NCBI GenBank assembly: GCA_030584085.1
Contig: CP129490.1
Span: forward strand, 1,955,511-2,019,510
Source of the DNA: Melioribacteraceae bacterium
GTDB taxonomy: Bacteria; Bacteroidota; Ignavibacteria; Ignavibacteriales; Melioribacteraceae
DNA length: 64,000 nt
Direction: 5' to 3'
A program made the position numbers and the translations under genes. Every line of letters begins with the position of its first letter. Position 1 is the first letter of the stretch. Below, piece by piece: positions 1 through 64,000 of the stretch. Below the pieces are notes generated by a model. The model had not been told where the DNA came from and did no database searches. It saw only the letters and a program-made list of their open reading frames with translations.

Positions 1-699
1 CTCAATCATTTCTCGAACTGCTTTTTCTAATCCGACAAATACAGAGCGTGCGACAACAGCTTGACCGATACTTACTTCGTCAATATCTTCAATCGCTATG
101 AATTGTTTCATATTATTGTAATTTAGTCCGTGACCGGCATTTACGCCAAGACCCAATTTTTTCGCATGTTTCGCGGCCATTCTTATTTTTTCGAGTTCAT
201 CAAACATATCTTCTTCCGAAACAGCGTTTGCATAATTACCAGTGTGAATTTCTATAAAGTCGGTTTCAATTTCGGCGGAGGCGTCTATCTGTGCAATTTC
301 CGGTTCAATAAAAAGTGAAACCGGAATTTCGGCTTCGTGCATTCTTTCAATTGTTGTCCTAAGATGATCAATATTATCGATTACATTAATTCCACCTTCT
401 GTTGTGAGTTCTTGCCTCTTTTCAGGAACGATTGTAACTAATTCCGGCTGAACATCTATTGCAATTTTGATTATCTCTTCAACGGCAGCCATTTCAAGAT
501 CTAATTTTGTAGTCAACATTTCTCGCATCAAACGCAGATCTCTTTCGTTTATATGTCTTCTATCTTCACGCAAGTGTACAACTATTCCATCAACACCATA
601 TTGTTCTGCCATTAAAGCATACGTAACAGGATCGGGATTGACTTCCATTCTTGCATTTCTTAAAAACGCAACGTGATCGACATTCAGACTAAATAACAT
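1..699 (-). CDS. pdxJ: Pyridoxine 5'-phosphate synthase PdxJ (3' end cut by window edge)
   Basis: Catalyses the last ring-closing step of de novo vitamin B6 synthesis, joining 1-deoxyxylulose 5-phosphate and 3-amino-2-oxopropyl phosphate to form pyridoxine phosphate in the cytoplasm. I translated the minus strand by hand. It begins MLFSLNVDHVAFLRNAR, which matches the family's N-terminal NxDHVAxLRxAR signature, and continues with the VHLREDRRHI and GLGVNAGHGLN motifs typical of PdxJ. The 233 codons present are nearly the family's usual 235-245, so only a few C-terminal residues lie outside the window. The ATG at 699 is preceded by an AGGTGG ribosome-binding site. It lies 56 bases downstream of the CPBP protease gene and could be the last gene of that transcription unit. 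Confidence 0.95.
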   Translation of the reverse strand, partial: MLFSLNVDHVAFLRNARMEVNPDPVTYALMAEQYGVDGIVVHLREDRRHINERDLRLMREMLTTKLDLEMAAVEEIIKIAIDVQPELVTIVPEKRQELTTEGGINVIDNIDHLRTTIERMHEAEIPVSLFIEPEIAQIDASAEIETDFIEIHTGNYANAVSEEDMFDELEKIRMAAKHAKKLGLGVNAGHGLNYNNMKQFIAIEDIDEVSIGQAVVARSVFVGLEKAVREMIE

Positions 700-755
700 T
701 CTGCCACCTATGATTTTGAATTAACGAAATAAAAATAGAGAATATTTTATATTTC

Positions 756-1547
756 TTAAAATAATCTTGATAATAATTCACTTATACTTTCAGTTTTACC
801 ACGAATAGTTGAAAAAAGATCGATTCCCAACATGATTGCAAAATGAATAAAGACTCCATATAAAAATGATCTTGTACGTAATGCAACAATTCCTAAAATT
901 ATTCCTCCGATAATCGAGCTGAAAGTTTCAAGTTCAGGTTTGCCGTTATGTAGGATAACAAACGGAATCATCTGAATAAAGACAGCATAATATCCAAACT
1001 TTTTTTCTAAACCGAACAGCATAAAACCGCGCCAAATAAATTCCCAAGCGAATAAGTAAATCAGCATGCCGATTTCATAAATAAGAAAAATCGTCCAATC
1101 ACTTTTTGCCGTTTGAAGATGTGGATACTTTGCAGCGAATTCTGGCGATGCTGAGACAAGCCAAAGAACCGGGAGCATTACTGCAATTGAAATTAACGTA
1201 ACAATAAAACCAAATTTGTAATCACCAAACTTGATTCCGTAATCGGAGATTTTTTCTTTGAAGATAAAAAGAATGATTAAAGAAGGAAGTAAAAATAAAG
1301 TGACAAAATCACCAATAAACCAGAATAAATATTCGAAGAGTTTAACAAATTGATTGTCGGCGAAATACTGATAATAAAAATTAGCTCTGAAAAATTTTCT
1401 TGAAGTGTAATACCAAGAGATAGTTTGAAGAACCGCAACAGCAAGAAAAATAATCACCACTTTTTTGTCGAGTGATTTGAGTTGATTCCATTGCTCTGCT
1501 ATTTCTTTTTTGAGTGATTGCATATCGCTTTGTGACTCTTTGTGCAC
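756..1547 (-). CDS. CPBP-family (CAAX/Abi) intramembrane metalloprotease, divergent motifs
   Basis: A 263-residue membrane protein with about six to seven hydrophobic segments, after a charged N-terminus of some 25 residues. The C-terminal half carries the CPBP layout: a motif-1 equivalent around residues 168-173 (W-E-x-x-x-R, where the family has E-E-x-x-x-R), motif 2 FxxxH at 196-200, and a third conserved histidine at about 235. The family includes CAAX prenyl-protease-like enzymes and bacteriocin self-immunity proteins. Substrates are mostly unknown. Loss of the first motif-1 glutamate makes catalytic activity uncertain. It begins 14 bases after the end of the LKR-like gene, so it is probably co-transcribed. 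A second in-frame ATG eight codons in is a possible alternative start. Confidence 0.75.
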   Translation of the reverse strand: MHKESQSDMQSLKKEIAEQWNQLKSLDKKVVIIFLAVAVLQTISWYYTSRKFFRANFYYQYFADNQFVKLFEYLFWFIGDFVTLFLLPSLIILFIFKEKISDYGIKFGDYKFGFIVTLISIAVMLPVLWLVSASPEFAAKYPHLQTAKSDWTIFLIYEIGMLIYLFAWEFIWRGFMLFGLEKKFGYYAVFIQMIPFVILHNGKPELETFSSIIGGIILGIVALRTRSFLYGVFIHFAIMLGIDLFSTIRGKTESISELLSRLF

Positions 1548-1561
1548 TTAGTGGTTAATAA

Positions 1562-2842
1562 TTAATTTGCCAAATATTCTTCCAAATACTTAAAGTTTGG
1601 TGTCAACTCACCTTTATAAACAACACATGCATTTTTTAATTCATCGCTTAAATTCAATTGCTCAAAATCCTTTGAATAATCTGCTTCAAATAATTTTGGG
1701 ACTAACGGCATCAATGATTTACTGAACCATTCGGAAGATTCAACCGGAATTTCCGCGGGCAGATTATCAACTGTCATTAGCGCAATTCCGTTTCCGCGAA
1801 ATCCATCTTCAATTGAGTTTGTTTTAGGATCGTAAATGAAAACGGGATTTCCGGAAAGTGTTGCTTTTTCTGTCATTTCTATTGAGCCGTTTATGTCACA
1901 ACTTAAATCTGCAATTGCAATTAAGTTTTTAAGATAATTATTTGCAATAAATTCTTTTGTAACTAATCGTGGATATTTTTCTTCCCAATAAATTGCGTTG
2001 ACCAATAAATTTACCTTAGGTAAATATTGATCAAACTTAGACTGATATTTTTCCGGTTCGTTGTAGTATTCTTCTAAGTCAAAATTACTTCCGTCAATCC
2101 GTTCAACAATATCTTCTTCTTTGAAAACAACTTTATAGATTTTGTTTTTTTCTAACTTGACAGTAACTAACTCACTTGGCGAAATTTGTGTCACCGGAAG
2201 TAAATCTATTATTTTTTGTGCACCGATTGATACATTTCCATAACCTGTAATTCCTATAACTAACGGATTTATTTCATCAGGTAATTCTAAATTTTCTCCC
2301 AACATTTTGATTTCTTCCTTGGCTGTTTCCAAGTCGGGATAATCTTTTGCTTGCTTTATTTTTTCAAATGGATTTGGAGTTCCTAACGCACTTAATCTTT
2401 TCCCGAGAGTAGACAAACCATTAACCATTCCGGCATAACCGGCATGTCTACCAAAGAAAACGAGTCTTCGATCATTTTCATCTTTAATGGGTTCATAATC
2501 AATAAGTGTGCATTTTTTATCGATGAGGATTTGAAGCAAAGGCATATTGTATGGCTGCCCTTTAATCGTGTGAGAGAAGAATAAATAGATTTTATTCTCG
2601 AGAATATGTTTTATAGGAATTTCTTTTACGGCAAGAATGATTTCAGCTTCATCAAGAATTTCTCTCGCTTCAGCTCCGGCATCAATGTAGTCTTGATCGT
2701 CAAAAATTCTTTTTTCACATAATTGGAATAAAGTTTTAATTCCAAAATTCTTACTTAGTTCAGATACGGCTGTGGGAGTTAAGGTTACCCTTCGCTCCCA
2801 CTTATTTTTTATTTCTTTTCTTATACCGAGTATCTTTTTCAT
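1562..2842 (-). CDS. Lysine-ketoglutarate reductase-like protein (saccharopine dehydrogenase/alanine dehydrogenase fold)
   Basis: About 426 residues that resemble the N-terminal lysine:2-oxoglutarate reductase half of the bifunctional eukaryotic AASS enzyme. Shared features include the opening IRKEIKNKWERR, the FFSHTIKGQ segment, the FGRHAGYAGMVNGL segment and a nucleotide-binding GITGYGNVSIGAQ loop near residue 200. In that family the reaction is lysine plus 2-oxoglutarate plus NADPH to saccharopine. The saccharopine dehydrogenase half is absent and I do not see it elsewhere in the window. A TTG three codons upstream is possible, but the ATG at 2842 gives the family-like N-terminus. The gene lies 14 bases after the ALDH7 gene, which acts on the semialdehyde of the same pathway. 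Substrate is inferred from homology and context. Confidence 0.78.
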   Translation of the reverse strand: MKKILGIRKEIKNKWERRVTLTPTAVSELSKNFGIKTLFQLCEKRIFDDQDYIDAGAEAREILDEAEIILAVKEIPIKHILENKIYLFFSHTIKGQPYNMPLLQILIDKKCTLIDYEPIKDENDRRLVFFGRHAGYAGMVNGLSTLGKRLSALGTPNPFEKIKQAKDYPDLETAKEEIKMLGENLELPDEINPLVIGITGYGNVSIGAQKIIDLLPVTQISPSELVTVKLEKNKIYKVVFKEEDIVERIDGSNFDLEEYYNEPEKYQSKFDQYLPKVNLLVNAIYWEEKYPRLVTKEFIANNYLKNLIAIADLSCDINGSIEMTEKATLSGNPVFIYDPKTNSIEDGFRGNGIALMTVDNLPAEIPVESSEWFSKSLMPLVPKLFEADYSKDFEQLNLSDELKNACVVYKGELTPNFKYLEEYLAN

Positions 2843-2856
2843 TAGCCTCAATATAG

Positions 2857-4389
2857 TTATATATCGAATTTAATACCTTGTGCCAGAGGTAATTCTTTTC
2901 CGAAATTAATTGTATTTGTTTGGCGACGCATATATGCTTTCCATGCATCAGAACCTGACTCACGACCTCCGCCGGTTTCTTTTTCACCACCAAATGCTCC
3001 ACCGATTTCCGCACCGGATGTTCCGATGTTAACATTTGCAATTCCACAGTCACTTCCCCATGCTGATAGGAATTCTTCTGTTTCTCTTACATCGGTTGAG
3101 AAAATGGCAGATGATAGTCCTTGTACAACATTATTTTGTATTTCAATAGCATTGCTGACTTCACCCGAATATTTAATTAAATATAGTAACGGAGCGAATG
3201 TTTCTTCTTGAACAATTTGAAAATGGTTTTCTACTTCGGCAATTGCCGGTTTAACATAACAACCGGATTCATAACCTTCACCTTGCAAAACTTCACCGCC
3301 AAAAATTATTTTACCGCCTTCTTCTTTTACTTTTTTGATTGCGTTTGTGAAATCTTCAACTGCAGCTTTATCGATGAGCGGGCCAACATGATTCGAAGCA
3401 TCCAATGATGTCCCGATTTTCAATGTGGCGTATGCTTTTAGTAATGAGTCTTTTACTTTATCATAGATTGATTCATGCAAGATAATTCTTCTAGTTGATG
3501 TGCATCTCTGTCCGGCAGTTCCAACCGCACCAAAAACTATTGCTGGGATAGCAATTTTAAGATCAGCATTTGGAGTTAAAATTATCGCATTATTACCGCC
3601 AAGCTCCAGTATTGTTCTTCCGAATCTTTTTGATACAACCTGTGCTGCATGTCTTCCAACCGATGTAGATCCAGTAACAGAAATTAACGGAACTCTTTTA
3701 TCATTCAGCATTCTTTCGCCTACAGTTTTTCCTCTACCAATTACGAGTGAGAATAAACCTTCGGGCAATTCGTTTTCTTTAATAACGTCAGCAAGAATGT
3801 TTTGAACTGCAATTGCAGTTAACGGTACTTTGGATGAAGGTTTCCAAATGTTTGTATCACCGCAGACTGTCGCAATCATTGCATTCCACGACCAAACTGC
3901 AACCGGAAAATTAAATGCGCTAATCGTTCCGACAATTCCAAGCGGATGATATTGATCATACATTCTATGATTTGGTCTTTCGGACTGCATGGTAAAACCG
4001 TAGAGTTGACGAGAAAGACCAACTGAAAAATCACAAATATCAATCATCTCTTGTACTTCGCCCAATCCTTCCTGCAAAGATTTACCCATTTCGTATGAGA
4101 CTAATTTGCCAAGCGGTTCTTTGAATTTTCGTAATTGTTGTCCTACAAGTCTAACAACTTCACCTCTTTTGGGTGCGGGTATTCTTCTCCACTTTAGAAA
4201 TGCTTCATGAGATATTTTTGCAACGGTTTCATAATCTTCTTCCGATGCTTGATAAACTGTCGCGATATGTTTTCCATCAACCGGTGATTTGACGTCTAAT
4301 TTATCACCTGATTTTTGTCCATACCACTTTAATCCAGTAGATGCACCAAGATTTTCATCTTTGATTCCAAGTACTTTTAAGAAATCCAT
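2857..4389 (-). CDS. ALDH7-family alpha-aminoadipate-semialdehyde dehydrogenase
   Basis: NAD(P)-dependent aldehyde dehydrogenase, about 510 residues, most like ALDH7A1 (antiquitin) and bacterial Pcd/AmaB. It would oxidise 2-aminoadipate 6-semialdehyde, or its cyclic piperideine form, to 2-aminoadipate in lysine breakdown. Supporting motifs are LELGGNNAI with the general-base glutamate, GTAGQRCTSTRR with the catalytic cysteine, the FNFPVAVWSWN substrate segment, and the family-specific GAFGGEKETGGGRESGSDAW near the C-terminus. An ATG four codons upstream (4401) exists, but a GGAGG sits between the two and is correctly spaced for the ATG at 4389, so I choose 4389. It lies between the Rrf2 regulator and the LKR-like gene, all on the minus strand, with the lysine aminotransferase on the other side. 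Confidence 0.9.
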   Translation of the reverse strand: MDFLKVLGIKDENLGASTGLKWYGQKSGDKLDVKSPVDGKHIATVYQASEEDYETVAKISHEAFLKWRRIPAPKRGEVVRLVGQQLRKFKEPLGKLVSYEMGKSLQEGLGEVQEMIDICDFSVGLSRQLYGFTMQSERPNHRMYDQYHPLGIVGTISAFNFPVAVWSWNAMIATVCGDTNIWKPSSKVPLTAIAVQNILADVIKENELPEGLFSLVIGRGKTVGERMLNDKRVPLISVTGSTSVGRHAAQVVSKRFGRTILELGGNNAIILTPNADLKIAIPAIVFGAVGTAGQRCTSTRRIILHESIYDKVKDSLLKAYATLKIGTSLDASNHVGPLIDKAAVEDFTNAIKKVKEEGGKIIFGGEVLQGEGYESGCYVKPAIAEVENHFQIVQEETFAPLLYLIKYSGEVSNAIEIQNNVVQGLSSAIFSTDVRETEEFLSAWGSDCGIANVNIGTSGAEIGGAFGGEKETGGGRESGSDAWKAYMRRQTNTINFGKELPLAQGIKFDI

Positions 4390-4408
4390 TTTTTCCTCCA
4401 TATCAAAA

Positions 4409-4843
4409 TCATTTAAATGATGATTTGATTCCGGTTTGTTTCATTATTGATAGTAAGTTTATTTTTTTCATTTTGTTTTCGATATCAACTTGCACATCAG
4501 CAAAGAGATTTAAAAAATATTTATTAAATGTCTGTGAAACATTTTTCTGTTTACCGCCATTTTTGTTTACATCTAAATGGAATGCTTTTCTGTCTTCAAT
4601 AGCGCAGTAAATCTCTTGAAGATGCAAAACTTTCGGATCTTTATTTAATAAAAATCCTCCACTTGTACCCTGCGTACTTTTTACGATGTCACTTTTAGTC
4701 AGCAAAGACATCAATCTTCGCAGCTTCGATGCATTTGTTCCAATATATTCTGCGATCTGCGAACTGTTCTGTGGAATTGGATGTTTGGATGCTAAATAAC
4801 TTAACGCTTTGACTGATGTTGATAATTTTGTAGATGCTGACAT
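4409..4843 (-). CDS. Rrf2-family transcriptional regulator
   Basis: A 144-residue DNA-binding protein. Residues 1-80 form the Rrf2 winged helix: a start like KLSTSVKALSYLA, a recognition region around ASKLRRLMSLLTKS, and the wing motif STQGTSGGFLLNKDP. Iron-sulfur members such as IscR and NsrR have three clustered cysteines near residues 90-105. Here only one cysteine (in YCAIED) is visible, so it probably does not bind an Fe-S cluster in the usual way. It lies 19 bases upstream of the ALDH7 start on the same strand and is a good candidate to control the lysine-degradation genes. The ligand is unknown. Confidence 0.85.
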   Translation of the reverse strand: MSASTKLSTSVKALSYLASKHPIPQNSSQIAEYIGTNASKLRRLMSLLTKSDIVKSTQGTSGGFLLNKDPKVLHLQEIYCAIEDRKAFHLDVNKNGGKQKNVSQTFNKYFLNLFADVQVDIENKMKKINLLSIMKQTGIKSSFK

Positions 4844-4954
4844 AATTTTCTTTATTTGTTACAGTAAGTGTAACATATTCAGAATTGAAAGGCAAGTCAT
4901 TATTGTAAAACGATCATCCATGGTCGAATATTTTGGACTAACAAATTTATGGGT

Positions 4955-4976
4955 AAGCGACGAGGGATCGTCGCTT
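4955..4976. terminator. Hairpin at the 3' end of the lipoprotein gene
   Basis: Perfect 9-bp inverted repeat AAGCGACGA / TCGTCGCTT with a four-base GGGA loop, reaching the stop codon of the minus-strand lipoprotein gene. There is no strong T-run on either side, so it is a weak terminator candidate or a 3'-end stabilising hairpin. Confidence 0.4.
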
Positions 4977-5572
4977 TACAGAAGTTTAATCGATCCAATC
5001 GATTGAAGAATCTTTTGATATTCAGTATCAAAGAAATTTTTTCGGGAAGTGTATTCGAATTGAATTATCTCATTAAATTTATTCTGGAAAACAATTCTCT
5101 TTGATACGATTGTTCCTCTATCTATAGAAAATTGCGTGAATTTTATTCCGTCTTTACTAAATTGATCGATTTCATAATCTGTTTCAATACTCTTTTTTGA
5201 TACTAATATTTGGGAATAATAATTCATCACACTCGGATTGTTAACTAACGAATCGGGAGGAATAACTTTACCTAAACTCAAAACCGAATTTGTAGAATCA
5301 TCAAAGTAGACGTAACTTGGACTAAAAATAAAATCACCATCAAATCCTTTGGTATTTCCTCTTCCTTCAATTCTTTTCGAAATCTCTGTATTTCGCAAAT
5401 CCCATTTTATTGGCGAGGCAAAAGTAATTCCTAGATCAAAATCGGTTGTTTTGGGAGATAAAAATGAGTTTTCCTGAGAGAAGAATATTTTTGATGGGAT
5501 CTTGTCCTCATCACAAGAACTAAACAATAAAATGAAAAGTAGTGTAATTAATATGTAAAAATATCGTTTCAC
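4976..5572 (-). CDS. Putative lipoprotein of unknown function
   Basis: A 198-residue protein with a clear lipoprotein signal: MKRYFYILITLLFILLF followed by a lipobox-like SSC at about residues 18-20, so export and lipidation are expected. The mature part is rich in beta-prone and polar residues, with no motif I recognise. The C-terminal third (roughly residues 130-190, with TDYEIDQFSKDG and YQKILQSIGSIKLL) resembles small periplasmic beta-sheet modules that end in an S-I-K-type strand, but I cannot name a family. It is transcribed away from the lysine aminotransferase gene and follows no other gene on its strand. Confidence 0.7.
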   Translation of the reverse strand: MKRYFYILITLLFILLFSSCDEDKIPSKIFFSQENSFLSPKTTDFDLGITFASPIKWDLRNTEISKRIEGRGNTKGFDGDFIFSPSYVYFDDSTNSVLSLGKVIPPDSLVNNPSVMNYYSQILVSKKSIETDYEIDQFSKDGIKFTQFSIDRGTIVSKRIVFQNKFNEIIQFEYTSRKNFFDTEYQKILQSIGSIKLL

Positions 5573-5669
5573 ATTCGTATCAAAATTAGAACTAAATATA
5601 AGAATATTTTTTTGATATTGACTTGCCGGAAGTTAATTTATAAGTTTCAATCAAACAAATAGGTTATTT

Positions 5670-5756
5670 ATGCAGCATTACAAAGATTTCCATAAAATAA
5701 CCGGATTAAAATCCCTCAAAAGTTACGTAGTTTCCCGCTTCGAACACGTATTCTAA
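5670..5756 (+). CDS. Possible 28-residue leader peptide upstream of lat
   Basis: An ATG-initiated reading frame that starts MQHYKDFHKITGLKSLKS and ends FEHVF, lying entirely within the 5' leader of the lysine aminotransferase gene. A weak AGG lies 7-9 bases before the ATG. A TTGACT box at 5618-5623, with AT-rich sequence 15-17 bases downstream, could be its promoter. There is no terminator hairpin between it and lat that would make a classical attenuator, and the peptide is not enriched in lysine beyond 4 of 28 residues. It may be a chance frame. Confidence 0.25.
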   Translation: MQHYKDFHKITGLKSLKSYVVSRFEHVF

Positions 5757-5840
5757 TCCTCATAACATAAGTACCAAATTCAATTAGTTCTCACGATTTA
5801 CAAAGAATTAATTCTTTTTATTTATAAAAGCGGAGTAAAT

Positions 5841-7181
5841 ATGAACAATGAAACTCTTAAACAGAGCGAAGAAATTGTAAAAGCCGAAGATGTTCACAAA
5901 ATTATCAGTCAAAGAATGTTAGCCGATGGAATGAAATTAGTCCTTGATTTGGAAAACAGCCATGATTTAAAAATAGTCGATTCAAGAAACGGTGATGAGT
6001 ATTTGGACATGTTTTCATTTTTTGCTTCTTCCCCACTTGGATTGAATCATCCAAAATTGAACAACGAAGATTTTATTAGCAGAATCGGAAAAGCAGCATT
6101 GACAAAACCCTCAAACTCTGATGTTTATACAAAAGAAATGGCTCACTTTGTTAAAACATTTAGTGAAGTAGCCGTGCCGGATCATTTCAAACATTTGTTT
6201 TTCATCGCCGGTGGTTCACTCGCTGTCGAGAATGGATTGAAAACTGCATTCGATTGGAAAATCCGAAAGAATTTTGAAAAAGGTTATAAAGAAGAAAAAG
6301 GAACTCAAGTAATTCATTTTAAGGATGCATTTCACGGTAGATCAGGTTACACAATGTCATTAACCAATACCGATCCGAATAAGATAATGTACTTCCCGAA
6401 ATTCAATTGGCCGAGAATAACAAATCCAAAAATCAAATTTCCATTGGATGATAACTTAAAAGAGATAATCAAGTTAGAAGAAATTGCGATAAATGAAATT
6501 TATGAGGCAATTAAATATAACGAAGATGATATTGCTGCAATTATTGTTGAACCGATTCAAGCAGAAGGCGGTGATATATTCTTTCGAAAAGAATTCTTTA
6601 TAAAACTAAGAGAAATTGCAGACGAGAACGATATCATGTTGATGTTTGATGAAGTTCAAACCGGAATTGGTCTGACCGGCAAAATGTGGGCTTATGAACA
6701 TTATGTAAAACCGGATATAGTTGCTTTCGGGAAAAAAATGCAAGTCTGCGGAATTATGGTAAGCGACAGAGTTGATGAGGTCGAAAACAATGTCTTCCAT
6801 AAATCAAGCCGAATAAATTCCACTTGGGGAGGAAACTTAGTTGACATGGTTCGTTCACAGAAATTCTTAGAAATTATTCATGAAGAAAATCTGGTTGAAA
6901 ATTCAAAAGTAGTTGGTGAATATCTACTACATAACTTGCAAGAATTACAAATTCAATTTCCGGAATTGGTTTCACAAGCACGCGGACTTGGATTAATGTG
7001 TTCGTTTGATCTCCCGACTCCGGATATAAGAAATAAATTCCTCGATGAATTGTACAATAATAAAGTTCTTATGTTGGGTTGCGGGAAAAGATCGGTAAGA
7101 TTCCGTCCACCTCTAAACGTTGCCGAAAAACATATTGATGAGGCGGTAAGTATCATTAAAAAAGTACTTGCAAAGATTTAA
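5841..7181 (+). CDS. lat: L-lysine 6-transaminase (lysine epsilon-aminotransferase)
   Basis: Class III PLP-dependent aminotransferase, 446 residues. It moves the epsilon-amino group of lysine to 2-oxoglutarate, giving 2-aminoadipate 6-semialdehyde and glutamate, and so feeds the ALDH7 enzyme encoded divergently next door. Visible features are the N-terminal DMFSFFASSPLGLNHP segment typical of LAT, the EPIQAEGGD motif, the DEVQTG metal/PLP-aspartate motif and the PLP-lysine region FGKKMQVCG (K298/K299), which is characteristic of lysine rather than ornithine aminotransferases. The start is set by a GGAG 7-10 bases upstream. A 270-base leader separates it from the divergent lipoprotein gene, and a strong terminator follows. 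Confidence 0.9.
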   Translation: MNNETLKQSEEIVKAEDVHKIISQRMLADGMKLVLDLENSHDLKIVDSRNGDEYLDMFSFFASSPLGLNHPKLNNEDFISRIGKAALTKPSNSDVYTKEMAHFVKTFSEVAVPDHFKHLFFIAGGSLAVENGLKTAFDWKIRKNFEKGYKEEKGTQVIHFKDAFHGRSGYTMSLTNTDPNKIMYFPKFNWPRITNPKIKFPLDDNLKEIIKLEEIAINEIYEAIKYNEDDIAAIIVEPIQAEGGDIFFRKEFFIKLREIADENDIMLMFDEVQTGIGLTGKMWAYEHYVKPDIVAFGKKMQVCGIMVSDRVDEVENNVFHKSSRINSTWGGNLVDMVRSQKFLEIIHEENLVENSKVVGEYLLHNLQELQIQFPELVSQARGLGLMCSFDLPTPDIRNKFLDELYNNKVLMLGCGKRSVRFRPPLNVAEKHIDEAVSIIKKVLAKI

Positions 7182-7189
7182 CTGAAGAG

Positions 7190-7209
7190 ATTCCCGCTTT
7201 CGCGGGAAT
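7190..7209. repeat. REP-like palindrome directly after lat
   Basis: Perfect 8-bp stem ATTCCCGC / GCGGGAAT with loop TTTC, nine bases past the lat stop codon and without a T-run. It has the look of dispersed REP-type extragenic palindromes. I saw only this copy in the window. It may act as a 3' stabiliser ahead of the true terminator. Confidence 0.5.
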
Positions 7210-7226
7210 GACATAAAATATTAGTC

Positions 7227-7260
7227 ATCCCCACATATTTTTAGTGGGGATCTTTTTTTT
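7227..7260 (+). terminator. Rho-independent terminator of lat
   Basis: Stem ATCCCCAC / GTGGGGAT (8 bp, 9-base loop) followed after one C by eight T residues: a textbook intrinsic terminator for the plus-strand aminotransferase transcript. Confidence 0.9.
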
Positions 7261-7308
7261 ACGTAGCGACAAAAACATTATTCTATTCCCTTTTTTTATA
7301 TTCACTCT

Positions 7309-7941
7309 GTGAAAAAATATTTTATTGTTTTAATAATTCCATACTGTTTATTCTCTCAACCGCTTGATGAAAGCGTCAGCAAGTTATCGGAATATATTAT
7401 CTCACCGCATTTTGAAAATATAATAAGAGTCAATAATGATATTGATGCATTGGATTCATTGTTTATTGAAGCAGTTAAATATCAGAATGGTGATGTTTCT
7501 GAAGCTTTGTTAACTATCGCATTTTCCGCATTGGCTTTTCAATATTTACCGATCCAAGTCCCCATAATTGGCTTGAAACTTAATCTACCACTATCTCATG
7601 TTGACGAAAAGTTATTTCAAAAAAAAATTGATAATCTACCTAAAAACCTATTCTTTAATTCACCGAAAAGTAAATTCGGTGATAAAGATAAAATTGCTCA
7701 TTTCTTTGGAAGTGCTTATTTATCTAACACGGTAACTTTATTCAAACTTTCCAAATTTATGGGTATCTTTGTTGAGTTTTTTGAAGCTGCGTTTAAAGTA
7801 GAGGGTTTTCTTGATTACCGCGATATGAAAATTAATAATCTCGGGGAACTATACGGAATTGCGCTAAGAGAAAATCAAAACTTGTTGCCTTCAGAAATAT
7901 TAAGAGTTTATAATTTATTTTACTTTCGACTAACCAACTGA
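7309..7941 (+). CDS. Exported protein of unknown function
   Basis: A 210-residue protein with a GTG start. An N-terminal hydrophobic segment (residues 4-15) ends in FSQ, the usual signal-peptidase-I look in this genome. The middle holds a hydrophobic stretch at about 67-90 and the segment DKIAHFFGSAYLSNT at about 124-138. That segment recalls the short D-K-x-x-H-F motif of YfiM/DUF2279-like exported proteins, but the match is too short to name the protein. It lies 7 bases upstream of the response-regulator gene and is probably co-transcribed with it and the HIT protein. Confidence 0.65.
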   Translation: MKKYFIVLIIPYCLFSQPLDESVSKLSEYIISPHFENIIRVNNDIDALDSLFIEAVKYQNGDVSEALLTIAFSALAFQYLPIQVPIIGLKLNLPLSHVDEKLFQKKIDNLPKNLFFNSPKSKFGDKDKIAHFFGSAYLSNTVTLFKLSKFMGIFVEFFEAAFKVEGFLDYRDMKINNLGELYGIALRENQNLLPSEILRVYNLFYFRLTN

Positions 7942-7948
7942 GTTATAT

Positions 7949-9307
7949 ATGTCAACAATATTAATTATCGATGATGAACGAGAGATATGTGAAAGTATTA
8001 AAATGATTCTGGAATACGAAGATTATGAAGTAGATTACACAACATCATCAAATGAAGGAATAATAAAGTTAAAAGACAGCGAGTACGATGCTCTTCTGCT
8101 TGATATCCAAATGCCCGAGAAAAACGGATTTGAAGTTTTAAAATGGATTCAAGACCAACACATTTCTATTAAAGTGATAATGATCTCCGCACACAGTAGT
8201 TTGGAAAATGCAATTAAAGCAACAAAATTGGGTGCATTCGATTTTGTAGAAAAGCCAATTGATCGTGATAAGATCTTAATTAGCGTACGAAATGCCGTTG
8301 AACAATCATCTTTGCTAAAAGAAAATAAAAAGCTTAAGGATGATCTTGGAGATGAAGATAATATTCTGGGTTCAAGTCCCGCCATAAAAAATATCTTAGA
8401 TACTATCAAAAGAGTTGCACCAACGGATGCAAGAATTTTAATAACCGGTGAAAACGGTACGGGGAAGGAACTTGTCGCAAGAGCTATTCATAAATACGGA
8501 AGCAGAATCAAAAAAGAATTAGTTGAAGTGAATTGTGCCGCAATTCCAAACGAGTTAATTGAATCGGAATTATTTGGACACGAGAAAGGTTCATTTACCG
8601 GCGCAATAAAACAAAGAATCGGAAAATTTGAGCAAGCATCAGGCGGTGATCTTTTCTTGGATGAAATCGGGGATATGAGTATTCAAGCGCAGGCAAAAGT
8701 TTTACGAGCAATCGAAGACGGTAAAATTGAACGTGTCGGTGGCGGTACCAAAATTTCGGTCGATGTAAGAATAATTTCGGCTACAAATAAAGATCTCAAA
8801 AAAGAAATTGAAGAAGGTAATTTCCGTGAAGATCTTTTCCATAGATTAAATGTAATTCCGATTAATATTCCTCCGCTTCGAGAACGAAAAGAAGATATTC
8901 CAATTTTGATCGAACACTTTACAAAGAAGATTTGCGAAAAAAATAAATTCCCGCATAAAAAATTCGATAAAAAAGCCATTGAACTTTTTGAAAAATTACC
9001 ATGGACCGGTAATGTTCGTGAACTTCGAAATTTAGTTGAACGGATTGTTATTATGGTACCGCAAGAAGAAATTGGCGAAAAGGAAATTATAAATCTTATT
9101 CCCCATTCTGATTCAAAAATGGATGATATTTTGAGTGTTACAAATTCTTTCCAAGAATTTAAGGAAAAAGCAGAAAGAGCTTTTATCTTGAAACAACTTG
9201 AAACAAATAGCTGGAACATTAGCAAAACCGCAGATGTTTTAGGAATTCAAAGAAGTCATTTATACAGCAAAATGAAAAAATACGAAATTGAAAAAGGGAG
9301 CGACTAA
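7949..9307 (+). CDS. Sigma-54-dependent response regulator (NtrC family)
   Basis: A 452-residue three-domain activator. Residues 1-120 are a receiver domain with acidic pair IIDDE, phosphoacceptor Asp52 in LLLDIQMP, and the conserved lysine in EKP. Residues about 140-375 are an AAA+ domain with Walker A GENGTGKE, the sigma-54-contacting GSFTGA loop and a LFLDEIGDM Walker B. The last 40 residues are a Fis-type helix-turn-helix (ISKTADVLGIQRSHLYSKMKKY). It would drive open-complex formation at sigma-54 promoters once phosphorylated. No cognate histidine kinase is adjacent, so it is an orphan here. Its stop codon overlaps the HIT-protein start (TAATG). Confidence 0.93.
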   Translation: MSTILIIDDEREICESIKMILEYEDYEVDYTTSSNEGIIKLKDSEYDALLLDIQMPEKNGFEVLKWIQDQHISIKVIMISAHSSLENAIKATKLGAFDFVEKPIDRDKILISVRNAVEQSSLLKENKKLKDDLGDEDNILGSSPAIKNILDTIKRVAPTDARILITGENGTGKELVARAIHKYGSRIKKELVEVNCAAIPNELIESELFGHEKGSFTGAIKQRIGKFEQASGGDLFLDEIGDMSIQAQAKVLRAIEDGKIERVGGGTKISVDVRIISATNKDLKKEIEEGNFREDLFHRLNVIPINIPPLRERKEDIPILIEHFTKKICEKNKFPHKKFDKKAIELFEKLPWTGNVRELRNLVERIVIMVPQEEIGEKEIINLIPHSDSKMDDILSVTNSFQEFKEKAERAFILKQLETNSWNISKTADVLGIQRSHLYSKMKKYEIEKGSD

Positions 9308-9651
9308 TGAGCACCATTTTTTCAAAAATAATTAACAAAGAAATTCCGGCGGATATAGTTTATGAATCAGATTCGGTTTTAGCTTTCCGTGATATCAATC
9401 CAAAGGCACCTGTTCATATTCTAATTATACCTAAGATTGAAATTCCTAAAGTCACAGATATTAAAGGTTCGGAGCATGCTCGATTATTGGGAGAAATGTT
9501 TGATGCAGCAAATAAAATAGCTGAAGATCAAGGAATTTCAGAAAATGGTTTTAGACTTGTGATGAATTGCGGAAATAACGGTGGACAGGAAGTTTATCAT
9601 CTGCATATGCACTTACTTGGAGGCAGACAAATGAATTGGCCTCCGGGTTGA
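9307..9651 (+). CDS. hinT: HIT-family nucleotide hydrolase (HinT-like)
   Basis: A 114-residue histidine-triad protein with the signature HLHMHLLGG at about residues 98-106. This is the H-x-H-x-H-x-x active site that hydrolyses adenosine phosphoramidates and acyl- or aminoacyl-adenylates. The N-terminal TIFSKIINKEIPADIVYE and FRDINPKAP segments are standard for HinT/PKCI-type members. The length is normal. Its ATG overlaps the stop codon of the upstream regulator by one base, suggesting translational coupling. It ends at a shared bidirectional terminator facing purD. Confidence 0.92.
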   Translation: MSTIFSKIINKEIPADIVYESDSVLAFRDINPKAPVHILIIPKIEIPKVTDIKGSEHARLLGEMFDAANKIAEDQGISENGFRLVMNCGNNGGQEVYHLHMHLLGGRQMNWPPG

Positions 9652-9671
9652 GAGGGCATAAATTTGCAATT

Positions 9672-9707
9672 AAAAGCCCAACCCCGATTAATCGGGGTTG
9701 GGTTTTT
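9672..9707. terminator. Bidirectional terminator between hinT and purD
   Basis: Perfect 26-base inverted repeat from CCCAACCCCGAT (starting at 9677) to its mirror ending at 9702, with T5 on the right (9703-9707) and an A-run on the left (9672-9675). It can terminate both the plus-strand hinT transcript and the minus-strand purD transcript, whose stop codon is 6 bases away. Confidence 0.9.
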
Positions 9708-9712
9708 GCATA

Positions 9713-10987
9713 TTATTTCAAAGCTTTATCAGCTATATCAGTCCGGTAGGTTATTCCTTTAAAATTAATTTTCGATAAGGCATCGTAAGCTATTTGTTTA
9801 GCTAATGTTAAATTGTTTTCTTTTATAAAAGAAGTAACACCTAAAACACGTCCGCCATTTGTGACAACTTTATCATCTATTTTTTTAGTGCCAGCGTGAT
9901 ATACTATTATATTATCTTGCCTTAAGTCCAATCCGGTAATCCCAAATCCTATTTCATATTTATCGGGATAACCTTTGGAAGCGGCGACAACACAAACAGA
10001 ACTTCCACCATTATAATTAACCGATGATTGATCAATCTTTCCAATCGCCGCAGAATACAATAATTTTAGAAAATCACCTTCAAGAAGCGGGAGCACACAT
10101 TGTGTTTCAGGGTCTCCGAATCGACAATTAAATTCAATTACTTTTGGTCCTTCGTCTGTTATCATCAAACCACAATACAGACATCCATTAAAAAGTCTGT
10201 CTTCAATCGCCATTGCCTCAAGTGTCGGAGAAATTATTGATTCTTTTATCTCTGCCATCAAAGAATCTGTAATTAAAGGAGCTGGGGCGTATGCTCCCAT
10301 TCCACCGGTATTTTTTCCTTGATCACCATTTAATGCTCGTTTATGGTCTTGCGATGGTGGTAAAACAAAATATTCCATTCCGTCGGTGAGAACAAATACC
10401 GACGCTTCTTCACCCTCGAGAAATTCTTCAATTACAATTGTATGTCCGGATTCACCAAATATATCTTCTTCAAAATATTCATCGATTGTCTTAACTGCTT
10501 CTTCTTCAGAATTACAAATTGCAACACCCTTTCCGGCAGCTAAACCACTTGCTTTAATTACAGTGGGATAAGTTGTTTTATCTAAATATCTTACAGCTTT
10601 ATCTTTCTCATTCTTCGTGAATACTTCAAAATCTGCGGTTGGAATTGAATATTTTTTCATTAATTCTTTCGAAAAGGATTTATCTCCTTCAATCATCGCT
10701 GCATATTTATTCGGGCCGACAACTGGGATTTCGTACTTTCTTAATTCATTTGCTAGCCCATCAACTAAAGGCTGCTCCGGACCAATTACAACCAAATCCA
10801 CATTGTTTGCTTTGCAGAATTCAACTACTTCCCTTTTTTTATTAATATCCAATAAAACCAATTCTGCAAACTTTTCTATACCGGGATTACCGGGAGCACA
10901 ATATAATTTTGTAAGTTTTGGACTTTCCGAAATTTTATAAGCAAGAGCGTGTTCCCTACCACCGGAACCGATCAGAAGTACATTCAT
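9713..10987 (-). CDS. purD: Phosphoribosylamine-glycine ligase
   Basis: A 424-residue ATP-grasp enzyme that joins 5-phosphoribosylamine and glycine to give GAR in step 2 of de novo purine synthesis. It opens MNVLLIGSGGREHALAYKI, the PurD signature. Also present are GPEQPLVDG, the ATP-grasp lysine segment KASGLAAGKGV, the family pattern HKRALNGDQGKNTGGMGAYAP, and the metal-binding EFNCRFGDPETQ. The length is normal. Its start overlaps the stop of the glycosyltransferase gene by one base (TAATG). It is the third purine-pathway gene in this stretch besides guaB and purC. Confidence 0.96.
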   Translation of the reverse strand: MNVLLIGSGGREHALAYKISESPKLTKLYCAPGNPGIEKFAELVLLDINKKREVVEFCKANNVDLVVIGPEQPLVDGLANELRKYEIPVVGPNKYAAMIEGDKSFSKELMKKYSIPTADFEVFTKNEKDKAVRYLDKTTYPTVIKASGLAAGKGVAICNSEEEAVKTIDEYFEEDIFGESGHTIVIEEFLEGEEASVFVLTDGMEYFVLPPSQDHKRALNGDQGKNTGGMGAYAPAPLITDSLMAEIKESIISPTLEAMAIEDRLFNGCLYCGLMITDEGPKVIEFNCRFGDPETQCVLPLLEGDFLKLLYSAAIGKIDQSSVNYNGGSSVCVVAASKGYPDKYEIGFGITGLDLRQDNIIVYHAGTKKIDDKVVTNGGRVLGVTSFIKENNLTLAKQIAYDALSKINFKGITYRTDIADKALK

Positions 10988-12264
10988 TATTCGGCCTTCA
11001 GATAAAATTGAAATTGCTTTGCGAGTTGTTCAGTCAACTTAATTCGGTTATGACGATTAACATATTCTTCATTTGCTGTCGGTAAATTTCCTTTTTTGTA
11101 TAACTCATTTATCCTAATCAACGAATTCATAATTGCATCAATATCATCAGGTGGTACTATAAACGAAGCTCCATACTCTTCTAAAGCTGTTTTTGCTGCA
11201 CCGTCAGGGACACAACCTAAAACCGGTTTGCGTGAACCAAAATATTCAAATAATTTACTTGTCGAGATTGTCTCTGCACTCTGAGTTTCTCCAACCATCA
11301 TCCATAAGACATCGCTTGAAATAATTCTTTGAACCGCATCCTTGTGGGATAAATATCCATGATCCTTTACAAATTCTTGCAAACCTAATCTATTCACTAG
11401 TTGTTGATTCTCTTTCCTAAAATAACCGACAAAATGAAGCTCGTAGTTCGCCGCAATATCAGGGCGTTCTTGCGATAATTTCTTAAATGCTTTAATCAAA
11501 TATTTAGGTGTAATATTCTCATAAAAGATTCCAGAATATGTCAGAATTAATTTATTATGGGGTTTGGGAATCGGAACTGATTTCTCAAAATCTTCCGGAT
11601 CAAAACCGTGCGGATAAATCACAACATCGTCAAATGTAAGGAATTGATATTGTTTAATTAATCTCTCTTTAATTCTCCTATTTATCACAATTACTTTGTC
11701 AGCTGCTTTAAGAGATTCATACTCTAGTTTCTTGTGCTGCATTTTATGATAAGGTGTAGGCATGAATGAAAACTGATTCCCAAACCATAGATCGCGGTAA
11801 TCAACTATTAAGGGAAGATCAAATTCCTTTTTTAATTTTGCCGCAGTTACAAATGACGAAAAAGGCGGACATGTTACATAAATAATGTCGAACTTTTCGT
11901 TTGACAAAAGTTCTTTGCCTTTTTTATATGCCGAATTGGACCATCCAATTTTATTATCGGGTATGAAGAAAAATTTACTAAGATTACTCAGAGTTTTCCT
12001 AATGATTTCTCTTGGAATCTTAACGGTTTTCTTTTTCCCAACATGGTTTGGACCGCTTCCATCTGTCCTTACAATTTTTAATTCTGCGTTTTCGGCTTCT
12101 TTTAATAATTCATAATCATGAGCATAATAAGCTGTATCACCGGCGGTAAGTATTGTCGGTTCCCAATTGAATTGTTTTAGATATTTAGCAAATTTTAATG
12201 AACGCTGCACGCCGCTTAATCCCATTGGCGGGAAATAATATGATATAAAGAGAACTTTGAACAT
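10987..12264 (-). CDS. Glycosyltransferase, GT4-like (GT-B fold)
   Basis: A 425-residue protein beginning MFKVLFISYYFPPMGLSGVQR, the glycine-rich N-terminal loop common to family 4 glycosyltransferases. The C-terminal half holds the nucleotide-sugar-binding region (LTYSGIFYENITPKYLIKAF, then a SADVLW-like segment and STSKLFEYFGSRKPVLG with the E-x7-E type glutamate). It probably transfers a sugar to a lipid- or polysaccharide-linked acceptor at the cytoplasmic membrane. Donor and acceptor cannot be read from the sequence. It is translationally coupled to purD, which does not obviously share its function. Confidence 0.8.
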   Translation of the reverse strand: MFKVLFISYYFPPMGLSGVQRSLKFAKYLKQFNWEPTILTAGDTAYYAHDYELLKEAENAELKIVRTDGSGPNHVGKKKTVKIPREIIRKTLSNLSKFFFIPDNKIGWSNSAYKKGKELLSNEKFDIIYVTCPPFSSFVTAAKLKKEFDLPLIVDYRDLWFGNQFSFMPTPYHKMQHKKLEYESLKAADKVIVINRRIKERLIKQYQFLTFDDVVIYPHGFDPEDFEKSVPIPKPHNKLILTYSGIFYENITPKYLIKAFKKLSQERPDIAANYELHFVGYFRKENQQLVNRLGLQEFVKDHGYLSHKDAVQRIISSDVLWMMVGETQSAETISTSKLFEYFGSRKPVLGCVPDGAAKTALEEYGASFIVPPDDIDAIMNSLIRINELYKKGNLPTANEEYVNRHNRIKLTEQLAKQFQFYLKAE

Positions 12265-12278
12265 ATAGAGAATTATTC

Positions 12279-13748
12279 CTATTTAACTCGATAGTTTGGT
12301 GCTTCTTCGGTAATTACAACATCATGCGGGTGACTTTCACGTAAACCGGCATTGGTAATTTTTACGAATCTACTTTTGGTTTTTAATTCCTTGATATTCT
12401 TAGTACCGCAGTAACCCATTGCTGCTTTTAATCCACCAACAAATTGATGAATTGTTTCGGATAATGGACCTTTGTAAGGTACTCTTCCTTCGATACCTTC
12501 AGGGACTAACTTTTTGATGTCATCTTCCATGTCTTGGAAGTATCTATCTTTACTGCCCAATTTCATTGCTCCGAGCGAACCCATTCCGCGATATACTTTA
12601 AAAGTTCTTCCTTCAAATAAAACTTTTTCTCCGGGTGATTCATCAACACCAGCAAACATTCCACCCATCATCACAGTATCCGCACCAGCTGCAATAGCTT
12701 TTGCTACATCGCCGGTTTGTTTAATTCCGCCATCGGCGATTATTGGAATGTTTTTTCCTTTCATCGCTTGTGCTACCTCCATTACCGCGCTTACTTGAGG
12801 AACACCGACACCGGCAATTACTCTTGTTGTACAAATCGATCCGGCACCGATCCCGACTTTAATTGCGTTCACGCCAGCTTCAACTAAAGCTTTAGCCGCT
12901 TCTTTTGTAACAATATTACCGGCAATTAGTTGTAAATTTTTATGTTTTCTTCTGATTGATTTAATCGTTTTTAATACACCTTCCGAATGACCGTGTGCTG
13001 TATCGACAATAATTGCATCACTTCCGGCATCAATCAATGCTTGAACTCGATCAAGTGTATCTGCTGAAACTCCAACAGCGGCTCCGACTCTCAATCTGCC
13101 CATTTCATCTTTACATGCATTTGGGAATTTCTTTTTCTTTGCAATATCTTTAAAAGTAATAAGCCCAATCAAAATTCCGTTTCCATCAACTACGGGGAGT
13201 TTTTCGATTCTGTACTTCTGTAAAATTTTTTCTGCTTTTTCTAATGTCGTTCCTTTTGGAGCAGTGATCAGATTATCTTTTGTCATTACATCAAAAACTT
13301 TTTGTTTGATGTTGGGCTCGAATCGCAAATCACGATTTGTGAGAATACCAATCAGTTTATGTTTATCATCAACGATCGGAATTCCGGATATTCTATATTT
13401 AGCCATCAATTCAAGTGCATCTTCTATTGTTCTATCAGCTTTTAACGTAATGGGTTTATTAATCATCCCGCTTTCAGAACGCTTCACTTTGTCAACTTCT
13501 TCGGCTTGTCTTGCAATCGATAAATTTTTATGAATAATTCCTATACCACCTTGCGCTGCCATTGCAATTGCCATTCCGGATTCGGTCACTGTATCCATTG
13601 CTGCCGAAAGAAAGGGTATGTTTAATTTAATATCCGGTGTGAGATATGATACTATATCAACTTGTCTTGGTAATACTTTTGACTCTGCGGGAAGTAAAAG
13701 AATATCGTCAAAGGTCAATCCTTCATATGCAATACGTTTGGAATCCAT
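12279..13748 (-). CDS. guaB: Inosine-5'-monophosphate dehydrogenase
   Basis: A 489-residue enzyme that oxidises IMP to XMP with NAD+, the first committed step to GMP. It shows the opening [15 protein letters not shown], a pair of CBS domains at about residues 95-205, the catalytic-cysteine loop [12 protein letters not shown], the IADGGIK phosphate-binding segment and the flap region RYFQ...[14 protein letters not shown]. The length is standard. An AGGAG lies 8 bases before the ATG. The terminator of gcdH lies just upstream, so guaB probably has its own promoter, and the glycosyltransferase gene starts 14 bases after its stop codon. Confidence 0.97.
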
Positions 13749-13765
13749 CTAAATCTCCTTATATT

Positions 13766-13787
13766 AAAAAGACCGCATAAGCGGTCT
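13766..13787 (-). terminator. Terminator of gcdH
   Basis: Read on the minus strand: AGACCGC TTAT GCGGTCT followed by a T-run (A-run at 13766-13769 on the plus strand). It lies between the gcdH stop codon and the guaB start and separates the two transcripts. Confidence 0.8.
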
Positions 13788-13792
13788 AAAAA

Positions 13793-14965
13793 TTAGCTAT
13801 CGTATGCAGCTAATCCGGTAACATCCTCACCAATAATTAAAGTATGCATTTCATGTGTACCTTCATAGGTATAAACAGATTCAAGATTTGCCGAGTGTCT
13901 CATAACTGGGTACTCATCAAGGATACCATTTGCACCGAGAATTTCTCTTGATATACGAGCAATCTCTAATGCTTTTTCACAATTATTTCTTTTTGCCATC
14001 GAGACTTGAGTATGTTTTAATTTGCCTTCATCTTTCAATATAGCTAATCTATGATTTAGTAACTGAGCTTTTGTGATTTCGGTCAACATATAAACAAGTT
14101 TAGCTTGAGTTAGCTGGTAACCGGCAATCGGTTTACTGAATTGAACTCTTGATTTTGCATAGTTCAATGCGGTATCGTAACATGCCATCATTGAGCCTGT
14201 AACTCCCCATGCAATGCCATATCTTGCTTGGTTTAGACACATTAGTGCGGATTTTAGACCATCTGATTTTGGTAATAAATTTTCTTCAGGAATAATGACA
14301 TCTTGTAAAATTAATTCTGAAGTGACCGATGCTCTCAATGAATGTTTGCCTTTCATTTCCGGTGCACTGAAACCTTCGGTTCCTTTTTCAACCAAAAAGC
14401 CTCTCACTTTTCCATCGAGTTTTGCCCAAACAACGGCAACATCAGCAAGTGTTCCGTTTGTAATCCACATCTTTGCGCCGTTGAGTTTATAACCACCGTC
14501 AACTTTTTCGGCTTTGGTTACCATTCCGCCGGGATTGGATCCGTAATCAGGTTCGGTTAATCCGAAGCAGCCGATTTTTTCTCCGGCGGCTAGTTTTGGA
14601 AGCCACTTTTCTCTTTGTTCTTCAGAACCAAAAGTATAAATTGGATACATTACGAGAGCACTTTGAACCGAAGCAAAACTTCTAACACCGCTGTCACCTC
14701 TTTCGAGTTCTTGCATTGCAAGTCCGTAAGCAACGTTGTTCATTTCGGCACATCCGTATTTTTGCGGAAGTGTCATTCCGAAAACTCCAAGTTCACCGAG
14801 TTTGGGAATTAAATCCATTGGGAATGTACCGTCTTGATAATGCTTTTCAATTACCGGTATAACATTATCATCTATAAATTTTCTAACTGAATCACGAACT
14901 AATATTTCTTCTTCGGATAGAAGATCTTCTATATTATAATAGTCAACACCTACGAATTTTTGCAC
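13793..14965 (-). CDS. gcdH: Glutaryl-CoA dehydrogenase (acyl-CoA dehydrogenase family)
   Basis: A 390-residue FAD flavoprotein. Acyl-CoA dehydrogenase motifs include FGLTEPDYGSNPGGM (FAD/substrate contacts) and WITNGTLADV. The catalytic glutamate lies in VYTYEGTHEMHTLIIG near the C-terminus, the position used by glutaryl-CoA dehydrogenases, and RYGIAWG is typical of the same subgroup. The enzyme oxidises and decarboxylates glutaryl-CoA to crotonyl-CoA, downstream of lysine breakdown via 2-aminoadipate, which fits the lat and ALDH7 genes nearby. The start is GTG at 14965 with an AAAGG about 7-10 bases upstream. Another short-chain acyl-CoA substrate cannot be excluded. Confidence 0.85.
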   Translation of the reverse strand: MQKFVGVDYYNIEDLLSEEEILVRDSVRKFIDDNVIPVIEKHYQDGTFPMDLIPKLGELGVFGMTLPQKYGCAEMNNVAYGLAMQELERGDSGVRSFASVQSALVMYPIYTFGSEEQREKWLPKLAAGEKIGCFGLTEPDYGSNPGGMVTKAEKVDGGYKLNGAKMWITNGTLADVAVVWAKLDGKVRGFLVEKGTEGFSAPEMKGKHSLRASVTSELILQDVIIPEENLLPKSDGLKSALMCLNQARYGIAWGVTGSMMACYDTALNYAKSRVQFSKPIAGYQLTQAKLVYMLTEITKAQLLNHRLAILKDEGKLKHTQVSMAKRNNCEKALEIARISREILGANGILDEYPVMRHSANLESVYTYEGTHEMHTLIIGEDVTGLAAYDS

Positions 14966-15036
14966 AAGGGAACCTTTCTTTTGGGAAAATTTGAATCAAC
15001 AAAGTTAATAAGAATTTAGAAATTTTATCAAATTAT

Positions 15037-15663
15037 TTACTGATCATCTTCTATTAACTCATCCACAATTTGCCTAATAATATCCGATGAATAACCTTTC
15101 CCGCTTAGATAAGAATAAAGTTTTTGTTTTTTTTGAAACGGTTCTAATTCTTTTCGATTAATTGATATCATTTTTTTCTCGGCTAATATTTTAGCGTTCT
15201 CAAGCAATGAATCATCACCTTCGTAATCGTATAATAATCTGTCAATAATCTCACGTGAAACACCTTTAGAAAATAGATCAGCTTTAATTTTCATTAATCC
15301 TTTTTTCTTTTTAAGACCTTCCTCAATAAATCTCTCCGCAAACTCCTTATCGGATAAGTAACCTTTATTTTTAAAATCGTCTAGAATAGGTTTGATTTCT
15401 TCTTTTGTGTGTCCCTTCTTCATTAATTTGGTTTGAAGTTCAAACGAGGAGTGAAGGCGGCGTGAGAGTAAGAGTAATGCGGAGTTCTTTAGATTAAATT
15501 CTTTTTCAGTATCAAGAATTGATTTTAATTGTTGGTCGGAAAGCTCATCATTTTTACGAAGGCCGCACTTTACAACAACTTCATAGTGCAGCCTTAATTT
15601 TTCTTCTGTATCAAGAGTTACGGTTACATAATTATTTTTTTTAACGAGAGATAAGATTCTCAT
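15037..15663 (-). CDS. recX: Regulatory protein RecX
   Basis: A 208-residue basic, helical protein that modulates RecA filaments. The sequence holds the repeated three-helix RecX pattern: LLSRRLHSSFELQTKLMKKGH, then FKNKGYLSDKEFAERFIEE and a third repeat ending SGKGYSSDIIRQIVDEL. Residues 1-45 are an extra N-terminal beta-rich extension, common in FCB members. It starts 5 bases after the recA stop codon, the usual recA-recX arrangement, and ends the eight-gene minus-strand run. Confidence 0.92.
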   Translation of the reverse strand: MRILSLVKKNNYVTVTLDTEEKLRLHYEVVVKCGLRKNDELSDQQLKSILDTEKEFNLKNSALLLLSRRLHSSFELQTKLMKKGHTKEEIKPILDDFKNKGYLSDKEFAERFIEEGLKKKKGLMKIKADLFSKGVSREIIDRLLYDYEGDDSLLENAKILAEKKMISINRKELEPFQKKQKLYSYLSGKGYSSDIIRQIVDELIEDDQ

Positions 15664-15668
15664 TCAAT

Positions 15669-16727
15669 TTATTTTTTACCTTTTGAGGGTTTTTCCTCTT
15701 TTTCTTTTGGCGCTTCAACTTTTGGATCGTCTTTTAACATTCCTAAATGCTTTTTAACTTCCAAATCAAGTTTCTTGTAGGCCTCTTCATTTTCAACTAA
15801 AAACTGACGGAATTGTTCTCTGCCTTGGTATCTATCTTCGCCATAAGTGAACCATGCACCGCTCTTTTTAATTATGTCGGCATTTGTCGCGATGTCAATT
15901 AAATCTCCGGTCTTACTAATTCCCTCGTTATAAAGAATATCGAATTCAACTTCTTTAAATGGTGGAGCAACTTTGCTCTTTACAATTTTTACTTTTGTCC
16001 TGTTGCCGATTACATTTTGTCCGTCTTTTATTGCTGCAATTCTTCTGATATCCATTCTGAGAGATGCATAAAATTTAAGTGCGTTTCCACCTGTTGTTGT
16101 TTCCGGGTTTCCGAACATTACACCGATTTTACTTCTCAATTGATTTGTGAAAATAACCACAGTTTTAGAACGATTAATTGCACCGGTTAATTTTCTCAAA
16201 GCTTGAGACATCAATCTTGCTTGAACCGCCATGTGAGGATCACCCATGTCTCCTTCAATTTCGGCACGAGGTACAAGTGCGGCAACCGAATCAATTACAA
16301 TTATATCTAAAGCGTTTGATCGAACAAGTGTATCGACAATTTCTAGAGCTTGCTCACCATAATCAGGTTGAGATAATAAAAGATTCTTAACATCAACATG
16401 CAATTTTTTAGCATAGCCAATATCAAGGGCATTTTCGGCATCAATAAATGCTGCTAGTCCGCCACGTTTTTGTGCTTCGGCAATTATGTGCAAACATAAT
16501 GTTGTTTTACCGGAAGATTCGGGTCCGTAAATTTCAACAATTCTTCCGCGCGGTACACCACCAATTCCTAATGCGTAATCGAGTGAAATTGATCCGGTTG
16601 GTATTGAATCAACGGGATTGATAACCCCATCGCCCAATTTCATAATTGTACCTTTTCCATACTGCTTTTCAATATTGGAAATTGTATCGTCTAAGATTTT
16701 CATTTTAGCATCTTGTTCTGCTGACAT
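15669..16727 (-). CDS. recA: Recombinase RecA
   Basis: A 352-residue homologous-recombination ATPase. It shows the N-terminal [12 protein letters not shown], Walker [10 protein letters not shown], Walker B-like [10 protein letters not shown], the L2-loop region [20 protein letters not shown] and an acidic/lysine-rich C-terminal tail. Length is normal. The start at 16727 has a perfect GGAGG 6-10 bases upstream that overlaps the end of thpR. It is followed by recX. I did not identify a LexA box, and the gene seems to sit inside the longer cinA-thpR operon. Confidence 0.98.
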
Positions 16728-16738
16728 TGTTCCTCCAT

Positions 16739-17290
16739 TTAACTTAATTCAAAACTTTTTATTGTATAATAGACCGATCCGGTCGGCTTCAAATCACTTT
16801 TCATCAAAGATATGGTTTTGGCAGTAAAATTTATAGGTTGAATTTTTGTTTGAGTCATTTTTTCTAAAATACTAATTTTCTCATTTCCTTTAATACGAAG
16901 AATAGTCAAATGCGGATTAAACTTTCGTTTCTCTTTTTGAAATCCAAATTCAGCACACGCATTATCAATTTTGTTATGCAAACTTTGCAAGTAAATATTA
17001 TGTTCCAAACCAATCCAAAATATTTTTGGAACTCTCTCTCTGTAAAACATCCCGAATCGATCAAATGATAATTTTATTTCCTTTGTAGTTCCGGAAATGT
17101 TTTCTAGATGGCTATTTATTCTGGGAATTAAATCGACTTTTGTATCACCAAGAAATTTTAGAGTTATGTGATATTTATCTTTCCCTTCCCACTTTGCATC
17201 TTTAGCTGAATAAAGATGATTTCTTAATTCAATAATTTCTTCAATTGTTTCATCTGGAATATCCAGAGTAATAAACAATCTATTCGTCAT
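16739..17290 (-). CDS. thpR: RNA 2',3'-cyclic phosphodiesterase (2H family)
   Basis: A 183-residue two-histidine phosphoesterase with the paired catalytic motifs H-I-T-L (about residues 42-45, in YHITLKFLG) and H-L-T-I (about 127-130). The family opens 2',3'-cyclic phosphates on RNA ends (formerly called LigT). Its start overlaps the cinA stop codon by 11 bases, and recA follows 11 bases after its stop. This cinA-thpR-recA order is common in bacteria and supports the call. Confidence 0.9.
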
Positions 17291-18536
17291 ATGGAATACC
17301 GAGAAGATTTCGTCTAACCATTTCTAATGCGGCTTGAGCTGTTCTATCTTTATTTAATAATCTATCATCCCCAAAACGAAATTCTTTTGCAGTGCACAAA
17401 TTATCGTCACAGATTCCAACATATACTAGACCGACCGGTTTGTTTGGAGTTGCGCCTGTCGGGCCCATTATTCCGGTGACACTCAAACCAATATCAGAAC
17501 CTGAAATTGCTTTGACACCTTCAGCCATTAAACGAGCAACTTCTAAACTAACAGCACCATATTTTTGAAGCAAGTCTTCATCCACTCGAAGTATTTCTAC
17601 TTTTGCTGCATTGCTGTATGCAACTACTCCTCTATCAAAATAAGAACTGCTTCCGGAAACATTGGTTAATCTGCTTGAAATCAATCCACCGGTACATGAT
17701 TCTGCAACGGCGATTTTAATTCCTCTATCAACCATTAATCTGCCGATGACTTCTTCTATTTTTTCATCATCTTTTCCATAAATATATCTGCCCGCAATAG
17801 CTCTAATTCTCTGTTCCAATTCAGAAAGTTTATTTTGTGCATCGACTTCTTTAGATGCTTTTACTGTCATCCTGAGTTTAACGCCAAACTGATTAGGAAG
17901 GAATGCAAGTTTCGATCCGTTTAATAATTCGTTGATATTACCTAGTTTTTCATAAAGGTGGGATTCGGCAATTCCGGTAGTCATTAAATTTTTTATTATG
18001 GTGAATTCTTTTCGTTCACCTAGAATTACATCCAATTTTGGAACAACTGATGAGATCATCATCTCTTTCATTTCATAAGGAACTCCGGGCATTACAACAA
18101 ATATCTTCTTACTTTTCTCAATCCACATTCCGGGTGCGGTTCCTCTTGAGTTACGTATTACTTCAGCAATTTTAGGAACGAGTGCTTGCTGTTCATTAGA
18201 TTCTGTGACTTCTCTCCCTCTTTTCTTGAAAAGTTGTTTTATGTCGTTTAGTACATCTTCATTTTTAATTAAATCGGATTTAAAAAACTTTGCAACACAA
18301 CTTTTTGTGACGTCATCGTGTGTGGGGCCAAGTCCGCCAGTAACAATAATCAAATCAGAACTCTTATATGCTTCGTTAAATTCATGCATAATAGTTTCTT
18401 CATCATCACCTATAACAATTGATTTGATAACGTCAATTTGTAAATTAGTAAGTTGCTCACCAATGAAACTAACATTCGTGTTAACCGTTTGACCGATTAG
18501 TATTTCATCACCAATTGTAATTAGACATGCTTTCAT
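17280..18536 (-). CDS. cinA: CinA-family protein with nicotinamide-nucleotide amidohydrolase domain
   Basis: Two-domain protein of about 418 residues. Residues 1-170 are the MoaB/MogA-like COG1058 domain (ITIGDEILIGQTVNTN, VTGGLGPTHDDVTK), linked to pyridine-nucleotide pyrophosphatase activity. Residues about 255-415 are the PncC/CinA domain (VAVAESCTGGLISSRLT and SVTGIMGPTGATPNKPVG), which deamidates NMN in NAD recycling. The frame is open ten codons further upstream, but ATG 18536 gives the conserved N-terminus, has an AGGT about 9 bases upstream and avoids overlapping pgpA. It lies between pgpA and thpR. Confidence 0.93.
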   Translation of the reverse strand: MKACLITIGDEILIGQTVNTNVSFIGEQLTNLQIDVIKSIVIGDDEETIMHEFNEAYKSSDLIIVTGGLGPTHDDVTKSCVAKFFKSDLIKNEDVLNDIKQLFKKRGREVTESNEQQALVPKIAEVIRNSRGTAPGMWIEKSKKIFVVMPGVPYEMKEMMISSVVPKLDVILGERKEFTIIKNLMTTGIAESHLYEKLGNINELLNGSKLAFLPNQFGVKLRMTVKASKEVDAQNKLSELEQRIRAIAGRYIYGKDDEKIEEVIGRLMVDRGIKIAVAESCTGGLISSRLTNVSGSSSYFDRGVVAYSNAAKVEILRVDEDLLQKYGAVSLEVARLMAEGVKAISGSDIGLSVTGIMGPTGATPNKPVGLVYVGICDDNLCTAKEFRFGDDRLLNKDRTAQAALEMVRRNLLGIPYDE

Positions 18537-18555
18537 AAATAACCTAATGACTTCG

Positions 18556-19008
18556 TTATTGAACAAAATAAATTAGTATATGCATCAATATAAGAGTATA
18601 AAACCCGGCAATAACATCATCCATCATAATTCCCCATCCCCCTTTTAATCTCTCCGATATTCTTGCGGGAAAAGGTTTAATAATATCTAATAATCTCCAT
18701 AGGACAAACGCAATACTTATAAATAAAATTGACTTGGGAACAAAAATTAAACTTATCCAAGTTCCGGTAACTTCATCAAGTGTAAATTGTCTCGGGTCTT
18801 TGCCGTACACTTCTTCAAATTTTGGTCCTAGACTAACACCCAAGACAAAAGAAATTGAAATTGCTAACATGAGTAAAGTCGGATTCTCAAAACCGGGTAG
18901 CAAATATATCACTAAAGCAACCAAACTGCCAAAAGTACCCGAGGCATATTTAATATAACCAGTGAAAATTACCGATCCAATAATTTTTTCAAATAGATTA
19001 AGTTTCAC
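18556..19008 (-). CDS. pgpA: Phosphatidylglycerophosphatase A
   Basis: A 150-residue integral membrane phosphatase with about four hydrophobic segments and PgpA motifs: ASGTFGSLVAL near the N-terminus, the central acidic segment DPRQFTLDEVTGTW, and DIIKPFPARISERLKGGWGIMMDDVIAG. It dephosphorylates phosphatidylglycerophosphate to phosphatidylglycerol. Its start overlaps the pgsA stop codon by 11 bases, so the two successive enzymes of phosphatidylglycerol synthesis are translationally coupled. Confidence 0.93.
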   Translation of the reverse strand: MKLNLFEKIIGSVIFTGYIKYASGTFGSLVALVIYLLPGFENPTLLMLAISISFVLGVSLGPKFEEVYGKDPRQFTLDEVTGTWISLIFVPKSILFISIAFVLWRLLDIIKPFPARISERLKGGWGIMMDDVIAGFYTLILMHILIYFVQ

Positions 19009-19594
19009 TGTTGAATAATTTCCTAATCAATTTGCTATTAATAAATAGGTAATTAAGTCCGGAATAGGCTGTAAAAATTGTAATAACGAACATCGTCCAA
19101 TAGATTAAGCTACTATCTAATAGAAACGAAAATAAACTGTGATAATCTGAGACAAGTTCCGGGAAAGTACTGAATGTATAAACAAGAAGCAGATAATAAA
19201 GAAAAATCATCTGGGAAAATGTTTTGATCTTTGCTAGACGAGTTGTAGTAAATTTTATTCTCCGGTAATCGGCATAAATTCTTAAAAGAGTAACAATTAA
19301 ATCACGAGCGACAATTACTATAACCATCCACAAGGCAAGTATATCTATAAAAACAAAACCAAAGAATGCAGCTGATGTTAAAATTTTATCAGCCAGGGGA
19401 TCCATAAACTTTCCCCAATTGGTTATGTAGTTAAATTTTCGTGCAAGCCAGCCATCGTACCAGTCTGTTATTGCAGCAATTATAAACACTACAAAAGATA
19501 TTCTAATCAATACGGGATCACCGGTCAAAAATAGATACAAGAATACCGGAGTAAGAAGAATGCGGAGTGTTGTTAATTGATTTGGTAGTACCAT
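18998..19594 (-). CDS. pgsA: CDP-diacylglycerol-glycerol-3-phosphate 3-phosphatidyltransferase
   Basis: A 198-residue membrane enzyme that makes phosphatidylglycerophosphate from CDP-diacylglycerol. The CDP-alcohol phosphotransferase signature D-G-x2-A-R-x8-G-x3-D-x3-D is intact (starting DGWLAR at about residue 47, ending in PLADK). Four to five transmembrane segments are visible, and the opening MVLPNQLTTLRI is typical. It is upstream of and overlapping pgpA, and 13 bases downstream of the DUF971 gene. Confidence 0.94.
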   Translation of the reverse strand: MVLPNQLTTLRILLTPVFLYLFLTGDPVLIRISFVVFIIAAITDWYDGWLARKFNYITNWGKFMDPLADKILTSAAFFGFVFIDILALWMVIVIVARDLIVTLLRIYADYRRIKFTTTRLAKIKTFSQMIFLYYLLLVYTFSTFPELVSDYHSLFSFLLDSSLIYWTMFVITIFTAYSGLNYLFINSKLIRKLFNSET

Positions 19595-19607
19595 GTATTG
19601 ATATAAT

Positions 19608-19895
19608 CTATGTGGCTAATTTTTTCAATTGATTGTATTCGTATATGCCGGTATTATGTCCGTCCTTCCATTTTATTCCTAACGCATAACTACCGACTGT
19701 CTTTATTTCTGCAATCTTTAGTTGATCTTCTAAAAATACTTGAAGCATTGAATTACTATGATGTTCTCTAAATTGATTACAATATGCACACGGACAGTTA
19801 CGTCTCAGTATATTCAACTCAATTGAAGTGGATGATTTATCATCCCAATTAATTATTAAGTATCCATCCTTCAATTCAATTTTATCGGGACTCAT
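19608..19895 (-). CDS. DUF971-domain protein (small zinc-binding-like)
   Basis: A 95-residue protein consisting of a single DUF971 domain, the unit also found at the N-terminus of gamma-butyrobetaine hydroxylases. It shows LRRNCPCAYC (three cysteines, a likely metal site), VGSYALGIKWKDGHNTGIYEYNQL, and the family's alternating beta-strand pattern. Free-standing members are often encoded beside Mrp/ApbC or other Fe-S genes, but here the neighbours are purC (8 bases upstream) and pgsA. The molecular role is not established. Confidence 0.85.
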   Translation of the reverse strand: MSPDKIELKDGYLIINWDDKSSTSIELNILRRNCPCAYCNQFREHHSNSMLQVFLEDQLKIAEIKTVGSYALGIKWKDGHNTGIYEYNQLKKLAT

Positions 19896-19903
19896 AGTTT
19901 TAT

Positions 19904-20794
19904 TTATAATTCAATACCGGTTAATTTATAAAGCGCTTCTCTGTATTTTGCCGAAGTGTTATTAATTACATCTTCGGGTAATTTTGGTGGCGGAGGCTGT
20001 TTATTAAAATTGATCGAAAGTAAATAATCTCTCACATATTGTTTATCGTAACTATCTTGAGCACGACCCGGTTCATATTTATCCAAAGGCCAGAAACGAG
20101 ACGAATCAGGTGTAAGCAGTTCATCAATAATTATTATTTGATCTTCGTAAATACCGAATTCCATTTTTGTATCGGCAATGATTATGCCTTTTGTTAAAGC
20201 ATATTCGGCAGCTTTAGAATAAATCGCAATTGCTTTTTCTTTAATGATATCGTAATAATCCGGTCCAATTAGTGCCCTTGCTTCAGACTCAAATATATTT
20301 TCATCATGATCACCAATTTCAGCTTTTGTTGAAGGAGTAAAAATCGGCTCAGGTAATTTATCCGATTCACTTAATCCTTTCGGAAGTTTGATTCCGCAAA
20401 TTGAATTATCCTTCATATAATCATTCCAACCGGAACCGGAAATATAACCTCGAACAATACATTCCAGAGGAATTAATTCCGATTTCTTAACTATCATAGA
20501 CCGGTCTTCTAAATCATTCAAATATGGTTTACATGAGTGAGGATAATCAATAATATTTGTAGCTAAAATATGATTATCGATTATATCCTCAACAAAATTG
20601 AACCAGAACTCCGAGATTTTTGTGAGAACTTTTCCCTTGTAAGGAATTCCGTCATTCAGAATAACATCAAATGCAGAAAGTCTGTCCGAAGAGACCATTA
20701 AAAGAGAATCACCAAGATCATAAATATCTCTAACTTTCCCTTTTTTGAATAATTTTAGCTCTTTGAAATCGGTTTGAAGAATGATTTTTTCCAT
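19904..20794 (-). CDS. purC: Phosphoribosylaminoimidazole-succinocarboxamide synthase
   Basis: A 296-residue SAICAR synthetase that adds aspartate to CAIR in de novo purine synthesis. Motifs include [26 protein letters not shown] at the N-terminus, [10 protein letters not shown], the loop [16 protein letters not shown] and [16 protein letters not shown]. Length matches the longer (eukaryote- and FCB-type) single-domain form. It is the first gene of the minus-strand run that extends to recX, and is divergent from the POT transporter across a 195-base spacer. Confidence 0.96.
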
Positions 20795-20900
20795 GTCAAT
20801 TCGATGATTTTATTAAATATTAAGAAGAAAGTTAATTAAAAATTGGGTAAGAGAGAACTACTCAAAAATTAAATTTATCTGTGAAAGATTATTAATTAAT

Positions 20901-20912
20901 TCAATCGATTGA
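20901..20912. promoter_or_regulatory. 12-bp palindrome in the purC / POT transporter divergent spacer
   Basis: TCAATCGATTGA is a perfect palindrome, centrally placed between the divergent purC and peptide-transporter genes and about 80 bases before the transporter start. It could be an operator half-site pair. A palindrome of this size in AT-rich sequence could also be chance. Confidence 0.25.
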
Positions 20913-20989
20913 GATTTTCTTGCAAAAGGTATCAGCATCACTTATTTTCAAAAATTGTTTTTCAAAATTCCTAAAAAATCTGAGGTATA

Positions 20990-22519
20990 ATGGCTACCGA
21001 AAAAATTAGTATCAAAGAATTCCCTCGTACTTTTTGGATTGCAAACACGATGGAAATCTTCGAAAGAATGGCATGGTATGGATTCTTTGCGGTTTCCTCT
21101 CTTTACATTACCGGTGCGGTTGAAGACGGCGGTTTAGGTTTTACCGATGAAGATCGAGGTGTTTTACAGGGGGTCGTTACTTTTTTCCTCTATTTGTTTC
21201 CCGTTGTTTCAGGAGCATTAGCCGATCGATATGGTTTTAAAAAACTTTTATTTACAGCTTTCGCGATTTTAGTTCCCTCCTATTATTTACTTGGTCAATT
21301 AAAAACATTTCCGACATTCTTCTTTGCATTTATGCTTGTTGCATTGGGTGCCGGAACTTTCAAACCCGTCATTGTAGGAACCATTTCAAAGACTACAAAT
21401 GAGAAAACCGGTTCGATGGGATTTGGAATCTTTTACATGATGGTAAATATCGGTGGTTTTCTCGGGCCCGTGGTTGCCGGTATTATGCGAGCTATTTCAT
21501 GGGAATATGTATTTCTTGCATCATCAATTTGGATTGGAATTAATTTTATTTTCGTCACATTGTTTTACACAGAACCCACAACCGAAAGCACTTCTGCTAA
21601 TCCCCGTTCATTAAAGAAAGTTTTCAACGATATGGTAATTGTTTTAGGCAATGCAAGATTTTTCTTATTTGTATTCGGCTTATTGGTAATTCTTGTAATG
21701 GGTTCCAAATTTACTTCAACCGGTGCAATTACATGGACGGCAATTACAATCCTTTCATTCGTCTGGCTTATTATTAACTTGGGATATGATTTCATCCTCC
21801 ATTCTCGTAAATCAAGAAGTGCTACTTGGTTCACTTCACCGATGAAACTAGCCGATTGGAGATTTGCACTTTTCTTGTTACTTATGTCAGGATTTTGGAC
21901 AGCATTTAATCAAATATTTTATACTCTGCCATTATACATTCGTGATTTTACAGACACTTCCGATTTATTCGGATTTCTCTATAGCGCTTTGGAATCAATC
22001 GGATTAGTAACTTGGGCTGATTCTCTTAATGCCGGCATGGTTACACCCAATCAACTTAATCCTGAATACATTATAAATATTAATGCGGGTGGAATTGTTT
22101 TATTTCAAGTAATTGTTTCTTATTTCGTAACAAGACTAAAACCATTTACAACAATTTTTTGGGGAACGATTATAACCATTTTCAGTTTTATTATTCTGAT
22201 TTTTGGAACCACAGGTTGGATTGTTGCTGCAGGTATTTTAGTTTTTTCTTTTGGCGAAATGATGGCAAGTCCGAAACAAAAAGAATATACCGGAAGAATT
22301 GCACCACCGGACAAAGTTGCTTTATACATGGGATATTTTTATTGGGCGGTTGCACTCGGTAATTTATTTGGTGGAATTTTATCAGGTCAAATGTACGCTG
22401 CATTTGCAAGAGATATGCAAAGACCGGATATTATGTGGGCTATTTTTGCAGCACTTGCAGCTTTAACTGCTCTTTTAGTTTTCCTTTATGATAAATTTGT
22501 TATTCGAAGAAAAAATTAA
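20990..22519 (+). CDS. POT/PTR-family proton-coupled oligopeptide transporter
   Basis: A 509-residue major-facilitator protein with about 12-14 transmembrane segments. The proton-coupling signature ExxER is present near residue 23 (EIFERMAWYG), followed by the MFS motif-A-like GALADRYGFKK and the PTR signature region FGIFYMMVNIGGFLGP. Family members import di- and tripeptides with protons. A TGAGGT lies 6-11 bases upstream of the ATG, and a strong terminator follows the stop. It stands alone on its strand. Confidence 0.85.
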   Translation: MATEKISIKEFPRTFWIANTMEIFERMAWYGFFAVSSLYITGAVEDGGLGFTDEDRGVLQGVVTFFLYLFPVVSGALADRYGFKKLLFTAFAILVPSYYLLGQLKTFPTFFFAFMLVALGAGTFKPVIVGTISKTTNEKTGSMGFGIFYMMVNIGGFLGPVVAGIMRAISWEYVFLASSIWIGINFIFVTLFYTEPTTESTSANPRSLKKVFNDMVIVLGNARFFLFVFGLLVILVMGSKFTSTGAITWTAITILSFVWLIINLGYDFILHSRKSRSATWFTSPMKLADWRFALFLLLMSGFWTAFNQIFYTLPLYIRDFTDTSDLFGFLYSALESIGLVTWADSLNAGMVTPNQLNPEYIININAGGIVLFQVIVSYFVTRLKPFTTIFWGTIITIFSFIILIFGTTGWIVAAGILVFSFGEMMASPKQKEYTGRIAPPDKVALYMGYFYWAVALGNLFGGILSGQMYAAFARDMQRPDIMWAIFAALAALTALLVFLYDKFVIRRKN

Positions 22520-22524
22520 ATTAG

Positions 22525-22558
22525 ATCCCCGGGATTAATATTATTTCGGGGATTTTTT
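22525..22558 (+). terminator. Terminator after the POT transporter
   Basis: ATCCCCG / CGGGGAT stem (7 bp, 15-base loop) followed by T5. It separates the transporter from the small membrane-protein gene that starts 11 bases later with its own GGAGG site. Confidence 0.85.
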
Positions 22559-22569
22559 CCGGAGGATTT

Positions 22570-22983
22570 ATGAAAGTTTATCAATTAATCGGAATCATTG
22601 GTATTCTTCTTCTATTGATTTGCAGTTTTTTACCTTTAGCTTATTTAGGCGATGGAGTTATAACAATCGCACCAATATTTGATAATTATGATTTAGAAAA
22701 AAGCATGTGGGTTTGGAAGGATATTTCTGCATTCGCAATTACTTTTTGGATAACAATTATTTTGTGTGTGTTTCTGTTACTCAAAAAATATAAACCGGGA
22801 TTTCTTATCTCGGCTTCACTAAATCTTGCAGCAATCCTTTTTATTTATTTTTCTATTTGGCTGACTTCATTAAAAGTAGAAGAATTCGGAAATGTAGAAT
22901 TTGAAATTTGCTATGTATGGATACTTTTATTAGTTGGATATGTGCTATTATTTTACAGCGGATTAAAAATTCAAAAGAACTAA
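22570..22983 (+). CDS. Four-pass membrane protein of unknown function
   Basis: A 137-residue hydrophobic protein with four predicted transmembrane segments (about residues 5-25, 53-72, 77-100 and 113-131). A short acidic loop (DNYDLEKSMWVWKD) lies between the first two. I recognise no catalytic motif. The start is certain: GGAGG lies 6-10 bases before the ATG. It ends at a hairpin shared with the convergent amidohydrolase gene. Confidence 0.7.
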   Translation: MKVYQLIGIIGILLLLICSFLPLAYLGDGVITIAPIFDNYDLEKSMWVWKDISAFAITFWITIILCVFLLLKKYKPGFLISASLNLAAILFIYFSIWLTSLKVEEFGNVEFEICYVWILLLVGYVLLFYSGLKIQKN

Positions 22984-22985
22984 AA

Positions 22986-23023
22986 TTGGGTTGATTAATT
23001 GTCATCGCTTTTAATCAACCCAA
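22986..23023. terminator. Hairpin between convergent membrane-protein and amidohydrolase genes
   Basis: 13-bp perfect inverted repeat TTGGGTTGATTAA / TTAATCAACCCAA with a 12-base spacer, starting 3 bases after the plus-strand stop codon and ending 7 bases before the minus-strand stop codon. The flanking A/T stretches are short on both sides, so it is a plausible bidirectional terminator. Confidence 0.75.
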
Positions 23024-23030
23024 AATTGTA

Positions 23031-24203
23031 TTACTTACATTCACTTTCGTATATTTTTCCGTTAATAATTACACCGCAGCAATGTGTTGTATATTCAAAC
23101 GGATCACCATCATAAATTGCAATATCGGCATCTTTACCGACTTCCAAACTTCCAACTTTGTTATCGATTCCCAAAATTTTAGCAGGATTAATTGTTATTG
23201 TTGCAAGCGCTTCTTCGAAAGTTAAACCATTTGCCGCAGCTATTGCTGCTTCGAATAATATTACTCTGGACTTTGGAACATATGATTCATATCCACTCTG
23301 AATTGCGTAAAGAATTTTATTATCCTGGAAAAGTTTAGGTGTATCATAGGACAAATTTTTCGTTCTTGACATCATTGGATGTAAAAAGAACGGCAATTCT
23401 TTATTTGTAAGTTCATCAATAATTAAATACGACTCGGCTGCACCATCGAGTATGAGTTTGAAGTTAAATTCTTCTGAAAGTCTTATCGCAGCGAGTATAT
23501 CGATCGCACTGTTTGCGGTAATTACCGCCGGAACATCACCTCTTAATATTTTTGAAAGAATTTCATTTCTAAGATTAACTCCTTTTTTCTCCTTGCTTTC
23601 CATGTATGTCTTTGCTTCTTGAAATGCCGATCTAAGCATTGCAATTCCTTTCGGTCTGCTTCCCGGTTTTTTAAATTGTCCGGAGACATCTGAACCAAGA
23701 CTAAAAACAACCGCAGAGAGAGTATCAAGAATATCATTTTTCATATCACCTGTAGTCTTGATTATCATCGTTTGTCCACTTGATAAACCACCTGGAGCAT
23801 GTCCGGTATTTATTGTTGTCACTCCAAATTTTCTAATCCAACCTAGCAGTTCTTCTCTTGGGTTGAAAGCATCAATTGCACGAAGTTCGGGTTGAATCGG
23901 ATCAGAAGTTTCGAGTTGATCTTGATCATGTTTTTGATTGTAAATTCCGGCTAAACCTACAACTGATCTTGCATCAACCAAGCCCGGTGTAACTACCTTG
24001 CCTTCTACAACTTCGAAACCTTCGGGAATTTGAATTTCTGATTGAGAACCAACAGCTATTATTTTTCCACTTTCGGTTAATACAACTCCATTATCAATAA
24101 CTGAACCTGACATTGTATAAATCTTCTCACCTTTAACTGCAACTTGTGAGTAAAGAGAAGAAGTGATTATCAAAATAAATGTTACTAAAAATATTTTTCT
24201 CAT
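23031..24203 (-). CDS. Exported amidohydrolase-like protein lacking the HxH metal site
   Basis: A 390-residue protein with a signal peptide (residues 1-20, ending LYSQ) and an amidohydrolase-superfamily frame related to imidazolonepropionase-like enzymes. It shows the N-terminal small beta-domain, GVTTINTGHAPGGLSSGQ, and the C-terminal NPAKILGIDNKVGSLEVGKDADIAIYDGDPF. The segment that should read D-x-H-x-H after the first strand is GLVDARSVVG, so both metal histidines are replaced. The later histidines seen in its neighbour are also missing (TANSAIDILAAIRL and LILDGAAES). It is translationally coupled (4-base ATGA overlap) downstream of the intact paralogue. A scaffolding or heterodimer role is inferred; it may simply not be an enzyme. 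Confidence 0.8.
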   Translation of the reverse strand: MRKIFLVTFILIITSSLYSQVAVKGEKIYTMSGSVIDNGVVLTESGKIIAVGSQSEIQIPEGFEVVEGKVVTPGLVDARSVVGLAGIYNQKHDQDQLETSDPIQPELRAIDAFNPREELLGWIRKFGVTTINTGHAPGGLSSGQTMIIKTTGDMKNDILDTLSAVVFSLGSDVSGQFKKPGSRPKGIAMLRSAFQEAKTYMESKEKKGVNLRNEILSKILRGDVPAVITANSAIDILAAIRLSEEFNFKLILDGAAESYLIIDELTNKELPFFLHPMMSRTKNLSYDTPKLFQDNKILYAIQSGYESYVPKSRVILFEAAIAAANGLTFEEALATITINPAKILGIDNKVGSLEVGKDADIAIYDGDPFEYTTHCCGVIINGKIYESECK

Positions 24204-25498
24204 CTCTCTAACTCCTCATCAATATGAATATGACCCTCTCTTGGATAAACCATATAACCACCTTGAGCATATTTATAATCTTCATCAACAGTTCGATCAA
24301 ATACCTTTTCACCATCAATCCAAGTTTGTTCGATTTTTGTATAAACACTAAACGGATCACCGGATAGAATTATAAAATCAGCATCTTTACCCTTTTCTAA
24401 CGAACCGACTCGATTATCTAGATCAAGCATTCTAGCGCCGGCAATAGTTAACGATTCAATTGCACGTTCTTTGGATAATCCCGCACGAATGGCGAGTGCC
24501 CCGGAACGTAAAAACATTCTTGAATCCGTAATCCAATCATCTGTGTGTAGTCCAAAATCAACACCGGCTTTATCAAGAGTAACCGGTGTATCGAAACTCA
24601 AATTTATTGCTTCAAGTTTACCACCCGGAGAATCAATCATTATCACCGAAGCGTGAACACCAGCTTTTGCAATTTCATCGGCGACTTTCCAACCTTCGCT
24701 GACATGCTGCAATACAACTTTAAAATCAAATTCCTCTTTTAGTCTTAGAACTGTCATTATATCATCAGCTCGATGTGTATGAAAGTGAATTGTTCTTTCT
24801 TTGTTAAGTATTTCAACAATAGGTTCTAATTCAATATTTCTGGGTGGCATTTTTTCCGGATCATCCTTTGCCGCTTCAACTTTATTTTTATAATCAAGAG
24901 CTTTGTAAAATAGACTTCTAACAATAGCTGCTGACTTTCCTCTCGTTCCGGGAAATGGTGAATTACGGATTGAATTTGTTCCGTTAGCCATTTTCATTCC
25001 ACCACAGATGCCATTTAATAAATCTTCACAGAAAACCATTTCATTAACAGTCTTAGCTTTCTTTGATTTTAAATAAACCGTTTGTCCGCTCATTAAATGT
25101 CCCGAACCCGGCATAATATTTAACGTAGTAATTCCACCGGCTCTTGCCCGTCCAAACGTTTCATGATTCGGGTCTATTGCATCAAGAATTCTGATATCGG
25201 GATGTGTCGGTGAATCACTGTCGAATCCCCAATCAAGACCAATGTGAGAATGAGTATCAACCAGACCTGGCATAATTGCTTTACCTTCTAAGTCGTAAAC
25301 TTCAGCATCAGCAGGAAGTTTAAACATTCTTTGATCACCTACATAGTTAATCAATCCGTTTTCGATAACTAGGACACCGTTTTCAAAATGTTCGCCTGCT
25401 GCTGTATAGATTTCAGCATTCTTGAATACTTTTAGATTTGATGCAGTGACCACTGATGCCATCATAAACACCAGAAAAAAATATTTTTTCTTTTTCAT
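24200..25498 (-). CDS. Exported metal-dependent amidohydrolase
   Basis: A 432-residue amidohydrolase with a signal peptide (residues 1-19). The metal site is intact: DTHSHIG supplies the first H-x-H at about residue 80, and HFHTHRADD and VVLQHVSEG supply further histidines. DFGLHTDDW carries the late catalytic-aspartate region, and the C-terminal RVGSLEKGKDADFIILSGDPF completes the composite beta-sandwich. Substrate is unknown. Periplasmic members of this group have been linked to cyclic or blocked peptides. The start has AGGTGAT immediately upstream. It is the first gene of a two-gene unit with its degenerate partner. Confidence 0.85.
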   Translation of the reverse strand: MKKKKYFFLVFMMASVVTASNLKVFKNAEIYTAAGEHFENGVLVIENGLINYVGDQRMFKLPADAEVYDLEGKAIMPGLVDTHSHIGLDWGFDSDSPTHPDIRILDAIDPNHETFGRARAGGITTLNIMPGSGHLMSGQTVYLKSKKAKTVNEMVFCEDLLNGICGGMKMANGTNSIRNSPFPGTRGKSAAIVRSLFYKALDYKNKVEAAKDDPEKMPPRNIELEPIVEILNKERTIHFHTHRADDIMTVLRLKEEFDFKVVLQHVSEGWKVADEIAKAGVHASVIMIDSPGGKLEAINLSFDTPVTLDKAGVDFGLHTDDWITDSRMFLRSGALAIRAGLSKERAIESLTIAGARMLDLDNRVGSLEKGKDADFIILSGDPFSVYTKIEQTWIDGEKVFDRTVDEDYKYAQGGYMVYPREGHIHIDEELER

Positions 25499-25616
25499 AT
25501 CACCTCAGGTTATAAATTGGATATAAGATCGATTAAAATAAGAAATGAAGTTTGACTTTCAAAGATGAGAAGTGAAGAAATAAAACGGACAACCGAAACG
25601 TGTTGTCCGTTAGTTA

Positions 25617-26666
25617 TTATTTAATAAGAAGCATTTTTTTTGTCGAGATAAAATTATTTGCTACCATTCTGTAATAATAAACGCCTGAAGCGAAATCTGA
25701 TGCATTAAAATTAATATCGTACTCACCAGCTGCCAGATGCCCATCAAACAATTTTTTTACTAACTCGCCATTTTGATTAAAAACTTCTAGCTTAACCGCC
25801 GAGAAATATTTAACAGAAAAATTAATTACAGTTGTTGGATTAAACGGGTTGGGATAGTTTTGATACAACTCAAATTTGTAAACTAATTCATCAGAGTTGA
25901 CGTCTGTAATAGTTGTAATCTCTGCCTCATTACTATATTCTGATTCAGTATCAGAATTAATTGCGGAAATTCTATATTTATAATTTGTAGATTCTTCAAT
26001 TTCCGTATCAATGTAATTGACATCATCTTTATCTAATTCAGCAATTTCAATCCAGACTTCACTTGCTGACCAGCGATCTAGCCTAAAACCAGTATGATTA
26101 GATGAATTAGTTATCCATGATAGGCTTACTTCCTCGGAAGAATTTTGAACTGCAGTTAAGTTTGATGGCGGCTCAATTCCGTTTTCTTTCACTAAATCCA
26201 TACCTCCGGTAATCATTGTACCGCTAAAGTCCATTGTAAAGGTACTTTTTAAACTGTCTGAAGTCAGAATCCCTGCACCGGTCATCAGCCCAACTGAGGG
26301 ATTTACAGGATTATCTTCCGCAGTTCCGGAAAATTCACCCGTTGCAAAAAGTATGTTACCGTTTATATCACCCCAGATTTCGTGTGTTAACGATATTGTT
26401 GCCCCGGAATCATTATAAATTACTTCTTCTATAAATGTATCTATTGAGGATTGTCCGAGAGCTGTGCCACCAATATTAAAAGTAGCAATCACTTTTTGCT
26501 GACCTTCATCAACCACAATTAATATTTGAGCATCACCGGTGCTCAGAAAGAAATCATTAATCCAACTTCCAGTCCAGGTACCACTTAATGAATTTATGTT
26601 TTTGATTTGTGAGAACAGAGATAAGGTGAGCAAGAAAAAGAAAAAATAAATCATCTTCTGCTTCAT
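25617..26666 (-). CDS. Secreted protein with fibronectin III domain and type IX sorting domain
   Basis: A 349-residue exported protein with a signal peptide at 1-19 (ends FSQ). An N-terminal region of about 150 residues (LSGTWTGSWINDFFLS onward) is of unknown function. A fibronectin type III domain follows at about 170-255 (PPSNLTAVQNSSEEVSLSW and YKYRISAINSDTESEYSNE). An 80-residue C-terminal domain begins YQNYPNPFNPTTVINF and ends ASGVYYYRMVANNFISTKKM. That last domain is the Por/type IX C-terminal sorting module of FCB bacteria, so the protein should be released or anchored at the outer surface. GGAGG lies 8-12 bases before the start. Confidence 0.85.
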   Translation of the reverse strand: MKQKMIYFFFFLLTLSLFSQIKNINSLSGTWTGSWINDFFLSTGDAQILIVVDEGQQKVIATFNIGGTALGQSSIDTFIEEVIYNDSGATISLTHEIWGDINGNILFATGEFSGTAEDNPVNPSVGLMTGAGILTSDSLKSTFTMDFSGTMITGGMDLVKENGIEPPSNLTAVQNSSEEVSLSWITNSSNHTGFRLDRWSASEVWIEIAELDKDDVNYIDTEIEESTNYKYRISAINSDTESEYSNEAEITTITDVNSDELVYKFELYQNYPNPFNPTTVINFSVKYFSAVKLEVFNQNGELVKKLFDGHLAAGEYDINFNASDFASGVYYYRMVANNFISTKKMLLIK

Positions 26667-26741
26667 ATTGCACCTCCATAAAAATGATGTGAATTTAATT
26701 TAGTATTGATTTTAAATGGATGCAAGGTTTTTTTATTGGAC

Positions 26742-26775
26742 AAAAAAAAAGCTGTCAAAATTTGACAGCTTTTTT
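26742..26775. terminator. Terminator of the small secreted-protein gene
   Basis: Stem AGCTGTC / GACAGCT (7 bp, extendable into the A/T loop) with eight A residues on the left (a U-run for the minus transcript) and T5 on the right. It lies 18 bases past the stop codon of the minus-strand gene at 26793-27140. Confidence 0.85.
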
Positions 26776-26792
26776 AGAATAATTTTAAAAGG

Positions 26793-27140
26793 TTATTCCA
26801 TTATTGCGTAAGGTCCATCATCGGTCATAGTTAATGTGATAACAAAATATTCACACAAATCAATATTTGACCAAACCGCAGAACTTCCGTCAGCTGCTAC
26901 GGCTTTAATATCCCAACCACAATCTTCATAACCCTCAAAATATATGTCGCATTCGTCACCTGCACCAAGTACATCAACTGTAAGGACATCTTCTCCCCAA
27001 GTTGCTTGCGATGCCGGTGAAATGTAAACGTAAGAAATTACAAAATCAGTTCCGTTTACTAAAGTAAAATTTTGTTCTTGCGAAAATGAAGATGATACAA
27101 CAAACAGAAATACAGCGACAGCCATTAAGAATTTTTTCAT
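26793..27140 (-). CDS. Small secreted protein of unknown function
   Basis: A 115-residue protein with a signal peptide at 1-20 (ending SSFSQ). The mature domain of about 95 residues is acidic and beta-rich (FTLVNGTDFVISYVYISPAS, GDECDIYFEGYEDCGWDIKAV). It has three cysteines, which could form a disulfide outside the cytoplasm. Small proteins with a similar pattern of a structured beta domain following FTLVN/NxTG occur in FCB bacteria, but I cannot assign a named family. GAGGG lies 6-10 bases upstream of the ATG, and it has its own terminator, so it is monocistronic. Confidence 0.7.
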   Translation of the reverse strand: MKKFLMAVAVFLFVVSSSFSQEQNFTLVNGTDFVISYVYISPASQATWGEDVLTVDVLGAGDECDIYFEGYEDCGWDIKAVAADGSSAVWSNIDLCEYFVITLTMTDDGPYAIME

Positions 27141-27359
27141 AAGACCCTCATTAAAATATTGTTAAAATTTTTTTTGGAATAATTTATTATTCAGGTGGAA
27201 GGGAACGAATAATAATAAGGACAATTTAACTGATTTACAATCAATTCCAATATGTTTTTTTTATATATTACAAAAGATGCTGCGATCTGATTGTAATATT
27301 TTTCTTTACTATGATATTTTATTACTGATATATTTGCATTGTACTTTTTGACAAATTTA

Positions 27360-27743
27360 ATGATCAAATGTAGTTTTTATCGCCAAAATAAATTCTTTGT
27401 CTACTCTCTTCTTTTTATAATTCTTTCTCAGAATCTTCACATTATTTCTTCCATGCTCAGTTTTTCAGAACAGGCTTTTAATCCGATATACATAAACTGC
27501 TTTTCAAGTCTAAGTGAGTCACCGGCCAAAATAGAAAATGAGTCGAGTAAGGTTAACTTAAATCAGAGAAAATTATTAAACATAAATGAAACAAATGAAT
27601 ATAAGTCTGTATTACTTTCAAGCCGGATTAAGATTCTTGGTGAATATAATATTGATCATGAAAAAGCATTATTCCACATCATTCATTTTATTTTGAATAT
27701 AAATAATTCTTTTCGACCCCCTCCCGCTCTTCATCTCTCATAG
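27360..27743 (+). CDS. Small exported protein ending in RPPPA-like tail, unknown function
   Basis: A 127-residue reading frame from the ATG at 27360 (a TTG start seven codons earlier is possible). It has a hydrophobic N-terminal segment (FFVYSLLFIILSQNLHIISS) that could be a signal peptide, a polar middle, and a proline-rich end NNSFRPPPALHLS. Short exported proteins ending in R-P-P/G-P-P-A-type tails are known near metal or substrate-uptake genes in Gram-negative bacteria, but I cannot name a family and there is no clear ribosome-binding site. It lies upstream of the SSS symporter with a 158-base spacer. It is probably a real gene, but not certainly. Confidence 0.5.
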   Translation: MIKCSFYRQNKFFVYSLLFIILSQNLHIISSMLSFSEQAFNPIYINCFSSLSESPAKIENESSKVNLNQRKLLNINETNEYKSVLLSSRIKILGEYNIDHEKALFHIIHFILNINNSFRPPPALHLS

Positions 27744-27829
27744 TTGTTAGTTGAGCCGGTAGTTTCCGGATCAAGTTATAAACTCTATTACTTAAAATAA
27801 ATATCCCACGGCGTTTCTAAGGTAAATCT

Positions 27830-27843
27830 GCTGATTAATCAGC
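27830..27843. promoter_or_regulatory. 14-bp palindrome upstream of the SSS symporter
   Basis: GCTGATTAATCAGC is a perfect palindrome about 60 bases before the symporter start, flanked on both sides by the direct repeat AAGGTAA (27819-27825 and 27845-27851). The layout suggests an operator for a dimeric repressor or activator. Confidence 0.4.
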
Positions 27844-27901
27844 TAAGGTAATAGTTATATAACCAGAATTAACATAGCTAATAAAATATTATGGAACTAA
27901 A

Positions 27902-29998
27902 ATGAATGAATTACACAGTCTGGGTAGTGCTGTAGATTGGATTGTAATGATCTGCTATTTCGTTGGTATTATGCTGTTTGGAAGCTACTTCGCAAAATAT
28001 AATCGTAATACAACCGACTTTTTTTTCGGTGGCAGACGATTTGCTTGGTGGCTGATTAGTATTTCAATTGTGGCAACGGGGGTTGGAAGCCACAGTTTTG
28101 TGAAATACTCAGCCAAAGGTTTTGAATACGGAATTTCATCAACAATGACGTATATGAACGACTGGTTCTTTATGCCTCTTTTTCTTTTCGGGTGGCTGCC
28201 GATTGTAGTTTATTCTAGGATAAGATCAATCCCAGAATATTTCGAATTGAGATTCAGTCCAAGTGTAAGATTAATTGCAACAATTTTTCAACTTCTTTAT
28301 ATGATAGGCTATCTTGGTATAGGTCTGCTGACTTTAGGAAAGGTGTTTACTCCATTGCTGCCTCAGTCAATCGAATTCATTGGATTAAATATCAATATAA
28401 CTCTGATGGGAGTAATCATCACAATCGCTCTCATAACTGGTATTTACACCACATTTGGCGGGCAAACCGCAGTTATTTTTACAGATCTTATCCAAGGGGG
28501 AATACTACTAATAACCGGTGTAATCATTTTTGCATTGGGTATAAGTTATGTGGGCGGAATTGATACATTCTGGAATTTGCTTCCGGTAAGTTGGAAACAA
28601 CCGTTAGCTAATTTTAACTCTCCGCCGGATTTTAACTTTGTCGGTATCTTTTGGCAGGATGGGATTGCGGGATCTATCGGATTTCTGTTTATGAATATGG
28701 GATTAATAATGAGATTTATGTCTGCCAGAAGTGTAAACGAAGGAAGAAAAGCGGCTGTATTCAATGTATTATTTATGTTGCCAATTTCTGCAATTATTGT
28801 TGGTAGTGCCGGCTGGATAGGTAAAGCACTTCTTGAAATGAATCCCCCGCAATTAAACAGCGATGTAAATCCGGATCAAGTCTTTATAGCTGTTACTCAT
28901 ATAATCGCTAGTAAAGGATTATTTGGTTTTGTTGTCGCAGCTCTAACAGCAACATTACTCTCTACTGTCGATTCGCTAATTAATGCGATTGCAGCAGTTT
29001 ATATGAACGATATTTACGCACCTTTAAAGAAGTGGTTGAAAACCAAAGCGGGCTCGCCCCAAATTCAAGCAAAAAAAGAGTTGAATGCCGCTAGAGTAGC
29101 TTCGATATTATTTACGTTTGCAGGTGTGATTGCGACCATTCCTTTTAATACATATCCAACTGTTTATGAGGCACATGGATTTTTTCATTCGACACTAACC
29201 CCTCCGCTTGTAACTGCAATTTTCTTAGGAGTTTTTTGGAAAAAGTTTACGCCCGCGGGAGTTCTTACAACTTTCATCGGCGGTTCTTCACTGATGATTA
29301 TCGGTTCCCGATATCCCGATATTTTGATAACTCCAATTGCACACGGTACTCCCTTCGATGCTGTCCATCCCTATTCCTACATCAGTGCACTCTATAATTT
29401 AATTGTCTGCGTTAGTTTAGGGATAATAATTACTTATTCACGAAAAGTGTTTATACATATTTCCGAAAAGCTTAAGTCCGGAACTTTAGGAGACAAAGTA
29501 ACTTACATTCTAATTACAATAGTCGTTCTATCACTTGTTGCAATCTGGTTCAATCTTGTCGAAATGTATTCATCAATTTATTTAGCAATACTCATTACAC
29601 TATTCGTATCTGTTATTGCAGAATATAAACTGAAATATGATGAAAAAATTCACCTCGAAGGGTTGACGGTATGGTCTGTCAAAAAAGCAAAAGAGAGATT
29701 TAAGGGAAAGGAGTTGAATGAAGAACAGGGTGAGAAAATATTTTGTAATTGGATAGTCCGTGATGATGAAAATGATGAAGTGAATATTTCGTTTAATGAT
29801 ATGAATAAATTAAAAGCGAGGGTGGGTGATTTAATTTATATATCTGATAAAAGAAAGTATCTGGGCGGCTTAAAGTCTTTCCATTCCAAAATTGGCGAAC
29901 CTCACACCAATGATGGGGAGATTTTCATAAGCAAAGATCATCTACTATCTGCTCAGTTCAGCGAGGATAAAATTATCTATGCTGAAAAAGAGATGTAA
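27902..29998 (+). CDS. Sodium:solute symporter (SSS family) with C-terminal soluble extension
   Basis: A 698-residue transporter with about 13-14 transmembrane segments over the first 570 residues. It has SSS features such as DFFFGGRRFAWWLISISIVATGVGSHSFV at the sodium site, the GIYTTFGGQTAVIFTDLIQG segment, and ATLLSTVDSLINAIAAVYMNDIY (Na2-site serines) in the second half. Typical members are 450-580 residues. Here about 120 hydrophilic residues (from WSVKKAKERFKG to the end) follow the last helix and may form a cytoplasmic regulatory domain. The substrate is not readable. It lies 51 bases upstream of a second sodium symporter. Confidence 0.88.
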   Translation: MNELHSLGSAVDWIVMICYFVGIMLFGSYFAKYNRNTTDFFFGGRRFAWWLISISIVATGVGSHSFVKYSAKGFEYGISSTMTYMNDWFFMPLFLFGWLPIVVYSRIRSIPEYFELRFSPSVRLIATIFQLLYMIGYLGIGLLTLGKVFTPLLPQSIEFIGLNINITLMGVIITIALITGIYTTFGGQTAVIFTDLIQGGILLITGVIIFALGISYVGGIDTFWNLLPVSWKQPLANFNSPPDFNFVGIFWQDGIAGSIGFLFMNMGLIMRFMSARSVNEGRKAAVFNVLFMLPISAIIVGSAGWIGKALLEMNPPQLNSDVNPDQVFIAVTHIIASKGLFGFVVAALTATLLSTVDSLINAIAAVYMNDIYAPLKKWLKTKAGSPQIQAKKELNAARVASILFTFAGVIATIPFNTYPTVYEAHGFFHSTLTPPLVTAIFLGVFWKKFTPAGVLTTFIGGSSLMIIGSRYPDILITPIAHGTPFDAVHPYSYISALYNLIVCVSLGIIITYSRKVFIHISEKLKSGTLGDKVTYILITIVVLSLVAIWFNLVEMYSSIYLAILITLFVSVIAEYKLKYDEKIHLEGLTVWSVKKAKERFKGKELNEEQGEKIFCNWIVRDDENDEVNISFNDMNKLKARVGDLIYISDKRKYLGGLKSFHSKIGEPHTNDGEIFISKDHLLSAQFSEDKIIYAEKEM

Positions 29999-30049
29999 AA
30001 AGAAGTTCGATTTGTGAGAGTGAATACTTCATCAATCTAGGAAAGCTAT

Positions 30050-31675
30050 ATGACAATTAACAAAGAATCATGGGGAAGCAGAGTAGGACTTGTACTTGCA
30101 ATGGCAGGTAATGCAGTTGGTTTAGGAAATTTTTTAAGATTTCCCGCTCAAGCTTCACAGAACGGCGGTGGCGCTTTTATTCTTCCTTACTTAATTTCTT
30201 TTCTTCTTATGGGTATTCCCCTTTTATATATAGAGTGGGCTATAGGAAGGCATGGTGGTAAGTTTGGACACCACTCAGCTCCGGGAATGTTTCATGTACT
30301 GGGTAAAAATAAATTCTTAAAATATATCGGTGTGTTCGGATTGTTTTCGAACTTAACAATCGCATCGTATTATGCATATATAGAATCTTGGACTTTGGCA
30401 TATGCGTTCCATTCTATAATCGGTACTTTTACAAGTATTGACCCTTATACTTTTTTCCCAAAGTATTTGGGAATACACGAAGGATCGCTTATCGCTTTTC
30501 CGTTTGAAGCTCTTTTTTGGTTTATACTTACTATCTCTCTAAATGTTTGGATTTTGTCAAGAGGTTTGGTAAAAGGAATAGAGCTCGCTGCCAAAATCGG
30601 AATGCCACTGTTAATTGCTTTCGGAATTATTTTAGCTATAAAAGGACTTAGTTTATCGTCTGTAGATACGGGCGTAATAGAAAGTCCTTTTACCGGATTG
30701 AATTTTGTTTGGGAGCCAAACTTTTCCGGACTCTCAAACCCGACTACTTGGCTAGCCGCAGCCGGTCAAATCTTTTTCACTCTTTCGGTTGGTATGGGTT
30801 CGATCCATTGCTATGCCTCTTACCTTAAACAAAAGGAAGATATTGCACTTAATGCTTCTTCAGCCGGTTGGCTAAATGAATTTGTTGAAGTTGTTCTTGG
30901 AGGAACGATCTTAATCCCGATTGCCACGGCATATTTAGGATTAGCAGTCGTGCAGTCTTCAACCGCAGGAGGAAGCGGGTTTGCACTTGGGTTTTTGACT
31001 TTACCCTCACTATTTAACAACTGGGGATGGTTCGCCCCATTCGCAGGTGCAATGTGGTTTGGGTTACTATTTTTTGCCGGCATTACTTCTTCGATCGCTA
31101 TGGGGCAGCCTTTATTAGCATTTCTAAATGATGAATTCAATCTCTCACGTAAATCATCCGCTGTAGTCTTCGGTTTAGCGGCATGTATGCTTGGTTTACT
31201 ATGTGTTATACTTTACCCCGGTGGTTCGTTTGATGAATTTGATTTTTGGACGGGAACTTTTTCCCTTGTGACATTCGCTCTGCTCGAGTCAATAGTATTC
31301 GCATTTGTGTTTGGCATAGAAAACGGTTGGGAAGAAATAAATCGTGGATCGGATATTATGATACCAAAACTCTTCAAATTTGTCATCAAGTACATTACCC
31401 CGTTTTTTATAACGATAATATTTCTTGGTGCGATGATAAAACCAGCAACCGATTGGGCAACAGCTATAGGTTTACTTACCTCCGGAGATGGCTGGCCATT
31501 AGCAGGCGACAGTGTACTCGGTGTTATTTTCCACGTTAATGAAAATGACTATACTTGGTTCAATGACGGAGAATTCACTCATATTTTTATAAAAGATATT
31601 ACACGTGTAGTTTTACTTTCTACTTTTTCTGTCTTAGTTTATTTAGTTCATAAAGCTTGGAAAACTAAAAACTAG
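30050..31675 (+). CDS. Neurotransmitter:sodium symporter (NSS/SNF family)
   Basis: A 541-residue LeuT-fold transporter. The diagnostic first helix GNAVGLGNFLRFP (unwound TM1 and sodium site) is present, followed by NGGGAFILPYL and about 12 transmembrane segments, with SVGMGSIHCYASYLKQ in the TM6 region and GITSSIAMGQPL in TM8. Bacterial members import amino acids with sodium. Methionine/alanine-type importers need a tiny partner subunit, and such a partner (31688-31795) follows 12 bases downstream. An AGGAAA lies 7-12 bases before the ATG. Confidence 0.92.
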   Translation: MTINKESWGSRVGLVLAMAGNAVGLGNFLRFPAQASQNGGGAFILPYLISFLLMGIPLLYIEWAIGRHGGKFGHHSAPGMFHVLGKNKFLKYIGVFGLFSNLTIASYYAYIESWTLAYAFHSIIGTFTSIDPYTFFPKYLGIHEGSLIAFPFEALFWFILTISLNVWILSRGLVKGIELAAKIGMPLLIAFGIILAIKGLSLSSVDTGVIESPFTGLNFVWEPNFSGLSNPTTWLAAAGQIFFTLSVGMGSIHCYASYLKQKEDIALNASSAGWLNEFVEVVLGGTILIPIATAYLGLAVVQSSTAGGSGFALGFLTLPSLFNNWGWFAPFAGAMWFGLLFFAGITSSIAMGQPLLAFLNDEFNLSRKSSAVVFGLAACMLGLLCVILYPGGSFDEFDFWTGTFSLVTFALLESIVFAFVFGIENGWEEINRGSDIMIPKLFKFVIKYITPFFITIIFLGAMIKPATDWATAIGLLTSGDGWPLAGDSVLGVIFHVNENDYTWFNDGEFTHIFIKDITRVVLLSTFSVLVYLVHKAWKTKN

Positions 31676-31687
31676 TGAGCGGTAAAT

Positions 31688-31795
31688 ATGACAACTGAAG
31701 CAATTATAATGATGTTAAGTTCTTGGGGATTAATAACTTATTTTGCGATGCGATTTTTTATTAAGGTACTGCGGTCATCAAAAAATAATGATTAA
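31688..31795 (+). CDS. MetS-like small subunit of the NSS transporter (35 residues)
   Basis: A 35-residue frame, MTTEAIIMMLSSWGLITYF at its N-terminus, then a basic end with KVLRSSKNND. It has one transmembrane helix of about 17 residues followed by positive charges. This is the size, topology and position of the MetS-type methionine/alanine importer small subunit, which accompanies bacterial NSS transporters (as in MetPS of Corynebacterium). It begins 12 bases after the large-subunit stop. It is easily missed because of its length. The family assignment rests on size, context and the M-x-x-x-A-I-I-M-M-x-x-S pattern. Confidence 0.8.
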   Translation: MTTEAIIMMLSSWGLITYFAMRFFIKVLRSSKNND

Positions 31796-31812
31796 ATTGA
31801 GTTTTTGATATA

Positions 31813-31910
31813 AAAAAACCCGTGCTCGGTAACACGGGTTGCATTCTTTGTGGGCAGAGACGGAATCGAACCGCCGACACAAGGATTTTCAGTCCTTTGC
31901 TCTACCGACT
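31813..31910. repeat. Left 98-bp attachment repeat (attL) with truncated tRNA-Phe copy
   Basis: Identical over 98 bases to 41719-41816. It holds the tRNA terminator hairpin (AACCCGTG / CACGGGTT) and the 3' 60 bases of tRNA-Phe (31851-31910, minus strand). The first 13 bases of the tRNA are missing and replaced by unrelated element sequence, so this copy is not a functional tRNA gene. Confidence 0.93.
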
Positions 31911-31951
31911 TTATAACCCAAATTCCCGATTTTTCGTCCCAATATAACAAT

Positions 31952-31972
31952 TTGATGACAATTTTGATGAAA
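31952..31972 (+). promoter_or_regulatory. Putative integrase arm-type sites, left end
   Basis: TTGATGACA at 31952-31960 and the near copy TTGATGAAA at 31964-31972, spaced 12 bases start to start, between the attachment repeat and the integrase gene. The same word occurs three times near the right end of the element. Arm-binding sites of this kind are bound by the N-terminal domain of tyrosine integrases. Confidence 0.6.
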
Positions 31973-32010
31973 GATTTCTAATTCCAAGAGCTTTAGAGGG
32001 AGGTTGTAAA

Positions 32011-33027
32011 ATGTATCTTTCTAAACGCTCAAATGGTTTCTATTATGTTTATTATGATAAACCGGATGGTAAGCGAACTTGTATTTCCACCAAAACAAAA
32101 TTTAAATCCGAAGCAACAAAGTTTCTTTCTAAATTTGAGAAGGAACTGAAGCAGAGAAGCATTGAGAAAAACATTCCTATATCTTTGAATGAATTGAGTG
32201 AGCAATTTCTTGAGTATTCTTCAACAATTCACAGCCCGAATCACACAAAATCAATTCGAACAACATTCAATGAATTGGAAAAAGTTGTTGAAAATCCTCC
32301 CCTTTCAATGCTAAGGAATGCTAAGGTTCAAAACTACTTTGAAGATAGGTTAAAAAAGGTTTCTGCTTATGCTGTCAGACGTGATATTGCCAATTTATCA
32401 TCAGCGTTTAATTGGGCTATTAGAAAAAACTATATTGATGAGAATCCAGTCAAAGGCATTAAGAAACCTAAATTGCCGGAAAGACTCCCCTACTTTTTTA
32501 CTGAAGAACAATTTGAAAAATTAATTAGTGTTGTTGATGATTCTGATTTGAGAGACTTATTTAACTTTGCCCTGCTTACCGGACTCCGGCAGAGTGATTT
32601 AATCTCATTACAATGGTCTCAAATTAATTTTAGAGATAATACGGTTATACTTGATAATAGAAATTCATTAACAAAAAGCTGGAAAGTTCATTCAATACCA
32701 TTGAATATTTCTGCTTTGCAGATATTAACGGAAAGAGAGTTAAAGAAAAAAAATGAATTATTAGTTTTTACATACAAGGAACAGAAAATTAAGCAAGATT
32801 TCATTTCAAAAAAGTTTAGGAAATATGTTAAGAAAGCCGGACTTAATTCTAAGCTTACATTTCACTCATTGAGACATACGTTTGCAAGTTGGTTGATTCA
32901 AAGAGGTGCTTCGCTTTACCAAGTATCTAAATTGATGACTCATTCAGATTTGAGAGTAACACAAATTTATTCTCATTTAAGGAGTGAGGATTTGAGAAAT
33001 TCAATAAATCTAATAACTATAAATTAA
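32011..33027 (+). CDS. int: Tyrosine site-specific integrase
   Basis: A 338-residue recombinase with three parts: an N-terminal arm-binding-like beta domain (residues 1-55, MYLSKRSNGFYYVYYDKPDG), a helical core-binding domain (about 60-155), and a catalytic domain with Arg in LLTGLRQSD, a basic beta-hairpin (SLTKSWKVHSIPL), HSLRHTFASWL, a second His in LMTHSDLRVTQ and the nucleophile Tyr320 in QIYSHL. It would integrate and excise the surrounding element at tRNA-Phe. An AGGGAGG lies 9-15 bases upstream of the ATG. It reads inward from the attachment repeat, the usual layout for tRNA-targeting integrases. Confidence 0.95.
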   Translation: MYLSKRSNGFYYVYYDKPDGKRTCISTKTKFKSEATKFLSKFEKELKQRSIEKNIPISLNELSEQFLEYSSTIHSPNHTKSIRTTFNELEKVVENPPLSMLRNAKVQNYFEDRLKKVSAYAVRRDIANLSSAFNWAIRKNYIDENPVKGIKKPKLPERLPYFFTEEQFEKLISVVDDSDLRDLFNFALLTGLRQSDLISLQWSQINFRDNTVILDNRNSLTKSWKVHSIPLNISALQILTERELKKKNELLVFTYKEQKIKQDFISKKFRKYVKKAGLNSKLTFHSLRHTFASWLIQRGASLYQVSKLMTHSDLRVTQIYSHLRSEDLRNSINLITIN

Positions 33028-33271
33028 AGAAAATTACTAATGCTGGCGACAATTTTATCGCTCAACTCGGCTTTTTTAAAGTGAAATTGGTTAAAATGAC
33101 CCAGTCCATCTAATCAACTCTTAATAATAATTAAGAATACAGCCAAGCAACAAAATAATAAAAAATAAGAGTATGTAAATAGACATTTGAATTTGGGTAA
33201 AAGCATTTTTGATTGCAGTTGTCGTTAAATCTTTGCAGTTTAAATTTAGGAAAATGACTTGGTGAAATAAA

Positions 33272-33712
33272 TTGAAATCAAAAACCAAAAAAGTTATTGC
33301 AAGAGAGATTCTTATTTTTTCTATTACTATTCTTTCAATAGGGGTAATATTTTTAACAATTTTTATAATCTATAAAAATGATTTTGATACTTCCCATAAA
33401 GAGGCACTTCAAGTAAAAAAACTTACTCAAGAACAGATAGACCATTTGATTAATAAATACTCCATTAATGTTTTTAATGAACTCAAATTAAGTCCGTGGA
33501 AGAGTGAATACCGGAAGAGGCATCATATACAACCAACTATATCTGAGAAAAAAGGAGTTTTAGCTAAATATTATAAATCAAAATACCCTAGATATGCGGA
33601 TTATGAATATTACATGTATCTGTTTGCAAGTATAATTTTCTTGTTTGTGTATCCAATAAGAATAGGGTTTTATTCCATTCGCAGGGCAATAAAAACTTTG
33701 AGAGAAGAGTAA
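33272..33712 (+). CDS. Two-pass membrane protein of unknown function (element cargo)
   Basis: A 146-residue protein with a transmembrane segment at about residues 13-35 and another at about 112-130. They enclose a basic soluble loop of about 75 residues (LTQEQIDHLINKYSINVF, SEYRKRHHIQPTISEKKGV, SKYPRYADYEYYMY). The start is a TTG with no strong Shine-Dalgarno sequence, so the exact N-terminus is uncertain. I do not recognise the family. It lies in the first cargo position after the integrase, separated by a 244-base AT-rich spacer. It could be a membrane-acting effector or simply a passenger. Confidence 0.6.
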   Translation: MKSKTKKVIAREILIFSITILSIGVIFLTIFIIYKNDFDTSHKEALQVKKLTQEQIDHLINKYSINVFNELKLSPWKSEYRKRHHIQPTISEKKGVLAKYYKSKYPRYADYEYYMYLFASIIFLFVYPIRIGFYSIRRAIKTLREE

Positions 33713-33788
33713 AAAATAGAATTTAAAAGCTACTTTCAGTTAGTCTAACTGAAGATTATTAAGGAACTAATTAAATAGAATTTTCCTA

Positions 33789-34256
33789 ATGAGCAATATT
33801 GACGACGAAAGATATTCAGTAATTGATGTAATATTAAGACTACTTAATGACTTAATTACACATCATACCCAATATAAAATATCTTCGAAGGATTTGATAA
33901 GTCTGACTAAAGCATACCACGCAATTAAACAATACCCGGAAGAAGTAATAGTAGGTGATATAGATATTTCAACATCCCTTAGATGGGAAGATGGGAGTTT
34001 GGATTTTACTTCGCTACTAATTACCGAATCAAGGTTTGAATTAATGAAGGGTGGAAGTGTTTATACTCCAGGAGTTGGGAGTGATTCATTTACTAGTTTT
34101 ATGTATAGCTCAGAAGTAGAATATGATAATATAGGTTTTTTAGAACAACTTGACGTTTGGGAAGAAAGTTTTTACTCGCATATTGATGAAGATAAACCAA
34201 GTATTAAAATTGAAGATTTAGCGGAGTTGAAAGAAAGCGATTCTTCAATCAATTGA
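33789..34256 (+). CDS. Hypothetical acidic protein (element cargo)
   Basis: A 155-residue soluble, acidic protein. The N-terminal 55 residues are helical (VIDVILRLLNDLITHHTQYKI, LISLTKAYHAIKQYPE). The middle is beta-prone with repeated aromatic and serine residues (LRWEDGSLDFTSLLITES, GSDSFTSFMYSSEVEYDN), and the C-terminus is strongly acidic. I know no matching family. It has no signal peptide or membrane segment. It lies between the two-pass membrane protein and a small immunity-like protein on the same strand. A toxin/immunity or regulatory role would be speculation. Confidence 0.6.
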   Translation: MSNIDDERYSVIDVILRLLNDLITHHTQYKISSKDLISLTKAYHAIKQYPEEVIVGDIDISTSLRWEDGSLDFTSLLITESRFELMKGGSVYTPGVGSDSFTSFMYSSEVEYDNIGFLEQLDVWEESFYSHIDEDKPSIKIEDLAELKESDSSIN

Positions 34257-34293
34257 TTATTATTTTAATAAATTATAATTGGGTTTGATTATA

Positions 34294-34551
34294 ATGATTA
34301 CAAAAGAACAAGCGATTGAAATAGCGAAAAAGGAAGTTCCTGACCTTATGAAAAGGATGTCTCGAATTAGTCTTGAAAAACCTAAAGCAGCAATTTTTGG
34401 TGGTGTGCCGGATAATTGCTGGTATATCGTTTATGCTTATTTAAATCCAGACGGAACAGAGTTTAATGGATTAGGAAGTAGTTACGGTATTTTTATTCAG
34501 AAGGATACAGGCAAAGTAGTTTTCAATGATTTGTTGATGGATGAAGGATAA
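34294..34551 (+). CDS. Small hypothetical protein with PepSY/YDG-like sheet (element cargo)
   Basis: About 85 residues, with the ATG at 34294 preferred over a TTG five codons upstream. The pattern is an N-terminal helix (ITKEQAIEIAKKEV) followed by beta-hairpins with NCWYIVYAYLNP, YGIFIQKDTGKVVFND and an acidic end. That order resembles small PepSY-like or immunity-type folds, where a helix packs on a three- to four-stranded sheet and W-x-V-x-x and D-x-x-x-G-x-V motifs recur. No signal peptide, so cytosolic. The family is not certain. It is separated from the preceding gene by 37 bases and from the following exported beta-barrel-like gene by 9. Confidence 0.6.
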   Translation: MITKEQAIEIAKKEVPDLMKRMSRISLEKPKAAIFGGVPDNCWYIVYAYLNPDGTEFNGLGSSYGIFIQKDTGKVVFNDLLMDEG

Positions 34552-34560
34552 GGTGACGCA

Positions 34561-35034
34561 ATGAGGTCAGTAATATTTCTTTTGATAATTCCGCTTATAA
34601 CTATTGCTCAACCAAATTCCAACCGACTAGGGATTGAAGCAAAAGGTGGACTTAAAATAAACGGAGACGTTATTGCTGGGTTCGCGTTAATCTACGATCT
34701 ACAATTAAATAAGAAAATCAGTTGGGCATCGGGAATTGGCAATTACTTTCATGGAGAAATATTAACTGATTATCTTTTAATAATTTCTAGTGGTGCAAAA
34801 TTACTCTTAGGAGATTTGAAACCTGATGGAACTTTCTATACCAAACTACAATTTTTAATTGTTCCGTATAGGAACTCTAATATTTTATACTGGGGTTATG
34901 GTATCGGTTTAACAATAGGATACACTTTAGAAATTGAAAAAACTCTTTTGTATTTTGGTTTAAATGGAGAGTTAATTAATAAAACTAACCTCTCAAATCT
35001 TGGTATTGTTGTTGGTTATGGATTTACATTGTAA
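34561..35034 (+). CDS. Small exported beta-barrel-like protein (element cargo)
   Basis: A 157-residue protein with a short signal peptide (residues 1-16, ending TIAQ) and then alternating hydrophobic/polar beta-strands with glycine and aromatic girdle residues (GLKINGDVIAGFALIYDLQLNKK, GYGIGLTIGYTLEIEKTLLYFGLNGEL, GIVVGYGFTL). The terminal strand ends in a near-terminal aromatic, as in outer-membrane barrels. About eight strands fit an OmpW/OmpX-sized barrel. It lies 9 bases after the preceding gene. Outer-membrane proteins on small integrative elements can alter phage adsorption, but that role is only inference here. Confidence 0.6.
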   Translation: MRSVIFLLIIPLITIAQPNSNRLGIEAKGGLKINGDVIAGFALIYDLQLNKKISWASGIGNYFHGEILTDYLLIISSGAKLLLGDLKPDGTFYTKLQFLIVPYRNSNILYWGYGIGLTIGYTLEIEKTLLYFGLNGELINKTNLSNLGIVVGYGFTL

Positions 35035-35096
35035 CTAACTTTTTAAAAAAAATAAATCACTCAATAATTGCGATGACATAAGAAAATTTATTAAAG

Positions 35097-35166
35097 CCCT
35101 TTTGGTTTACTTCCCTATTTGGGAATCGGACGCAACCGATGAGTGAGTAAGCTAAGAGGGTTTTTT
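35097..35166 (+). ncRNA. Structured RNA leader: three-way-junction fold with a T-run
   Basis: Hand folding gives a 16-bp outer stem (35097-35112 with 35145-35160, including G-U pairs) enclosing two hairpins: CCC/GGG with loop TATTT (35113-35123) and ATCGG/CCGAT with loop ACGCAA (35125-35140). TTTTTT follows at 35161-35166. The only Shine-Dalgarno-like sequence for the next gene, GAGGG at 35156-35160, lies inside the outer stem, 11 bases before the ATG at 35172. It therefore looks like either an intrinsic terminator/attenuator or a translational switch. It matches no riboswitch class I know. Confidence 0.55.
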
Positions 35167-35171
35167 ATTAT

Positions 35172-35966
35172 ATGGGAAAGAAAAAACAACAATCGAAAAG
35201 AACTAAAAATGAAACGGATATAGAACCTTCAATGAAACTAGAGGGTTTACGTTCTCGAGTTAAAAAGTTCAATACAATTATCAGAAAATCTAATGAACGT
35301 TTTGATAAACTAGTATCAACTGCTGGTTTCGATAATATTTCTTGGGCAGATCAAGAAGATTATGAGCGTTTCAGAGATGGATTCACGTATCATATAGTTA
35401 ATCACTTTAAGACAAACAAAATAATTAAAGAAAAATTTACCATAGTAAGAAACACTGGGGGTGCTGTAATACCGGAGCCGATTAGTCTTCCTCTTTCAGG
35501 TGAACTAAAGAAAGCAAAAGTTGCCAATGATATAGACAATATATCTGATGAAAGAATTGATGAAGTAATTGAAAACTATGCAGAGGCAGCTATAGCCTTT
35601 TATGGTCTAGCATTAAAACTCAATAACCAAATACTAAGTTCTGGTATGGAAAATATTGTAAATAAGTTGCTTAAATATTCGCGAGCGAGTGCTAATACAA
35701 GACCCGAATGGACAATTCAAGATGAGACAAAAATATTTAATGAGGCTGAAGAACTTTATCACAAAAAAAATGATGGATTAGTAACCTATCCGCGTAGAAA
35801 TGCTCTTTTTGAAGCTAGTAAATCAAATAATTGGTTAATCCCTCAAAAATATTTAGATAAAAAAATCTACAATAAAGATGCAGAATTAAAAAATATTAAT
35901 AAGAAATTAGTAGATCGTTTCCATAAAAGATTTTCAGAAGATATAACAATCAAAGGAACCAAATAA
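35172..35966 (+). CDS. Hypothetical protein behind a structured leader (element cargo)
   Basis: A 264-residue soluble protein. The first 20 residues are very basic (MGKKKQQSKRTKN), perhaps nucleic-acid contacting. The rest is mainly helical (LRSRVKKFNTIIRKSNERFDKL, DERIDEVIENYAEAAIAFYGL, KIFNEAEELYHKKND). No catalytic motif or membrane segment is visible. Expression is probably controlled by the structured RNA directly upstream, because the ribosome-binding site is paired in that structure. It is the last gene of the cargo block before the replication genes. Function unknown. Confidence 0.65.
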   Translation: MGKKKQQSKRTKNETDIEPSMKLEGLRSRVKKFNTIIRKSNERFDKLVSTAGFDNISWADQEDYERFRDGFTYHIVNHFKTNKIIKEKFTIVRNTGGAVIPEPISLPLSGELKKAKVANDIDNISDERIDEVIENYAEAAIAFYGLALKLNNQILSSGMENIVNKLLKYSRASANTRPEWTIQDETKIFNEAEELYHKKNDGLVTYPRRNALFEASKSNNWLIPQKYLDKKIYNKDAELKNINKKLVDRFHKRFSEDITIKGTK

Positions 35967-36070
35967 AACTACTCGATTCCACAATAGCTACTCGACTCCA
36001 CAAAATTCACTTCTAATATCAAATTATTCATATTGCGACCGAAACAATCTAACAACAATTGTGAGGCAAT

Positions 36071-36250
36071 ATGGAAACTCAAGATTCAAATCCAGCAAGC
36101 AACAATCGAACATCACTAAATATTTACTTAAGTAAAGAACAAAAGCAACAGCTTGAGCGCGAAGCTAAAAGCAGGGCTTTGTCATTAAGCTCGTTCTTGA
36201 AATCCGCAGCCTTCGAAAAAATTAAAAGGGAAAGAGTTGTAATCAATTAA
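36071..36250 (+). CDS. Ribbon-helix-helix DNA-binding protein (59 residues)
   Basis: A 59-residue frame with a short polar lead (METQDSNPASNNR) and a compact RHH unit: strand TSLNIYLS, helix KEQKQQLEREAKSRA, turn LSLS, helix SFLKSAAFEKIKRE. CopG/Arc-like and MobC-like proteins have this arrangement and bind DNA as dimers. It could be the element's repressor or copy-control protein, or an accessory factor for integration. There is no relaxase nearby to support a MobC role. It is preceded by GTGAGG 5-10 bases upstream, and a GC-rich hairpin follows. Confidence 0.75.
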   Translation: METQDSNPASNNRTSLNIYLSKEQKQQLEREAKSRALSLSSFLKSAAFEKIKRERVVIN

Positions 36251-36257
36251 TTAAAAA

Positions 36258-36280
36258 GCCGGTGCTTCGGAGACACCGGC
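36258..36280. terminator. GC-rich hairpin after the RHH gene
   Basis: 7-bp stem GCCGGTG / CACCGGC with a nine-base loop. On the minus strand it is followed by TTTTT, so it would terminate leftward transcripts. Rightward it has no T-run and may only stabilise the RHH transcript end. Confidence 0.5.
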
Positions 36281-36314
36281 CAAACATAAAACTCTATAAT
36301 TGGAGCAAAGACAA

Positions 36315-36521
36315 ATGGAAAATAAGAATATTTTATCTAAAAGCGAATTGCAATCAAGATTTCTTAAGAAATGGAATCTTAGAAAGTTCATCTCCGGTCA
36401 AATTCAAAAATTACAATTAGCCGGTGCTGAAGAATCAACCATTAAGCATAAGTTAAACCAGATCAGAAAACTAAATTCGGAAATCAATCACCTTGACAAA
36501 TTATTGAGGGGGTTGATATGA
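36315..36521 (+). CDS. Small coiled-coil protein (element)
   Basis: A 68-residue, highly helical, basic protein (LQSRFLKKWNLRKFISGQIQKLQLAGAEESTIKHKLNQIRKLNSE has heptad-like spacing). A TTG five codons upstream would extend it, but the GGAG at 36302-36305 is ideally placed for the ATG at 36315, so I choose that start. Its stop overlaps the next start by four bases (ATGA). It belongs to a tightly packed set with the replication genes (36315-39067). No family recognised. Confidence 0.65.
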   Translation: MENKNILSKSELQSRFLKKWNLRKFISGQIQKLQLAGAEESTIKHKLNQIRKLNSEINHLDKLLRGLI

Positions 36522-36952
36522 GAACTTATTACCAGATAATGTTAGAAGCAGAAGAGAATAAAGCCAACATATTTCTTAATATGCCAATATTTAAAAAACC
36601 GAAGAAACTAGCGACACTCCATCGTAAAAGCAGAACTCTAGAACTCATATCAAAAAGCAAGGTAAATATATTCCGGTTATTTGGTGAGGGTCTCGGTATC
36701 AATGAAGAAATGATTTTACGGTTAAGTTTTGATTTTGTTGAGTGCCGGATTAATGGAACAACTTATAAAACCACAAGAGAACAATTATTAAAGAAGGGAA
36801 TCCGCAGTCCTTATCAATCCGATAAAGTTGACCGTCAATGGATTTTGAGATTAGAAGATTTCCACATTCCCCATCAGAGTGAAGCACATTCAAAAGAGCA
36901 TGAAGAATTGTTGTTTTTCGATAATTTGGAGGTGAGTTATGGCAATCTATAG
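36518..36952 (+). CDS. Hypothetical protein coupled to the replication genes
   Basis: A 144-residue basic N-terminus (FKKPKKLATLHRKSRTLELISKSK) followed by mixed alpha/beta sequence (INEEMILRLSFDFVECRINGTTYKTTREQLLKKGI, RQWILRLEDFHIPHQ). There is no signal peptide. It overlaps the preceding gene by 4 bases and the replication initiator by 14, so it is almost certainly translated with them and may take part in element replication or its control. I cannot assign a family. Confidence 0.6.
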   Translation: MRTYYQIMLEAEENKANIFLNMPIFKKPKKLATLHRKSRTLELISKSKVNIFRLFGEGLGINEEMILRLSFDFVECRINGTTYKTTREQLLKKGIRSPYQSDKVDRQWILRLEDFHIPHQSEAHSKEHEELLFFDNLEVSYGNL

Positions 36953-37646
36953 AAATGTGCATATCTCATTTTGGAGTGATCCTTTTGTATTAGAACTAAC
37001 ACCGGAGGAAAAGTATTTCTTTCTCTACCTTATGACAAATTCAAAGACCTCTCAGATTGGTATTTACGAACTTCCCAAATCGATTATTCAATTTGAAACC
37101 GGATATAACAATGACACCGTTGAAAAACTTATGAGCAAATTCATTGATTATGGGAAGATTAAATATGATCAAAAGACAAAGGAAGTGTTACTAAATAATT
37201 GGCTAAAATATAATTACAGCAATTCTCCAAAAGTAATAGCTTGTATGGAAAAAGAACTCAAAAGTATAAAAAGTAAGCAACTAAAAAATGAGTTTTATAG
37301 AGTATGCAAACAGTATCAATACAGTATAAATACGTTATCGCAAAAAGAACAAGAAGAAGAACAAGAAAAAGAAGAATCAGTTGATAATGATTTTGAAAAT
37401 TTTTGGTTGTTATATGATAAGAAAGTATGTAAGAATAAATGCATAAAGAAATGGAAGATGATTAGTAAATCAGATAAGGAAAAAATATTTAATACCCTCC
37501 CGGTATATATAAAAGCTACACCCAACAAAAAATACAGGAAAGACCCCATGACCTATCTAAATAATGAATCTTGGAATGATGAGATAATTGAAGGTTCAAA
37601 TCAGTCTAATCAACAAAATGGCAAAATATTGGAGTTAAATTCTTAA
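36939..37646 (+). CDS. Phage-type replication initiator / replisome organiser
   Basis: A 235-residue protein with the layout of phage replication organisers. The N-terminal winged helix (FWSDPFVLELTPEEKYFFLYL, QIGIYELPKSIIQFETGY, then EKLMSKFIDYGKI) is followed by an acidic linker rich in Glu/Gln at about 130-145. A small C-terminal domain follows with FENFWLLYDKK, a KCIKKWKMI helix and DPMTYLNNESWNDEI. Such proteins bind an origin inside or near their own gene and recruit the replicative helicase, which is encoded next (one-base overlap). The origin itself was not located. Confidence 0.75.
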   Translation: MAIYRNVHISFWSDPFVLELTPEEKYFFLYLMTNSKTSQIGIYELPKSIIQFETGYNNDTVEKLMSKFIDYGKIKYDQKTKEVLLNNWLKYNYSNSPKVIACMEKELKSIKSKQLKNEFYRVCKQYQYSINTLSQKEQEEEQEKEESVDNDFENFWLLYDKKVCKNKCIKKWKMISKSDKEKIFNTLPVYIKATPNKKYRKDPMTYLNNESWNDEIIEGSNQSNQQNGKILELNS

Positions 37647-39067
37647 TGAAAAATCTCATAGAACAATTACCGTATAATTTAGAATCGGAAAAAATAGTTA
37701 TCAGTTCTTTGATAAGCGAACCGCAAAGTCTCGATGAAATCAAACCAATAGTAAGAGCTAACCACTTTTTTGAGGAAAAACATGTAGTAATTTTCAATGC
37801 TATTTTAGACATAGAGAAAGATTCAAAACCTATTGATCAAATTTCGCTTTACGAAAAATTAAAAGCTGAGGATCTATTAAGTAAAGCAGGCGGAATACAA
37901 TATATCTCAAACTTAGTTGAATATTTTAATTCGACTGCTCATCTTGGTTATCACAGCAAAATCGTATTCGAGAAATTCCTTGCACGTCAATTAATAAAAA
38001 AATGCTTCAATATCATTAATCGATCTATGAAGAAAGAAGATGTTTTTGATTTAGTCTCTGAGGCAGAAAAAGAAATTGGTTCACTGAGTAACGAGTTCGA
38101 TTCAATTGCGAATGATGAAAAATTGTTATCAGAAAGACTTGATGAAATATTTGATGATCTTGAAGTAAGAAGTAAAGGTGAAAAAGAAATTGAAGCTCTT
38201 CGCTTGGAAACCCTTCCCTCCTTAAATAGAATAATAGGCGGAATTATGCCAACTGATTTAATCGGTATTTATGGTAAAGAAAAAAGCACAAAGACAAGTT
38301 TAGCGCACGAGATAGCTTTAGATATTGGTGCAGATCAGCAACTGCCGGTTTGTATTTTCACTTTTGAGAATAGTCGGGAAGAAACCGAATGGAAATCCAT
38401 ATCAATGAGAACGGGAATTGAGTTCAAAAAACTTAGAAATCCTAAAGGTTATGATAGCAATAGCAAATTAACACTCGAAGAAATTGAAACTCTTAAAAGA
38501 CATTCTTACGAAAAACTGCAAGGGTCAAAAATAATAATCTCCGATAAGATTCTTGATGAGTATCAAATTGCTAATAAACTTAGAATCTGGAAGAAAAAAT
38601 ATAAACTAAAACTTTGCGTAATAGATTACTTGATGTTGATCAACTCAATAGAAAAATTCCAAAACCGAAGAGAAGAACTAAATCATTTAAGTAGATTCTT
38701 CAAGCAACTAGCAATGAAATTGGAAATTCCTATAATCCTTATTTCACAAAGCAATGAATCAGGTGAACGAGTTGCTGAACACAAAGGATTAGAAAGAGAT
38801 GCAAATTACTTCATTTACGTCCAAGCTGGCGAGAAAGGTCAATCAGTAAAATTTAACGATCCTTTTCATGGGCAATACAACTATACGATTGAAGAAGATC
38901 AGTTTATTGTAACAGTTAGAGGTATCCGGCATAGTAAAGGAAATAAATCTTTCATAACGCAATTCCAAAATAATCGTTATATCGAAGTAGAAACAAAACC
39001 AAACAGAACAACTCACAGAGAACCGGAAACAAACTGGTATGAACGAGATGACAGATTCCCTATTTAA
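37646..39067 (+). CDS. DnaB-like replicative helicase of the element, divergent Walker A
   Basis: A 473-residue protein with a DnaB N-terminal domain (residues 5-110; PYNLESEKIVISSLISEP, FFEEKHVVIFNAI, AGGIQYISNL) and a RecA-like C-terminal domain. Walker B is CVIDYLML near residue 325 and the helicase motif IILISQSNE follows. The Walker A at about 210 reads GKEKSTKT, so the invariant glycine before Lys-Thr is a threonine. It is divergent from chromosomal DnaB and presumably dedicated to the element. It partners the initiator immediately upstream. ATPase competence needs testing. Confidence 0.82.
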   Translation: MKNLIEQLPYNLESEKIVISSLISEPQSLDEIKPIVRANHFFEEKHVVIFNAILDIEKDSKPIDQISLYEKLKAEDLLSKAGGIQYISNLVEYFNSTAHLGYHSKIVFEKFLARQLIKKCFNIINRSMKKEDVFDLVSEAEKEIGSLSNEFDSIANDEKLLSERLDEIFDDLEVRSKGEKEIEALRLETLPSLNRIIGGIMPTDLIGIYGKEKSTKTSLAHEIALDIGADQQLPVCIFTFENSREETEWKSISMRTGIEFKKLRNPKGYDSNSKLTLEEIETLKRHSYEKLQGSKIIISDKILDEYQIANKLRIWKKKYKLKLCVIDYLMLINSIEKFQNRREELNHLSRFFKQLAMKLEIPIILISQSNESGERVAEHKGLERDANYFIYVQAGEKGQSVKFNDPFHGQYNYTIEEDQFIVTVRGIRHSKGNKSFITQFQNNRYIEVETKPNRTTHREPETNWYERDDRFPI

Positions 39068-39102
39068 AGCAATTTAAAGACTCCAATTAGGTAAGGATAC
39101 AA

Positions 39103-39171
39103 ATGTATAGGCAAAACAAAAAAGTCTCTCAGAGTGTTTTAAAATGCGATTTAAAGGGTATTTGGAACTAA
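39103..39171 (+). CDS. Possible 22-residue peptide
   Basis: A short ATG frame beginning MYRQNKKVSQSVLKCD, with an AAGGA sequence 6-10 bases before it, in the spacer after the helicase gene. It has no recognisable feature besides a single cysteine and positive charge. Plausible but weak. Confidence 0.25.
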   Translation: MYRQNKKVSQSVLKCDLKGIWN

Positions 39172-39216
39172 CATTAATTGTTACATAGAGTTATAAAAAT
39201 TTCAAGAGGTGAAACA

Positions 39217-39492
39217 ATGAAATTAGCAATACTTAATGAGAGTATGATTAACAAATTTGGGATAATAATTCCGAAGAAAAAGAAGTTCAATTCACGTGAT
39301 TGTTTAAGAATGCAATCACAATTAATATCATCCTTTATTAGAGGTGAAACTCAATCTGACGAAGCTAAGACATTAAGTTATTTACTCAACTCTTACTTAT
39401 CGAATCTTCAGCTTGTTGAATATGAAACACGACTGGCAAACTTAGAAGAAAAATTAAGTAACGAGAATCCGAATAATAAATCAAATTGGTAA
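39217..39492 (+). CDS. Small hypothetical helical protein (element)
   Basis: A 91-residue soluble protein. The frame is open 13 codons upstream from a TTG, but AGAGGTG lies 7-13 bases before the ATG at 39217, so I start there. The N-terminal part is basic (IIIPKKKKFNSRDCLRMQ), followed by helices (LISSFIRGETQSDEAKTLSYLL) and a C-terminal coiled coil (EYETRLANLEEKLSNE). No family recognised. It could be a regulator or assembly factor of the element. Confidence 0.6.
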   Translation: MKLAILNESMINKFGIIIPKKKKFNSRDCLRMQSQLISSFIRGETQSDEAKTLSYLLNSYLSNLQLVEYETRLANLEEKLSNENPNNKSNW

Positions 39493-39497
39493 AAATA

Positions 39498-39581
39498 ATG
39501 AAAAACTTTGAAAAACGTATTCGGGTATTAGAACAAAAAATCAGTCCAGAATGGGTTCTTTACTACATATCTGTGAACTGA
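39498..39581 (+). pseudogene. 27-residue truncated paralogue of the next small gene
   Basis: Begins MKNFEKRIRVLEQKI, closely parallel to the start MRKLENRLKRIEEIL of the gene at 39623. Both share the E-x-R-[IL]-x-x-[IL]-E heptad. It then stops after 27 codons, while the neighbour continues for 49 more. It may be a degenerate duplicate or a short regulatory peptide. The ATG is 5 bases after the preceding stop codon. Confidence 0.35.
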
Positions 39582-39622
39582 ATGAAAATAATATGCAGGT
39601 TATTACATCATAAGGGAAAACA

Positions 39623-39853
39623 ATGCGGAAACTTGAAAACAGATTAAAAAGAATTGAAGAAATCTTATTACCAAAGAAACAAACTGTCATTACAATCGAC
39701 TACAAAACTTCTGAGTCAAAATCTTCTGTTGATATAGAAGGTAAAAAGTTTGAAATTCCGAAAGGGACTAATCTTGTAGATTTTATAATTGAAAAAATTG
39801 AATCGCTTCGATTAAATGGTATAATTACTTGTATTGTTTACACCGAAATTTAA
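39623..39853 (+). CDS. Small coiled-coil plus beta protein (element)
   Basis: A 76-residue protein with an N-terminal coiled coil (residues 1-17) followed by a compact alpha/beta domain (TVITIDYKTSESKSSVDIEGKKFEIPKG, LVDFIIEKIESLRLN, IITCIVYTEI). There is no signal peptide. A GGG about 9 bases upstream is the only ribosome-binding candidate. No family recognised. It is related at its N-terminus to the truncated frame just upstream, which suggests local duplication. Confidence 0.55.
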   Translation: MRKLENRLKRIEEILLPKKQTVITIDYKTSESKSSVDIEGKKFEIPKGTNLVDFIIEKIESLRLNGIITCIVYTEI

Positions 39854-39991
39854 TTTCCTCATCTTTTTCTCGCACACTATTATTTTCTATTTCTTCAATG
39901 TATTTAATTTACAATTATCTTATTTTAAACTGTCGTGATAATTGTTTACATCATAAAATATTTCTAATTAAAAATTAATTTAGGAGGTAAC

Positions 39992-40693
39992 ATGTTTAAG
40001 GTCATTATACTATTAACATTTTATTCCTCAGTAATACTATTTGCACAAGCAAATGAAAACTATAACGGAATAGAACCTGAAGTTTATGCAGGTTCTAAAG
40101 CTCTTGTATTTTCTTATACCCCATTCCAAAGTGATTTAGGTGGAGAAAATGTAAGTGCGACACAATCTTCCACAGGTAATAATTTTGAACTACTTGCCAT
40201 TCAGGGAATAGGTATAAAATACTTTACATCAAAACATATCTCATTATTGTTGGGCTTTGGATTCGGCACTGGTTCTAGTAAGTATAAAGCAGATGATGGC
40301 ACAGAATACGAGACAACTGGCACTTATGTAGGCGTGGGTTTTGATATTAATTATCATTTCGCAAGTCTCTATAATATAAGTTCTTATTTAGGACTTAATT
40401 TAAATTATGGTGGAACTTACGCAGAGAATAGAGAAAATTACTTACAGCAATCACGTGATGACTATACTGAAGAATATTCAAGTTCATCGTTCGGTGTTGG
40501 AATGAATTTAGGTTTTGAGTGGTTTTTTACAGAGGGTATTTCTTTAGGTGGTAAATACACTATAGGTTTTAGAAATTATTTTGAACCAGAAGTTACAATT
40601 AGGGAAGGAACAGAGACTGATATACAAAAAGGAAGAAGCGCAACATTTTTTGCTATAGGAGCAGGAACAATTACTCTCTCAGTGCATTTTTGA
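39992..40693 (+). CDS. Exported outer-membrane beta-barrel-like protein (element)
   Basis: A 233-residue protein with a signal peptide (1-19, ends FAQ). The mature part is rich in Gly, Tyr and alternating strands (ISLLLGFGFGTGSSKY, GTYVGVGFDINYHFA, SYLGLNLNYGGTY, SSSSFGVGMNLGFEWFF) and ends in ITLSVHF with a C-terminal phenylalanine, the classical barrel-insertion signal. It resembles the eight-stranded outer-membrane barrel class. AGGAGG lies 6-11 bases before the ATG. It lies between the replication genes and the right end of the element, a second barrel-like protein besides that at 34561. Confidence 0.7.
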   Translation: MFKVIILLTFYSSVILFAQANENYNGIEPEVYAGSKALVFSYTPFQSDLGGENVSATQSSTGNNFELLAIQGIGIKYFTSKHISLLLGFGFGTGSSKYKADDGTEYETTGTYVGVGFDINYHFASLYNISSYLGLNLNYGGTYAENRENYLQQSRDDYTEEYSSSSFGVGMNLGFEWFFTEGISLGGKYTIGFRNYFEPEVTIREGTETDIQKGRSATFFAIGAGTITLSVHF

Positions 40694-41035
40694 TTTAGTC
40701 TACAATCAGATTCACGCTGAATACCCGTTATTTCTGATTGGTAAGAGAATTTATTTTTTTATGTCCCTAAAAAGAGTAAAATAAATACTAAAATTTTTAT
40801 TACAAATAGAGATAAAATATTTTATGCATCGAGCACTTGGGAAAGCTAAATCAACGTGAAGAAAATAGAGTTGAATAACAAAATTTTTCGGACAACTTAA
40901 AAGGATGCAATATTGAGTTTTTCACGTCCCTAAAATCAGTTTTTCTACACTATAAAAAAGAATAACATTGAAAACCACACATGGGAGGAATTTATTTTTT
41001 TAGTATTTTTCATAAAAAAGTATTTGAGATAGCAG
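40694..41035. other. Non-coding spacer, 342 bases
   Basis: AT-rich. It contains an 8-base inverted repeat CAATCAGA / TCTGATTG just after the barrel gene (possible terminator stem with a long loop) and the short word GTCCCTAAAA twice (around 40762 and 40926), both after T-runs. I see no gene, tRNA or clear promoter in it. Confidence 0.5.
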
Positions 41036-41350
41036 ATGAAAAAACATCCCCTCTCTAATCCGGTAAAAAAATACCTGCATCTAATATTCTTCATTCTAAT
41101 TATTTTGATAGTATTGTTAGTGAGTTTGCTACCGTTGTTTGGTGGGTATAAATTTTTCACTGGAAGTTATGACGCAAGCAAGATTTATTCTTTAGGAAAG
41201 TTTACATATTTCATAATACTTTTTTGCTACATTCTGGTTCTTTTTAACGTAATTAAAAATTTTACTGAATCGGGTGATGACGGTTATTTCTCAATAAAGT
41301 TTTTTTATCTGATAGTTGCCTATTACATAATTATGAGTATAGCTGATTAA
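41036..41350 (+). CDS. Three-pass membrane protein of unknown function (element)
   Basis: A 104-residue, strongly hydrophobic protein with three transmembrane segments (about residues 14-35, 52-68 and 84-102). A basic N-terminus (MKKHPLSNPVKKYLH) suggests it faces the cytoplasm, and a short acidic loop (ESGDDGY) precedes the last helix. It has no ribosome-binding site of note. No family recognised. It is the last protein gene before the right attachment site. Confidence 0.5.
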   Translation: MKKHPLSNPVKKYLHLIFFILIILIVLLVSLLPLFGGYKFFTGSYDASKIYSLGKFTYFIILFCYILVLFNVIKNFTESGDDGYFSIKFFYLIVAYYIIMSIAD

Positions 41351-41367
41351 AAATCTCTGTTATTATC

Positions 41368-41395
41368 TTGACATTTATTAAAGTTATGCTATATT
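41368..41395 (+). promoter_or_regulatory. Consensus-like sigma-70 promoter
   Basis: TTGACA (41368-41373), 16-base spacer, TATATT (41390-41395). No protein gene follows. The predicted transcript would start near 41402 and run into the hairpin and T-run ending at 41526. Confidence 0.55.
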
Positions 41396-41401
41396 CCAAA
41401 A

Positions 41402-41526
41402 GAGATTTAGCACAGCAATAAACCATAAACAATGTCCATAAATAAAAAGTTTGAAAGAGAAAATTGCCTACAAGGTTTTATTGGAGTCGGACACTCCTTT
41501 GATTTTCCTTGCGGGCTTTTTTCGTT
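41402..41526 (+). ncRNA. Candidate element-encoded small RNA, about 125 nt
   Basis: Lies between a near-consensus promoter and an intrinsic terminator. The 3' part has an imperfect 10-bp stem GCCTACAAGG / CCTTGCGGGC (one mismatch) enclosing the hairpin GGAGT CGGAC ACTCC, then TTTTTT. It has no open frame of useful length. It could be a regulatory or immunity RNA of the element. The shared TCGGAC in a hairpin also occurs in the structured leader at 35097, but the resemblance is short. Confidence 0.5.
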
Positions 41527-41577
41527 TTAAAGCTCTTTGAATTAGTGATTTCATCAGATTAACCTTAGTGTCAAAAA

Positions 41578-41609
41578 TTGATGACAAAATTGATGACAAA
41601 TTGATGACA
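41578..41609 (+). promoter_or_regulatory. Putative integrase arm-type sites, right end
   Basis: Three exact copies of TTGATGACA at 41578, 41590 and 41601 (spacing 12 and 11 bases), about 110 bases inside the right attachment repeat. One exact and one near copy lie at the left end, so both arms of the element carry the word. Confidence 0.65.
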
Positions 41610-41718
41610 CTTTTTAATCAAATTAGCATTAAGGTTTAATAAGTCATTTTTCTGGTGAGTTGGTTAGATAACTGTCCGACTAACAAAAAGTTTCGTTTTC
41701 TACACATAAACGGATATT

Positions 41719-41746
41719 AAAAAACCCGTGCTCGGTAACACGGGTT
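41719..41746 (-). terminator. tRNA-Phe terminator
   Basis: 8-bp stem AACCCGTG / CACGGGTT, followed in the tRNA direction by a short U-run (A-run at 41719-41724). It is contained in both 98-bp repeats, so the element carries its own copy of the terminator. Confidence 0.8.
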
Positions 41747-41816
41747 GCATTCTTTGTGGGCAGAGACGGAATCGAACCGCCGACACAAGGATTTTCAGTC
41801 CTTTGCTCTACCGACT
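41719..41816. repeat. Right 98-bp attachment repeat (attR), part of intact tRNA-Phe
   Basis: Identical to 31813-31910. It covers the tRNA-Phe terminator and the 3' 60 bases of the intact tRNA gene. The identity stops at 41816, 13 bases inside the tRNA 5' end, and the tRNA continues normally to 41829. Confidence 0.93.
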
Positions 41817-41829
41817 GAGCTATCTGCCC
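41757..41829 (-). tRNA. tRNA-Phe (anticodon GAA)
   Basis: 73-base cloverleaf with acceptor GGGCAGA/TCTGCCC, D-arm GCTC..GAGC, anticodon loop CTGAAAA (GAA) closed by AAGGA/TCCTT, and T-arm GGCGG TTCGATT CCGTC. The discriminator is A, and the CCA end is not encoded. It is the integration target of the adjacent element. The gene is intact because the element carries a matching 3' end. Confidence 0.97.
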
Positions 41830-41885
41830 TCAAAAAACGAATTCAAAAATAGATGTTTTCTGAATCATTTCCAAAAGGAAATTTA

Positions 41886-42887
41886 TTAATCACCCAACGT
41901 TGCAACCATGACTGCTTTAATGGTATGTAATCTATTTTCAGCTTCATCAAAAACAATTGAATGTTCGGATTCGAAAACATCGTCTGTAACTTCCATTGCT
42001 TCTAAGCCGAACTTTTGGAATATATCTTCGCCAACAGTTGTTTCTCTATTGTGAAAAGCCGGTAAACAATGAAGGAATTTTACATTCGGATTTTTGGTAT
42101 TCTTAATCATTTCCATATTGACTTGATATGGTTTCATAAGTTTAATTCTTTTTTCCCATTCTTCTTCCGGCTCACCCATTGATACCCAAACATCTGTATA
42201 TAAGAAATCAGCGCCTTCAACTCCTTTAACCGGATCATCTGTTAGAGTAATTTTAGCTCCGGTTTCTTTGGCAATTTCTTCGCATGTTTTAACGAGTTCT
42301 TCATTCGGCCATAAATTTTTGGGAGCTACGGCTCTAAACTTCATACCCATTTTTGCACATCCAACCATTAATGAATTACCCATGTTGTTTCTAGCATCGC
42401 CAAGATATGCTAATGTTACTTGATTTAATGGTTTATCCGAATGTTCCATAATTGTTAGGAAGTCGGCAAGAACTTGTGTCGGATGAAACTCGTTAGTTAA
42501 ACCATTCCAAACCGGAACTCCGGCGTGAGCGCCAAGTTCTTCAACTATTTCTTGTCCGAATCCACGATATTCAATGCCGTCATACATTCTACCTAAAACA
42601 CGCGCAGTATCTTTCATCGATTCCTTTTTACCCATTTGCGAACCAGCAGGACCTAAATATGTTACGCCGGCACCTTGATCCATTGCGGCAACTTCAAAGG
42701 CGCAACGTGTTCTTGTCGAATCTTTTGCAAAAAGTAGAACTACGTTTTTGCCTTTTAGTCTTTGTCTTTCTGTACCGGCATATTTTGCCGTTTTTAGATC
42801 TTTAGAAAGATCAAGTAAAAATTTTATTTCCTGTGGAGTGAAATCCAACAGTTTTAGAAAGTTTCTGTTTCTTAAATTAAATGCCAT
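41886..42887 (-). CDS. argF: Ornithine carbamoyltransferase
   Basis: A 333-residue enzyme interconverting ornithine plus carbamoyl phosphate with citrulline. It has the carbamoyl-phosphate motif STRTRC (in [13 protein letters not shown]), the ornithine-loop segments [12 protein letters not shown] and DVWVSMGE, and the active-site FLHCLPAFH. The length is typical of the E. coli-like long form. An AGAGGA lies 8-13 bases upstream of the ATG. Together with carbamate kinase upstream it could work in citrulline breakdown (making ATP) or in arginine synthesis; the direction cannot be read here. The operon is interrupted by the four-helix-bundle gene. Confidence 0.96.
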
Positions 42888-42921
42888 GTTTTCCTCTTAG
42901 TTAAAAGTATATAAAATTCTT

Positions 42922-42957
42922 AAAGTTTGTAAAGTTTATAGAATTTAAAAAGTTTAC
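42922..42957. repeat. 9-bp periodic repeat on the left of the IVS-type gene
   Basis: Four 9-base units of the form AAAGTTTAT (AAAGTTTGT, AAAGTTTAT, AGAATTTAA, AAAGTTTAC), with degenerate units continuing to about 42978. The 15 bases TAAAGTTTGTAAAGT at 42921-42935 occur in inverted orientation at 43343-43357. Confidence 0.8.
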
Positions 42958-42970
42958 ACGTTTGAAAAAT

Positions 42971-43315
42971 CTATAAAGTTTTTATTAGTCCGGATAACAT
43001 TTTGGAGATTTCTTCCGATAGATTATAGATTTTTAGTTCTGTCTCTTTATTTACATAACGTAATTCAGATGCAATTACAATCATCGATCTAATCTCTGCT
43101 GAACTTCCTTTTGCAATAAATAAAAAGTGTTTGAATTCTTTGTTACTACTTCTTTCAAATCCTTCTGCAATATTGTTCATTACCGAAATTGAAGCTCTCT
43201 GAATCTGATCTCGAAACGAATAATCTCTGCAATCAGAAAAAGTAGTGTAAATTAGAGGCGACAATTCTTTAGCTTTCTGCCAGGCAAGTATTTCTTCAAA
43301 TCTAGTAAATTTCAA
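42971..43315 (-). CDS. Four-helix-bundle protein (23S rRNA intervening-sequence type)
   Basis: A 114-residue helical protein with the S23/IVS family hallmarks: FEEILAWQKAKELSPLIY at the start, DQIQRASISVMNNIAEGFERSS in the middle (the NIAEG motif) and EFKHFLFIAKGSSAEIRSM. Members were first found in intervening sequences of 23S rRNA genes and also occur free in chromosomes. Biochemical function is unknown; pentameric bundles have been seen. The start is TTG (43315) with GGAAGT upstream. It is inserted exactly between arcC and argF and bounded by inverted 9-bp-periodic repeats, suggesting mobility. Confidence 0.92.
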   Translation of the reverse strand: MKFTRFEEILAWQKAKELSPLIYTTFSDCRDYSFRDQIQRASISVMNNIAEGFERSSNKEFKHFLFIAKGSSAEIRSMIVIASELRYVNKETELKIYNLSEEISKMLSGLIKTL

Positions 43316-43320
43316 AACAC

Positions 43321-43357
43321 TTCCAACTTTATGAACTTTTTGACTTTACAAACTTTA
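43321..43357. repeat. 9-bp periodic inverted repeat on the right of the IVS-type gene
   Basis: Minus-strand units GTAAAGTTTGTAAAGTC and AAAAAGTTCATAAAGTTGG mirror the left flank. The 15-base core at 43343-43357 is the exact inverse of 42921-42935 and overlaps the arcC stop codon. Confidence 0.8.
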
Positions 43358-44302
43358 CGTACTCTGATTTATTCTTGTTCCACAATTATCAAGATGAATT
43401 TCTTCTACGGATGTGATAACAGCTTCTTTACCCCCACCTTGAACAAAATTAACCGCAGCTAGAACTTTCGGGCCCATACTTCCGGCTGCGAATTCACCAG
43501 CTTCAAAATACTTCATGATCTCGGGAACTGTAATTTGGTCTAGTTGTTTCTGTCCAGGTTTATTGAAATTAACATATACCTTGGGAACATCCGTGATAAT
43601 ATAAAATGCATCAGCACCGATTTCATTTGCCAAAAGTGCAGAAGCTAAATCTTTATCGATTACAGCTTCGATAGCTTCAAGATGTTTATCTTTATGCCTG
43701 AAAACCGGAATACCGCCACCACCGGCTGCAATAACGATGTTACCTTTTTTTGCTAAATATTTTACGATTTTTTTGTTTAAAACATCAATTGGCTTTGGTG
43801 AAGCTACAACTCTTCTCCATCCTCTTTTTCTCGGATCTTCTTTGAATTGCCAATCATTAGCTTTTGCTAAAAGATCAGCTTCTTCTTTGATATAATATGG
43901 ACCAATCGGTTTAGTAGGATTTTGGAATGCAGGATCTTCCCTATCAACTAAAACTTGTGTTATTAGAGAAACAACATTCTTCTTCATCTTTTCTTCATTC
44001 AGAACATTCAACATCATTCGTTCAATCATGTAACCGATTCCACCTTGAGAATCGGCTACACAAATATCGAGCGGCATCTTAGCAATTTTGTATTTTTCAT
44101 AACCGGCTTCATTTCTCAAAAGAATATTTCCTACTTGCGGACCGTTTCCATGAGTAATGATAAGGTTAAAATCTTGCTTTAATAATCCAATTATTTTTTT
44201 ACAAGTATCGTATGTATTTTTTTCTTGCTGCTCAATAGTACCAATTTCATTGCCGCGGAGTAATGCGTTACCACCGAAAGCGACAACTGCTAACTTTTTC
44301 AT
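43355..44302 (-). CDS. arcC: Carbamate kinase
   Basis: A 315-residue amino-acid-kinase-fold enzyme that converts carbamoyl phosphate plus ADP to ATP, CO2 and ammonia. It shows AFGGNALL at the N-terminus, ITHGNGPQVGNILLRNE, IAAGGGGIPVF and the C-terminal GSMGPKVLAAVNFV. The length is normal. Its start overlaps the cPGS-like gene by four bases (ATGA), so translation is coupled. Downstream lies argF, separated only by the IVS-type insertion. This pairing normally signals citrulline- or carbamoyl-phosphate-based ATP production. Confidence 0.96.
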   Translation of the reverse strand: MKKLAVVAFGGNALLRGNEIGTIEQQEKNTYDTCKKIIGLLKQDFNLIITHGNGPQVGNILLRNEAGYEKYKIAKMPLDICVADSQGGIGYMIERMMLNVLNEEKMKKNVVSLITQVLVDREDPAFQNPTKPIGPYYIKEEADLLAKANDWQFKEDPRKRGWRRVVASPKPIDVLNKKIVKYLAKKGNIVIAAGGGGIPVFRHKDKHLEAIEAVIDKDLASALLANEIGADAFYIITDVPKVYVNFNKPGQKQLDQITVPEIMKYFEAGEFAAGSMGPKVLAAVNFVQGGGKEAVITSVEEIHLDNCGTRINQST

Positions 44303-45618
44303 AAGATTCCTTTTTCTATCAATACTTTTTCAACCGTATTCTGTCCGATCTCTTGAAGTTCATATTTTACTCTAGTCGAAGGTTTGTTGATTTTCAAGAT
44401 TCTTCCTAAATCAATCGGTGTTCCGATTACGACGGAATCACATTCGACTTTATTTATAGTTTCTTCAAGATCTTTCATTTGCTGCTCACCATAACCCATA
44501 GCAGGTAATAAAACTCCAATTTCCGGATATTTTTCATAAGTCTCTGTGATTGATTTTACTGTATAAGGTCTTGGGTCAATAATTTCAGCGGCACCTAATT
44601 TTTCGGCAGCAACAGTACCTGCACCATATTGCATTTCTCCGTGAGTTAATGTCGGTCCATCTTCAACTACTAATACCTTTTTATCACGAATATATTCCGG
44701 ATGGTCAACAAACAATGGAGAGGCAGCTTCAATTACTGTAGCTTTTGGATTAACTTGTTTGATGTTTTCCATAACTTCTAAGATATCTTGACCATCGGCA
44801 GTTTCTACTTTGTTGATAACAACGGCATCAGCCATTCTTAATGAAGTATTGCCGGGATAATAGTACAACTCGTGTCCAGGTCTGTGAGGATCGGCAACTG
44901 TAAATGTAACATCTGCATGATAGAATGAAGTATCATTATTTCCGCCATCCCAAAGAATAACATCAGCTTCTTTTTCAGCTTCACGTAAAATCGCTTCATA
45001 ATCAACACCGGCGTAAATAATTCCACCTAGAGCGATATGTGGTTCGTACTCTTCGATTTCTTCAATCGTACATTCATGTTTTTTAAGATCTTCTAGAGTT
45101 GCAAATCTTTGTACTTTTTGTTTTACTAAATCACCGTAAGGCATTGGGTGACGAATTGCTACTACTTTCTTACCTGCTGCTCTTAACAATTCGACAATTT
45201 TTCTTGAAGTCTGAGATTTTCCACATCCGGTTCTAACAGCAAGAACCGAAACAACCGGTTTTGTGCTTTTCACCATTGTCTCAGCTGCGCCCATCAATCT
45301 GAAAGAAACTCCGGCAGCATTTACGATAGAAGCTTTTGTCATAACATAATCAAAAGGAACATCGGAATATGAGAATACAACTTCATGAACATCGAATTTC
45401 TTAATTAAATCAACAAGTTCACTTTCTGCATAAATTTTAATTCCATTTGGATAAAGTTTCCCAGCTAATTCTGCTGGGTACTTACGATCATCAATATTAG
45501 GAATTTGAGTAGCTGTAAATGCTACAACGTTATAGTCTTCATTATCTCTGAAATAGACATTGAAGTTGTGGAAGTCACGACCGGCAGCTCCCATAATAAG
45601 TACATTCTTCTTAGACAT
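44299..45618 (-). CDS. Cyclic 2,3-diphosphoglycerate synthetase-like P-loop protein
   Basis: A 439-residue protein with an N-terminal Rossmann-like region (VLIMGAAGRDFHNFN) and a P-loop NTPase domain: Walker A RTGCGKSQTS at about 129-138, the nucleotide-specificity segment VVINKVETAD and the C-terminal VIGTPIDLGRILKINKP. It matches the family annotated as cyclic 2,3-diphosphoglycerate synthetase, studied in thermophilic methanogens. Bacterial homologues are common in FCB genomes, but their product has not been established as cDPG. It is the first gene of the cPGS-arcC-argF unit, so a link to carbamoyl phosphate or arginine metabolism is likely. AAGGAG lies just upstream of the ATG. Confidence 0.82.
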   Translation of the reverse strand: MSKKNVLIMGAAGRDFHNFNVYFRDNEDYNVVAFTATQIPNIDDRKYPAELAGKLYPNGIKIYAESELVDLIKKFDVHEVVFSYSDVPFDYVMTKASIVNAAGVSFRLMGAAETMVKSTKPVVSVLAVRTGCGKSQTSRKIVELLRAAGKKVVAIRHPMPYGDLVKQKVQRFATLEDLKKHECTIEEIEEYEPHIALGGIIYAGVDYEAILREAEKEADVILWDGGNNDTSFYHADVTFTVADPHRPGHELYYYPGNTSLRMADAVVINKVETADGQDILEVMENIKQVNPKATVIEAASPLFVDHPEYIRDKKVLVVEDGPTLTHGEMQYGAGTVAAEKLGAAEIIDPRPYTVKSITETYEKYPEIGVLLPAMGYGEQQMKDLEETINKVECDSVVIGTPIDLGRILKINKPSTRVKYELQEIGQNTVEKVLIEKGIL

Positions 45619-45630
45619 TTTTTCTCCTTT

Positions 45631-47463
45631 TTATTCAACTGTTACACTTTTTGCGAGATTTCGCGGTTGGTCAACATTCAATCCCTTCTTAACGGCTATG
45701 TGATAAGCCAATAATTGCAGCGGTATCACACTTAGTACCGGCATAAGCATTGGGAGTGTTGACGGAATTTTAATTGTTTGTTCAACTAGTTCATCGATCT
45801 TACCATTATCATTATTTGCGACAGCTATAATTCTACCACCTCTTGCTTTTACTTCTTCTATGTTACTAATTACTTTTTCATAAACAGAATCTGTTGGTGC
45901 AATAAATACAACGGGCATGTTTTCATCAATTAATGCAATTGGTCCATGTTTCATTTCTGCGGCTGGATAACCTTCAGCGTGTATGTAAGAAATCTCTTTT
46001 AACTTAAGTGCCCCTTCAAGAGCAACCGGGAATTGATAACCTCTTCCGAGGTATAAGAAATTATTCGCATTGACAAACTTCTCCGCCACCAATTCAATCA
46101 AATCATTTTGACTAAGAATTTCTTTGATTTTATTAGGTAGTTCTTGAATTGCTTTTGCTAATTCTTTCCCTTCAACCATACTCATATTCTTCTTTCTTGC
46201 TAGTAGAAGAGTAATTAATGAAAGTACTATAAGTTGTGAAGTGAAAGCTTTTGTTGAGGCAACACCAATTTCGGGACCGGCATGAATATACACTCCGGTA
46301 TGTGATTCTCTTGCTATTGTGCTTCCAACCACATTTACAACTCCAACACATAATGCCCCTTTACGTTTTGCTTCTTTAAGTGCAGCTAGTGTGTCAGCAG
46401 TTTCACCACTTTGAGAAATAAAAATTACGGTATCTTCTTTTGAAAGGATTGGATTTCTATATCTAAACTCTGATGCATATTCAACTTCAACAGGAATATC
46501 TGCAAATTGTTCAATCATATATTCGGCAACTAAACCGGCATGCCATGAAGTACCACAAGCACAAATAATGATTCGCTTTGAATGAGCAAGTCTATCTTCA
46601 TAACCGATTAAGCCGCCAAGTTTTGCCAAACCTTCATCTAGAATTAATCTTCCACGCATCGAATTGAAAACTGATTCCGGTTGTTCCATAATTTCTTTCA
46701 GCATGAAATGTGGAAATCCACCCTTAGTAATTTCATCGATGTTACCATCAACTACTTCTATTTCCTTCTTGAGTTCTTCATCGAAAAGTGTTTTAACAAC
46801 AAATCTGTCTCTGTAAATTTCAGCTATTTCATTATCCTCTAAATATACGACTCTATGTGTATGGGCAATCAATGCGTTTACATCGGATGCGATTAAATTT
46901 TCATTTTCACCGACACCTATCACCAATGGCGAACCTTTTCTGGCAACAACAATTTTATCGGATTCTTCTTTAAAGATCGCTGCAATTCCATAAGTACCTT
47001 CTACTTTTGCAAGTGCAAGCCTAACTGATTCGGTTAAATTCTTCCCACGTTTAAGGAAAGTATCAATAAGATTTACGAGTACTTCAGTATCCGTATCACT
47101 TACAAAATCATAACCTTCAGTTTTTAGACTCTGTTTGAGAACTGAATAATTTTCAATAATACCATTATGTATAACTAAAAGAGTTTTATCATTATTAAAA
47201 TGAGGATGTGCATTAACTGTATTAGGAACACCGTGTGTAGCCCACCTAGTATGTCCAATCCCAATTGTAGAATTCAAATTAAATTCTGCAATGTGATTTT
47301 CCAGCTCACTTACTTTTCCTTCAGTTTTATATACTTCGGCGGAAACATCACCAAGAATTCCAACTCCCGCAGAATCATAACCTCTGTATTCTAAGCGCTT
47401 TAAGCCATCTATAATAATAGGCACACTATTTTTATTTCCGATATATCCAACAATACCGCACAT
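45631..47463 (-). CDS. glmS: Glutamine-fructose-6-phosphate aminotransferase
   Basis: A 610-residue enzyme making glucosamine-6-phosphate, the entry to peptidoglycan and LPS amino sugars. The N-terminal Ntn glutaminase domain begins MCGIVGYIG with the catalytic Cys2, followed by GIGHTRWATHG. Two SIS isomerase domains follow with ICACGTSWHAGL, FISQSGETADTLAAL and the terminal DQPRNLAKSVTVE. The length is standard. An AAAGGAG lies 8-14 bases before the ATG. The leader shows none of the conserved glmS-ribozyme segments. It ends 12 bases upstream of the cPGS-like gene, so cotranscription with that unit is possible. Confidence 0.98.
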   Translation of the reverse strand: MCGIVGYIGNKNSVPIIIDGLKRLEYRGYDSAGVGILGDVSAEVYKTEGKVSELENHIAEFNLNSTIGIGHTRWATHGVPNTVNAHPHFNNDKTLLVIHNGIIENYSVLKQSLKTEGYDFVSDTDTEVLVNLIDTFLKRGKNLTESVRLALAKVEGTYGIAAIFKEESDKIVVARKGSPLVIGVGENENLIASDVNALIAHTHRVVYLEDNEIAEIYRDRFVVKTLFDEELKKEIEVVDGNIDEITKGGFPHFMLKEIMEQPESVFNSMRGRLILDEGLAKLGGLIGYEDRLAHSKRIIICACGTSWHAGLVAEYMIEQFADIPVEVEYASEFRYRNPILSKEDTVIFISQSGETADTLAALKEAKRKGALCVGVVNVVGSTIARESHTGVYIHAGPEIGVASTKAFTSQLIVLSLITLLLARKKNMSMVEGKELAKAIQELPNKIKEILSQNDLIELVAEKFVNANNFLYLGRGYQFPVALEGALKLKEISYIHAEGYPAAEMKHGPIALIDENMPVVFIAPTDSVYEKVISNIEEVKARGGRIIAVANNDNGKIDELVEQTIKIPSTLPMLMPVLSVIPLQLLAYHIAVKKGLNVDQPRNLAKSVTVE

Positions 47464-47837
47464 ATCTTACTCCTTTAAATAATTGATAAAAACAAAAGAA
47501 ATGAATGTTAAAGATCTGGACAATGCCGTAACAGCATTGGATTGAGTTTTTGGAGGTAAAATTTTTCTTCGCCTGAAAAATAATTCATAATAATTTGAAA
47601 ATATTTGATCTGTAAATTCAGAAAATTTGATTAGATTATCAAGGTAAACCGACTTCCATGTAACTTTATTTTGGTTTTGATTTATATCATAATTAACCAA
47701 AATTGGTATTCAACGGAACCATGACTCAAAGGCTATTGATCGACTGCATTTATCGATTTCCGAAAATTAAATTGAATTAAAATCGAAGCAGAATATCTTG
47801 ATTTTGAAAAATCAAAGAAGTATTTTTGTGATTCTTT
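47464..47837. other. Spacer between glmS and tRNA-Leu, 374 bases
   Basis: Holds the divergent promoters of glmS (minus) and of tRNA-Leu/tig (plus). A small stem CAATGC / GCATTG lies at 47521-47539 in the glmS leader. A 77-codon minus-strand frame ends at the glmS ribosome-binding site but shows no protein-like features. I do not see the conserved core of a glmS ribozyme. Confidence 0.5.
47798..47826 (+). promoter_or_regulatory. Probable promoter of tRNA-Leu
   Basis: TTGATT (47798-47803), 17-base spacer, TATTTT (47821-47826), placing a start site just before the tRNA 5' end at 47838. Confidence 0.45.
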
Positions 47838-47922
47838 GCGAGAGTGGCGGAATTGGCAGACGCGCTAGACTTAGGATCTAGTGCCGCAAGGTGTGGGGGT
47901 TCGAGTCCCCCCTCTCGTACCA
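47838..47922 (+). tRNA. tRNA-Leu (anticodon UAG)
   Basis: 85-base type-II tRNA with acceptor GCGAGAG/CTCTCGT, anticodon loop CTTAGGA (UAG) closed by CTAGA/TCTAG, variable arm TGCCGCAAGGTGT and T-arm GGGGG TTCGAGT CCCCC. The CCA end is encoded. It lies 32 bases upstream of tig and could share its transcript. Confidence 0.97.
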
Positions 47923-47954
47923 TCTTCCTTCATTAATAAATTTCGAGGTCAAAA

Positions 47955-49256
47955 TTGGATTCAAAAGTTAATGTGCTTGGTAGTTATGAGCATGAATTAG
48001 AAGTGACGTTATCATATGATGAAATAAAAAAAGATATTGAAGAAGCTTATACAAAGGAAAGAAAAAAAATTGAGATGCCCGGCTTTCGCAAAGGCAAAGT
48101 TCCTATGTCAATGTTGAAAAAAGTTTACGGCGAAGCAATTGAATATAAGGCAAGCGAATCTATTGCTCAAAAGAAATTTTGGGAAGTATCCGATGAATTG
48201 AATCTTAAACCTCTCAGCATGCCTCAATTGACCGATATTGATTTCCAAATTGGAGAAAAACTTTTTTTCAAAGTTAAATACGAAGTTAAACCGGTAATCG
48301 AAGTCAAGGATTACAAAAATATTGAGGTTGAAAAACCCGTCTTCAAAGTAAAAGAAGAAGATATTGAACGTGAGGTCACAAATCTTCTTAAATCTCAAGC
48401 AGAGTTCAAAGAAGCCGATCAAATTACAGATGAGAAATTTCGAGTAAAGGTCGATCTTCAACGTATGGATGATAAAGCGCTTCCTATTGTCGGCCAGAGT
48501 CAGCAAGATATGTTGATTGATTTAAGTGAGGCAAATATTAATCCGGCTATTCTTGAAAGTTTGATGAACAAAAAAGTCGGCGATGAATTTAAATTCGATT
48601 TTGTTGATGAACACTATCACGGTGAAGAACTTCATCGCGAAGAGTTCAAATATTCCGGAACTGTTAAAAGTATAGAACAAATTGTTCTTCCTGAGGTAAC
48701 CGAAGAGTTATTATCCAAGATTTCCAGATCAAAAGCAAAATCCCTAGATGAATTTAAACAACAGATAAGAGATAATTACAAATCCTATTACGATTCGCAA
48801 TCTGATAATATTGTTATGAACTCTCTAATAAATAAAGTTGTTGAGAATAATAAGTTTGATGTTCCTCCCGGTTATGTTGAAACGATTTTGAATAACTTAG
48901 TGGAATCAGAAAAAGAAAATGCAAAACGTCAAAAAATGATGCACACTTTTGATGAGAATGGGGTTCGAGAATATTTGAAACCACGATCAGAATGGAATGC
49001 AAAATGGCAGATTATTATGGAAAGTATTGCCGAAAAAGAAAATATAAAAGTAGAAGATTCTGATTTAGAAAAATTGGCAGAAGATGAAGCAGTTAAAACG
49101 GGCATCTCAAAAGAGAAGTTGATGAAATTCTATAAAGATTCAAATAGAACTATCGGTATATTAGAAGATAAAGTTGTCAATTTGATTAAAGAGAATGCGA
49201 AAATAAAAGAAATTGACCCAGAAACCAGAGCAAAAGAAAAAAAGGATAAAAAATAA
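47955..49256 (+). CDS. tig: Trigger factor (ribosome-associated chaperone)
   Basis: A 433-residue chaperone with an N-terminal ribosome-binding domain (residues 1-115) carrying the signature [19 protein letters not shown]. The middle PPIase-like region (about 155-235) is present but short on classical FKBP motifs, as in many FCB trigger factors. The C-terminal helical arm has [18 protein letters not shown]. The start is TTG at 47955 with GAGG 7-10 bases upstream. Its stop overlaps the clpP start (TAATG), the frequent tig-clpP pairing. Confidence 0.94.
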
Positions 49257-49897
49257 TGTCTGATAAAAAATTTGAAATTTATAATCAGTTAATTCCTTAT
49301 GTAATTGAACAAACCGGTCGCGGTGAACGTGGAATGGATATTTTCTCACGTTTACTTCGTGAAAGGATAATTTTCTTAGGTACTGCTGTTGATGATCATA
49401 TTGCAAGTTTAATTATTGCTCAATTATTATTTCTTGAAGCAGAAGATCCGGAGAAAGATATTTATTTATATATAAACTCGCCGGGCGGAAGCGTTTCAGC
49501 CGGATTAGCAATTTATGATACTATGAAATACATTAGAGCAGATGTATCAACAATTTGCGTGGGATTGGCAGCAAGTATGGGTGCGGTTTTATTAGCCGGT
49601 GGCGAAAAAGGTAAAAGATCTTCTCTTCCCCATTCAAAAATTATGATTCATCAACCTTGGGTTGGTGGATTATCCGGACAAACTACTGATATTGAAATCC
49701 ATGCCAAAGAAATGATAAAGACACGTGATACAATTTATAAAATTTTAGCAGAACATACCGGTAAAACAGTGGAACAGATTGCAAAGGATTGTGATAGAGA
49801 TTATTATCTCACTTCAGAAGAAGCTAAAGGATATAAGTTAATTGATACGGTCTTAGAAAAAAGAAAATTACCGGGAACAAAGAAAGAAGAAAAATAA
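49256..49897 (+). CDS. clpP: ATP-dependent Clp protease proteolytic subunit
   Basis: A 213-residue serine peptidase forming the tetradecameric chamber of ClpXP/ClpAP. The catalytic triad is visible: Ser107 in GLAASMGA, His in [10 protein letters not shown], Asp in DCDRDYYLT. It opens with the usual [22 protein letters not shown] and the [17 protein letters not shown] segment. Length is normal. It is translationally coupled to tig. clpX is not seen next to it, and a strong terminator follows. Confidence 0.98.
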
Positions 49898-49921
49898 ATA
49901 TTCTCATAAGCTTTAAAATAG

Positions 49922-49952
49922 AAAACCCCATCAAAATTTGATGGGGTTTTTT
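49922..49952. terminator. Bidirectional terminator between clpP and the matrixin gene
   Basis: AAACCCCATCAAA / TTTGATGGGG-type perfect inverted repeat followed by T6. The mirrored A-run at 49922-49925 serves the convergent minus-strand gene ending at 49972. Confidence 0.9.
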
Positions 49953-49971
49953 ATTGACTAACTTCCTCTGA

Positions 49972-52185
49972 TTACTTTAGAAGTATCATCTTTTTAGTCT
50001 GATTGAAATGAGTACCGTTCATTCCTTCTGCATTAATATTGTAAAAATAAATTCCGCTGCTTAAAGACGCGCTTACAGCATCCCATCTTAATTCATATGA
50101 GCCTGCATTCATAAAACCATCTTTTAACACAGCAACTTGTTCACCAAGAATGTTAAATATTTTTAGAGAAACATTTGCATTAACCGGTAAACTAAAACTT
50201 ATAGTTGTAGATGGGTTAAATGGATTAGGATAATTTTGCGAAATTGAATAGACATTAGGTAATTCATCATTTCTAACGTCAATTTCAACTCCGGTTATAA
50301 AATCTGAATTACCGGCATATTTAAGTGATCTGGCTAATAAGGTATCTCTTGCTGCCGCAGAAATCTTATCTAAACCATCGCCGAAAAGTATAAATTTCCA
50401 ACCTTCAGCTTCGTTTTGACTTCTAACAGCGGCAATATTATTAGAATCGGCATCACTAGTACCATAATAAAAAACTCGATCAACAGTACCTTTTCGTGCA
50501 TCACTTAGTTGTAATAGATCTTTACCGGCGCCAACCATTAGTGAACTTATACCGTCTCCAATAATGTCTCCTTCAAATCCACGTGCTCTTAAGGCTGAAG
50601 AATTACCTACATGCACTACACCAGCATATTCGGTAAATAAACTTGACGTACTATCTGTAAATTCAACAATGTTTCTTCCGGTCATGATAAGACGTTGTCC
50701 CTTTGCTAAATGATTCTCAAGTAAAGTAACGTCCTCTTCATTCAAATTGGAAGTAGTATCACCACCGGAAACCCAAAAGATTGTCAATGGATCACTGAAC
50801 TCATCTAATAATTCAGCTGATGGAGCACCGCCTTTTTCATCAATACTCCATTCAACATGACCATAACCAAACTTTTGAAGAACATTTCTATAATCAAAGG
50901 AATAAACTGAATTGGCTACATCGTAAATGAAGAGCAAATTAGCTGGATCAATATTAACATCTAGTGTCGAATTTGTTGAACCTACCAATAAACTATCCAT
51001 TACGTAGTAAGGCTCAAATGGAGGATCAAAAAAGAACTCTACTGTATAATATGCATTGGAAGGAACTTCGAAGGAAAATGTACCATCTGATGCCGCGACT
51101 GCAGATTGAGTTTCATTTTCATCACCAACCCAAGTAACTTTAACCTCAGGTTGAATTGGTTGATTTGTTTTTGCGTTTGTAATTGTTCCAGCAAGATTTA
51201 CTCTCGCTGTCTTTGTTAATTGAAAATCAGCCTCAAATTGTTGTGTGTCTCCGAAACCAACAGGAGTATTAAAATCTACATTAGTAACTTCGGAAGGTTC
51301 ATAACCAAATTTCTCTACATGAAATGAAAAAGCTTCGGTGTTTATAGCGAAAAGAAATGTTCCATCAGAGAGAGTTGGTGCTTCAGTAAATACTTCCCCT
51401 GGACGCATATCTCTGCCTGCTGCATTTTCAACATCTCCAACTTGAGCAGCGTAAGTTCCTTCATTAAAAACTAATTTAGCATTCTCAATTGGTTCATCAG
51501 TATCTGCATCAACAATGCTTCCTAGAAGTAAAAAGTTTGGATAGATTGCAACGGTTCCCATTTCATCGTGTAAGAACAACTGATGTTTTTGAGTTCCAAA
51601 CCCTACCGACCAGAACATAACTTGAGATGGTAAATTAGGACCGCAACCTGCAGATCCGCCACCGTTTGCGTTTCCTGCATCACCATGATGCATCAATCCA
51701 AGATGATGACCGATCTCATGAAGAGTTATTGTCAACAAATCCATTTGATTCGGACTTCCGTTAGTTGCCGGTGGATAACCAGCGGCATTGTAAATATAAT
51801 CTGACTCTACTGCATGGTAACCACCTACGTTTGAAGTGATTGTTCTGCTAAATGCAATTGTATTCGAACCTTGAGTAAAATTATCATAGTTAGAGTCAAA
51901 GTAAAGCAAATTGATTCCATCGGTTTGCGGACCGTTTGCATTTGTTCTTGCACCAAGATCAAATGCAAAATAAGAACCCTCAACTTCATTCCACATATCA
52001 ATTGCTTGTTGAACTACCGGATCGTATTCAGTTGGTGTATCAACATTCATCTGAATAACAAGAGGTAGATCTTCCGCCCAGTAACTCCGGTAAACACCAG
52101 CTGAATTTGTGATAATACAAAAACCGACAATTGTTGCGGCGATTATTGATATAAATATTTTTTGTGATAATGTTAGTTTTTTCAT
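49972..52185 (-). CDS. Exported matrixin-like metalloprotease with type IX sorting domain
   Basis: A protein of about 737 residues (an ATG two codons earlier at 52191 is also possible; the GGGGG upstream is better spaced for 52185). After a signal or anchor helix at about 10-30 comes a metzincin domain with the zinc motif HEIGHHLGLMHH (numbered 158-169 from 52191) and Met-turn methionine in QVMFWSVG. Two carboxypeptidase-regulatory-like beta domains follow (GSIVDADTDEPIENAKLVF and LAGTITNAKTNQPIQPEVKV). Then comes a region with an FDYRNVLQKFGYGHVEW segment, and the C-terminal NYPNPFNPSTTISF sorting domain. It should be secreted and degrade external protein. It is cotranscribed with the partner gene upstream. 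Confidence 0.9.
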   Translation of the reverse strand: MKKLTLSQKIFISIIAATIVGFCIITNSAGVYRSYWAEDLPLVIQMNVDTPTEYDPVVQQAIDMWNEVEGSYFAFDLGARTNANGPQTDGINLLYFDSNYDNFTQGSNTIAFSRTITSNVGGYHAVESDYIYNAAGYPPATNGSPNQMDLLTITLHEIGHHLGLMHHGDAGNANGGGSAGCGPNLPSQVMFWSVGFGTQKHQLFLHDEMGTVAIYPNFLLLGSIVDADTDEPIENAKLVFNEGTYAAQVGDVENAAGRDMRPGEVFTEAPTLSDGTFLFAINTEAFSFHVEKFGYEPSEVTNVDFNTPVGFGDTQQFEADFQLTKTARVNLAGTITNAKTNQPIQPEVKVTWVGDENETQSAVAASDGTFSFEVPSNAYYTVEFFFDPPFEPYYVMDSLLVGSTNSTLDVNIDPANLLFIYDVANSVYSFDYRNVLQKFGYGHVEWSIDEKGGAPSAELLDEFSDPLTIFWVSGGDTTSNLNEEDVTLLENHLAKGQRLIMTGRNIVEFTDSTSSLFTEYAGVVHVGNSSALRARGFEGDIIGDGISSLMVGAGKDLLQLSDARKGTVDRVFYYGTSDADSNNIAAVRSQNEAEGWKFILFGDGLDKISAAARDTLLARSLKYAGNSDFITGVEIDVRNDELPNVYSISQNYPNPFNPSTTISFSLPVNANVSLKIFNILGEQVAVLKDGFMNAGSYELRWDAVSASLSSGIYFYNINAEGMNGTHFNQTKKMILLK

Positions 52186-52198
52186 TTTCATTTTCCCC

Positions 52199-52738
52199 CT
52201 ACTCTCTTACCGATAATGATTTTACTTTTGAAGATAATTCGGAAAGTGAGTATTCACCCTTTAAATCCTCACCAACTTTTTTCTGAATCGATTCAACGAA
52301 CTCGATATTATTAAATCCATTAACTGCATACTTAACTCCACCGGTTTCAACAACAGAATAACCACCAATTGCAATTGAATGAATCCAGTAATTCCCTTTC
52401 CAGTCAACTAAGAAAAAGAATACTTCGTCACCAACTTCATAAACCGGTTGACCGGCAACTTCATCCGAATAAGCACCAACAGAACCGCCCATTTGCTTCA
52501 CAGTGATTGTTGATTGTATACCGTTACCTTTCACAACATCATAGACTTGCAATGTTAGGTAAGTGTTTATTTGTTTATCTTCCCAAACCGATACTTTGTT
52601 AATTACTTTGCCATGAACTATGACTTGGGATTCTTCTGTAATTTCCTCAAGTGTTGCTTTCTCGACTACCAATCCACTCACTGTAAGTGAAATTAATAGT
52701 AGCGAAAACAACAAGGATTTTCTTGCATTTCGATACAT
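52199..52738 (-). CDS. Exported partner protein of the matrixin-like protease
   Basis: A 179-residue protein with a signal peptide (about 1-22) and a single beta-rich domain of the pattern ATLEEITEESQVIVHGKV, SVWEDKQINTYLTLQV, VKGNGIQSTITVKQMGGSVG, GDEVFFFLV. Proteins with this pattern are found beside exported matrixins in FCB and related genomes. A protease-associated or inhibitory role is plausible but untested. The start is clear (AGGAG before the ATG at 52738), and the protease gene follows after 7-13 bases. Confidence 0.72.
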   Translation of the reverse strand: MYRNARKSLLFSLLLISLTVSGLVVEKATLEEITEESQVIVHGKVINKVSVWEDKQINTYLTLQVYDVVKGNGIQSTITVKQMGGSVGAYSDEVAGQPVYEVGDEVFFFLVDWKGNYWIHSIAIGGYSVVETGGVKYAVNGFNNIEFVESIQKKVGEDLKGEYSLSELSSKVKSLSVRE

Positions 52739-53023
52739 AACTTACTCCTAGTTTATATTATTATATAATGAGATGAAAAAATTAGAATAAAATTCTCGCC
52801 CGTTAAAAAGTTTTGCAAAATACTTTTCTCATTACTTTTAATCAAGATTAAAATTATTAGCTCACTATTATGACTATCTGCCGATTAATGGAAATGAATG
52901 TCCGTAAATATAAAATGCTTGGTTAATAAATTTTAACAAACAAAATAAATTTAATAGGACTACTTTGTAACAATTAACTTATTTTTTTTTATTTTGTCAC
53001 ATCAATAATTCAATAAATGCTGA

Positions 53024-55381
53024 ATGGAAATTAAACCGAAGATTGACTTAGTCCAAAAATACACTTCTCTGTTTGACGCGGCTAAAAATGGGAAAGATAA
53101 TTTTGTAAATGTTATTTGTAATTTTTTAGTAAATGAATTCCATTACCAATCCGTGATACTTTTTCGGGTACTTGAGAATAACTTATTTCAAGTGCTGGGG
53201 AAGTCTAATAATGCTCGCAAGAATTATTTAATAGGTAGTGAGTTTACATGCAGTGTCTGCAATGTAACAAAGGCTAAAGGCACTTCTTTTTATTCAGATT
53301 CTAAATGTGAACTTCAGATTTCAGAATATTTGGTTTATGAAATTTGTTCTAAATTTGATTTCACACAAAAAGATTCTGCTCTCCTAAAAGTTGCAAAGAA
53401 GTCTGCTTTCACCCAAAATGATTTAGATGAATTAAAAAGAATTTCAGAATTTATAAAATACCTTTTGAAAGTTTGGGTAGAAGCCAAAGGTGGTAAATTT
53501 TCTGTATCTGAGAAATCTTATTATGAAATAATTTCTGAAACTGTATTAGGTTTACGAAATCCCGTTAATTCAATTATCGGATTTATATCAATACTTAATG
53601 AAGATAATTTAACTTCTTCACAAACCGAGTATGCACATACAATTAAAAAGCATGCTCAAGATCTTCTGTGCTCAATAAACGATTTACTTGATATAACAAA
53701 ATTTGAATCCGGTTCCATTTCCATTGAGTTGAGGAAAATTAATCTACGCAAGTATTTAAATGAATTTATTGATACTCAGCTTAGCAAACATGATGATTCA
53801 AAACTGCTAATAGAAATTGATATTGATAAGAACATTAACGAAGTACTGATAACTGATCTTCAAAAGTTACGATATGTTCTGCAAACTATATTATATGCAT
53901 CTCAAAAATTTTGTAATAATGGTATAATTAATATCAGTGTTGTTCAAAATGATAATGAGAAAATTCAGTTTAGTATCTCATCGAAAAACGGTGGGATAAA
54001 CGTTAATGAAAATTTCAATCTCTTCAAGCCGTTTGAAGCTTTGAAAATAGAATCGCTGCGCGAGACAAATATTACGGCTTTAAGCTTCACTTTGGTTGAA
54101 AAATACATTAATATATTGGGTGGAGAAATTTTCTTTTCCGCCACTGATAATAAAGGTTTTTATTTTATCTTCACAATAAAGGGTGAAACAATGTCCCAAA
54201 TAGAATCAACCTTATCTAGTTTACCAAAACCGGACAAACACAACAAAGTTCTTGTTATTGAAGATGATTATGCAACCTCAAGATTGCTGACAAACTACTT
54301 GAATAAGTGGGGTTACGAACCTATTGTGGTCAACACAGAATCGCAAACAATGGATGCGGTTGAGCGTGAACACTTATTAGCTATTCTGTTGGATATTGAA
54401 CTCCCGACCACGAATGGTTTAGAATTATTAAAGAAATTAAATGAACATCCAAAACTAAAAAATACACCTGTTATAGTTTCTGCTGTTGAAGCAGATCAAC
54501 AAAAAGCTTATATGTTGGGCGCGGTTGAGTATTTTATTAAACCTATTAATTATAATTATTTGGTAGAAGTATTAACAAGTTATAAACTCCGAAAGGATTC
54601 CAATATTCTTTGTGTTGATGATGACTTACCGACTCTTAATTTATTGGAACAAGCAGTAAACACAGCCGGTTATTATGCTATTGCAGAAAATGTTTCTGCG
54701 AAAGTAATGGATCGGATAAGAGATAAAGATATTGACCTTGCAATTGTTGATCTGGATATGCCCCATCCAAATGGTTTTGAGTTGATAAAATTAATTAAAT
54801 CAGAAAAAAAATTCGCAAATCTTCCAATAATAATTTATACCGGTAAAGAAAATTATCAAGAAGACTTAAAACAAATTGACGGTTTATTTGAAGAATTATT
54901 AAGTAAAAAAAGTACTAACATCGAGGACCTACAAGAAGTGATGAACTCGATGATAAATCGTTATGAAACTCCTCCGCCAGCGCAAGAAGTAATCGATAAG
55001 GTAGATGTTATAAAAATTTTATTAGCGGAAGATTATAAACATTCCCAGATTATTGTAACACGCTTATTGAAAAAGAATAATTTCGAAAACGTAATTGTTG
55101 TTGATAATGGCGAAGATGCTCTCAACTTTGCAAAAAAAGAAATTTTTGATCTTATTCTTATGGACATGCAAATGCCTATCATGAATGGTTTTGAAGCAAC
55201 GGAAAGCATCAGGAGACTTGAAGGTTATAAAGATACTCCAATAATTGCTTTAACCGCCTTTGCAATGAAGGGCGATAGAGAAAAGTGCTTAGAAGCCGGT
55301 GCAACAGATTATATACCAAAACCGATTGATAGCAAAGAGTTTATTGAGAAAGTAAAATATTATACAAAGTCTGAGGCTTAA
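53024..55381 (+). CDS. Three-receiver signalling protein with degenerate histidine-kinase core
   Basis: A 785-residue protein. Residues 1-155 are an unrecognised sensory region with two cysteine pairs. Residues about 165-390 follow the HisKA-HATPase frame (RNPVNSIIGFISIL, then DITKFESGSISIE), but the phosphoacceptor histidine position is Leu175 and the ATP-binding N and G boxes are not recognisable. Three receiver domains follow at about 408-525 (Asp457 in LLDIELP), 527-640 (VDLDMP) and 663-780 (MDMQMP), each with acidic pair and lysine. It probably relays or integrates phosphate from other kinases rather than autophosphorylating. It is monocistronic. Confidence 0.85.
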   Translation: MEIKPKIDLVQKYTSLFDAAKNGKDNFVNVICNFLVNEFHYQSVILFRVLENNLFQVLGKSNNARKNYLIGSEFTCSVCNVTKAKGTSFYSDSKCELQISEYLVYEICSKFDFTQKDSALLKVAKKSAFTQNDLDELKRISEFIKYLLKVWVEAKGGKFSVSEKSYYEIISETVLGLRNPVNSIIGFISILNEDNLTSSQTEYAHTIKKHAQDLLCSINDLLDITKFESGSISIELRKINLRKYLNEFIDTQLSKHDDSKLLIEIDIDKNINEVLITDLQKLRYVLQTILYASQKFCNNGIINISVVQNDNEKIQFSISSKNGGINVNENFNLFKPFEALKIESLRETNITALSFTLVEKYINILGGEIFFSATDNKGFYFIFTIKGETMSQIESTLSSLPKPDKHNKVLVIEDDYATSRLLTNYLNKWGYEPIVVNTESQTMDAVEREHLLAILLDIELPTTNGLELLKKLNEHPKLKNTPVIVSAVEADQQKAYMLGAVEYFIKPINYNYLVEVLTSYKLRKDSNILCVDDDLPTLNLLEQAVNTAGYYAIAENVSAKVMDRIRDKDIDLAIVDLDMPHPNGFELIKLIKSEKKFANLPIIIYTGKENYQEDLKQIDGLFEELLSKKSTNIEDLQEVMNSMINRYETPPPAQEVIDKVDVIKILLAEDYKHSQIIVTRLLKKNNFENVIVVDNGEDALNFAKKEIFDLILMDMQMPIMNGFEATESIRRLEGYKDTPIIALTAFAMKGDREKCLEAGATDYIPKPIDSKEFIEKVKYYTKSEA

Positions 55382-55460
55382 AAGCAGCTCACCTCAATTT
55401 TCTCTCTCTAATTTAATTTTATTATTTTTGTGGTTTACAAAAATCGCTAGGTATTTTTCT

Positions 55461-56921
55461 ATGATTAGTGACACGGTAAGAGTACGTTTTGCCCCAAGTC
55501 CCACCGGATATTTACATGTTGGAGGATTGCGAACCGCACTTTATAATTATTTATTTGCCAAAAATAATAACGGGAAATTTATTCTTCGAATAGAAGACAC
55601 CGATCAAAACCGTTATGTTGAAGGTGCTGTTGAGAATTTAATTACAACAATGAACTGGGTTGGATTAAATTATGACGAAGGTCCGGAAGTTGGTGGTGAA
55701 TTGGGTCCATATTTTCAATCTGAAAGATTAGCAATCTACAAGGAGCACGTTAATAAATTAATTGAAAAAGGTCATGCATACCATTGTTTTTGTTCAAGCG
55801 AAAGAATTCAAGCTTTACGTGAAGAACAGCAAGAAAAAAAACTACAAGCAAAATATGATAAACATTGTTTGAATTTATCCAAAGAAGAAATTAATCATAA
55901 ATTAGAATCAAATGAGCCATACGTAATAAGATTGAATGTCCCACCCAATCAACGAATTATAATTGAAGATATTGTGCGTAGTCAAGTTGATTTTAACAGT
56001 GAGACCGTCGATGATCAAATTTTGATTAAAAGTGATGGATTCCCTACTTACCATCTGGCAAATGTAGTTGATGACCACCTAATGAAAATTACTCATGTGA
56101 TTAGAGGCGAAGAATGGCTATCCTCTACTCCAAAACATGTTCTGCTTTATGATTTCTTCGGATGGGAAAGACCTAGATTTGCACATTTACCTTTGCTGCT
56201 AAATGCGGATAAGTCCAAACTCAGTAAACGTCAAGGAGATGTTGCGGTTGAAGACTATCAAAAGAAAGGTTATCTAAAGGAAGCACTCATCAATTTTGTT
56301 GCTTTACTTGGTTGGAATGCCGGTGACGATGTTGAGATTTATAACTTGGATCAATTGATAGAAAATTTTTCGCTTGAAAGAGTTAATAAATCCGGTGCAG
56401 TTTTTAACGTCGAAAAACTTGACTGGCTGAATTTTGAACATCTCAAAGCAAAATCGAATTCAGAAATTCTTTTAATGTTGAAAGAGGAATTAAGTTCTTC
56501 ACAATATGCTCAAAACAATTATTCGGATGAATTCCTGCTTAATGTTATCGAATCGATGAAAGAGAGAGTAACTTTCGTAAAAGAATTCATAGAGAAAAGT
56601 TATTACTATTTTGAAAGACCAATTTCTTATGATGAATCTGTAATTCAAAAAAGATGGAAGGAAGAGACACCGCAACAATTGATAGCATTTCGAGATGAGA
56701 TACAAAAATTGGAGAATCCAACCAAAGAAGATTTTGAAAACGCATTGCGCACAACAGCAGAAAAATTAGATGTAGGTGCCGGTAAACTTATTCATCCGGT
56801 TAGATTAGCTGTTTCTGGAACTGGTCAAGGACCCGGAGTATTCGATCTTCTTTTTATTCTTGGTAAGGATGAAGTTATTGACAGAATTAATATTGCATTA
56901 GAAAAAATAAAAGTGAATTAA
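55461..56921 (+). CDS. gltX: Glutamate-tRNA ligase
   Basis: A 486-residue class I synthetase charging tRNA-Glu. It has the HIGH-equivalent [11 protein letters not shown], the KMSKS-equivalent KLSKRQGD and the C-terminal anticodon-binding helical region ending [15 protein letters not shown]. The frame is open 11 codons upstream, but ATG 55461 gives the family start ([15 protein letters not shown]) and has an AGG about 12 bases upstream. glnS starts 1 base after its stop, so the two related synthetases form an operon. Confidence 0.96.
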
Positions 56922-56922
56922 T

Positions 56923-58596
56923 ATGGCTGCTGAAGAAAACAAACCCAAAAATTTTATTGAAGAATTTATCGACGAAGATTTATCAACAGGTAAATACAAA
57001 AAAGTCCACACTCGATTTCCTCCTGAACCGAATGGTTATTTACACATCGGGCATTCCAAATCAATCTGTTTAAATTTTGGATTGGCAGCCAAGTATGGTG
57101 GCAAATGTAACCTACGTTTCGATGATACAAATCCAACAAAAGAAGATGTTGAGTATGTCGATTCAATAAAAAAAGATATTCAATGGCTCGGATTTGATTG
57201 GGAAGACCGTGAATACTATGCCTCCGATTATTTCGATACTCTTTATGATTATGCAATCACACTGATCAAAAAAGACAAAGCTTATGTTGACTCTTGCAAT
57301 AGTGATGAAATCAGGGAAATGAGAGGAACCCCGACTGAAGCTGGAAAAGAAAGTCCATACCGAAATAGAACTGTTGAAGAAAATTTAGAATTATTTCAAA
57401 AAATGAAAGCCGGAGGATTTAAAGACGGAGAACATGTTCTTAGAGCAAAAATTGATATGTCATCACCAAATATGAACATGCGTGATCCGATCATGTATAG
57501 AATTAGACATGCATCTCATCATAGAACCGGTGATAAATGGTGCATCTATCCGATGTACGATTGGGCTCACGGTCAGTCTGATTCAATAGAAGAGATTTCA
57601 CATTCAATATGTACACTTGAATTTGAAAATCACAGACCACTTTATGATTGGTTTATAAAAGAGTTGGAAATATTTCCTCCACGTCAAATTGAATTTGCTC
57701 GATTAAATCTCACATATACAGTTATGAGCAAACGAAAACTTCTACAATTAGTTCAAGAAAAAGTTGTTGACGGTTGGGACGATCCTAGAATGCCGACAAT
57801 AAGCGCATTTAGAAGAAGAGGTTATACACCTGAGTCGATTAGAACATTTGCCGAAAAAGTCGGTGTTGCAAAACGCGATAATGTTTCTGACATCGCATTA
57901 TTGGAATTTACTATTCGCGAAGACTTAAATAAAAAAGCACAGCGAATTATGTCGGTACTAAAACCATTGAAGATTACGATAACAAATTATCCTGACGATA
58001 AAGTTGAAGAACTCGAAGCGGTAAATAATCCCGAAGATGAATCAATGGGAAAACGAATCGTCCCCTTCTGTAAAGAAATTTACATTGAACAAGATGATTT
58101 CATGGAAGACCCGCCGAAGAAATTTTTTAGACTTTCACCGGGTAATGAAGTTAGATTAAGGTATGCTTATATTATTAAGTGCGAAGAGGTTATTAAAAAT
58201 GAAAACGGAGATGTAATAGAACTTATGTGTACTTACGATCCCGATACTAAAAGCGGTAGTGGTAAAAGCGATAAAAAAGTAAAAGGAACAATTCATTGGG
58301 TTTCCGCAAGACATGCTGTTAAAGTTGAAGTAAGATTATATGATAGACTATTCAAGGTTGAAAATCCCGATGCTGATAAAGAAGTCGATTTCAAATCTCA
58401 TATTAACCAAAATTCATTAGAGATAATTGAGGATGCATTGATCGAACCGTTTGCAAAAGATGCTAAACCACTAGACAATTTTCAGTTCGAGCGATTAGGA
58501 TATTTTTGTGTTGATACAAAATATACAACCAATGAAAAAATAGTATTCAATAGAACCGTTCCTTTACGTGATACTTGGGCAAAGTTAAATAGGTAG
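56923..58596 (+). CDS. glnS: Glutamine-tRNA ligase
   Basis: A 557-residue class I synthetase that charges tRNA-Gln directly. Signatures are [15 protein letters not shown], the KMSKS-like [10 protein letters not shown], and the GlnRS-specific C-terminal beta-barrels ([36 protein letters not shown]). Its length matches the E. coli enzyme. Its presence implies that the cell does not depend only on the Glu-tRNA-Gln amidotransferase route. It begins 1 base after gltX and ends at an intrinsic terminator. Confidence 0.97.
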
Positions 58597-58626
58597 GTTC
58601 AAACAAAAATATCATACAAATAGGAT

Positions 58627-58657
58627 AAACTCATTCTGTTATAGAATGAGTTTTTTT
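58627..58657 (+). terminator. Terminator of gltX-glnS
   Basis: AAACTCATTCT / AGAATGAGTTT 11-bp stem with a 5-base loop, followed by T4-5 within a T-rich tail, 30 bases after the glnS stop. Confidence 0.88.
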
Positions 58658-58753
58658 ATTTAAAAGTATTTAACTATTGCTTCAATAATTCCGATTCACT
58701 ATTTTCATTTCACTCTTTTACTCATTCCTGAAATAATATTAATCCAGGGCAAA

Positions 58754-59044
58754 ATGTCGCTTTATTTTATTATAACACTGTCGATAATTTTTTTCTTTAG
58801 CGGACTAATTGTCGCAATTTTATTCTCTTATTTCGGATATAGATTTTCGGGGAATGGAAACAATTTTGATGGCAGGACGGTTATCAGAACCAGGAGAAAA
58901 GGTAAATACATTTTTAATAATTTCACTGCACGTATATTTTTCTCTGACCATGACAGAAGAAGAAGGTTAAAAATTCTTAACGGTGAATCCCCTCTTACGA
59001 CAGAAAAATACTCCTTTACAAAAACGAAAATATTTGATAACTGA
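58754..59044 (+). CDS. Small membrane-anchored protein of unknown function
   Basis: A 96-residue protein with a single N-terminal transmembrane helix (about residues 4-27, FIITLSIIFFFSGLIVAILF). A basic cytoplasmic-looking tail follows, rich in arginine (TVIRTRRKGKY, DHDRRRRLKIL). AGGG lies 6-10 bases upstream of the ATG. No family recognised. It stands between the synthetase operon and a tRNA-Leu gene and may be monocistronic. Confidence 0.55.
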   Translation: MSLYFIITLSIIFFFSGLIVAILFSYFGYRFSGNGNNFDGRTVIRTRRKGKYIFNNFTARIFFSDHDRRRRLKILNGESPLTTEKYSFTKTKIFDN

Positions 59045-59090
59045 TCACTTCTTTAGTATTTTAGAAATCTAATTTTATTCTTATTGATTT

Positions 59091-59176
59091 GCCGGAGTGG
59101 CGGAATTGGTAGACGCGCCAGACTCAAAATCTGGTATGGCTTAAACCATGTGCCGGTTCGAGTCCGGCCTTCGGTA
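59091..59176 (+). tRNA. tRNA-Leu (anticodon CAA)
   Basis: 86-base type-II tRNA with acceptor GCCGGAG/CTTCGGT (two G-U pairs), anticodon loop CTCAAAA (CAA) closed by CCAGA/TCTGG, a long variable arm with TGGC/ACCA-type pairing, and T-arm CCGG TTCGAGT CCGG. CCA is not encoded. An intrinsic terminator follows within 10 bases. Confidence 0.96.
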
Positions 59177-59180
59177 CAAA

Positions 59181-59209
59181 AAAACCCGATCATATTGATC
59201 GGGTTTTTT
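59181..59209. terminator. Bidirectional terminator, tRNA-Leu / GH97 gene
   Basis: CCCGATCA / TGATCGGG 8-bp stem with a 3-base loop, A-run on the left (59178-59184) and T6 on the right (59204-59209). It lies between the plus-strand tRNA and the minus-strand GH97 stop codon. Confidence 0.9.
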
Positions 59210-59229
59210 ATTTAATTTATTCTGGATAC

Positions 59230-61299
59230 CTAATGCTGAAATATACTTATTGCCACGCCGCCGCCGGGGGCTAATCTTATTCTCAGTTCATCACTATTTT
59301 TAACGTCTTTATTTTCAATTACATACGCGGTCGGGTTTTTATCCCAATGAGAATCTTCCGCATCTTTATAAATAACAGCGCGATAAACTTTATCTTTATC
59401 AATAAATGAAAGCGGAATTACTATTTCTCTTGCATTTTCATCAGTTACACTTCCAATGAACCAATTACCGGTATTGCGTTCTTTGCGTGCGATAGTTACA
59501 AACTCACCAATTTCTCCATCTAGCACTTTTGTTTCATCCCAATCAATTCCAACATCTTTTATGAATTGAAATGCCGGATGTCCTTCATAGTTCTCAGGTA
59601 AATCTGCTGCCATTTGAATCGGGCTATAAATCACAACATAAAGAGCTAGTTGATGAGCAAGTGTTGTATTAACTTGATTATCTTTTTTATACTTATCGAA
59701 TTTTATGTCGAATATTCCCGGAGTAAAATCTATTGGGCCGGAAAGCATTCTTGTAAACGGAACAATAGTCAAATGTTCAGGTGGATTTCCGCCGTCGGAT
59801 GCCCAAGCGTTAAACTCATTACCTCGCAATCCTTCTCTGGAAATCATATTTGGGAATGTTCTTCTCTCACCTGTATCTTTAATTGGTTCATGTGCATTAA
59901 CCATTACCTCGTGTTGTGCAGCTTTTTCAATAACTTTACGATAATGATTAACCATATACTGACCGTGATGATAATATCCATCAGGAATAATTTGTCCGAC
60001 ATAACCCGTTTTAACTGCATGTATTCCAAGATCTTCACAGAGCTTATACGCTGCATCAAGTTGTTTTTCATAAGTAGATACGGCGGCTGATGTTTCATGA
60101 TGCATGATAATCTGAACATTATTTTCTTTGGCATATCTGACCACTTCGTTCAAATCATAATCTGCATAAGGAGTAACAAAATCAAAAATATCTTCTCGAT
60201 CTTCTCCAATCCAATTCTCCCAACCGGTGTTCCAACCTTCAACAAGTACACCGTCAAAACCATTTTGTGAGGCAAAATCAATATAACGTTTTGCATTTTC
60301 GGTTGTCGCACCATGTTTTCCGCTAGCCATATCCCAACTACTTTTACCGAGATGCATTTCCCACCAAATACCGACATACTTCATCGGTTTAATCCACGAA
60401 ATATCTTGCAACACATTTGATTCGTTTAGATTTACAATTAAACTTGATTCGATTAAATCTCCTGCTCTTTTAACGATTTGAATAGTTCGCCATGGAGTTA
60501 CAAACGGGGTTTTCTGTTCAACTTTCCATCCAAAATCATTTCCGACCAATTCACTAGTAAGTAATAGTTTTTCTGTGTCAACTTTTAACGTCATCCCAGC
60601 ATAATTGTTAAGATCGGCTTCATGAAAACTAAGATAAATGCCATCATCGGTCTTCATTGTTACCGGTGTGTTAACCGCATTAAACGGAATGTATGTTTGA
60701 GCTAAGTTATTATGCGACCGTTTTGAAATAGCATCAATTTTGCTAATTGGTGTCGTATTGTAAAGATGTTCATAAATATCCCAATCACCGGGAGTCCACC
60801 ACGTAGTATGATCACCGGTCAATTGAAATTGAGTTTGTTCCGATTTGATAATCACACTATCAATATTTTTTTGTTTGGGGAAATCATATCTGAAGCCGAG
60901 TCCATCATTAAAAACTCTGAAGATTATGGAAAATTTACGTTCCAGGTTTTCTTTTTCCCTTAGGTCAATTTTTAATTCATTGTAATCACTTTCGACAAAT
61001 CTTTTTTCACCCCAAGGCATTTCCCAAGTTTCTTTAACCGATTCATGTTTAGCTCGCAAAAGATTAAAGCCGGTTTTCATTTCCGGCATATTTTTAAATT
61101 CAAATCCAACGGTTGACGAATCAATTACTACTTTCCCATCATAAAATACTTTGTAATAAAACTCTCCTTTATCAGTAAGATTTGTCTGAATTTTTATTGA
61201 ACCATTTGGAGAAGTAGCTTCTTGGAATGAATCATAACCACAACCCGTTATAAGAATTGACATAATAAACACCATCGAAATTAAAAATCGCGTTGACAT
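59230..61299 (-). CDS. GH97-family alpha-glucosidase-like lipoprotein
   Basis: A 689-residue exported protein with a lipobox (LITGC, Cys20), so lipid-anchored. The GH97 architecture is clear: an N-terminal beta-sandwich (SPNGSIKIQTNL onward), a central barrel with DGVLVEGWNTGWENW, VNAHEPIKDTGERRT and NMISREGLRGNEFNAW, and a C-terminal Greek-key sheet. Glutamates in the HEP and RGNE segments fit the inverting SusB-like branch, as opposed to the retaining branch that uses an aspartate. Likely substrates are alpha-glucosides or alpha-galactosides. No susC/susD pair lies nearby, so it is not in a typical utilisation locus. Confidence 0.9.
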   Translation of the reverse strand: MSTRFLISMVFIMSILITGCGYDSFQEATSPNGSIKIQTNLTDKGEFYYKVFYDGKVVIDSSTVGFEFKNMPEMKTGFNLLRAKHESVKETWEMPWGEKRFVESDYNELKIDLREKENLERKFSIIFRVFNDGLGFRYDFPKQKNIDSVIIKSEQTQFQLTGDHTTWWTPGDWDIYEHLYNTTPISKIDAISKRSHNNLAQTYIPFNAVNTPVTMKTDDGIYLSFHEADLNNYAGMTLKVDTEKLLLTSELVGNDFGWKVEQKTPFVTPWRTIQIVKRAGDLIESSLIVNLNESNVLQDISWIKPMKYVGIWWEMHLGKSSWDMASGKHGATTENAKRYIDFASQNGFDGVLVEGWNTGWENWIGEDREDIFDFVTPYADYDLNEVVRYAKENNVQIIMHHETSAAVSTYEKQLDAAYKLCEDLGIHAVKTGYVGQIIPDGYYHHGQYMVNHYRKVIEKAAQHEVMVNAHEPIKDTGERRTFPNMISREGLRGNEFNAWASDGGNPPEHLTIVPFTRMLSGPIDFTPGIFDIKFDKYKKDNQVNTTLAHQLALYVVIYSPIQMAADLPENYEGHPAFQFIKDVGIDWDETKVLDGEIGEFVTIARKERNTGNWFIGSVTDENAREIVIPLSFIDKDKVYRAVIYKDAEDSHWDKNPTAYVIENKDVKNSDELRIRLAPGGGVAISIFQH

Positions 61300-61371
61300 A
61301 AAATTTCTCTTAAAAAATATTAATTGATAATGAAATATAACGAAGTGTAAAACTGAAAATGAAGAATAATT

Positions 61372-62544
61372 TTAATGAAATGCTATTGAAGCACCAACCC
61401 AGTTTAATCCCTTATTATAGTCAACTCCCATCATCTTCCCTCTTCCGGTTCTAAGTAAGTTATTAACCAAAAGCGGCTCATCTTCCCAAATGTACATTAA
61501 TCTTATTTCAGCTTTGGAATATCCCTCGGGAGTACTAATTAGCGGAGCATATTCAACTTTTTCTTGTAAAATATAATTCGATCTAGCCTTAATCGAACTT
61601 AGTTTATCTTCATTAACATCTACTTCAACTCCGGAGCCGGCAAATGAGAACAATGGTTTTAAGACATAATTTTCCAAATCTTTTGGATAGCGTTTAATTT
61701 CGTTAAGATAGAAGCATTTAGGAGCAAATTCACTTTTGATCATTGGCAGTGAATGTTTACTGATTTTGAAAAACCAATTTGGGTGTCCGACCCATTCAAC
61801 ATCAATTTCATCTTTAATATTGAATTGCAGTTCGATATTTTTTCTTTCTAGTTCGTCAAAAATTACACGATTGTACATTCTTTCAACGGGAATTTCTTTA
61901 TCGTTTTTTTTATAAAAAAGTTTAGTGCCACGCTTTATCAGATCGCGAACATCAACAATTTCGATTCCGGTTTTTTGTTGCGTTAAATAAAAATCTATTC
62001 GTGTTTTTTGAATATGCGGATCAATCTCTAATAGAATTACATTTTCCGGATCAGAGTTTCCTAAAATAATTTTCTGAAAGAAATTTTCGTAACTAGTATG
62101 ATCAAAATCATTAAAATAGGCAGTCATTTCTATGGGAATTTCAAAATGCTTAGTAATCTGTTTACTCAAAAATGACTGATACATATAAAGAGATGCAAAG
62201 CCTTGAAGTTCTATAAGTTTTGGGATAAACTCACCGGATTCATCTTTACAAATTCCGAAATCAAGCTGCAGAAATAAAGGATTCTTTGATTCATTCGGTA
62301 TTCGATATTTTTCGGGTAATCCTTTCTCAGAATTCTCTCGAAACTTTTCTGTTTTGAGAATTGAAATAATTTCTTCCGATGCTTTTAAAAGTTTTTGATT
62401 AAGTTCTTTGTCCAGAAATAACGGTGTTTCACAAATTCTAAAATCAATTTCTCCATTTGTTAATCTCCAACATTCTTCCAAAAATGAAACATATTTTTTA
62501 TCGGAAAAATTCTCGTTATAATTTTTTCTTAGACTTTCTATCAT
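61372..62544 (-). CDS. ATP-grasp-like amide ligase of unknown substrate
   Basis: A 390-residue protein. The C-terminal half looks like an ATP-grasp fold: YVLKPLFSFAGSGVEVDV resembles the ATP-binding lysine and glycine-rich loop, YILQEKVEYAPLI the hinge strand with acceptor glutamate, and EIRLMYIWEDEP / LLVNNLLRTGRGKMMG the metal and phosphate strands. The N-terminal half (LIELQGFASLYMYQSFL) is unlike known ATP-grasp peptide ligases. It lies 6 bases after the GCS2-family ligase, suggesting a joint pathway. Not a recognised housekeeping enzyme. Confidence 0.65.
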   Translation of the reverse strand: MIESLRKNYNENFSDKKYVSFLEECWRLTNGEIDFRICETPLFLDKELNQKLLKASEEIISILKTEKFRENSEKGLPEKYRIPNESKNPLFLQLDFGICKDESGEFIPKLIELQGFASLYMYQSFLSKQITKHFEIPIEMTAYFNDFDHTSYENFFQKIILGNSDPENVILLEIDPHIQKTRIDFYLTQQKTGIEIVDVRDLIKRGTKLFYKKNDKEIPVERMYNRVIFDELERKNIELQFNIKDEIDVEWVGHPNWFFKISKHSLPMIKSEFAPKCFYLNEIKRYPKDLENYVLKPLFSFAGSGVEVDVNEDKLSSIKARSNYILQEKVEYAPLISTPEGYSKAEIRLMYIWEDEPLLVNNLLRTGRGKMMGVDYNKGLNWVGASIAFH

Positions 62545-62550
62545 TATTAA

Positions 62551-63663
62551 CTATTCATCAAGATTTTGATTTGTTTCATCAAGGATTAAATCTACAACGT
62601 GAAGTAAACTGCCGGTTTCTTCAAATTTTTTGAGTTGTCGTTTTGCACCGGTGCCATTATCTAAAATATGATATACATAATTAATTTCTTCTCTACTTCC
62701 GAGTTCGTCGATTACATCATCGACAAAGTTCAGCAATTCACCTACAAGTTCACGTGTCGGTACTTCTTTCTGCTTTCCGAAATCTATTAATTTCCCTTCA
62801 ACTCCGTAACGCGAAGCACGCCATTTGTTTTCATTAATTACTAATCTTCTGTAAAGTCTAAACCCTAAATTCTGTTCAATCAGTTTATATAGTTTAACAA
62901 CAACCGCTTGAATCAATGCCGCGATAGCGATTGTCTCTTCAACTCTCATTTGAACATCACAAATACGAAATTCTAAAGTCGGATATTTTGGATGAGGACG
63001 AATATCCCACCAAATCTTGCTGGGATCTTCGATACATTTTGTTTTGACAAGTAAATCAACGTAAGCTAAATATTCGCCATGACTATTAAAATGATCCGGG
63101 ATTCCGGTTCTTGGAAAACGGTCAAATATTTTCGAACGATATGATTTGAAACCCGTATTTCTCCCTTTCCAAAAAGGTGAATTTGTCGAGAGCGCAAATA
63201 TATGAGGAAGAAAATATCTTGCTGCATTCATGATGTGAATTATTCTTTCTTTATCATCAATACCAATATGTACATGTAAACCAAAGATTAAGTTTGCCCG
63301 GGCTACTTGCTGCATTTCCTCAACAACTGCCTGATATCTATCTCGCTGAGTTATCTGCTGCTCTTCCCATTTGCTAAACGGATGAGTTCCGGCAGCACCG
63401 ATTTTTAATCCTTTACGTGCAGCAACTTCCCGCAAATTATAGCGATGTCTTTTAACTTCCTCTTTTGCTTCTTTAATATTGTAACAGATGTTTGAGCCCA
63501 CCTCAACAACTGATTGATGCATTTCAGCTTTGGCATGCTCTTTTAAAATCATTTTTCCTTCATCGAGTAATTCCTGTATATGCGATTTTAACTCTCGAGT
63601 TTCGGGATCAATAATTTGGAATTCTTCTTCTATACCAATAGTAAACAGTTTGTTATCGCTCAT
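62551..63663 (-). CDS. Carboxylate-amine ligase, GCS2 (YbdK-like) family
   Basis: A 370-residue enzyme of the glutamate-cysteine ligase type 2 family. Signatures are the opening FTIGIEEEFQIIDPETREL, GTHPFSKW, the HVHIGI metal site, FWKGRNTGFKSYRS, and LEFRICDVQMRVEET. YbdK has gamma-glutamylcysteine ligase activity in vitro, but many homologues probably form other gamma-glutamyl or carboxylate-amine bonds. A GTG three codons upstream (63672) overlaps the preceding gene's stop and is an alternative start. It lies between two ATP-grasp genes. Confidence 0.88.
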   Translation of the reverse strand: MSDNKLFTIGIEEEFQIIDPETRELKSHIQELLDEGKMILKEHAKAEMHQSVVEVGSNICYNIKEAKEEVKRHRYNLREVAARKGLKIGAAGTHPFSKWEEQQITQRDRYQAVVEEMQQVARANLIFGLHVHIGIDDKERIIHIMNAARYFLPHIFALSTNSPFWKGRNTGFKSYRSKIFDRFPRTGIPDHFNSHGEYLAYVDLLVKTKCIEDPSKIWWDIRPHPKYPTLEFRICDVQMRVEETIAIAALIQAVVVKLYKLIEQNLGFRLYRRLVINENKWRASRYGVEGKLIDFGKQKEVPTRELVGELLNFVDDVIDELGSREEINYVYHILDNGTGAKRQLKKFEETGSLLHVVDLILDETNQNLDE

Positions 63664-63668
63664 ATATT

Positions 63669-64000
63669 TCACTTGTTTATATTTTTGTTTGGTTTTAATT
63701 GCTTACCACCTGTAAAAGAAGTTATAAAGTCACCCCATATTAAATTGTTTTGTCTGTCTACATGGTTCTTAGCTTTTCTAATTGCCATGTTTGCAGCTGC
63801 TTCTACAACCCATTCAAAATTCTCTTCTCCTACTGAATGAACATCCGCATCGGGAGCGGGATTACAAAAATCAATAGCGTAAGGTATTCCATCTCTAACC
63901 GCAAACTCAACAGTATTAAAATCATAGCCTAATGCATTATTAATCACAAGCACGTATTCTTCAATTTGTTTAAGCAGTTTACTTTCAATTGGTTTAGGAT
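63669..64000 (-). CDS. ATP-grasp protein, C-terminal part (5' end outside window)
   Basis: The minus-strand frame is open to the right edge of the window (at least 109 residues), so the gene is partial. The readable part contains LGYDFNTVEFAVRDGIPYAI then DFCNPAPDADVHSV, the ATP-grasp metal-ligand region, and a basic C-terminal tail. Its stop lies 5 bases before the ligase ATG, or overlaps the alternative GTG start by 4 bases. It is thus the first known member of a three-gene unit with the GCS2-type ligase and the second ATP-grasp protein. Full-length data are needed to place the family. Confidence 0.8.
   Translation of the reverse strand, partial: PKPIESKLLKQIEEYVLVINNALGYDFNTVEFAVRDGIPYAIDFCNPAPDADVHSVGEENFEWVVEAAANMAIRKAKNHVDRQNNLIWGDFITSFTGGKQLKPNKNINK

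Follow-up and report, generated by a model that had tools for sequence, protein, structure and literature searches.

A four-helix-bundle gene between arcC and argF as a probable copy of a small mobile unit with lineage-specific terminal arrays

The window, the whole 64,000-nucleotide stretch of a Melioribacteraceae genome analysed here, carries a gene of the IVS family between arcC and argF, and this gene is enclosed by inverted arrays of short repeats. What kind of genetic unit is this, and how did it come to lie between two host genes? The IVS gene (42971..43315, minus strand) starts with TTG and encodes a 114-aa four helix bundle protein of PF05635 / TIGR02436; its open reading frame scored 110 bits against PF05635 (cut-off 33.8) and 105 bits against TIGR02436. 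The upstream host gene is arcC (amino acid kinase family PF00696, 43355..44302) and the downstream one argF (ornithine carbamoyltransferase family PF00185/PF02729, 41886..42887), and all three genes lie on one common strand, the minus strand. Upstream of the IVS gene, the arm is an array of AAAGT-type units (43325..43357, minus strand). Because arcC ends at 43355, the arcC stop codon lies inside this array. The downstream arm is an inverted array (42904..42981, minus strand) that includes the final bases of the IVS gene and stops just short of the argF ribosome-binding region, beginning a few bases past the presumed ribosome-binding bases. An exact 15-bp inverted core is present once in each array (42921..42935 on the left, 43343..43357 on the right). 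The two copies are 100% complementary, and they are the sole exact inverted 15-mer pair at 200-600 bp spacing in the 64-kb window. The coordinates of the original prediction thus held for the gene within its arrays, for the core overlapping the arcC stop, and for the left repeat finishing just before the argF ribosome-binding site.

Both arrays were periodic. TRF reported period 9 at 42904-42981 (8.8 copies, 62% matches) and at 43325-43357 (3.8 copies, 76% matches), and 9 was the best period in each flank of the unit, with 0 of 100 dinucleotide shuffles reaching the same. The repeats are not perfect 9-mers; they consist of a 5-nt core followed by a variable spacer. The arm pair scored 30, a value as high in 1 of 100 shuffles, and when the upstream flank of the window unit was matched with the downstream flanks of 109 units its own partner ranked 4. 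Only the four-helix protein is encoded between the arms, with no transposase or recombinase gene in the unit. No rRNA match was found in 41500-44400 of the window, and the window IVS gene is not in a ribosomal RNA gene; no rRNA match was found either at 20 other IVS loci, picked mostly near contig ends. The genome itself is a single 3.74-Mb contig in which PF05635 matched 10 times; two adjacent matches look like parts of an interrupted gene, and another falls below the cut-off.

We compared 30 arcC loci, the window's own included, of which 23 had an argF match on the locus and 7 had none. A close argF (82% or more) was present at 13 of the 23. At 4 of these 13 the IVS gene was there as well: the window, L030, L038 (in G026, a genome of the same family as the window genome) and L034, where it is interrupted by stops. 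At L025 we found an AAAGT array at the arcC-argF junction without an IVS gene, and at L027 a short palindrome of the AAAGT word. The other 7 had no gene, array or palindrome, and they include both same-genus genomes, where arcC and argF are 10 and 11 bp apart. The idea that the two genes normally adjoin is therefore true of these two relatives, both of which supplied the uninterrupted junction that had been proposed as a check, and the gene does not occupy this site in all relatives. A clade of the three intact copies was not rejected (AU p 0.57), so we do not claim independent insertions at this junction; the insertion may be an old, single one with repeated loss. At ten further loci (L014, L016, L021, L022, L024, L029, L032, L033, L036 and L037) a distant argF homologue with 39-43% identity lies downstream of arcC, pointing to gene replacement at the locus, and none of these ten gave an IVS hit.

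We then asked how general such arms are among IVS genes. The arm test measured inverted complementarity between the 200 nt upstream and the 200 nt downstream of full-length IVS genes against dinucleotide shuffles. For the window genome and its relatives, where 80 regional loci were the best-scoring PF05635 matches among relatives, 133 ORF hits in 121 loci yielded 117 full-length genes and, after short flanks, duplicates and ambiguous bases were dropped, a set of 109 units. A scan across phyla used the best 80 of 562 confirmed stretches, which gave 79 loci, 74 with enough flank; the two sets share three loci (L172 = L038, L202 = L030, L224 = L119). From plasmids, 14 of 20 matched records were analysed, with four Riemerella records, H7 and H10 left out. 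The test was passed at p≤0.01 by 71 of the 109 units of the window genome and relatives (best-scoring matches), by 66 of the 74 across phyla (best 80 of 562 stretches), mostly with AAAGT repeats, and by 10 of the 14 plasmid genes, leaving 38, 8 and 4 failures, respectively. Among ordinary window genes used as a control, 2 of 46 reached p≤0.01. Own arm pairs of the 109 set had a median score of 28 compared to 17 for swapped pairs, and scores of at least 30 were found for 46% of own pairs and for 1.1% of swapped ones. Within the window genome, three of the seven units tested passed (L003, L006, L007) and four failed (L001, L002, L005, L008). Similar repeats at other IVS loci of this genome were thus found at some copies and missed at others by this test; by eye, most copies carry a repeat word on both sides, with a different word for each copy.

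The flanks of the 109 set were periodic at p≤0.01 in 120 of 218 cases. Among flanks at p≤0.02, lags 7 (45), 14 (44) and 8 (22) dominated and 9 was rare (4), so that the 9-base periodicity first noticed at the window unit stands there and fails as a rule for the family. Near the IVS gene the upstream flank is poor in C, and left arrays lie close to the IVS start codon (median 18.5 nt). Open frames on both sides were codirectional for 129 of 171 IVS genes with enough sequence in the two large sets, a count for which no control was run. On plasmids, IVS hosts were cyanobacteria, Azospirillum and Gemmatirosa, with words such as TAGGGAG or GGGCAGG. Two cyanobacterial plasmids hold an IVS unit within a CRISPR operon, at the cas6-cas4 junction in Anabaena sp. 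90 (L151) and at the cas10-cmr3 junction in Picosynechococcus PCC 7003 (L320). A tblastn search of phages with the window protein gave no match. The window locus matched no PADLOC-DB model, and a defence role was set aside.

The word of the arrays goes with the protein lineage and not with the genome. The lineage of the window protein, A2, accounted for 79 loci among the best 80 of 562 stretches, labelled Bacteroidota, many Patescibacteria, Thermodesulfobacteriota, Spirochaetota, Omnitrophota, KSB1 and others. AAAGT occurred at least twice in both arms of 59 of 74 close homologues (best 80 of 562) vs 2 of 104 other IVS units. Successive AAAGT cores were spaced by 7 (118), 8 (40) or 9 (157) nt, i.e. 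a 5-nt core plus a 2-4 nt spacer, and 76 of 97 AAAGT arrays of three or more units mixed these spacings. Four units per arm was the commonest number, and in 26 of the 59 AAAGT cases the first core began no later than where the upstream stop ends. Within the 109 set, 114 pairs of close proteins at different sites shared words at a mean of 19.5 vs 15.6 when permuted (0/5000), and a rank Mantel test of protein vs word likeness gave p 0.022. Sharing a genome added no word likeness (15.42 for distant pairs of one genome vs 15.38 for pairs of different genomes). L111 comes from another family and an unrelated site between an M48-type peptidase gene and a gatC-like gene (read from ORFs); its protein has 71 of 114 residues in common with that of L038, and its arms carry the same kind of word. 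The tree of the AAAGT lineage clustered by phylum (23 changes, 31.7 when shuffled, minimum 18) and had few supported forks. Because of this clustering and poor resolution, the occurrence in many phyla describes how the lineage is distributed and does not demonstrate a series of transfers, and we do not claim cross-phylum transfer from this tree.

Recent movement was seen at a different site. At the sufD-sufS junction of Flavobacteriales, the units of G058 and G070 were identical at 420 of 420 positions, and the flanks matched at 998 of 1191 (83.8%) and 1043 of 1170 (89.1%) positions. In G059 the flanks at this site were 97% and 92% like those of G070, and the unit was 5 bases off both G058 and G070. 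Four substitutions separate the genes of L161 (G058) and L165 (G059), and since three amino acids are changed by them, protein constraint does not explain the identity of the units. The shared block coincided with the unit to within a few tens of bases. Read from these alignments, the unit at sufD-sufS has moved recently between species; an assembly error behind the identical units is possible in principle. At sufD-sufS, an IVS gene is absent from G067. In G059 and G067 there is a second unit, at sufS-sufE, that is 84% and 83% like the sufD-sufS unit; the two sufS-sufE units were identical at 396 of 414 positions with flanks at ~92%. At this junction SufS takes its stop from the left array and SufE its start codon from the right array. 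G058 and G070 have no IVS gene at sufS-sufE, and in G070 what is apparently a decayed right arm still starts SufE. A relative of the unit in G073 (320/408) lies between non-homologous flanks. No target-site duplication was apparent by eye at arcC-argF or sufS-sufE, where the compared sites have diverged. The pair L186/L188 was also considered as a recent transfer and rejected, as its left flank is also about 98% identical.

Some other sites tell of long residence. At the nuo site (genes read from ORFs) the IVS proteins of nine loci form a pure clade, and judging from the sequences this site is old and vertically inherited. Own arms matched there with a mean of 32.6 vs 21.8 when swapped within the site (permutation p 0.0005). 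Another operon has two groups, at adjacent junctions, which gave p 0.003 and 0.001. Five smaller site groups, arcC included, missed p 0.05, so that arms drifting together were detected, at p<0.05, for 3 of the 8 groups. L084 and L118 are two IVS units that occupy consecutive junctions in a single operon. A pure clade of 13 contains their proteins, with copies at both of these junctions in other genera as well, and this pattern suggests that a unit hopped from one junction to its neighbour.

Arrays also occur without a gene. An exact search for three AAAGT cores spaced by 9 gave 26 matches in 10 of 39 relatives, with no excess over the reversed control pattern (43). As the control was the commoner, single pattern matches mean little, and only the clustered examples show gene-less relics. 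Overlapping AAAGT runs stood out in G011, G012 and G022, several of them without an adjoining gene, and L287 is an inverted array pair 48 nt apart. At 30 of 33 array loci examined, overlaps and possible chance hits included, there was no recognised IVS gene within the stretch. The G058 unit had at least 40 matches (40 of 133 candidates scored); those listed, beyond the unit and its own arms, were all short and array-like. At L284, L313 and L317, all gene-less, a G-rich array of one word stands ahead of an inverted array whose word differs, with the left-forward/right-reverse order kept.

The AlphaFold2 model of the window protein (pLDDT 94.3) has four helices. Its closest folds were XCC0516 (2gsc) and BT_0352 (2rld), which were also the only convincing sequence matches. 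Weaker fold matches were Avd (4dwl; TM 0.78, E 0.014) and Avd in a retroelement RNP (8ub7, 8ube). The protein thus models as a four-helix bundle like XCC0516 and kin of retroelement Avd. A passage of PMC4990558 describes XCC0516 as a homopentamer of four-helix bundles. PF00078 reverse transcriptases gave 0 matches in the window genome (G000), none in 30 of 54 IVS-bearing genomes and none in the IVS-richest G017 and G048. With PF00078 often absent and its counts uncorrelated with IVS, a host reverse transcriptase is not required as the mover.

At the level of RNA, the suggestion that the transcript folds back on itself fared less well. A stem was predicted for the window transcript, yet it was no stabler than shuffles (fold z -1.05, 13 of 100 shuffles as good). 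Arm complementarity in the AAAGT lineage depended little on how the units were ordered: shuffling their order lowered the mean from 39.4 to 36.6 (paired test p 7e-5), and only 1 of 55 units reached p≤0.05. A register-matched, tuned arm duplex is for this reason not claimed. A block shuffle breaks words and was not used for arm complementarity.

We believe that the window holds one copy of a small mobile unit, made of a PF05635 gene and two inverted terminal arrays of a lineage-specific word, with a probability of roughly 0.75. A small mobile unit had already been suggested from the insert and its inverted repeats; this gains support from same-genus relatives without the gene, from arms at many other IVS loci, from one protein lineage with the same word at unrelated sites, and from an identical unit in diverged flanks. 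The architecture, the lineage-linked words, the presence and absence at arcC-argF and the recent between-species movement elsewhere are direct observations. The IVS family, a poorly understood one, resembles a mobile element that has no transposase. The arrays would belong to the element, each protein lineage carrying its own word, which for the window lineage is AAAGT then 2-4 variable bases, most commonly in four units per arm. Units would mostly sit between codirectional genes, and because the left array often comes with the upstream stop and the right array gives the downstream start, as at suf, insertion would cost little. Units come and go, and they can decay to gene-less arrays. The protein of the unit probably reads its own end words. 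The fold match suggests a pentameric ring like XCC0516, and this ring may bind the array units, one subunit per unit, in the manner of ring proteins such as TRAP. The paired arms may be cut from the transcript by RNase III, as in ribosomal IVSs. A more tentative extension, to which we give somewhat less than even odds, the pattern search having shown no excess over its control, is that IVS units are recombinase-free mobile elements of many phyla whose ring protein recognises a lineage-specific terminal word, and that the unexplained heptamer arrays known from cyanobacteria, Bacteroidota and proteobacteria represent the ends and remnants of such units.

Part of this evidence could also be read at the RNA level only, with the arms retained to form a stem for excision by RNase III and the units travelling passively by ordinary homologous recombination. 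The predicted stem and the cutting of ribosomal IVSs by RNase III, as related in PMC4990558, are consistent with this. The energy of the stem was not special, the order of units was unimportant (1/55), and the shared sufD-sufS block coincides with the unit itself, and we consider this reading possible but unlikely. Movement in trans by a host Y1 (IS200/REP-type) transposase that recognises hairpins seems more doubtful. IVS and Y1_Tnp counts do correlate over 58 genomes (G000-G057; rho 0.50, and 0.44 after genome size), a correlation that may come from genome plasticity. G006, G007, G008 and G040 bear IVS genes without a Y1 match, and the IVS-richest genome, G017 (31), has one. Half of the Y1-transposase genes (10 of 20) reached p≤0.01 in the arm test, by sight through REP-like palindromes; these loci have single palindromes and no word arrays.

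Two further readings do without a mobile unit, and we regard both as very improbable. An old, immobile IVS gene could be an operon-resident regulator whose arrays are binding sites for control of its own message, as the nearness of left arrays to the start codon and vertical inheritance at the nuo site would allow. Such a regulator would sit poorly with the same-genus relatives that lack the gene, the identical unit in diverged flanks, the one lineage and word at unrelated sites, and arms that are inverted and on both sides. Alternatively, polymerase slippage in intergenic DNA could generate 7-9-mer arrays in which IVS genes merely settle. Gene-less arrays exist, and passages of PMC4679880 and PMC4692102 report heptamer arrays from several phyla; however, the word follows the protein lineage rather than the genome, the arrays are inverted around the gene, and in most AAAGT arrays the core is constant and the distance between cores varies, a pattern that differs from plain slippage.

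The mobile unit that we favour has several known relations. According to passages of PMC4990558, ribosomal IVSs were discovered over 25 years ago and encode a protein without known function; that of Coxiella burnetii has a 28-bp terminal stem and, at its RNase III cut site, two or three tandem GACAGAT 7-mers depending on strain; and its authors recount older suggestions of IVS mobility. The window unit has the PF05635/S23p protein and the terminal complementary arms of a 23S rRNA IVS, and in Coxiella also the tandem 7-mers have a counterpart. It differs in lying between protein genes instead of in rRNA, in having arrays on both sides and in the tie of word to lineage. Homology of PF05635 and Avd was proposed in a passage of PMC10053308, and the fold match above agrees; unlike diversity-generating retroelements, the unit resides in a genome without a PF00078 reverse transcriptase. 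As in MITEs and insertion sequences, its termini are inverted repeats, here as arrays, and with MITEs and REP/RAYT the IVS units share inverted ends and gene-less copies. In contrast to these, their ends are arrays of words and the encoded protein is no transposase; no Y1 transposase was found in the window unit, and Y1 loci look different. The TAACTGA heptamers described in PMC4679880 lie in sets mostly just before start codons, with 14 overlapping the end of the upstream ORF, and the GGGAATC heptamers of Xanthomonas in PMC4692102 include 70 inverted pairs in Xcc. Both resemble IVS arms as largely intergenic 7-mer arrays with some inverted pairs, whereas the passages of the two papers at hand draw no link to an IVS gene, which is a proposal of the present analysis. 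In literature searches whose scope excluded subscription journals and preprints, we found no account of PF05635 genes that lie outside rRNA and form units whose array ends go with the protein lineage. The parts are known, and what appears new is that they occur together, how widely they do so, and the evidence that the units move.

A PF05635 gene that travels outside rRNA with lineage-linked ends gives its protein a testable ligand, and short repeats that had lacked an explanation gain a candidate origin. It also raises the question by what means a unit that lacks a recombinase passes from one species to another and enters gene junctions.
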